Shown here: positions 1 through 32,530 of the stretch, in pieces
How positions within the stretch are numbered: position 1 is the stretch's first letter
How the letters are laid out: every line of letters begins with the position of its first letter
NCBI GenBank assembly: GCA_021209625.1
Contig: JAJOHZ010000008.1
Span: forward strand, 1 to 32,530
Source: Erysipelotrichaceae bacterium
Lineage (GTDB): Bacteria; Bacillota_I; Bacilli_A; Erysipelotrichales; Erysipelotrichaceae
Direction: 5' to 3'
DNA length: 32,530 bases
Notes under the pieces: generated by a model
What the model saw: only the letters and a program-made list of their open reading frames with translations
The model's database searches: none
What the model was told of the DNA's origin: nothing
Made by a program: the position numbers and the translations under genes

Positions 1-608
1 AAGACTCTCTCAACATCATTAAACGAGTGCTAGATGAACATGATATATTCGTGATTTCAGATGATGTCTATGCTCAACTTGTGTATGAAGACGTAACATT
101 CCTTAATCAAGACATTAAATACAAAGATAAGATCATTTTGACCCAATCCTTATCCAAACCCTATGCAATGACAGGGTGGAGAATTGGATATCTATGTGCC
201 CACAAATCCATCATTAAGAATGCTCATAAGGTACAACAATACGCAGCAGCAGGGATTCCACTCTTCATTCAAGATGCAGCAGAAGTTGCACTTAATACCA
301 ATGTGGATTCGATGAAAGCCTTCTACAAGCAAAACCGAGACGATGTAGTAAAACTACTTCAAGAACATCATGTTCCATTTGTTTATCCTCAAGGGGCTTT
401 CTACATTTTCATTAACATAAGCGCAAAAGGATTAGATTCATGGACCTTCGCTACGCAACTCCTGCATGAGAAACACGTTGCTGTCATTCCAGGAGTAGTG
501 TTCTCACCACAGTCAGATCACTACATTCGTATTTCCTTAGCAGCATCAAATCAAGAATGTGTTGAGGGAGTATCACGACTCATTCACTTTCTTCAAGGTC
601 AATCATGA
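1..608 (+). CDS. Aminotransferase class I/II (PLP-dependent), C-terminal part; gene begins upstream of the window
   Basis: Frame open from window edge to TGA at 606-608; 'SLSKPYAMTGWRIGYL' PLP-lysine region and C-terminal 'HYIRISLAASNQECVEGVSRL' typical of fold-type I aminotransferases. Confidence 0.9.
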   Translation, partial: DSLNIIKRVLDEHDIFVISDDVYAQLVYEDVTFLNQDIKYKDKIILTQSLSKPYAMTGWRIGYLCAHKSIIKNAHKVQQYAAAGIPLFIQDAAEVALNTNVDSMKAFYKQNRDDVVKLLQEHHVPFVYPQGAFYIFINISAKGLDSWTFATQLLHEKHVAVIPGVVFSPQSDHYIRISLAASNQECVEGVSRLIHFLQGQS

Positions 609-633
609 GTAAAGACACCAAAAATCTTCCTTA

Positions 634-1062
634 GTGTATTATGCGATTCAAATTCTTTTTTCAGTTGTCTTATGGATTGCATTTACAGTCAATCATCCAC
701 TAAGGAATGTCACCAATGCTACTCTCAGATATGGATTAAGTATTCTGTTCATCTCCTTGCTCTATTTATTTTTAGGTTACATCACCATGCTCGCAAGACA
801 CACGTTCCTAAAAAACAATTCAGATGCATTTAGAATGATGACCATTATCATACTAATCAATGCGTTAAGTGCCATCATCTTTTATTTAACTTACAATGTA
901 CTCGTTTTTAGATCCTTAAACATCGTTTCGATCATGCTTAATTTCCCAGGTTATCTATTCTTACTACTTAAGCCGCTGTCCATTCTAAACCTTGGTGTCA
1001 TTGTTGTATTAGCTCCATTCTCATTCACGCTTGGACTCTTAATCAGACAAACTCACCATTAA
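634..1062 (+). CDS. Small multi-TM membrane protein of unknown function (true start possibly ATG 605 with a 1-nt frameshift)
   Basis: 142-aa hydrophobic ORF, about 4 predicted TM segments. Confidence 0.6.
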   Translation: MYYAIQILFSVVLWIAFTVNHPLRNVTNATLRYGLSILFISLLYLFLGYITMLARHTFLKNNSDAFRMMTIIILINALSAIIFYLTYNVLVFRSLNIVSIMLNFPGYLFLLLKPLSILNLGVIVVLAPFSFTLGLLIRQTHH

Positions 1063-1071
1063 GGAGCAACT

Positions 1072-1416
1072 ATGAAACAATTCATCATAAGCATCAAACC
1101 TCTCATCATTCTCTTATTAACGTATGTGCTGTACCAAATCAGTGATTGGTTATTCAATGGTCAACCATACACCATGATGGTCAGTTTAGTCACCATTGCA
1201 ATGTTTTTCTCATTAGGGCTCATGCTACATGGTGGTAAAAGAAAAAACCAAGACTGGGTTAAGAAAGTCTTGATTAGTTTACTCATTATCCTCATTGCTT
1301 TTGATCGTCTTGGAGTTATCTCAATCACATGGTTATCCATCAGTGTGTTCATGAATGCCTACCCCTCATTAATTAATGGATTCATAGTCTATTTAGGATG
1401 GTTATTCTTCGAATAA
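1072..1416 (+). CDS. Small membrane protein of unknown function
   Basis: 114-aa ORF, 'aaggagcaactATG' RBS, 3-4 hydrophobic segments. Confidence 0.65.
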   Translation: MKQFIISIKPLIILLLTYVLYQISDWLFNGQPYTMMVSLVTIAMFFSLGLMLHGGKRKNQDWVKKVLISLLIILIAFDRLGVISITWLSISVFMNAYPSLINGFIVYLGWLFFE

Positions 1417-2076
1417 GATTCGTCCAAGTCGTAAATGAGTCGCATCATACTCAAGCGCTATTGTGTAATCATCACTCATCCCCATGGATAATATTGTCAT
1501 GTGTGGTGAGTTTTTTTGTATTCTTTGACTGATTAAAGAAGCTTCATGAAAAACAGCTTTCGTTTCATTAAGATCACCACTAGAAGGACCCATAACCATG
1601 ATTCCTAGCATCTTTACATTAGGGTAGTCATCTTGATGATGAATGATTTCATTTAAGGTTTCCTCATCCATTCCATACTTCGACGCTTCTTTTGTCAAAT
1701 TAAGTTGAAGTAACACACTGACAATCATGTTCAACTTCTTAGCTTCATCATCAATCACTTTAAGCAGTTTAATTGAATCCACAGAATGAATCAATGCAAC
1801 CCAAGGTAACAAGGCTTTAACCTTGTTGGTTTGTAGATGACCAACAAAGTGCCACTTCCAAGGTTGGCCAATTTTTGCCTTACTAAGCAACTCTTGCACC
1901 TTATTTTCTCCAAAATCAGTCACACCACAAGCGTTCAAAGCTTCGATTTCTTGGATACTACGATGTTTACTCACCGCAACACAAACCACATGCTGAGGAA
2001 TAGAATTTAGAAGTAACGTTTTCATACCCTCATTATAGATTAAAACCTTTGATTCGTCACTTGTATGGTGATTCAC
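1402..2076 (-). CDS. YggS/PLPBP family pyridoxal phosphate homeostasis protein
   Basis: Motifs 'VAVSKHRSIQEIEAL', 'FGENKVQELLSKA', 'WHFVGHLQTNKVK', 'IHSVDS', 'LSMGMSDDYTIAL'. Confidence 0.95.
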   Translation of the reverse strand: MNHHTSDESKVLIYNEGMKTLLLNSIPQHVVCVAVSKHRSIQEIEALNACGVTDFGENKVQELLSKAKIGQPWKWHFVGHLQTNKVKALLPWVALIHSVDSIKLLKVIDDEAKKLNMIVSVLLQLNLTKEASKYGMDEETLNEIIHHQDDYPNVKMLGIMVMGPSSGDLNETKAVFHEASLISQRIQKNSPHMTILSMGMSDDYTIALEYDATHLRLGRILFEE

Positions 2077-2107
2077 TTCTTTCTATAATGAATGTAGGAG
2101 AACCACT

Positions 2108-2842
2108 ATGACCTTCTTTACCCACTTCAGTGAACTATCATCCATTAATCCTGTTATGCCATTTGATGGGCAAAATCTTACCCTCATCCTTATTGGGCTC
2201 ATCAGTGCACTCATCCCCCTCATCATTGCAATCCCACTTAAAGAAAAAGGAAGACGTAACGTTTTGATTGGAGTTGTTGTCCTTATTGTTGGATTAGAGA
2301 TAGCACGACAAATCTGGGCTTTATCCTTAGGACGTTATGATTTTGCGGAAATGCTACCCCTTCATTTATGTGGCATGCAAATCATCCTAATGCCAATCAT
2401 GCTAAAAACTAACAAGTCTCATTGGAGAACCTTTGTTTACTTAACAGCCTTAATTGGGGCACTTGCAGCATTGCTGTTCAATGAAACCATCTTAGAGAAA
2501 TACCCATTATGGCATTTTCAAAGTCTACAATCTTTCATCATCCATGGACTCATTATGGTTGTTCCTCTCTATGACATCATTTGGATGAAGTTTAGACCAT
2601 CATTCAAAGACCTCCCTTTTGCGATCATTTTCATGGTTTATCTCCTCATTCAAAGCATCATTATTAATGCTATTACTTCAGGAAACTATCTGTTTGCTTC
2701 ATATGCACCGAAGAACACCCCATTAGAACTTGTTGAAGGGATAGTAGGATCAACACTCTATATTCCGGTAATGTTTGGCATTGTCATTCTCATTTGGGTA
2801 TTACAACTTCTGCCTTTCTATAAAAGGAGATCACAAGCATGA
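2108..2842 (+). CDS. TIGR02206/YwaF family integral membrane protein
   Basis: Multi-TM protein with 'EIARQIW...AEMLPLHLCGMQIILMPIML' typical of the YwaF-like family. Confidence 0.8.
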   Translation: MTFFTHFSELSSINPVMPFDGQNLTLILIGLISALIPLIIAIPLKEKGRRNVLIGVVVLIVGLEIARQIWALSLGRYDFAEMLPLHLCGMQIILMPIMLKTNKSHWRTFVYLTALIGALAALLFNETILEKYPLWHFQSLQSFIIHGLIMVVPLYDIIWMKFRPSFKDLPFAIIFMVYLLIQSIIINAITSGNYLFASYAPKNTPLELVEGIVGSTLYIPVMFGIVILIWVLQLLPFYKRRSQA

Positions 2843-4490
2843 GACCCTTCAAAGAAGCTGTTTTTTATCAAATTTGGCCACGCAGTTTTAAAGATTCAAA
2901 CCAAGATGGAATCGGTGATCTGCAAGGTATCATATCTCAACTTGATTATCTACAATCGCTCAATGTAGATTATCTTTGGATATCCCCATTTTATCAATCA
3001 CCTCAAGATGATTATGGTTATGATGTCAGCGATTATCGACAGATTGATCCTAGCTATGGAACCATGAGCGACTTTCGTTTACTTGTACACGAAGCAAAGC
3101 ACAGAAATATCGGTATCATCTGTGATTTAGTCGCTAATCACACCTCAACTCAACATGCATGGTTTCAAGAAGCACTCAACAATCCTGACAGTGATAAAAG
3201 AGATTACTACTTCTTTAGACCCATCAATGAAGGGTTACCAAACAACTGGATTTCAATTTTTGGTGGCAGTGCATGGACTCAAGTCAGTGAAAAAGATTAT
3301 GCATTAACCTTATTTACACCAACCCAAGCTGATTTAAACTGGGATAACCCTAAAGTAAGACAAGAAATCAATGATATTATGCGCTTTTGGCTTGATATGG
3401 GCATTGCAGGTTTTCGATTGGATGTATTCAACACTATTTCAAAGATTGATGGATTAATCAGTAAATACCCTCAAAAGAAAGGATTTCAGTTTGCGGATGA
3501 TTACATCCTCAATCGTCCCAAAGGACAACAGTATCTTAAAGCATTACTACAAGATCTCAAACAAGATTATCAATTCATCACCATAGGTGAGGGGATGTTG
3601 ATTGACCAAGAAGCAGCCGCCATCATGTGTGGACCTGAAAAAATCAACTTGATATGATCATCCACTTTGATTTGCATATGTTAGGATGTGGACCCTTAGG
3701 CAAGTTTGATTTTAGAAAAGGTTATTGGTATTCAACAAAGGATTTTAAAAATGTCCTTCATTCTTGGAACAAAGCAGCCATCAAACATGAATTTCATGTG
3801 GCTTCAACCATGTCCAATCATGATCAACCACGCGCGGTATCTCGTTTTGGTGATGATCACACCTATCGCTTTGAAAGTGCTAAAGCTCTTTTTGCGATTA
3901 ATTTCTTCAATGTGGGTAGCCCCTTTATTTATCAAGGTGAAGAAATTGCGATGAAGAACATGAAACTTCCGATTGAAGATTGGAAAGACTTTGAAGCGAA
4001 GAACACTTATAAAGCACTTCAAAGTATGATGAAAGTCCCAGCATTCCTAGCAAAGAAAATCATTCAAAAAATGAGCCGTGATCATGCTCGTGGTGTGATG
4101 CAGTGGAATCATAGTGCCAATGGTGGCTTCAGTGAAGTGCAACCATGGTTTAAGGTGAATGATGATTATGAGTCAATCAATGTTGAAAAGCAAAACGACG
4201 ATTCGGACAGTGTTCTTAACTATGTAAGGCAACTCACACATTTGTATCATTCTATCTCAGCTTTCACACTAGGAAAGCACACTGAAAGCATGATTGATCA
4301 TCCATATCTCATTATGATGCATAAAGATGATGGAAAACAAAGAATCAGCTGCATATGTAATTTTTCAAAAAAGAGCGTGAAGTTCACCTTAATGGATGAT
4401 GAAGTGATTCTCTTATCCAATGTAAATCATCATTCTAATAATCAACTTCAACCCTATGAAACGCTTATTACTTTAAAAACTCATTTTTAA
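2839..4490 (+). CDS. GH13 alpha-glucosidase / oligo-1,6-glucosidase, split by a 1-nt frameshift near 3638-3643
   Basis: ORFs 2839..3657 and 3654..4490 are consecutive parts of one GH13 enzyme ('VFYQIWPRSFKDSNQDGIGDLQGI', 'GFRLDVFNTISK', 'STMSNHDQPRAVSRFGDD', 'PFIYQGEEIAM'); adding one A to the A6 run restores one frame. Confidence 0.93.
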
Positions 4491-4552
4491 AAGTATCATC
4501 AATGAAACCAATACCTCAATTTGATATGATAGGACTACTCAGGAGGAAGATT

Positions 4553-5374
4553 ATGTTAGTCATCGGAAATAAAGCCCCAGAATTTACTTTACAAAATGAA
4601 GCAGGAGATTTAGTTTCACTCAGTGATTTCAAAGATCAAACCTTAGTCTTATACTTCTATCCTAAAGATGATACCCCAGGTTGCACAACCCAAGCATGTT
4701 CATATCGAGATTCTAGTGAAGAATTCGTTAAAAGAGGAGTCAAAGTTGTAGGGATATCCAAAGATGATGTGAAGTCACACAAGAAGTTTCAAGAGAAATA
4801 CGAATTAAACTTTACGATTCTTGCCGATCCTGAAACCATCGTGGTTCAACGCTATGGTGTGTGGAAAGAGAAATCCATGTATGGTAAGAAATACATGGGT
4901 GTTGCGAGAACAACCTTTGTGATTATAAAAGGAGTGATCCAAGCCATCTTTGAGAATGTTGATCCAAAAAACGATGTTGAACAAGTCCTGGCGTTTTTTA
5001 GACCAACAATGAGACCGCTCTATGCGGGACTCGCGATGATGATGTTTGCATTAGGAGTTATAGGAGCATTTCTTCCCGTCATGCCAACCACCATCTTTGT
5101 GATTCTATCGCTCTATTTTGCTTCAAAGAGTTCACCAAAGCTTGCATCAAAAATCAAGCAATCCACAATTGTTAATGAATACTATGATGAAGATGCTCAA
5201 TCTTTATCCATGACACTCTCAAGAAAGATAAAAATATTGATTGTGGTAGGATTAACGTTAACCTTGGCTTTTGTTCTTGTGGATGTGATGTGGATTAGAA
5301 TGTTCTTAATCATTCTATATTTACTTAAAGTGTTCACTTTTATCTTTATCGTTCAAACAAAGAAAGCAACTTAA
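4553..5374 (+). CDS. Thioredoxin-dependent peroxiredoxin (BCP/PrxQ type) in frame with a DUF454 (YbaN-like) membrane domain
   Basis: RBS 'aggaggaag' before ATG 4553; 'YFYPKDDTPGCTTQACSYRD' peroxidatic site; C-terminal 'LGVIGAFLPVMPTTIFVILSLYFASKSSPKL' DUF454 signature. ORF caller start at 4502 is likely too early. Confidence 0.85.
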   Translation: MLVIGNKAPEFTLQNEAGDLVSLSDFKDQTLVLYFYPKDDTPGCTTQACSYRDSSEEFVKRGVKVVGISKDDVKSHKKFQEKYELNFTILADPETIVVQRYGVWKEKSMYGKKYMGVARTTFVIIKGVIQAIFENVDPKNDVEQVLAFFRPTMRPLYAGLAMMMFALGVIGAFLPVMPTTIFVILSLYFASKSSPKLASKIKQSTIVNEYYDEDAQSLSMTLSRKIKILIVVGLTLTLAFVLVDVMWIRMFLIILYLLKVFTFIFIVQTKKAT

Positions 5375-5390
5375 TCAAGTTGCTTTTGTG
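5363..5390. terminator. Bidirectional hairpin terminator overlapping the stop codons of two convergent genes
   Basis: Stem AAAGCAACTT / AAGTTGCTTT, AATC loop. Confidence 0.8.
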
Positions 5391-6390
5391 CATTAATGAA
5401 CTGGATAAAGCGCATGATGGCTTCATCATTGATATCAAGATGAGTCACTAGACGTAACCAACCTTGAGTGCTAGGACTCAACAACACATCAAAGTCTCTA
5501 GCATCATGTAACCATTGTTTTTCATTATGATGAGGCTGCAATTTAAAGTAAACCATATTGATGTCTCGATGTGTGAGTAAAACTTCATACCCCGATTGAA
5601 CTAAATGCTGTGCGATAAGATTGGCACGATGATGATCCTCAATTAATCGTTCAACATGGTGCTCTAATGCATACAAGCCAGCAGCCGCAAGGATTCCCCC
5701 TTGTCTGATACCTCCACCCAACATTTTTCGATAACGCCGAGCTTGTGCAATCAACCTTTTAGATCCACACAGCATGGATCCAATCGGAGCACCTAGTCCC
5801 TTGGATAAACAAAACATCAAGGAATCAGCTTGACTTATGACGTCTTTAAGCGGAGCATTCAAAGTGATATGAGCGTTAAATAATCGAGCTCCATCCATAT
5901 GCACCTTATATCCATCACTGTGGGCTTGATGGATGATATCGTCCATGTCTTTGATAGAGACAACCCGTCCATCACCAAGGGCATTTTCAACCACCACACA
6001 GCTTATTCTTGGGAAATGAATGTTATCCATTCCACGATATTTATCAAGATCATCTTTGCTTAAATAACCTGAATCATTATAAACCAGTTGAGGATAGACA
6101 CTCGATAATAAACTGATAGCTCCGACCTCATAACGATTCACATGTGCGTTGGCATGCATAAGCACACCATCCCCTTTTTGAGTATGACACATAATGGCCA
6201 ATTGATTTCCCATGGTTCCAGACAAGACAAACAATGCATCTTCAAAACCAGTTAAATGGGCCACATGTTTCTCAAGTCGTTTTAAAGTAGGATCATCTTC
6301 ATACACATCATCACCTACTTCAGCCTCCATCATGAACGCTCTCATTGCTTGTGTCGGCTTAGTTACAGTATCACTTCTAAAGTCAAACAT
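5371..6390 (-). CDS. Low-specificity L-threonine aldolase family protein
   Basis: 'MFDFRSDTVTKPTQAMRAFMMEAEVGDDVYEDDPT', 'LSKGLGAPIGSMLCGS'; RBS 'aaggag' upstream of ATG at 6390 (the ORF track's 6423 start is probably too long). Confidence 0.93.
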   Translation of the reverse strand: MFDFRSDTVTKPTQAMRAFMMEAEVGDDVYEDDPTLKRLEKHVAHLTGFEDALFVLSGTMGNQLAIMCHTQKGDGVLMHANAHVNRYEVGAISLLSSVYPQLVYNDSGYLSKDDLDKYRGMDNIHFPRISCVVVENALGDGRVVSIKDMDDIIHQAHSDGYKVHMDGARLFNAHITLNAPLKDVISQADSLMFCLSKGLGAPIGSMLCGSKRLIAQARRYRKMLGGGIRQGGILAAAGLYALEHHVERLIEDHHRANLIAQHLVQSGYEVLLTHRDINMVYFKLQPHHNEKQWLHDARDFDVLLSPSTQGWLRLVTHLDINDEAIMRFIQFINAQKQLD

Positions 6391-6589
6391 AGGGTTCTCC
6401 TTAAATTGTTCTTTCTTTTTCATCCAACATTGAGTAAACTACTTGTGAGAGGATTTTTCGTATGAACTCATTACTCAATTTTTTATTGTTTGCCTCTAAT
6501 GGCAGAGTGCTTATTGCACTCATTACTTTCATTGTATCACTAGTCTTAACCCTCTGGTTAGGAAAAAATACCACCTTAACAAACTTCAA

Positions 6590-7789
6590 ATGATGATGTT
6601 TGTTTTGTTGGTCTTGTTTTGGGCTTCCATCAACATCATTCGATCTTATCGTCGTGTGTATGCCATTTCTGATGTGGATGTGGGTGGATTAGGACTTGAT
6701 GGCTTAGTCACGGCTTCCATCGTCTCTGCTTATGGATTAATCTCCATTTTTGCACGTCTACCTATTTTTATACTTTCAGATTGGTTTCAATCTCGCAAAT
6801 GGTTTATTGGGATTGCTTTATGGGCCATTATGCTCACAAGCATTTATGTGGTCGTTCAACCCGATGCGACATCATTGTATTTATCTTCACTCGCTTTAGG
6901 ACTTGGTGCAAGCATGCTTGCCTTGTTTAATGTGATGTTTTCAGAAACCTTTGATCCTAAAGATGCATTAGTATCCGTTTCTATTCTCTCAATTGCTCCT
7001 TTAATGGCGGAATTTTTGGTTGCTCCTTTACAAACCTATGCAACCCAAGAAGCAGTTAAAAACTACACTTTATTATGGTCACTCTCAGCTGTATTAGCTT
7101 TAGTTGCTTTTGTCTTACTTTTAGGACTCAAAGACAACAAAACCAAAGTAACTAACTTTAAACTGTCCACATTCTTTAGAATTCTTCTTACACCACGCTT
7201 TCTTTTCATTGCCTTGTTTGGTGTATTAGTTTCATTTGTTCGTTTCTCAACCTCTTCTGCCAACATGGTGGCTTATGCACGAACCGATGTGGTCAACATG
7301 TCTGCTTTGTTAGTGGCTTACTTGGATGTGGTGTTCACACTCTTTCAATTGGGTGCGGGTGTCATGGTTGGGATCTATCTTAAACAAAAATTAGGGGTTA
7401 AATGGACACTTGTGTTTGGTTTAGCTCTTTCAGGTGCATTTGCTTTAATTGGGGCATTAAGTACCCACGACTTAACTTTATTCTTTGCCTATGGACTCAA
7501 TGGTTTTGGCTATGGTATTACTTATAATCTACTCTTAGGATTAGCCTTAAGCTCCTTTATCAAAGAAGAAAGAGAAATGTCCATGGGAATTTATCAAACG
7601 TTCTTTGCGATTGGGATTTACTATGGTGATCAAATCTATGGGTTAGTCATGCAGTGGATAAAGGGATTAGTGGAAGGTGCAGCACTTTATCAAACGGTCT
7701 TTTTAGGGACTGCAGGATTAGTGACTGTCCTCATTATCTTAGTTCTCATCATAGTGAATGGAAAAATCAAACAAGGATTAGAAGCATGA
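6590..7789 (+). CDS. MFS transporter (N-terminus probably extends upstream through a frameshift)
   Basis: 399-aa protein with about 11-12 hydrophobic segments and MFS-like loops ('RLPIFILSDWFQSRKWFIGI'). Confidence 0.85.
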   Translation: MMMFVLLVLFWASINIIRSYRRVYAISDVDVGGLGLDGLVTASIVSAYGLISIFARLPIFILSDWFQSRKWFIGIALWAIMLTSIYVVVQPDATSLYLSSLALGLGASMLALFNVMFSETFDPKDALVSVSILSIAPLMAEFLVAPLQTYATQEAVKNYTLLWSLSAVLALVAFVLLLGLKDNKTKVTNFKLSTFFRILLTPRFLFIALFGVLVSFVRFSTSSANMVAYARTDVVNMSALLVAYLDVVFTLFQLGAGVMVGIYLKQKLGVKWTLVFGLALSGAFALIGALSTHDLTLFFAYGLNGFGYGITYNLLLGLALSSFIKEEREMSMGIYQTFFAIGIYYGDQIYGLVMQWIKGLVEGAALYQTVFLGTAGLVTVLIILVLIIVNGKIKQGLEA

Positions 7790-8634
7790 AACTGTTTGTT
7801 GAAGTGAATTCCACTGAAAACCTACGCCTTATACTTGAAAGTCAAGCTGATGTTTGTGTCATTGGACTTCAAGGGTTTTGTGGTGATAGACTAATGAGTG
7901 TCTCTTTAGAAACATTAGATGATGTGATTAAAACCATTCATGATCATGGCAAAAAAGTATGCCTCTTTTTTCCTTATATCATTTTACAGTCTCGTTTTAA
8001 AAACAATGAAGCATCTTTAAAACAAGTAGCACTCAAAAATCTTGATTACATTGCATGTGGGGATGTTGGATTAGGATACTTTCTAAAACATCACCAAAGC
8101 ACAGCACAACTCATCTTTATGAATGAAACGATGATTGCGAATACTTTTGATGCACAAACCTTTTTAGATTCAGGATTTGATTTATTTACTCCCGCAATGG
8201 ATATCACTCTAGAGAAGAAACGTATCTTTGCACATCAAATGCCAAAGCAGGCATTGTTTCAATTGTGTGGTACACATCTTATTTCGACTTCACATCGTCC
8301 ACTCCTTAGTTCTTATTATGATGTGATTAATCAAGATGGACCTAAGCAAGTTAAATTAAAGGAATTATCACGAGAGGCGAAGTATTTTGGTTTAGAAGAT
8401 GATCAAGGTTTTCATGTCTTTCATGATCGCCTCCTTGTCTTAGATGATCCTGCTGTCCTTGCGTGTGAACATGGATATCTTTCATCGTTATTTGTGGACA
8501 TTAAAGAAACTTTGATGTGGATTGAAATGCTGAAAAACAAATCATTCTCTTATGATGGTGTGAAACAACACTCTTCTCTTAATGTCTATCATGGATTAGA
8601 TGAAACCGATAAAGGATTGGAGGCTGGAACATGA
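7786..8634 (+). CDS. Peptidase U32-like protein (YrrN/TrhP1-like, tRNA wobble-uridine hydroxylation)
   Basis: ATGA overlap start at 7786; 'MKLFVEVNS...ADVCVIGLQGFCGDRLMSVSLE' and position immediately upstream of a second U32 gene, as in the yrrN-yrrO pair. Confidence 0.8.
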   Translation: MKLFVEVNSTENLRLILESQADVCVIGLQGFCGDRLMSVSLETLDDVIKTIHDHGKKVCLFFPYIILQSRFKNNEASLKQVALKNLDYIACGDVGLGYFLKHHQSTAQLIFMNETMIANTFDAQTFLDSGFDLFTPAMDITLEKKRIFAHQMPKQALFQLCGTHLISTSHRPLLSSYYDVINQDGPKQVKLKELSREAKYFGLEDDQGFHVFHDRLLVLDDPAVLACEHGYLSSLFVDIKETLMWIEMLKNKSFSYDGVKQHSSLNVYHGLDETDKGLEAGT

Positions 8635-9827
8635 GTGTAGAACTGCTTGCTCCTGCTGGAGATTTACTGCGATTAAAAGTGGCTTTTGATTTTGGGGCTG
8701 ATGCGGTGTTCATTGGAGGGAAAGCTTTTTCTCTTCGAGCACGTGCATCCAATTTCACAATGGATGATATCCAACAAGGGGTCAACATTGCCCATGCTAG
8801 AGGAAAGAAACTGTTTGTGACAGTCAACATTGTACCTCATGAAGACAATTTTGAAGGCATTGAACAGTATCTTACCCAACTCAATGCTATGGGAGTGGAT
8901 GCGATCATTGTCGCAAGCATTGCGATGGGGAAAATCAGTAAAAGAATTGCCCCAAACATGGAAGTGCATATTTCAACTCAAGTCAGTGCAGCCAATGAAC
9001 ATGCTTTAAGATTTTATAAGTCCCTTGGTTTTGATCGTGTTGTACTCGCGCGTGAATGCTCTCTAGATGATGTCAGAACCATGGTGAATCTTAACATCTT
9101 ACCCATAGAAGTGTTTATTCATGGTGGAATGTGTGTCAATGTCTCTGGAAGATGCACCTTATCCAACCATATGTCACTACGTGATGCTAATCGTGGAGGA
9201 TGTGCTCAAAGCTGTCGTTGGAGATATGAATTGATGACTTTGGATGAACAGACCATAATCTCAAATCCTAACCTAACCTTCACGATGTCATCCAAAGATC
9301 TTAATGCTACTCCTCATCTTAAAGAATTATTGGAAATGAATGTGGCATCGTTAAAAATTGAAGGCCGTATGAAAAGTGAATATTACGTTGCGACCATTGT
9401 GAATGCTTATCGTCATTTCATTGATCATGTGGATGAGTTGGATGAAGACAATCATGTGGCTTCAACACTGGTTGAATTATCCAAAGCAGCATCACGTGCG
9501 ACCTTTGATGGGTTCTATAAGACATTACCTCATTCTTCATCCATCTTATATGGCATCAATGGGGGAGGAATCAATCAAGATTTTGTGGGTGTTGTACGTA
9601 AGATTGAAGGTGATCGCATGTGGGTTGAAGTGCGCAATGTGTTCAATGATCAAGACGTCTTGGAAGTATTTGGACCTAACCATGAGAATCGCCAGTGGAC
9701 TGTTAGTGATTTGAAGAATGAAGATGAAGAAAGCATTACTCGAGCTTACCAGCCCATGTCTTGGGTTTCAATGCCTTGTATTCATCCAATCGAAATTGAT
9801 GAGTTCATCAGAAAGGTCACGCCATGA
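8631..9827 (+). CDS. Peptidase U32 family protein (YrrO/TrhP2-like, tRNA 5-hydroxyuridine synthesis)
   Basis: 'ELLAPAGDLLRLKVAFDFGADAVFIGGKAFSLRARASNFT', 'EVFIHGGMCVNVSGRCTLSNHMSLRDANRGGCAQSCRWRY'. Confidence 0.93.
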   Translation: MSVELLAPAGDLLRLKVAFDFGADAVFIGGKAFSLRARASNFTMDDIQQGVNIAHARGKKLFVTVNIVPHEDNFEGIEQYLTQLNAMGVDAIIVASIAMGKISKRIAPNMEVHISTQVSAANEHALRFYKSLGFDRVVLARECSLDDVRTMVNLNILPIEVFIHGGMCVNVSGRCTLSNHMSLRDANRGGCAQSCRWRYELMTLDEQTIISNPNLTFTMSSKDLNATPHLKELLEMNVASLKIEGRMKSEYYVATIVNAYRHFIDHVDELDEDNHVASTLVELSKAASRATFDGFYKTLPHSSSILYGINGGGINQDFVGVVRKIEGDRMWVEVRNVFNDQDVLEVFGPNHENRQWTVSDLKNEDEESITRAYQPMSWVSMPCIHPIEIDEFIRKVTP

Positions 9828-10522
9828 TTTTAGAAGGAGCACTCAGTGTTAAAGCCGCATTAACGTATCAACGACGTAAGATTCATGAAGTGATTCTTCC
9901 TTTAAAGTTATCCAAAGATCAAGCGTATATCTATCATCTTGCGAAGAAAAACAACATTAAAGTCAAGCAACTTGATGATGTCAGTCACTTAACCACTGGA
10001 AGAACCCATGGGGGTGTTTTGGCAGTGGTTGAAGCAATACCCTTCAATGTTCAACCTTCGTTTAAAGGATTGGTGTTAATTGTGGAAGGGGTGGATGATC
10101 CTTTCAACTTAGGCATGATTATGAGAACCACCGCCATCAGTGGATACACCACCATCATCACCAACACCAAAGACTTCTACATTCATGAAGCCACGATTGT
10201 AAAATCATCGGCAGGAATGAGTGAAGCCTTAGAATGGATTCGCAGTGATGATATTCCTGCATTACTTAAAACATTCAAAGCAAAGGGCTATCATACGTAT
10301 GCTGCTCAGCGCAGTGAACAATCTACGGCCTTTGATCGTATCAAATATCGTGTTCCAAGTGTTTTAGCAGTCGGTGGAGAGAAACGAGGGTTATCTAAAG
10401 ACATTCTTGAGTTATGTGATAACCATGTGGTGATTGAATATCCATCCAATCAACGAGTGGCATTGTCAGCCGTTTCCGCAACCTCCATCCTAACCTATCA
10501 CATCGGCCGTTCCAACTTATGA
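9824..10522 (+). CDS. TrmH/SpoU-family RNA 2'-O-methyltransferase
   Basis: 'DDPFNLGMIMRTTAISG', 'AVGGEKRGLSKDI', 'SNQRVALSAVSATSILTYHI' SPOUT motifs. Confidence 0.93.
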   Translation: MILEGALSVKAALTYQRRKIHEVILPLKLSKDQAYIYHLAKKNNIKVKQLDDVSHLTTGRTHGGVLAVVEAIPFNVQPSFKGLVLIVEGVDDPFNLGMIMRTTAISGYTTIITNTKDFYIHEATIVKSSAGMSEALEWIRSDDIPALLKTFKAKGYHTYAAQRSEQSTAFDRIKYRVPSVLAVGGEKRGLSKDILELCDNHVVIEYPSNQRVALSAVSATSILTYHIGRSNL

Positions 10523-10535
10523 TATACTTATCTAT

Positions 10536-12355
10536 ATGAAACTAAACATTGCCTTAGGACAAATTCGAGTTAAAGCGGGTCACATTCAAGATAATGTCAA
10601 TGCGATGCTTGACATGATTCAAGAAGCCAAACAAGCAGGCAAAGACATGATTGTCTTTCCAGAAATGTGCATCAGTGGGTACATCTTAGCGGATCGTTAC
10701 AATGATCAGGCCTTTTTAAGCTATGCGTATTCCATGAATCAGAAAATCCTTGAACAATCAGAAGATATCATCATTGTCTGGGGAAACATTGGATTATCAA
10801 TTCATGGTGAACCAATCACAGGTCATGATGGTCGCTTTGGACGATTTAATGCAGCTTATATGGCTTATCAAAAGCAATATGTCTTAAGAGAAAACGGGGA
10901 TAATATCCCACAAGTGAAGACACTCCTTCCTAATTATCGTATCTTTGATGATGCACGCTATTTTTTAAGTTCTTTAGATCTCAAGCAAAAACACTCCCTT
11001 GATTTCTTTTCTCCATTCATTGTGACCATTAAAGATGAAACCTATCGTATTGGTTTAGAAGTATGTGAAGATTTATGGAGTCAAGATTATGGTGTCAATC
11101 CAACACTGAGTTGGGTGAATGCGGGTGTAGATTTAATCATCAATGTGTCTGCTTCACCTTGGACGCTCAATAAAGAATCATCACGTTTTAAAGCCTTAAA
11201 GCATCATCACCAACAAGCCCAATCTTTCCCTTACTTCATTTACGTGAATCAAGTGGGATTTCAAAACAATGGGAAGAATGTGATTGGATTTGATGGTGGT
11301 TCCATGATGTTGGATCCTTCACTTCGACCTCTCTTACAAGGCAATGATGATTTTAAAGCTGAGTGTGTGATGTCCAATCACCCTAACAACGCTCCACAAT
11401 CAAAGTTATTAAGTGGACTCATTGAAGCGGTTAAGTGCTTTGATGAAGAAGTTCTTCCTTTTAAACCAAAATGGATTGTTGGATTATCAGGTGGACTAGA
11501 CAGTTCAATTGGTGCCACCCTCCTTACCATGGCCCTTGGAAAAGAGCGAGTCATTGGAGTTAATATGGCGACACAATATAACTCGTTAGCCACCATTTCC
11601 AATGCACAAACATTAGCTAAAAAAACTAGATATTCATTACAGTGAAGGAAGCATTGAACCACTGGTGAGACTAACCCATGAAGTCAGTGAAGCCTTTGGA
11701 TTTGAACTCACCAGTTCGTTAGCGCAAGAAAATGCTCAATCTCGCATTCGGGGACATTTACTTTCAAGTATCGCCTCAAGTGTTGGAGGTGTGATTCTTA
11801 ACAATGCTAATAAAGTAGAAACAGCACTAGGCTATACAACACTGTATGGAGATACCATAGGAGCATTAGCTCCGTTGGGAGACTGCACTAAGCTACAGCT
11901 CTTTGAATTGGCCAATGAACTAAACAACTTATTCAATGATGAAATTATTCCTTATAATTTAATTGGACAAATCAGTGATCAAGGGGTAACGTTTGAACTC
12001 CCTCCAAGTGCTGAACTCAAAGATAAACAAGTGGATCCAATGAAATGGGGATACCATGATGCTTTAGGTAAGGTTATTAACAGAGTACCCTGTTTTCAAC
12101 TTTCTGAGTTTGAAAACCAAGTTAAAGCACACAGTGTAAAAAGATCAAAACCTTGCTTTCTGGTTACAAGTCTATGGATTAGACCAAGATAATCAAGCAT
12201 TTAAAGATGATATGCGATGGTTTAAACGAAGTGTGAATCAGGCTGTATTTAAACGCATTCAAATGCCACCCATTGTGTTAATCTCACGTGGAGCCTTTGG
12301 TTATGATTATCGAGAAACACAAGGAATGTTTGAGGAGGAACACCATGAAGATTAA
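10536..12355 (+). CDS. nadE: Glutamine-dependent NAD+ synthetase, interrupted by two 1-nt frameshifts
   Basis: N-terminal nitrilase-type domain ('FPEMCISGY','EVCEDLW'), synthetase P-loop 'GLSGGLDSSIGATLL'; removing one A at 11619-11625 and one at 12138-12142 gives a continuous protein ending '...KDQNLAFWLQVYGLDQDNQAF...RGAFGYDYRETQGMFEEEHHED*'. Confidence 0.95.
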
Positions 12356-13478
12356 ATTTGAACCCAACCTACAAAATACAATCATTGGATTCACGGTATC
12401 AGGTATTTTGATTGTGCTCTTTACATGGACATTAATGAATATTGGAAGTGTTATTGCGATCATCAAACAACTTACAGGGTTACTGTTACCTTTTATCTTT
12501 GGGTTCGCATTGGCTTTCCTTGTGGCTCCATTACAAAATTTCATTGAAAAGAAATTATTCAAATCACTTCCAATCAAACATAAGGCAAAACGAATCATCT
12601 CTACCTTTACTTCACTCTTTATTACCCTCAGTGCTTTGTTTGGTTTATTTCTTGTGGTAACACCACAACTCATTTCATCACTCAACACCCTTGTGGATCA
12701 AATACCATCCTACATTGAGTCAACAACCTTATTCATCAATCAACTTATTACCCAACTTAACATTAAATCTGAAGTCAGTGCACTACTTCAAGACATCAGT
12801 GAAGATGTGTTGCAATCCATCAGTCAACTTGGAAGAGAAGTGTTACCCAACATCTTATCCATGAGTATTAATATGTTAACCTTCCTTTTTAGGTTGATTG
12901 TTGGTATCTTCATTGCGGTTTACATGCTTCTAGAGAAAGAGCGATTTTCCAATCAAATTGCGAAGTTTGTGCTTGCGATTGCATCTAAAGAGGACGCTTT
13001 TATCATCTTTAAAGTATCTAACCTTGCCAAAGATAAATTCAACCAATTCATTTATGGTAAAACCATAGACTCCATCATTGTGGGAATTCTTTCATTCATC
13101 GTAATGAGCGTCTTACAATGGCCATATGCTTTGCTTATCTCAGTGATTGTGGGAATCACAAACATGATTCCTGTTTTTGGTCCTTTTATTGGAGCTGTAC
13201 CAGGATTCCTTATATTGTTTATAGTTTCACCCACTACAGCGTTGTGGTTCATTCTCTTTATCATCATTCTTCAACAAATCGATGGTAATTACATTGGTCC
13301 AAAAATTTTAGGTGATTCTTTAGGTCTTCCTACTCTATGGATTATGTTTGCGATTATTGTGGGAGGAGGATTGTTTGGAGTATTAGGCATGTTTTTAGGG
13401 GTTCCTATCTTTGCGGTCATCTATGTGATTGTGAAGGAAACCATTCAATTAAAACTAAAAAATAAAGGCATTGAATAA
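12345..13478 (+). CDS. AI-2E family transporter
   Basis: RBS 'gaggagg' before ATG 12345; 'IPVFGPFIGAVPGFLILFIVSPTTALWFILFIIILQQIDGNYIGPKILGDSLGLPTLW' family signature. Confidence 0.93.
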   Translation: MKIKFEPNLQNTIIGFTVSGILIVLFTWTLMNIGSVIAIIKQLTGLLLPFIFGFALAFLVAPLQNFIEKKLFKSLPIKHKAKRIISTFTSLFITLSALFGLFLVVTPQLISSLNTLVDQIPSYIESTTLFINQLITQLNIKSEVSALLQDISEDVLQSISQLGREVLPNILSMSINMLTFLFRLIVGIFIAVYMLLEKERFSNQIAKFVLAIASKEDAFIIFKVSNLAKDKFNQFIYGKTIDSIIVGILSFIVMSVLQWPYALLISVIVGITNMIPVFGPFIGAVPGFLILFIVSPTTALWFILFIIILQQIDGNYIGPKILGDSLGLPTLWIMFAIIVGGGLFGVLGMFLGVPIFAVIYVIVKETIQLKLKNKGIE

Positions 13479-13481
13479 AGA

Positions 13482-13515
13482 AAACCACTTGGGTGTTAGT
13501 CCAAGTGGTTTTTAT
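13482..13515. terminator. Bidirectional intrinsic terminator between AI-2E transporter and glnN
   Basis: Stem AAACCACTTGG / CCAAGTGGTTT with 8-nt loop followed by T-rich tail. Confidence 0.85.
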
Positions 13516-15576
13516 TTAGAAACTAAACAATAAATCAGTATAGGTCGGGATTGGATACAAACTGTGATCCATGAGTGATTCAATACGATCAGCCACTTCA
13601 CGACATTTAATCATATGAGGACGAACAATGTCATTAAAGAGTTTGCCTTTAGCACGAATATCATCCATGGTATGTGCTTCATCCACCAACAACATCAACG
13701 TCTTCACTAAATCATAAGCATCATCGACTAAAGCTGTTAGCTCACTCACTTTTTCATCAGCGAAGCGGGATTTCACTAAAGATGTTTGATGAATGTCTTT
13801 GAGAGTTGCAGGAAGAATGTATTTAAGTAACATTTCACTTAATGAACGTGCTTCAAACAACACGGCTTTAAAGAATTGATCATGAAGAATTTCAACACGA
13901 GCATGCACTTCTTTATCATTGTATACTCCTTGACGAGCAAACATGGCTAAGGTTGCTGGGTCTAAGTAGGAATCAATGGATTCATTGAATGATTTGATGT
14001 TTGGTAATCCACGACGTGCTGCTTCTTCAACCCATGCTTGAGAGTAACCATCACCAGAGAAAAGAATACGTTCATGCTTATTGAATCGAGAGATTAACAC
14101 ATCCAAGACACTTTCTTTAAGATCCTTTTTACTGGATTCAATTTCATTGGCAATCAGTGCTAACTCATCCGCTAAAGCCGCATTAAGAATGGTGTTGGTT
14201 GTGGCTGCAGAACGAGAAGAACCCACCATTCTAAATTCAAATTTAGATCCTGTGAAGGCAAATGGGGAAGTACGGTTACGATCAGAGAATTCCTTTGGCA
14301 TTTCTTTTAAGTTTGACAGTGGGGAATGAACTTCACGTGTTTTGGTGATGCTAGCAACACCAGTCGCTAATGAGCGAAGTAAGTCTTCCAAGGTTGAACC
14401 CAAGTAAATGGATATAATCGCAGGAGGGGCTTCATTGGCTCCTAAACGATGATCATTACCAGCTCCTGAAGCAGACATACGAAGAAGTGTGGGGTATTTA
14501 TCAACGGTAGCCATGACTGCTACCACAAACACTAAGAAGCGAAGGTTGCTGCCAGGTTCATCACTTGGATCAAACAAGTTAAGCCCAGTGTCGGTTTGTA
14601 AGGACCAGTTATTGTGTTTACCCGATCCATTGATGCCTGCGAATGGTTTTTCATGAAGTAAGCATTCAAGACCATGTTTCTTTGCTGTTTTCTTAAGAAT
14701 ATCCATGATTAATTGGTTTTGATCAATCGCAATGTGTGTAGGTGAATACATAGGAACAATCTCAAATTGATTAAAAGCCACTTCATTATGCTCGACTTTA
14801 GAATAGATCCCTAGCTCCCAACACGCCTTATTCACATCTTCCATGAAAGCATTCACATTCTCAGAAATTGATCCAAAGTAATGATCTTCAGAATCTTGTC
14901 CTTTAGCAGGAGCTTGCCCAATTAAAGTACGACCAGTGAGTTTTAAATCAAGACGTTGTTTAAATAAGTTCGCATCAACTAAGAAGTATTCTTGTTCTTG
15001 ACCAAGATTTGGGGTTACCCCTTTAACTTCTTTATCACCTAAAAGATGTAGAACACGTGTAGCTTCTTTTGATAATGCGCGCATTGAACGTAATAATGGT
15101 GTTTTCTTGTCTAAGGCTTCTCCGTTGAAAGAGACAAAGACACTAGGAATGCAAAGCACATGCCCACGGATGAAGGCGGGAGAGGTAATATCCCAATAGG
15201 TGTATCCACGAGCTTCAAAAGTTGCTCTTAAGCCACCTGATGGGAAAGATGAACCATCAGCCTCACCTTTAATGAGTGATTTACCTGAAAAACGAGTGAT
15301 TGGAACCCCATTGTCATTGGATTCTAAGAAGGCATCGTGTTTTTCAGCAGTGTTTCCAGTCATGGGTTGAAACCAGTGAGAATAGTGAGTTGCCCCATTT
15401 TCAATGGCCCATGTTTTCATGACGTGTGCTATTGCATCGGCTACAGCAGGATCAAGTGGTTTCTCATGAGCTAAAGCTTCTTTCCATAGTTCATAGATAG
15501 GTCGAGGTAAACGATCTTTAAGTACCTTGTTGTGACAGAGGTTCTTTCCAAAAGCATCAATACTTGAGTTGTGCAT
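13516..15576 (-). CDS. glnN: Type III glutamine synthetase
   Basis: 686 aa; 'PMTGNTAEKHDAFLE', 'GSSFPSGGLRATFEARGYTYWDITSPAFI', 'NLGQEQEYFLVD', 'KPFAGINGSGKHNNWSL', 'GNDHRLGANEAPPAIISIYLG'. Confidence 0.97.
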   Translation of the reverse strand: MHNSSIDAFGKNLCHNKVLKDRLPRPIYELWKEALAHEKPLDPAVADAIAHVMKTWAIENGATHYSHWFQPMTGNTAEKHDAFLESNDNGVPITRFSGKSLIKGEADGSSFPSGGLRATFEARGYTYWDITSPAFIRGHVLCIPSVFVSFNGEALDKKTPLLRSMRALSKEATRVLHLLGDKEVKGVTPNLGQEQEYFLVDANLFKQRLDLKLTGRTLIGQAPAKGQDSEDHYFGSISENVNAFMEDVNKACWELGIYSKVEHNEVAFNQFEIVPMYSPTHIAIDQNQLIMDILKKTAKKHGLECLLHEKPFAGINGSGKHNNWSLQTDTGLNLFDPSDEPGSNLRFLVFVVAVMATVDKYPTLLRMSASGAGNDHRLGANEAPPAIISIYLGSTLEDLLRSLATGVASITKTREVHSPLSNLKEMPKEFSDRNRTSPFAFTGSKFEFRMVGSSRSAATTNTILNAALADELALIANEIESSKKDLKESVLDVLISRFNKHERILFSGDGYSQAWVEEAARRGLPNIKSFNESIDSYLDPATLAMFARQGVYNDKEVHARVEILHDQFFKAVLFEARSLSEMLLKYILPATLKDIHQTSLVKSRFADEKVSELTALVDDAYDLVKTLMLLVDEAHTMDDIRAKGKLFNDIVRPHMIKCREVADRIESLMDHSLYPIPTYTDLLFSF

Positions 15577-15651
15577 AATTTATTCATCCTTGCATAATAT
15601 GGAAGTATTTTAGAGGAAAGATGATAAGAATGCAAGAATTTTTTAATAAAA

Positions 15652-15682
15652 AAAGCGTTTAATGTTGATTAAACGCTTTAAT
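15652..15682. terminator. Intrinsic terminator downstream of the minus-strand NifU-like gene
   Basis: Stem AAAGCGTTTAAT / ATTAAACGCTTT, 4-nt loop, flanked by A/T tracts. Confidence 0.75.
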
Positions 15683-15683
15683 C

Positions 15684-15923
15684 TTAATCTTCGACTAGGA
15701 CAACCTCAGTCACAAAGGGAATTTCATCCGTTAAAATTGCTTCTACTCCCATTTTATATGTTGTATCGGTTGCACCACATCCCACGCATGCTCCAAGCAA
15801 TCGTAGTGTGACAACACCTTCATCGTTGACGTCCACAAATTCAACATCTCCACCATCGCGTTGAATATAAGGTCTGATCTTTTCGATGGTATCTGCAATT
15901 TGGTCGATATATTGTTCTCTCAC
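15684..15923 (-). CDS. NifU C-terminal-domain Fe-S scaffold protein
   Basis: 'IRPYIQRDGGDVEFVDV...LLGACVGCGATDTTYKMGVEAIL' with CxxC; RBS 'aaggaggtg' before GTG start at 15923. Confidence 0.9.
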   Translation of the reverse strand: MREQYIDQIADTIEKIRPYIQRDGGDVEFVDVNDEGVVTLRLLGACVGCGATDTTYKMGVEAILTDEIPFVTEVVLVED

Positions 15924-15972
15924 AAGACACCTCCTTATGAACGTTATTATAGCACAAAGCATAAAGTGAGTG

Positions 15973-15981
15973 TGATATAAT
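15973..15981 (+). promoter_or_regulatory. Extended -10 promoter element (TGATATAAT) for the S1-domain gene
   Basis: Exact TGnTATAAT 24 nt upstream of ATG 16005. Confidence 0.6.
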
Positions 15982-16004
15982 GTCTTCGAACATGAGGTAG
16001 TGGT

Positions 16005-16367
16005 ATGTATAAAGTTGGACAAGTGGTTGTGGGCAAAATTAGTGGCATTCAGCCTTATGGGGCGTTTGTTGTGATTGATGATAACACAACCGGTCTAATA
16101 CATATTTCTGAGATGAGCGATTACTTCGTTAAGGACATTGGGTTGTATGTTCAACTCAATGATCAAGTGTACTTGAAAGTCCTTGAAGTGTCTGAAGATG
16201 GTCGTCAACTCAAATTGTCACTTAAAGCGGTGTATCAACGTCCTTTAAGACGATTTAGAGCGCGTGAATTAAACCAACGATTACCGCAAAGTCATCTTGG
16301 GTTTAAATCTTTAGCTCAAAAACTACCTGGATGGATTACACAATGGAAAGGGAAATACCATGATTAA
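16005..16367 (+). CDS. S1 RNA-binding domain protein (YugI/CvfD-like)
   Basis: 'VGQVVVGKISGIQPYGAFVVIDDNTTGLIHISEMSDYFVKDI' S1 domain with basic tail. Confidence 0.88.
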   Translation: MYKVGQVVVGKISGIQPYGAFVVIDDNTTGLIHISEMSDYFVKDIGLYVQLNDQVYLKVLEVSEDGRQLKLSLKAVYQRPLRRFRARELNQRLPQSHLGFKSLAQKLPGWITQWKGKYHD

Positions 16368-17629
16368 AGTTGATTTAACACATGCTAAATTAGCATCCTC
16401 CATCTTTGACAAGCAAAAGGATGTTTCACGCATTCACACCTGGATTCATGAGAAATCATACAAAGGAAGTGATTACTTAGGTTGGGTGGATTGGCCACTT
16501 AACTACGATAAAGAAGAGTTTGAACGCGTCATCAAAGCAGCCAATACCATTAGAGATAAAGCAGATGTCTTACTTGTGTGTGGTGTGGGTGGTTCTTATC
16601 TAGGAGCACGTGCAGCCATAGAGTTTGTGAAAGGACTCTATGATGAAAGTTCACCAAAGATCTATTATGTAGGTAACACCTTCTCATCCACAGCGTTACT
16701 TCAAATCTTTAAAAACATTGAAGGTAAATCCGTCTATGTGAATGTCATTTCCAAGTCTGGAACAACCACTGAAACAGCTTTGGCCTTCAGAATGATTCGC
16801 TTAAAAATGGAAGAATGGTATGGAGACGATGCAAAACATCGTATCTTTGCAACAACGGATAAAGCAAGAGGAACACTAAAACAACTTTCCAATCAAATGG
16901 GATATGAAACTTTCACCATTCCAGATGATGTAGGCGGTCGTTATTCTGTCTTCACTTCTGTTGGATTACTTCCAATTGCTGCTGCTGGAGTGGATGTTCG
17001 TGCACTCATGAAGGGTTCACTTGATGCGTATCATGATTTAAATACAGATGATTTAGCCCTTAATCCTGCATATCAATATGCAGTGGCTCGCAAGCTTCTT
17101 GAAGAAAGTGGAAAATCAGTTGAAATTATGGTTTCTTATGAAAGTCATTTTGCGATGCTAGCTGAGTGGTGGAAACAACTCTTTGGTGAATCAGAAGGTA
17201 AAGAAGGCAAAGGATTATTCCCTGCTTCGGTCATTAACTCTACTGATTTACACTCCATGGGACAATTTATTCAAGAAGGGAAAAAAGTCTTCTTTGAATC
17301 CGTGCTTCGTGTGAAAGATGTTTTATTGGATGGCAGCGTATTAGTCAGTGAAAATGATACCGATCAAAATCAATTACTTGGCAGGAAAGTCATTACATTG
17401 GGTGAACCAACAAGCACTTTTAGGAACACTCTCAGCCCATGTGAATGAAGGAAATGTTCCAAATATTCTTATTGATATTCCAAAGCATGATGCATATACC
17501 TTTGGTTATCTCATCTACTTCTACTTCAAAGCAGTTGCAATGAGTGTATACATGGATGATGTAAATCCATTTGATCAACCAGGTGTTGAAGTGTATAAAC
17601 GTAACATGTTTAAATTGTTAGGAAAATAA
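16360..17629 (+). CDS. pgi: Glucose-6-phosphate isomerase, split by a 1-nt frameshift near 17366-17369
   Basis: '[17 protein letters not shown]', '[16 protein letters not shown]', '[22 protein letters not shown]'; C-terminus continues in ORF 17348..17629 ('[25 protein letters not shown]...[19 protein letters not shown]'). Confidence 0.95.
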
Positions 17630-17647
17630 AATCAAAGTTTAACTAAA

Positions 17648-17679
17648 AAGACTAGCGAAATCAGAATCGCTAGTCTTTG
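17648..17679. terminator. Bidirectional intrinsic terminator between pgi and apbE
   Basis: Stem AAGACTAGCGA / TCGCTAGTCTT, 8-nt loop, T/A-rich flanks. Confidence 0.85.
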
Positions 17680-17680
17680 T

Positions 17681-18832
17681 TTATTTATAAGATTGTGCGT
17701 ATGGTTTTAAGTTTTCGGTTATTCCAACCCAAACATCAATCACTTCATTTTGACCAAAATTAGAAAAGGTTTGTTGGCTCGCTTTGGTTTCAAGAAGCGA
17801 TGCATCGGGTCTTGAATTTTCATCAAACACCCATACGGCACCGAAGAATTGATTAGGATAAGCAGCTTGAAGTCGTTCTAAGAATGCTTTTCCTTCTTCT
17901 AAAGTTTTTAAGAAGAGTATGGTTGATAAGGTATCACCAATGGTTGCATCTTCACTCACCACCACCACACTTCTAAAATGATTGACTGGAAGCTGTGTTT
18001 TAGGATTCACGAGATGATGATAGAATACACCATTTTCATCCACATAGTTTTGCTGATCAATACCAGATGTTGAAATCGCAACATTAAATGGCATTTCAAT
18101 GTTTTCAACACCATTAGCAACACCAATGTTCCAAGGTTTATCTTCTTCTTTTAAACCAAGTAAGTTAATGGATGAAAGTCCAGCTGAAATAAGAGCACGA
18201 GTTAACCCAGCTTCTTCAATGGCTTGTGTGGCCTTATCTGCGGCATAACCTTTCGCAATCCCGCCTAGATCAAGACTTGCACATGACTTTGTAATGAAGA
18301 TAGTAGAGTTGACTTCATCAATCTCAATTAAATCCCAACCAATACACTCAGCAGCGATAGCTAAACGATCAAGATCAGGAGTGGGACCTAAACCACCATT
18401 CATCTTTGCTTCTCCACGGTATTCATGCCAAATCTCGAAAATAGCCCCAGCAGTTACATCAAAAATGCCATCACTTAAGTCGTACATCGTTTTTGAAATT
18501 TTAAGTAACTCAATGACACGTGGATCAACTTTAACAGGGGCAATTCCTGCCATTTGATTCACAGTGTATAAGGAACTAACCCCTTCATACGCAGCATAGC
18601 GATCAAAGTGTTGGTTTAAATCTGTAATTGTGCTTTTAAAAAGTTCGAATTGTCGATCAAAATCACGTTTTGAATTGGTTAATCCAATTAATCTGAATTC
18701 GGTGTTAAACCCAGCAGTAATTGTACTGTTGGTAAAACGTTCTATTTGAAGTGCATTACGAATTTGAACGCCAGCGATCACAATGACCACAAAGACAATC
18801 AGACCAGCACGAAACCATTTATTTTCAAGCAT
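17681..18832 (-). CDS. apbE: FAD:protein FMN transferase (ApbE family)
   Basis: 'FDVTAGAIFEIW', 'ASLDLGGIAKGYAADKATQAI', 'ISAGLSSINLLG', 'HHLVNPKTQLPVNHFRSVVVVSEDATIGDTLSTILF'; divergent from rnf operon. Confidence 0.93.
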   Translation of the reverse strand: MLENKWFRAGLIVFVVIVIAGVQIRNALQIERFTNSTITAGFNTEFRLIGLTNSKRDFDRQFELFKSTITDLNQHFDRYAAYEGVSSLYTVNQMAGIAPVKVDPRVIELLKISKTMYDLSDGIFDVTAGAIFEIWHEYRGEAKMNGGLGPTPDLDRLAIAAECIGWDLIEIDEVNSTIFITKSCASLDLGGIAKGYAADKATQAIEEAGLTRALISAGLSSINLLGLKEEDKPWNIGVANGVENIEMPFNVAISTSGIDQQNYVDENGVFYHHLVNPKTQLPVNHFRSVVVVSEDATIGDTLSTILFLKTLEEGKAFLERLQAAYPNQFFGAVWVFDENSRPDASLLETKASQQTFSNFGQNEVIDVWVGITENLKPYAQSYK

Positions 18833-18944
18833 AAAGTCTCTCCTTTACCGTAATAGTATACCAAAGCATCTGTCAAAAAACCTACATTATTTTGTGTGAT
18901 TTGTTATAAATTTAACAAGAAGTATTTAAGCTTGTGAATGAGAG

Positions 18945-18953
18945 TGATATAAT
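18945..18953 (+). promoter_or_regulatory. Extended -10 promoter (TGATATAAT) for the rnf operon
   Basis: Exact TGnTATAAT about 60 nt upstream of rnfC ATG 19016. Confidence 0.6.
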
Positions 18954-19015
18954 ACCACTATGTCATGACTCATAAGGTCATTTCAAATGTTAAGAAGGTT
19001 GAAAGGAAGGTCACT

Positions 19016-20311
19016 ATGTCAGTTTGGATTGGTTCCATGCAGAAGCATATCGAAGGCTTTAAAGAGCTAACCACTTACAACGACATTGTCAATATCGCTG
19101 CACCTAAAGAGATTTACATCCCTTTAATCAATGGTGTTTCCACAGCGTTTGAAGTGTTGGTGAAAGAAGGCGATCGTGTTTTTGTGAATACTAAAGTTGC
19201 GGTTCGCAACGATCGATTTGAAGTACCTCTGTTTTCTCCTGTATCAGGAGTTATCAAAGGTATCAAAAAAATCATGCATGCTTCACTCAAGCCAGTGGAT
19301 CATATTGTGATTGAAAATGATGAGTTGTATGAATCAACCATCAGCATTCCAAAATTTGATTTGGAGAATGCAACCAAAGATGAGGCTATTGAATTTGCTA
19401 AGGTAGCAGGTATTGTTGGTATGGGAGGTGCAGGATTCCCTACATATTTCAAATACCTTACTCCCGCAACACTTAAAGCGGTGTTGATTAATGGTGTTGA
19501 ATGTGAACCTTACATTACCGCAGACTATCGCATGATGGAGAACTACACTCAGGATTTAATCACTGGGTTTATTGCCATGATGAAAATGGCTGACGCTCAA
19601 GAAGTTCACATCGCGATTAAGAAATCTAAAAAGAAACTCATTAAATACATTCAAGAGGCCATCAAGCCATATCCATTTGCTTCAATCAAAGAAGTGGATG
19701 ATGTCTATCCTATGGGATGGGAACGTACATTAGTGTATGCCATTTATAAAAAACGTTATGTTAAGATCCCTTGCGAAGTGAACGTTATTGTAAATAATGC
19801 AACCACAGCGATTGCATTGGGTCAAGCCATCAATAAGCAAATGGGTCCTACCATGAAGATGGTCACTGTTTCAGGTAATGGAATTAAGAATCCAGCTAAT
19901 GTGTTTGTTCCAGTAGGAACCCCAGCAAGTCATATTATTGCTCAGTTGGGTGGATATACCGATGAAAACATCACTCTAGTGGCAGGTGGTCCGATGATGG
20001 GTAAAACCATGACAACCGATGCCTGGGTGGTGACTCCTTACACAAATGCAATTACCATTACTAAGACAGAACAAGTGGATTCCATGACTTGTTTGCGTTG
20101 TGGAACATGCAATGATCATTGCCCTGCAGGATTACTTCCTGTACGTATTAATAATGCAGAACAAGCCAAGAATGTTGATATGATTGCTCAACTCAATGCG
20201 GATCTTTGCATTGAATGTGGTCTTTGTACTTATGTTTGTCCATCTAAATTAGAAGTAACTGAAGGGGTACGTCGTGCTAAACGTGTCCTTGCGTTGAAGA
20301 AGGGGGCTTAA
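19016..20311 (+). CDS. rnfC: Rnf electron-transport complex subunit C
   Basis: 'GIVGMGGAGFPTYFKYLTPA' nucleotide/FMN-binding motif; two 4Fe-4S motifs 'CLRCGTCNDHCP' and 'CIECGLCTYVCP'; RBS 'gaaaggaagg' before ATG 19016 (the track's 18965 start is upstream). Confidence 0.95.
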   Translation: MSVWIGSMQKHIEGFKELTTYNDIVNIAAPKEIYIPLINGVSTAFEVLVKEGDRVFVNTKVAVRNDRFEVPLFSPVSGVIKGIKKIMHASLKPVDHIVIENDELYESTISIPKFDLENATKDEAIEFAKVAGIVGMGGAGFPTYFKYLTPATLKAVLINGVECEPYITADYRMMENYTQDLITGFIAMMKMADAQEVHIAIKKSKKKLIKYIQEAIKPYPFASIKEVDDVYPMGWERTLVYAIYKKRYVKIPCEVNVIVNNATTAIALGQAINKQMGPTMKMVTVSGNGIKNPANVFVPVGTPASHIIAQLGGYTDENITLVAGGPMMGKTMTTDAWVVTPYTNAITITKTEQVDSMTCLRCGTCNDHCPAGLLPVRINNAEQAKNVDMIAQLNADLCIECGLCTYVCPSKLEVTEGVRRAKRVLALKKGA

Positions 20312-20313
20312 TC

Positions 20314-21801
20314 ATGAAATTTCAATTTAAAGTCTCACCTACAATGAAGACTCGTCAAAGCACACAACAAATCATGATGTTGCTTACACTTGGTTTAATG
20401 TCAGTGGTGTTATTCTCTTCTGCATTCTATTTTGTTGAGTATGGGATGGATTATGTTGTGCATCTTTGGAGCTTATTGGCTGTTGCGGTTTCCGTTGCGG
20501 TAGCATCAGAAGCTGTTTGGGCTTATTTTCTGAAGAAAGACATTGTTAAGTACTTAAAAACATCCTTTCCATGGGTGACTGCTATTATCTTAGTGCTCAT
20601 GGTTCCAATTTCAACACCTCTCTATCCAATCGCTATTGGTACATTCTTTGCGATTGTGGTAGCTAAACTTATGTTTGGTGGGTTTGGACATAATGTCTTT
20701 AACCTTGCTGGGGTAGGACGTGCTGTCATGTTATTCAGCTTTGGTGCTGCCATTATGCCAGACTTGGTTACTTCCGCTACACCAATTTCATCCATTGCTA
20801 ATCTTGGATGGGTTGTTAAAGATGCAGTTCAACTTGAAACCTTTCTAGCACAATTTGGTGGTATCAGTGGATTACTCTTTGGATGGTATCCTGGAGCTAT
20901 CGGAGAAACTTCCGCATTACTTATCATGGTTATTGGAATCTTCTTGGCTGTTAAGAATGTATTGGACTGGAGAATTCCAGTGTTCTACATGGGAACCATC
21001 TTCGTGTTATCTGCATTAGTCGCAGCGATTCAAGGTTTAGGCATCTGGTTCCCACTCTACAATATTTTTGCTGGGGGAGCGATGTTTGGAGCTGTGTTTA
21101 TGTTAACAGATCCAGTCACCAATCCTACATCAGCTTCTGGCCGTATCTTGTTTGCGATTGGAGCAGGTATCATCACCATGCTTATTCGTCTACAAGGTAA
21201 CTATCCTGAAGGGGTTGTCTTCTCAATTTTAATTATGAACATGTTGTCTCCAATGATTGATCGTTTTACTGATGGATGGCAGCTTGAATTATCGAAGAAA
21301 TACGTTACTTCTATCGCAACACTCAGTGTTGTGGGTGCACTTCTTATGGGTGTTGTTGGGTTTAACTTACAGGCTGTAGCCATTGAAGAACCTGAACCGG
21401 AAGTACCAGATATTACATTATCTTCACCCATTGCGCTTGATCAAAGTGCAAGTGCAACTCAAGGTGTTATCTTGTCATCAAGTGTTGATGGGGATGCTAC
21501 TGTTGTATTAGTAGAAATTAAAGGATACGCCATTCTTGAAGGTGGTTATGAAGGAGCTCAACCGAATAAGGTTGAAGTTCGTGTTAACACATCCTCATTA
21601 AAAGTTGTGAGTGTTACTGTGGTTGAAATTAAAGACACCAACAACATTGGTACTAAAGTCGACAATCCTATCTTCCTTGATCAGTTTAAAGATCTTGATC
21701 AAACGGGCAGTGTGGATGCAGTGTCAGGGGCAACAGTCACATCACTTTCAGTGGTTCGTGCTGTCTATGCTGCGTTAGAGCATGTTAAAGGAGGAGAATA
21801 A
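20314..21801 (+). CDS. rnfD: Rnf complex subunit D with an added C-terminal FMN_bind domain
   Basis: NqrB/RnfD-type membrane domain (with 'DLVTSATPISS') followed from about 21385 by an extracytosolic domain ending 'VDAVSGATVTSLSVVRAVYAAL'. Confidence 0.95.
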   Translation: MKFQFKVSPTMKTRQSTQQIMMLLTLGLMSVVLFSSAFYFVEYGMDYVVHLWSLLAVAVSVAVASEAVWAYFLKKDIVKYLKTSFPWVTAIILVLMVPISTPLYPIAIGTFFAIVVAKLMFGGFGHNVFNLAGVGRAVMLFSFGAAIMPDLVTSATPISSIANLGWVVKDAVQLETFLAQFGGISGLLFGWYPGAIGETSALLIMVIGIFLAVKNVLDWRIPVFYMGTIFVLSALVAAIQGLGIWFPLYNIFAGGAMFGAVFMLTDPVTNPTSASGRILFAIGAGIITMLIRLQGNYPEGVVFSILIMNMLSPMIDRFTDGWQLELSKKYVTSIATLSVVGALLMGVVGFNLQAVAIEEPEPEVPDITLSSPIALDQSASATQGVILSSSVDGDATVVLVEIKGYAILEGGYEGAQPNKVEVRVNTSSLKVVSVTVVEIKDTNNIGTKVDNPIFLDQFKDLDQTGSVDAVSGATVTSLSVVRAVYAALEHVKGGE

Positions 21802-21803
21802 AT

Positions 21804-22739
21804 ATGAATAAGAAAGTTGTTCAATTAACCCTCTTCTTAGCCATTATTGCTTCTATTTCTGGAGGATTACTCTCCTTTGTAAACTCATTTACTGCTCCAA
21901 TCATTAATGAAAATGCAATTGCAGCTGAAAAAGTGACATTACAACTCATTTTCCCAAATACTGAAGAATTTGTTCCTGTTGCTGAATTTGAAGATGAAAC
22001 TGGATCCATTCTTGCGATCTTTGAAGCTAAAGGAGCAGGATATGCGTATAAAGTCTCTCGCATGGGATATGCGAATCCAATCGTTATGATGGTTGGGATT
22101 TCCAATGATGCGAAGATTGTTGGATTACAAGTGTTAGAACTTTCAGACACTCCTGGTTATGGTATGAAGATTGGAGAAGCAGCCTTCATCAACTCAGTGG
22201 TTGGTAAAGGCACAACGGATGGTTTAGATTTAATCTCTGGAGCAACCGTTTCATCCACTGCAGCGGTCACCGCAATCAATGCTGCTCGTACACATTTCAA
22301 TAATCTAAAAGGAATTGATGATGATGGTTCAGGTGGAGTTATTACCCCACCAACGCCTGAATTAGGTGAAACCATTGCCTTAAATTCTGAAACAGCTACC
22401 TTAATTACTGGTAACATTACAAATACCGTCGTTAATGGTGATGAAACAGTTTATACTGTAGAATCCAATGGTTATCGTGTTGCAGAAGGATATGAAGGTG
22501 CTAAACCTAACGTGTTCAAAGTCACCGTTAACACAGCCACTAAAACGGTTGTCAGCTTAGAAGTTTTAGAAATGAATGATACTGTCGGTATTGGCGATAA
22601 GGTTGAGCATGAAGTGTTCTTATCTCAATTTGTCGGATTATCCTTAGAAGATGAAAATTCAAGTGTTGATATTGTCAGTGGTTCAACTCGTACGTCTATT
22701 TCGGCCATTCGTGCTGTTGTGACGACAATTGGAAAGTAG
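21804..22739 (+). CDS. rnfG: Rnf complex subunit G with two tandem FMN_bind domains
   Basis: N-terminal TM; first domain 'DLISGATVSSTAAV', second domain 'DIVSGSTRTSISAIRAV'. Confidence 0.93.
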   Translation: MNKKVVQLTLFLAIIASISGGLLSFVNSFTAPIINENAIAAEKVTLQLIFPNTEEFVPVAEFEDETGSILAIFEAKGAGYAYKVSRMGYANPIVMMVGISNDAKIVGLQVLELSDTPGYGMKIGEAAFINSVVGKGTTDGLDLISGATVSSTAAVTAINAARTHFNNLKGIDDDGSGGVITPPTPELGETIALNSETATLITGNITNTVVNGDETVYTVESNGYRVAEGYEGAKPNVFKVTVNTATKTVVSLEVLEMNDTVGIGDKVEHEVFLSQFVGLSLEDENSSVDIVSGSTRTSISAIRAVVTTIGK

Positions 22740-22748
22740 GTGAACACA

Positions 22749-23393
22749 ATGAGTCTATTTAAAAACCTATCCAATGGATTAGTTAAAGAAAATCCAGTAT
22801 TCGCGCTCTATTTAGGACTATGTTCAGTGCTTGCGGTATCTAACACCATCAGTAATGCACTAGGGATGAGTGTTGCGGTTATCATGGTATTAACGGTTTC
22901 AAACGTTATTATCTCAGCTCTACGAAAAATTATTCCTAGTGAAATCAGAATTCCTGTTTACATCGTGGTTATTGCTACATTAGTTAAAATTGTTGAAATG
23001 CTAATGCAAGCGTATACTCCTGAATTGTATACAGCACTAGGTGTGTTTATTCCTCTTATTGTCGTTAACTGTATCATCTTAGGTCGTGCCGAAGCGTTTG
23101 CATCAAAAAATAGTGTTGGTGCTTCAGCGATTGATGGTATTGGTATGGGACTTGGTTATACTGCTGGGATTTTCATGCTTGCTGCAATTCGCCAACTCTT
23201 TGCGACAGGTGCATTAAGTTTGATTAATCCATTCAACCAAGCGGTGATTTTTGATATCACCATCATTCCAACTCAGTTTACTATTCCATTGTTTGCACAA
23301 CCTGCAGGGGCGTTCATTACCTTTGCGGTATTGGCAGCATTACTTGAAGTCTATAAACAAGCGGGAGAAAAACCTGCTAAGAAAGGAGCATAA
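22749..23393 (+). CDS. rnfE: Rnf complex subunit E
   Basis: 'NGLVKENPVFALYLGLCSVLAVSN', 'LGVFIPLIVVNCIILGRAEAFASKN'; RBS 'gtaggtg' before ATG 22749. Confidence 0.95.
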   Translation: MSLFKNLSNGLVKENPVFALYLGLCSVLAVSNTISNALGMSVAVIMVLTVSNVIISALRKIIPSEIRIPVYIVVIATLVKIVEMLMQAYTPELYTALGVFIPLIVVNCIILGRAEAFASKNSVGASAIDGIGMGLGYTAGIFMLAAIRQLFATGALSLINPFNQAVIFDITIIPTQFTIPLFAQPAGAFITFAVLAALLEVYKQAGEKPAKKGA

Positions 23394-23395
23394 AC

Positions 23396-23968
23396 ATGGA
23401 ACTATTTTCACTTTTTATCTCCGCTATCTTTATTAATAACATCATCCTCAATAAGTTCTTAGGTATGTGTCCTTTCATGGGCGTTTCTCGTAAGACAAGT
23501 TCAGCATTAGGTATGGGTGGAGCGGTAACCTTTGTTATCTTCTTCTCTTCACTCATCACTTGGGGATTGTTTGAGTATGTCCTTGAACCACTTAATCTTC
23601 AATACATGGATTTAATTACCTTTATTCTTATCATTGCATCCTTTGTGCAACTTGTTGAGATGATCATTAAGAAGTACTCTCCATCCTTGTATAAGGCTTT
23701 AGGGATCTACTTACCTCTCATCACAACCAACTGTGCTGTCTTATTCGTTGCTCTTGAGAACATTAAACAAGGATTTAGCTTTGTAGAATCAGTGGTTTAT
23801 TCCTTGGCAGTTCCAATTGGGTTCACCCTTGTATTGATTATCTTCTCTGCAATTCGTGAGCGATTAGATATTGCTGATGTACCTAAGCCATTAAAAGGTA
23901 ATCCTGTCGCAATGATTGTTGCAGCGATTATGGCGCTTGCTTTCTCTGGATTAGCAGGATTGGTGTAA
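23396..23968 (+). CDS. rnfA: Rnf complex subunit A
   Basis: 'FINNIILNKFLGMCPFMGVSRKTSSALGMGGAVTFV', 'LGIYLPLITTNCAVLFVALEN', 'SAIRERLDIADVPKPLKGNPVAMI'. Confidence 0.96.
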   Translation: MELFSLFISAIFINNIILNKFLGMCPFMGVSRKTSSALGMGGAVTFVIFFSSLITWGLFEYVLEPLNLQYMDLITFILIIASFVQLVEMIIKKYSPSLYKALGIYLPLITTNCAVLFVALENIKQGFSFVESVVYSLAVPIGFTLVLIIFSAIRERLDIADVPKPLKGNPVAMIVAAIMALAFSGLAGLV

Positions 23969-23969
23969 T

Positions 23970-24161
23970 ATGCAATTTATTGCTCCATTGCTTTTCTTAG
24001 GTTTTCTTGGAGGGGTGTATGCTTCGGCGTATTACCTTAACTTGAAGACGCCTAAACCTGAAGGGTGTGACGATGTGGATGTGTCATGTGGATCATGTTC
24101 AATTTCATCATGTGGTTTGCATCCATCCAACAAAGAACTTATCGTGGAGGTTAAATCATGA
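23970..24161 (+). CDS. Small single-TM four-cysteine membrane protein in rnf operon (NqrM-like layout; function unknown)
   Basis: 63 aa: TM helix then 'GCDDVDVSCGSCSISSCG' (C-x6-C-x2-C-x4-C); tightly packed between rnfA and rnfB with ATGA overlap to rnfB. Confidence 0.85.
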   Translation: MQFIAPLLFLGFLGGVYASAYYLNLKTPKPEGCDDVDVSCGSCSISSCGLHPSNKELIVEVKS

Positions 24162-24466
24162 TTGAAGCTATTATTCTCATGTTAGTGCTTGGTGCATTAC
24201 TTGGGTTAGGTCTTGGCATTGCAGATGAGGTGTTTTATGTAAAACCAGATGAGCGATTTGAAAAAGTGCTCAACATGTTACCAGGATACAACTGTGGAGC
24301 ATGTGGTTATCCTGGATGTCAAGGTATGGCTGAAGGATTACTCAATGGTGAAGTAACTGCTGTCTCTCAATGTAAACCTTCCAATGCGGACCAAAGAAGA
24401 GATATTTCAACGTACTTAAATGAAAATCCTGGTCCAGATGGTAAAACGTTAGTGATCAAACCTTAA
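24158..24466 (+). CDS. rnfB: Rnf complex subunit B, short form (TM + single 4Fe-4S domain only)
   Basis: 'LNMLPGYNCGACGYPGCQGMAEGLLNGEVTAVSQC' RnfB signature; 102 aa, followed directly by a terminator; no CxxCxxCxxxC ferredoxin repeats. Confidence 0.9.
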   Translation: MIEAIILMLVLGALLGLGLGIADEVFYVKPDERFEKVLNMLPGYNCGACGYPGCQGMAEGLLNGEVTAVSQCKPSNADQRRDISTYLNENPGPDGKTLVIKP

Positions 24467-24467
24467 G

Positions 24468-24493
24468 AAAATGGGACTCCCATTTTCTTTTTC
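24468..24493 (+). terminator. Intrinsic terminator at the end of the rnf operon
   Basis: Stem AAAATGGG / CCCATTTT, 3-nt loop, followed by CTTTTTCTTTTC. Confidence 0.8.
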
Positions 24494-24543
24494 TTTTCAT
24501 TCTTTTGAAAATGTGTATAATAGACTAAGTGTGAGGAATAACT

Positions 24544-25464
24544 ATGCTTATTAACGTTCTATTATTAGTTTTAGGTCTTGGATTTATCATTAAAGGTGGT
24601 GATTGGTTTGTAGACTCGGCCATTTGGATGGCTAAAATCACAAAGATTCCACCTTTCATTATTGGAGCAACCATTGTTTCTCTTGCGACTACAGTCCCTG
24701 AGGTATTGGTATCTGTTTTGGCCACAGCCCAAGGTTCAACTGATCTAGCTCTAGGCAACGCGATCGGATCAATCATTGCAAACATTGGATTAATCATGGG
24801 GATCTCTCTTTTTGTGGCTCCACCTAAAACAACAAGCAAAGATTACATCATCAAAGGTTTATACATGGTGGGTGCAGCCCTTGTCTTGATCTTCTTGAGT
24901 TTAGATGGAGAACTAAGTAAGCTACAAAGTATCATTCTATGGGTCCTTCTGATTGGATTCTTTGTTTTAAACATTACGACGAGTCAAAAGCAAGAGGATA
25001 TTGAGGAAGTTTCCTTTGATAAGAAATACATCCTTCTGTTTATCTTAGGTGCAGTGAGTGTTGTGATTGGAGCAAGATTACTTGTTGATAATGGAGTTGC
25101 GATTGCTAGAGCATTGAACATCTCTGAAGCTATTATAGGTTTAACCATCGTTGCTGTTGGGACATCACTTCCTGAATTAGTGACAACCATCACAGCGTTA
25201 ATTAAGAAGAATTCAAACCTTTCATTAGGTAATATTGTTGGGGCGAATATCATGAATATTCTACTGGTCATTCCAGCATCTACCCTTGTTTCGAATGGGG
25301 GACTGGTGATGAGAATGCAGACGGTTAGACAAGATATTCCGTTCTCAGTCTTATTTATGTTGATTGCGATGATTCCACCGCTTTTATTCAAACGCTTCTT
25401 TAAGTGGCAAGGATTGCTCATGCTTGTCACTTATGGATTATATTTACTAATAACAGTGCTATAA
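24544..25464 (+). CDS. Calcium/sodium (CaCA) antiporter family protein
   Basis: Duplicated alpha-repeats 'ATIVSLATTVPEVLVSVLATAQGSTDLALGNAIGSIIANIGLI' and 'TIVAVGTSLPELVTTITALIKKNSNLSLGNIVGANIMNILLV'. Confidence 0.95.
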   Translation: MLINVLLLVLGLGFIIKGGDWFVDSAIWMAKITKIPPFIIGATIVSLATTVPEVLVSVLATAQGSTDLALGNAIGSIIANIGLIMGISLFVAPPKTTSKDYIIKGLYMVGAALVLIFLSLDGELSKLQSIILWVLLIGFFVLNITTSQKQEDIEEVSFDKKYILLFILGAVSVVIGARLLVDNGVAIARALNISEAIIGLTIVAVGTSLPELVTTITALIKKNSNLSLGNIVGANIMNILLVIPASTLVSNGGLVMRMQTVRQDIPFSVLFMLIAMIPPLLFKRFFKWQGLLMLVTYGLYLLITVL

Positions 25465-25491
25465 ACAGTGAAGGAATTCACTGTTTTTTTT
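25463..25491 (+). terminator. Intrinsic terminator
   Basis: Stem AAACAGTGAA / TTCACTGTTT, GGAA loop, T8 tail. Confidence 0.88.
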
Positions 25492-25514
25492 CGTATTGTG
25501 TATTAGAGGTGCCT

Positions 25515-25874
25515 ATGAAAAGTATAAGTATCATCTTTGGATTATTTGTGTTCTTTGTGACTGTCGTTTTATCGATGGTATGGTTCATTCAATTTCAGAT
25601 ACAGGGAGATCGATTTCTCTACAACACGAAGCAAATGCATCGAACATTAAGTTTGCAGTGTATTCAACACGGATGCACTTCACACTCGCTTCAACACGAT
25701 ATAAATCAGTTTTTGACTCAAACATGGCCAGAAGCTCAATCAAAATCAGCGATCATTAAACGTTTTAATTTGGATCCATTTCTTTTGGAAATTGAACTAA
25801 AACTTAAACTTAATCCTACTGGTCATACTATGAAGTTTGAATATTCAAAAATAATGATTGGAGAAGAACAATGA
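25515..25874 (+). CDS. Small bitopic membrane protein, first gene of Tad-like locus (pilus-associated, unknown)
   Basis: 119 aa from ATG 25515, N-terminal TM plus small extracytosolic domain with CX4C; ATGA overlap with cpaF. Confidence 0.6.
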   Translation: MKSISIIFGLFVFFVTVVLSMVWFIQFQIQGDRFLYNTKQMHRTLSLQCIQHGCTSHSLQHDINQFLTQTWPEAQSKSAIIKRFNLDPFLLEIELKLKLNPTGHTMKFEYSKIMIGEEQ

Positions 25875-26827
25875 TATTTGATTATACTATTTTAACCCCA
25901 TACATCAATGATTCACAGATAACGGACATTAATTACAATGGCCATGATTTGTGGTGTGACCATCTGAAAAAAGGGAGATAATCAAGTTAAATCATTTACG
26001 TTTCATTCACAAATGCAACAATTAGCTTATCGATTCGCTAATCATGTGAATCAGACATTCAATCCAAAGACCCCGTGTGTAGAAGCTCAGTTTGATGGGA
26101 TGAGATGTCAATGATTCATGAATCAATCACTTCGTATTTATCCATTTCGATACGAAAAACACCAATGATTGCACGACTATCACAAAAGCAAATGATTAAG
26201 GACCACTATGCTCCAAATCATGTGATTGAATACTTAAATCAAGCAGTTAAAGACAGAAAGAATATCCTTGTGTCTGGACTTCCTGGGGCAGGTAAAACAG
26301 AACTTATCAAATACTTAACGTCTTCGATTCATCCATTGGAGCGAATCATAACCATTGAGGATACATTGGAGATGCATGTGAAGTCATTGTATCCCCATTT
26401 AGACTGTGTAAGCATGAGAGTGAATGATGCATTTACCTATGAAATGGCAATTAAGGCTTCATTGAGACAACGACCAGATTGGATACTTGTATCAGAGGTA
26501 CGCTCGAAAGAAGTGTATTATTTACTTCAAAGCATGAGTACGGGTACTCATTGCTTATCAACACTACATGCCTCTAATGCTCATCAAATTCCTCAACGTC
26601 TTATTCATATGATTCCTGGGCATGACTTATCATATGATCAGATGAAATCACTTATTCATGATGCAGTGGACATTGGGGTTCATATTGAATCCAGCATTAC
26701 TTCAAAAGGTATTCTTCGAAGGATTAAAGAAGTGGTTACATTCTCAATCAATGAAAATAATCATCCCATCACAACAACCATTTATTCTTATGATGACCAA
26801 AGACATCAAGAGGGGGTTAGTCAATGA
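25871..26827 (+). CDS. CpaF/TadA-type secretion ATPase, interrupted by two 1-nt frameshifts
   Basis: 'ITDINYNGHDLWCDHL' (CpaF N-terminal signature), 'VSGLPGAGKTELIKYL' Walker A, 'TIEDTLEM' Asp box, 'RPDWILVSEVRSKEVYYLLQSMSTGTHCLSTLHASN'. Frame restored by deleting one A at 25967-25972 and adding one base near 26104. Confidence 0.9.
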
Positions 26828-27678
26828 ATGGGGTGGCAATAATGATTGGACTTGTGTTCATCTTCTATGTTAATCGACAATTATCAATTAAAGTGTTATT
26901 CAAAAAATCAAGTCCTATCTATTCCATTTATGGTCCAGCAGTTGGATTCTTTCATCGAAAAGAGGCTTGGATTAAGATGATGTTTTTATTAATAATGATG
27001 ATGATTGTTGGTGTTGTATTTAAACTATCAATTGACTATGTATGGATCATGTTTCTTTTGTGTTCGGTATCTTTACCACTGCTTTTGTATTATCAATCAC
27101 AAGCAAATCATCATGCGCATGAATTTAATCAAGTGACCACATTTCTTCAACATTTTTTAGCTCACTTTAAAATTCACCAACAAGCTTATCATGCGCTGAA
27201 AGACGTTAGTCATGTTGTGGATGAATCAAGAAGTCAGCTCATACACACAGCTATAGAAACACTTGAAAGAGATGCAACTGTTCATCCTTTATACTTTATG
27301 ACTCAATGGTGTCCTCATTTCATTGTGATTAATATTATGTCATGGATTCAGCATGTTGAAAGTCATGGATTTGAACACAATCATGAAATTTTGGACATGT
27401 TGGAGAACGACATTGATGATTGGATTGAAGACTCAACTTTATACATGAAGAATATGCACAGCATAAAAAATAAAATTCTCATATTATGTGGCTTATCACT
27501 ACTCATCTCATTATTTAATCAACACATGTTAGGAAGCTTTATGGATCTTGCAAGCAATCAAGTGTACCAATTTGCTACGTTTACTTTCTTAACTGTCGTG
27601 CTATTTACAGGCATTAAAGCATTTAAACTAATGGATTGCTCGTGGATATTGAAGAGTGAATTGTTATGGAAAGAATGA
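26824..27678 (+). CDS. TadB-like pilus assembly membrane protein
   Basis: T2SSF/TadB-like topology (two N-terminal TMs, cytosolic helical domain, two C-terminal TMs), overlap with cpaF and tadC-like genes. Confidence 0.7.
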   Translation: MNGVAIMIGLVFIFYVNRQLSIKVLFKKSSPIYSIYGPAVGFFHRKEAWIKMMFLLIMMMIVGVVFKLSIDYVWIMFLLCSVSLPLLLYYQSQANHHAHEFNQVTTFLQHFLAHFKIHQQAYHALKDVSHVVDESRSQLIHTAIETLERDATVHPLYFMTQWCPHFIVINIMSWIQHVESHGFEHNHEILDMLENDIDDWIEDSTLYMKNMHSIKNKILILCGLSLLISLFNQHMLGSFMDLASNQVYQFATFTFLTVVLFTGIKAFKLMDCSWILKSELLWKE

Positions 27679-28421
27679 TGGCGTTATGGATAGGATTAGG
27701 TTTGTATATTTTCCTTTGGTTGAATAAAAAAACTTTGGAAAAATTATTTCTTGAAAAGGAAACAGAACATTTATTGCATATATTAGAGCGAGGAAGTTGT
27801 GATGCATTTTCATCCAAGCGGTTAACACGTGGATTGCTTGTGTTAGGATTGGCGTTACTCTCATATGCTTTAGATCTTGGTTTAATGCAAAGTCTAGGTT
27901 GGGTTGGATTGAGTCTTTGGATGATTAAATGGCCTAACATTCAACTGCATCAATTGCATCATAAACGATTGAATCAACTCAAAATTGAGTTTCCAATCTG
28001 GTTGAGACAGCTGCAAATCTTACTTCAGCACAACACCGTAGTTCAAAGTTTGAAACTTTCTTCATCGCATGCTCCAAGTTTGTTTAAGGTGGCGTTAAAA
28101 GATTTAGTGATTGAATTAGAGCAGACACCTCATGATTTGTCATTGTATACCTCTTTCTTACAAGACTATCAGAGCATTGAAGTATTACGAGCGATGAAAC
28201 TGCTTTATCGCTACAATGCAATCGGTTCAGATGATTCAACACGACAATTGTCACGTCTTATCTTAGCAACCACGAAATGGTTAAGAGACCAACGTTCATC
28301 CATTCAATCAACTTCACTGTCGATGATTGGGTGGTGGGGCATGCTTCCCTTAATGGGAGTGTGTGGTGTATTTATTGTAATGTTGGGACAAACCTTCATG
28401 ACATTATTAGAAAGGAGGTAA
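27666..28421 (+). CDS. TadC-like pilus assembly membrane protein
   Basis: T2SSF/TadC-like topology ('LNQLKIEFPIWLRQLQILLQHNTVVQSL...'; C-terminal TM), position after TadB-like gene. Confidence 0.7.
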   Translation: MERMMALWIGLGLYIFLWLNKKTLEKLFLEKETEHLLHILERGSCDAFSSKRLTRGLLVLGLALLSYALDLGLMQSLGWVGLSLWMIKWPNIQLHQLHHKRLNQLKIEFPIWLRQLQILLQHNTVVQSLKLSSSHAPSLFKVALKDLVIELEQTPHDLSLYTSFLQDYQSIEVLRAMKLLYRYNAIGSDDSTRQLSRLILATTKWLRDQRSSIQSTSLSMIGWWGMLPLMGVCGVFIVMLGQTFMTLLERR

Positions 28422-28422
28422 A

Positions 28423-28569
28423 ATGAAAGCTTTTTTTGAAGAATATGGCTTAGTGCTTGTGGTTACAGTCATTGCGGTAGGCATGATTGCATTCTCAGAA
28501 GATTTTAAAGTGACACTTAAAGACAATTTAAATTCACAGTGGCAAAGTATGACGGAAGTGGGTAATTAA
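28423..28569 (+). CDS. 48-aa Flp-like pilin candidate
   Basis: 'MKAFFEEYGLVLVVTVIAVGMIAFSEDFKVTLKDNLNSQWQSMTEVGN': Flp-type 'EYGL' plus hydrophobic segment; strong RBS 'aaaggaggt'; not in supplied ORF track (too short). Confidence 0.7.
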   Translation: MKAFFEEYGLVLVVTVIAVGMIAFSEDFKVTLKDNLNSQWQSMTEVGN

Positions 28570-28898
28570 TGAAAGGTTCCTTTGAATTTTCATTCATTAT
28601 GATCTTTGTTATGATGTTCTTGGTGATAGGTATGGGCTTAATTAATATCATGGTTCAATATCAGGACGCAAGAATGCTTCAAGAACGAATCATTGCCCAC
28701 ATTGAAGTGATGGAATCCTTTGACCCTAATCAGTTGAAAACATTGACTCAAATCAGTGCATGCGATCAATGTGTTGTGTCATATCAAGCAGATGAGCATC
28801 ATCGCATTGAAGTCACAATTCAATTTCCACTTCGACTACCCATCATTGATTGGTCAATCAATACAATCATCAGTGCAAAAACGATTCCATTGTTATAA
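28569..28898 (+). CDS. TadE-like small membrane protein
   Basis: 'MKGSFEFSFIMIFVMMFLVIGMGLINIMVQYQDARM': TadE-like N-terminal 'G..xEF' + TM; TAATG overlap with the Flp-like gene. Confidence 0.65.
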   Translation: MKGSFEFSFIMIFVMMFLVIGMGLINIMVQYQDARMLQERIIAHIEVMESFDPNQLKTLTQISACDQCVVSYQADEHHRIEVTIQFPLRLPIIDWSINTIISAKTIPLL

Positions 28899-28911
28899 AA
28901 GTTTAGTAAGT

Positions 28912-28938
28912 AAAAAGGCGAAATTACGCCTTTTTTTT
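28912..28938 (+). terminator. Intrinsic terminator after the Tad-like locus
   Basis: Stem AAAAAGGCG / CGCCTTTTT, 6-nt loop, T8 tail. Confidence 0.85.
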
Positions 28939-28974
28939 CATGTGATTATGCTATTATAGTGAGGTGAGGTATGT

Positions 28975-29745
28975 ATGATATTAACAGTCGATGTTGGAAA
29001 CTCAAGTGTCTTTATTATTGGGTATGAAAACAATAAAAGGGTTTATGAAAACAGACAAGAAACCATTAAAGTAGATGTGGTTTCCTATTACTTGCATTAT
29101 TTTGAAATGATTAAAGTAACATGTGAGAGTAAATCAACCATTGATGGTATTGTGATTAGTTGTGTGGTTCCCTTAATCAGTGAAGCGATTGTTTCATGTA
29201 TCGTAGAAGTGTTTAAAATAGAACCATTGGTTGTAAGTGGCAAACTTATTCAATCATTTGAAAACAGGTTATCTAATCCTACAGAAATTGGAGCTGATTT
29301 ACTTGCGACAACCATAGCGGTGCTTGATAGAAATCTCTATCCTGCATGTGTAGCAGATATTGGAACCGCAACAAAAGTAACTGTTATTAACGAAGAGGGT
29401 GCATTCATGGGAGGAGTCATTGCTCCTGGTATTGGCATTTCATCCATTGCCCTTAATAAATCTATTCCCCATTTGCCTCCAATTGAATTAAGAGTGCCTA
29501 AGAAAGTCATAGGATATGATACAGTAAGTGCCATTCAATCAGGAGTGATGTATGGGCTTATAGGAAGTATTGAGGGAATTTGTCATTCAATTGAAGGTGA
29601 GCTTGGGGTTGAAACCCGAAAAATTCTAACTGGTGGATACTCAAATCTCATCTTTGAACACATGGATTCTTTTGAGTTTATGCCTTACTTATTGAATGAA
29701 GGCCTACTTATCATATATAATCGAGTCGTAAAGGAGAAGTTATGA
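28975..29745 (+). CDS. coaX: Type III pantothenate kinase
   Basis: 'MILTVDVGNSSVFIIGY', 'NPTEIGADLLATTIAV', 'VADIGTATKVTVINEEGAFMGGVIAPGIGIS', 'ILTGGYSNLI'. Confidence 0.95.
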   Translation: MILTVDVGNSSVFIIGYENNKRVYENRQETIKVDVVSYYLHYFEMIKVTCESKSTIDGIVISCVVPLISEAIVSCIVEVFKIEPLVVSGKLIQSFENRLSNPTEIGADLLATTIAVLDRNLYPACVADIGTATKVTVINEEGAFMGGVIAPGIGISSIALNKSIPHLPPIELRVPKKVIGYDTVSAIQSGVMYGLIGSIEGICHSIEGELGVETRKILTGGYSNLIFEHMDSFEFMPYLLNEGLLIIYNRVVKEKL

Positions 29746-30305
29746 AAACAAAACTATTAGCATATAATGCGTTAATGATAGCGTTGATTGCGGTAATGGC
29801 CTTTGTACCATGGTTAGGAATTATAACCATTGGGCCAGTCTCCATCACAATCTTACATGTGCCTGTCATTATTGCAGCTTTATTATTGGGGGGGCAAAGT
29901 GCCATCATTGCATCACTTGCGTTTGGTGTAAGTACCATGTTAGTGGCAATGACACGAGGAGTAGGACCGATTGATTTATTGTTTACTAATCCAATCGTCT
30001 CTGTATTCCCACGATTATTATTTGGATTAGTCTTAGCAGGACTCGTCAAACTCTTTAACAAGGCTTATGCTAAAGATGCTTTAACCGATATTGTGATTGC
30101 GATTGTTGGTACCATAGCACATACCTTGTTTGTGTTAACTGTCTTATTTATGTATTTAGGATTTACAGGAAGTTTCCTTGAACAATTGTCTTCTTGGTGG
30201 ACATTTGTCTTAGGAATTCTGTTGGCCAATACTTCTTTTGAAGTATTAGCATCCATCTTTATTGCGATTCCTGTAGTTAATGTTTTAAGAAAAAGAATCC
30301 ACTGA
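29742..30305 (+). CDS. ECF transporter S component, pantothenate candidate (PanT-like)
   Basis: ECF S-component fold features ('GPVSITILHVPVIIAALLLGG'), ATGA overlap with coaX. Confidence 0.8.
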   Translation: MKTKLLAYNALMIALIAVMAFVPWLGIITIGPVSITILHVPVIIAALLLGGQSAIIASLAFGVSTMLVAMTRGVGPIDLLFTNPIVSVFPRLLFGLVLAGLVKLFNKAYAKDALTDIVIAIVGTIAHTLFVLTVLFMYLGFTGSFLEQLSSWWTFVLGILLANTSFEVLASIFIAIPVVNVLRKRIH

Positions 30306-30323
30306 TTTTGAACACTTAAGTGC

Positions 30324-30352
30324 TTTACAATCTCATTGAAATAGGATAAAAT
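30324..30352 (+). promoter_or_regulatory. Sigma-A type promoter for tRNA-His
   Basis: TTTACA - N17 - TAAAAT, ending about 18 nt upstream of the tRNA. Confidence 0.75.
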
Positions 30353-30370
30353 TGAAAAGCACTTATTCAT

Positions 30371-30447
30371 GGCGATCGTGGCGAAGTGGTCAACGCACCG
30401 GGTTGTGGTCCCGGCACTCGCGGGTTCGAAACCCGTCGGTCGCCCCA
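30371..30447 (+). tRNA. tRNA-His (anticodon GTG)
   Basis: Cloverleaf: G-1 + GCGATCG acceptor pairing CGGTCGC, anticodon loop TTGTGGT between CCGGG/CCCGG, T-arm GTTCGAAAC, C73, encoded CCA. Confidence 0.97.
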
Positions 30448-30460
30448 TATTTAAATCAAA

Positions 30461-30487
30461 GCACCAGCGATTGCCGGTGCCTTTTTT
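30461..30487 (+). terminator. Intrinsic terminator after tRNA-His (also 3' of the minus-strand hydrolase)
   Basis: GCACC/GGTGC stem followed by CTTTTTT. Confidence 0.8.
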
Positions 30488-31181
30488 ATGCTTTGATTTC
30501 TTTGTTGAAGAAGGATTCAATAAGACTAAAGATTTGATTGTTGTAAGTGATATCTTCAACTAAATTATGATTAACCCCTTCTAAAACAATCAATTGTTTA
30601 TGAAAACTGCATGTCTTCTCATAAGCATAGTAACTGCTGCTTAATGGAATGCGAGAGTCTTTTGACCCATGTATAATGAGTAATGGGCAAGAAACAGTTT
30701 TAATTGATTCTTTGTATTCTTTTACCACTTCTTTAAATGTTTTTTCAAATGAAGCAGGCAGTGGTAAGAAATCGGTGTCTGTCTCAACAGGTTTAGGAAG
30801 AATGGACTTCACCATTTTGTTCTTAACATTCTCAAAGGTGATATACTCAAAAGCAGGAGCAAGAAGAATGAGTCGATTCACTTTCACTTTTGAAGCAATA
30901 GCACTTGCAACAACCCCTCCCATCGAAAAACCAATGACAATCAACTTGGAATATTTTACGGAATATTGCGCAGCACGATCAATCATGTTTTCCACCCATT
31001 GAGTTGCATTTGAATCATGTTCATCAAGAGGATCATAAATAGCAGGATAAAAAACATTGTACCCTTCATTTTCTAAGAATTCGATCAAAGGATCTAAAGC
31101 ATGCCATCGACGTTTAGAGTATCCATGCACAATGAGAATGGCGGTAGAGCGATGTTTAAACTTTTTTAATAGTGATTTCAT
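30486..31181 (-). CDS. Alpha/beta hydrolase (carboxylesterase-like)
   Basis: 'ILIVHGYSKRRW', nucleophile elbow 'GFSMGG', 'IIHGSKDSRIPLSSSYYAYEK' Asp region, 'GVNHNL' His. Confidence 0.9.
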   Translation of the reverse strand: MKSLLKKFKHRSTAILIVHGYSKRRWHALDPLIEFLENEGYNVFYPAIYDPLDEHDSNATQWVENMIDRAAQYSVKYSKLIVIGFSMGGVVASAIASKVKVNRLILLAPAFEYITFENVKNKMVKSILPKPVETDTDFLPLPASFEKTFKEVVKEYKESIKTVSCPLLIIHGSKDSRIPLSSSYYAYEKTCSFHKQLIVLEGVNHNLVEDITYNNQIFSLIESFFNKEIKA

Positions 31182-31253
31182 ACAAACTCCTTATTATCAT
31201 TATACCATGGATGATTTACAGAGTTGTTAGGAGTAATGAGTTGTGACTAAACA

Positions 31254-31282
31254 TTGAAAAATCACGATAATACAAGTATAAT
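31254..31282 (+). promoter_or_regulatory. Sigma-A type promoter for pduL-like gene
   Basis: TTGAAA - N17 - TATAAT, about 25 nt upstream of ATG 31308. Confidence 0.8.
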
Positions 31283-31307
31283 GACAACATAAAAGATGGA
31301 GATAACA

Positions 31308-31889
31308 ATGAGTAAAAAAGACATTTTAGTTGAGATTTCTGCACGTCATGCGCACGTAACCCAAAAAGATTTAGAGATTTTATTTGGTGAAGGAGCAACC
31401 TTAACTCCTACTAAACCATTATCCCAACCTGGTCAATTTGCGACAGCACAAAAGATTGATGTGGTTGGACCTCGTAATACGTTAAAAGGGGTTACTATTT
31501 TAGGACCAGTTAGAAGTGCAACTCAAGTGGAAGTTGCTGCAACAGAAGCACGCACCTTAGGTATTAAAGCACCAATCAGAGAATCTGGCAATGTTGCTGG
31601 GTCAGCTGGAGCAACCTTAATTGGACCTGCAGGATCCATAGTGATTGAAGAAGGAGTTATCGTTGCGAAACGTCATATTCACTTCTCAGATGTTGAAGCT
31701 GTAGAATACAATGTTCAAGATAAAGAAGTGGTGATGGTTAAAGTATCATCGGATGATCGTACACTCATCTTTGATGATGTGGTGGTTCGTGTTCATCCAA
31801 ATTTTAAAGCGGCCATGCACATCGATACTGATGAATCCAATGCTGCTGGAATCAGTGGTGAAGTGATGGGAGAAATCATTAAGAAGTAA
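31308..31889 (+). CDS. pduL: PduL-type phosphate acyltransferase (phosphotransacylase)
   Basis: 'VEISARHAHVTQKDLEILFGEGATLTPTKPLSQPGQFATAQ', 'LGPVRSATQVEVAATEARTLGI', 'KRHIHFS', 'VHPNFKAAMHIDTDESNAAG'. Confidence 0.95.
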   Translation: MSKKDILVEISARHAHVTQKDLEILFGEGATLTPTKPLSQPGQFATAQKIDVVGPRNTLKGVTILGPVRSATQVEVAATEARTLGIKAPIRESGNVAGSAGATLIGPAGSIVIEEGVIVAKRHIHFSDVEAVEYNVQDKEVVMVKVSSDDRTLIFDDVVVRVHPNFKAAMHIDTDESNAAGISGEVMGEIIKK

Positions 31890-31942
31890 TTCGTGGAAGG
31901 GGGAGTAAGGGAAAGAATGCTCATTTGAGCATAGGAAGCACC

Positions 31943-32530
31943 ATGAATCATGTATTTATCCTTAATCCTGCGAGTGGAAAGAAGAAGTCTCTCTCGCTGG
32001 TCAATGATATTCATCAACACATGTCTGTTTTGAATGAACCGTATGAAATTGTATATACGGAATATGCAGGACATGCGACTGAAATTGCTGCTAATTATCA
32101 CGAACCTGATACTTGTGTGTATGCTGTAGGAGGCGATGGCACAGCGTATGAGGTTCTTAATGGTCTTCAAGAAAACGTATGTATGGCCATTATTCCAGCT
32201 GGAACAGGCAATGATTTTTATCGTATGCTTGATTTAGGGAAAGATCTCAACACTGCTTTAAAAGATACGATTTTAGGTCGAGAGGTTTTGGTTGACTATG
32301 CTGTTGCTAATGATAAAAAATTCATCAATATGATGGCGATGGGTTTGGATGCTCAAGCTAATCGTATTGCTCAAGACATTGCGCGTAAACTGCCTATTCC
32401 TCGTGCTTTAGTGTATGTGGCATCAGCTTTGATGGCAATTGCCAATCCAATCAAGATTGATGTGGAAGCACATATCAATGGTGAGGTAATTAAAAAAGAA
32501 AATTGTCTTATCCGCCATCATGAATGGAAT
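31943..32530 (+). CDS. YegS/DgkB-type lipid (diacylglycerol) kinase, N-terminal part; runs off window end and frameshifted near 32499-32502
   Basis: 'MNHVFILNPASGKKK', 'YAVGGDGTAYEVLNGL', 'AIIPAGTGNDFYRML'; missing from supplied ORF track because it is open to the window edge. Confidence 0.92.
   Translation, partial: MNHVFILNPASGKKKSLSLVNDIHQHMSVLNEPYEIVYTEYAGHATEIAANYHEPDTCVYAVGGDGTAYEVLNGLQENVCMAIIPAGTGNDFYRMLDLGKDLNTALKDTILGREVLVDYAVANDKKFINMMAMGLDAQANRIAQDIARKLPIPRALVYVASALMAIANPIKIDVEAHINGEVIKKENCLIRHHEWN

Follow-up and report, generated by a model that had tools for sequence, protein, structure and literature searches.

A 63-residue four-cysteine membrane protein encoded between rnfA and rnfB, a candidate iron–sulfur loading factor of Rnf

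Results

The rnf operon of the window

The window, the whole 32,530-nt stretch of Erysipelotrichaceae DNA analysed here (contig JAJOHZ010000008.1), contains an rnf operon on the forward strand. It begins with rnfC (18965..20311; TIGR01945, 341 bits) and continues with rnfD (20314..21801; PF03116 and PF04205), which has an additional FMN_bind domain at its C-terminus, and rnfG (21804..22739), in which PF04205 matches two FMN_bind stretches. These are followed by rnfE (22740..23393; 217 aa, TIGR01948, 226 bits), which has no C-terminal Cys tail, and rnfA (23396..23968; 190 aa, TIGR01943, 259 bits). A gene for the flavin transferase ApbE (17681..18832, reverse strand; PF02424, 188 bits) is divergent from the operon. 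The Cys pairs of the [2Fe-2S] site at the RnfA/RnfE interface are present as LGMCP and TTNC in RnfA and as LGLC and VVNC in RnfE. Their positions agree with those given in PMC9588780 and PMC11889175.

The RnfB of the window is a short form of 102 aa (24158..24466, +), with a TM helix and an FeS domain and no Fer4 domain. PF04060 is its only domain match, and its TIGR01944 score of 62 bits lies below the cut-off of 68.7. The other genes of the window's operon are normal rnf genes. Short RnfB lacking Fer4 is the rule in the Bacilli rnf operons that we read. The FMN_bind additions to RnfD and RnfG suggest extra extracytosolic flavins; in related operons, RnfD frames reach 716 aa (L071).

A coupled gene between rnfA and rnfB

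An open reading frame encoding 63 amino acids, here called X, lies between rnfA and rnfB (23970..24161, +). Its translation from the window is MQFIAPLLFLGFLGGVYASAYYLNLKTPKPEGCDDVDVSCGSCSISSCGLHPSNKELIVEVKS. The frame starts with the ATG at 23970, 1 nt past the rnfA stop (TAA, 23966-23968). Its TGA, ending at 24161, overlaps the rnfB start codon within an ATGA (24158-24161), and a GGAGG is located just upstream of rnfB. Compared with congeners, X has a dN/dS of 0.045-0.071 (NG86; dS 0.8-2.1). ORF 23970-24161 is a real, translated gene.

A transmembrane helix is predicted at residues 4-25 (23979..24044, +), where the AlphaFold2 model forms a helix; the hydropathy maximum covers residues 3-21. 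The Cys motif G-C-x6-C-x2-C-x4-C-x2-H-P occupies residues 33-52 (24066..24125, +) and is invariant in 26 Erysipelotrichales members, with the cysteines of the window protein at positions 33, 40, 43 and 48. The C-x6-C-x2-C-x4-C pattern recurs in 10 of 100,000 shuffles of the X protein. These data agree with the sequence-only reading of this DNA, which had described a 63-residue TM/four-Cys protein with an N-terminal helix between rnfA and rnfB and had taken it to be translationally coupled to the rnf operon.

Ten residues are invariant in 26/26 diverse members of the family: N24, T27, P28, P30, C33, C40, C43, C48, H51 and P52. In a wider set, 111 members drawn from many families, conservation of the cysteines is 86/100/100/99%, first to fourth. 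Loss of the cysteines in orthologous rnf operons, named by the sequence-only reading as evidence against its proposal, is therefore not what we see. The spacing varies among members as C-x6-9-C-x2-C-x4-C, and the Cys segment is of low confidence in the AlphaFold model, which is otherwise a single helix. The combination of three invariant cysteines, one variable cysteine, variable spacing and a low-confidence segment would fit a labile site. The mean net charge of X is +1.3 after the TM helix and -0.2 before it; from this difference and the positive-inside rule, we infer that the Cys tail is cytosolic.

Relation to NqrM and to FeoB-associated proteins

Neither Pfam nor NCBIfam has a match for the window protein at E<=10, and searching with a profile built from 26 X members returned no solved structure or PDB chain. 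X was not found on PLSDB plasmids, and PHROGs returned nothing useful for it. A single-sequence search with X of the genome contigs matched four close relatives only. Judged by the Pfam, NCBIfam and PDB searches, X is the founder of an undescribed protein family.

Na+-NQR uses a small protein, NqrM, and the sequence-only reading had taken X for a candidate NqrM-like maturation factor of Rnf, with a likeness to FeoB-associated Cys-rich proteins as an alternative. PF04400 (NqrM, DUF539) does not match the window protein at E<=10, nor any of the 26 members; it gave no match in relatives either, where the control genomes were equally without one. For a profile comparison, ten NqrM sequences were taken from annotated or tblastn-found records. 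The approximate NqrM sequence that served as the search bait was itself left out of the comparison. hhalign aligned X with NqrM at a probability of 24-36%, and 19/150 column shuffles scored as well. Homology of X to NqrM was rejected, as its profile score against ten real NqrM sequences does not rise above shuffles. The comparison with the FeoB-associated profile gave a probability of 93%, with 1/150 column shuffles as good, so that the alternative fares better by sequence. PF12669 matches 4/26 X members weakly (best E 0.0037). Its Pfam cut-off of 27 bits is reached by no member, and the X of the window goes unmatched at E<=10.

NqrM and X share several features. Both are small, with one N-terminal TM helix and a Cys tail that follows a basic K-T stretch, and both are encoded with a complex of the RnfA/E (NqrE/D) type, near apbE. 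They differ in Cys spacing, which in NqrM is SCGG...CxC or CxxC...C and in X is C-x6-9-C-x2-C-x4-C, and in setting, since NqrM is found with nqr genes while X sits in rnfCDGEA(X)B. FeoB-associated proteins also combine a TM helix with a Cys tail, of the C-x3-C-x2-C-x4 type; the C-x2-C is common to both, while the outer spacings differ. Unlike them, X has its own conserved N-x2-T-P-x-P-x-G-C signature, and its linked copies adjoin rnfA and rnfB, not feoB. By these cut-offs X is a member of neither NqrM nor PF12669; it resembles PF12669 by sequence and NqrM by setting. The comparison favours kinship with the FeoB-associated Cys-rich proteins (PF12669-like), not with NqrM.

X follows Rnf in the genomes sampled

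In the order Erysipelotrichales, X is present in 139/198 genomes, all 139 of which have an RnfB match. With short RnfB defined as a frame under 200 aa, X adjoins short rnfB in 137/139 operons of the order. Both exceptions are contig ends: G159 is divided between contigs, and G081 is truncated and of the long type. None of the 11 long rnfB genes of the order has an adjacent X.

The phylum was sampled with 396 genomes, of which 108 carry X and 136 carry rnfA; the two genes coincide in 107. The Fisher p of 3e-68 ignores relatedness and is descriptive. The sole X genome of the 108 without rnfA represents an 18-residue chance match. The apparent X genomes without rnfA (G148, G067 and G286) were rejected as weak partial matches. 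By this comparison X depends on Rnf across the class, and the link between the two is strong. Where X is encoded away from an rnf operon, the genome always has rnfA. The second refuting condition of the sequence-only reading, conservation outside rnf contexts with another function, is thus not what we see either. This is in keeping with the Rnf-dedicated TM/Cys protein that had been proposed, and the co-occurrence with short RnfB, which had been suggested as a check, is evident from the adjacency counts. X marks an unusual Rnf type of Bacilli, in which RnfB has no ferredoxin domains.

The close association with short RnfB would also suit a structural or redox subunit of short-RnfB Rnf, the cluster of which would replace the missing RnfB ferredoxin domains in electron entry. 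X overlaps the short rnfB in the window and is never found beside a long one, and its C-x2-C-x4-C core is spaced as the first three cysteines of the RnfB FeS motif. The Cys site itself fits such a subunit less well: the first cysteine is absent in 14% of members, the spacing is variable and the segment is predicted with low confidence.

X genes away from the operon

We read 133 rnf loci containing rnfA, rnfE and rnfB, selected partly by the presence of X. Of these, 100 combine linked X with short RnfB. In another 22 with short RnfB, the first profile detected no linked X. The remaining 11 have long RnfB, among them G081, which a contig end interrupts and whose sequence assigned it to the long class. 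The 22 loci fall into four groups. One (G424) has a divergent linked X, and four, from very small genomes, carry a mini-X between rnfA and rnfB, consisting of a TM helix and then few cysteines (for example NKCSQCLNSCGKRL). Twelve are in genomes with an unlinked X, and the remaining five are extra operons in genomes where X adjoins another rnf operon. The mini-X loci (L143, L144, L147 and L148) come from genomes of 0.8-0.9 Mb and encode a TM helix with three or four cysteines.

Unlinked X genes were matched with E-values of 9e-15 (G493), 5e-13 (G487), 3e-13 (G396), 1e-12 (G377) and 7e-8 (G315). Further short-RnfB genomes with unlinked X are G342, G403, G475, G476, G485 and G531. In several lineages the unlinked gene adjoins a dCMP-deaminase-like gene, and elsewhere it lies between phosphoglucomutase- and uracil-DNA-glycosylase-like genes (all named by reading). 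G403 has a single unlinked X and two short-RnfB operons. G244 and G250 have one X each and two or more RnfA hits, their extra operons having been read in part. That one X goes with several Rnf sets would be expected if the factor acts in trans, and both the unlinked copies of several lineages and the shared X of G403 argue against a redox subunit.

A FeoB-associated relative could also serve in general iron handling, as a membrane buffer or chaperone, and sit in the rnf operon as Rnf consumes much iron. The 93% profile probability (1/150 shuffles) and the weak PF12669 matches in 4/26 members are in line with this. Nevertheless, genomes lacking rnfA have essentially no X, the unlinked X genes do not adjoin feoB, and a separate small protein is encoded after feoB in the genome of the window. 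We regard a general iron-handling role as improbable.

A similar cysteine motif at the end of RnfE

In 10/11 long-RnfB operons, RnfE has a four-Cys C-terminal tail, and the genomes concerned have no X. Examples of the tail are CGGDCLHCHGTTC and HSSTLECGGDCTHCHGITCFEE, and its motif can resemble that of X, as in CGGDCTHCHGITC. The entries listed with long RnfB and a four-Cys RnfE tail are L125, L126, L127, L128, L129, L130, L131, L133, L135, L168 and L241. The motif is found in 0/122 RnfE of short-RnfB operons; tail and X are separated by only two independent contrasts on the tree, with short RnfB and tail absence almost fully confounded. The tails match PF12669 weakly (best E 0.007). The RnfE tail is like X in its Cys motif, in its putatively cytosolic position at the end of RnfE and in its occurrence in genomes without X. 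It is unlike X in being part of RnfE, with no TM helix of its own. Long RnfB together with a four-Cys RnfE tail is also found in Subdoligranulum (Clostridia).

At the eleventh long-RnfB locus, G152, one cysteine is left in the RnfE tail, and the genome has an X match (1.8e-19). The gene is on a different contig from the rnf operon and adjoins an apbE-like gene (named by reading). On the RnfA tree, G152 and G192 are sisters, with a local support of 100; G192 has the RnfE tail and no X. The pair suggests that one form has replaced the other, in a single case. The X of G152 (L166:2913-4288), away from the long-type rnf operon, may be what is left of a short-type rnf locus that has been lost.

These observations bear on the subunit reading as well. 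G152 has X with a long RnfB, and where X is absent, the similar motif is on RnfE and not on RnfB. A structural or redox subunit that compensates for the short RnfB is unlikely in our judgement. The idea of X simply substituting for the lost RnfB ferredoxin domains is weakened by G152, the RnfE tail and the unlinked copies.

Discussion

Proposed role of X

According to PMC11889175, four cysteines of RnfA and RnfE bind a [2Fe-2S] cluster inside the membrane; PMC9588780 models a single Fe at this site. A 2025 RNF/NQR review (PMC12174285) reports that NQR needs NqrM for the equivalent site. The insertion factors named in the accessible text of this review are ApbE and, for NQR, NqrM, with none of the X type for Rnf, which accords with the earlier statement that a dedicated Rnf maturation factor is not established. 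The insertion route of the buried RnfA/RnfE cluster is not covered in the available excerpts of recent papers, in which NqrM is the factor for NQR and none is named for Rnf.

We propose, with an even chance of being right, that X is an Rnf-dedicated, membrane-tethered accessory that loads iron or a cluster into the RnfA/RnfE site. Its single N-terminal membrane helix would run from outside to inside, and the short, flexible Cys tail would lie at the cytosolic membrane face beside RnfA and RnfE, presumably in contact with them. There, the tail may bind a labile Fe-S cluster or iron; its most likely function would be to help fill the buried [2Fe-2S] site, the role that NqrM has in Na+-NQR. In the long-RnfB Rnf of the same class, a similar Cys motif would be built into the C-terminus of RnfE. 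The loading role is favoured over a redox or structural part because X can be unlinked and shared, because one of the four cysteines is variable and because of the RnfE tail; the presence of this tail where operons lack X supports an action at RnfE/RnfA. In the best explanation, X works like NqrM without being NqrM.

A free and a fused form are also known for the FeoB-associated module, which is either a free protein or a C-terminal domain of FeoB (PMC8749426). Likewise, X is free and a similar motif is on RnfE. We tentatively consider, at somewhat less than even chance, that Rnf has an Fe-S loading module in two interchangeable forms, free X and the RnfE tail, with FeoB-associated kin and an origin separate from NqrM.

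X could instead be a redox- or iron-sensing regulator or a stabilizer of Rnf, for example by shielding cluster-less RnfA/E from degradation. X is a small protein with a TM helix and, next to RnfA/E, a Cys site that looks labile; in Salmonella, another small Cys protein, FeoC, is reported to guard FeoB against proteolysis (PMC8749426). Nothing specific favours such a role, which sequence alone cannot separate from loading, and we consider it improbable.

If the loading module exists, Rnf would possess a cluster-insertion factor of its own, as Na+-NQR does. Cluster insertion could be tested with X as a defined gene, with its four cysteines and with the naturally occurring swap between X and the RnfE tail.

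Rnf operons outside Bacilli and other loci

Outside Bacilli, a few Rnf operons were read. Two solved RnfE proteins, that of C. tetanomorphum with 201 aa and that of A. woodii with 196 aa, are too short to include a Cys tail, which E. coli RsxE lacks as well. In Monoglobus, Acetoanaerobium, Fusobacterium and Bacteroides, neither the RnfE Cys tail nor X is found in the operon. As several Rnf operons show neither form, the module would not be universal unless an unlinked factor exists in those genomes; so many RnfA/E sites are probably loaded without X or the tail, or by such a factor.

Related Bacilli also contain Nqr-like operons (L150:2946-5307 and L151:2211-4564), in which an NqrF-like protein replaces RnfB; neither X nor NqrM was seen next to these two operons. 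In the window, the ORFs at 26105-28898 read like a competence or type II secretion-type operon, with an ATPase, membrane proteins and small pilin-like proteins. After them, at 28975, comes a gene that resembles those for type III pantothenate kinase.
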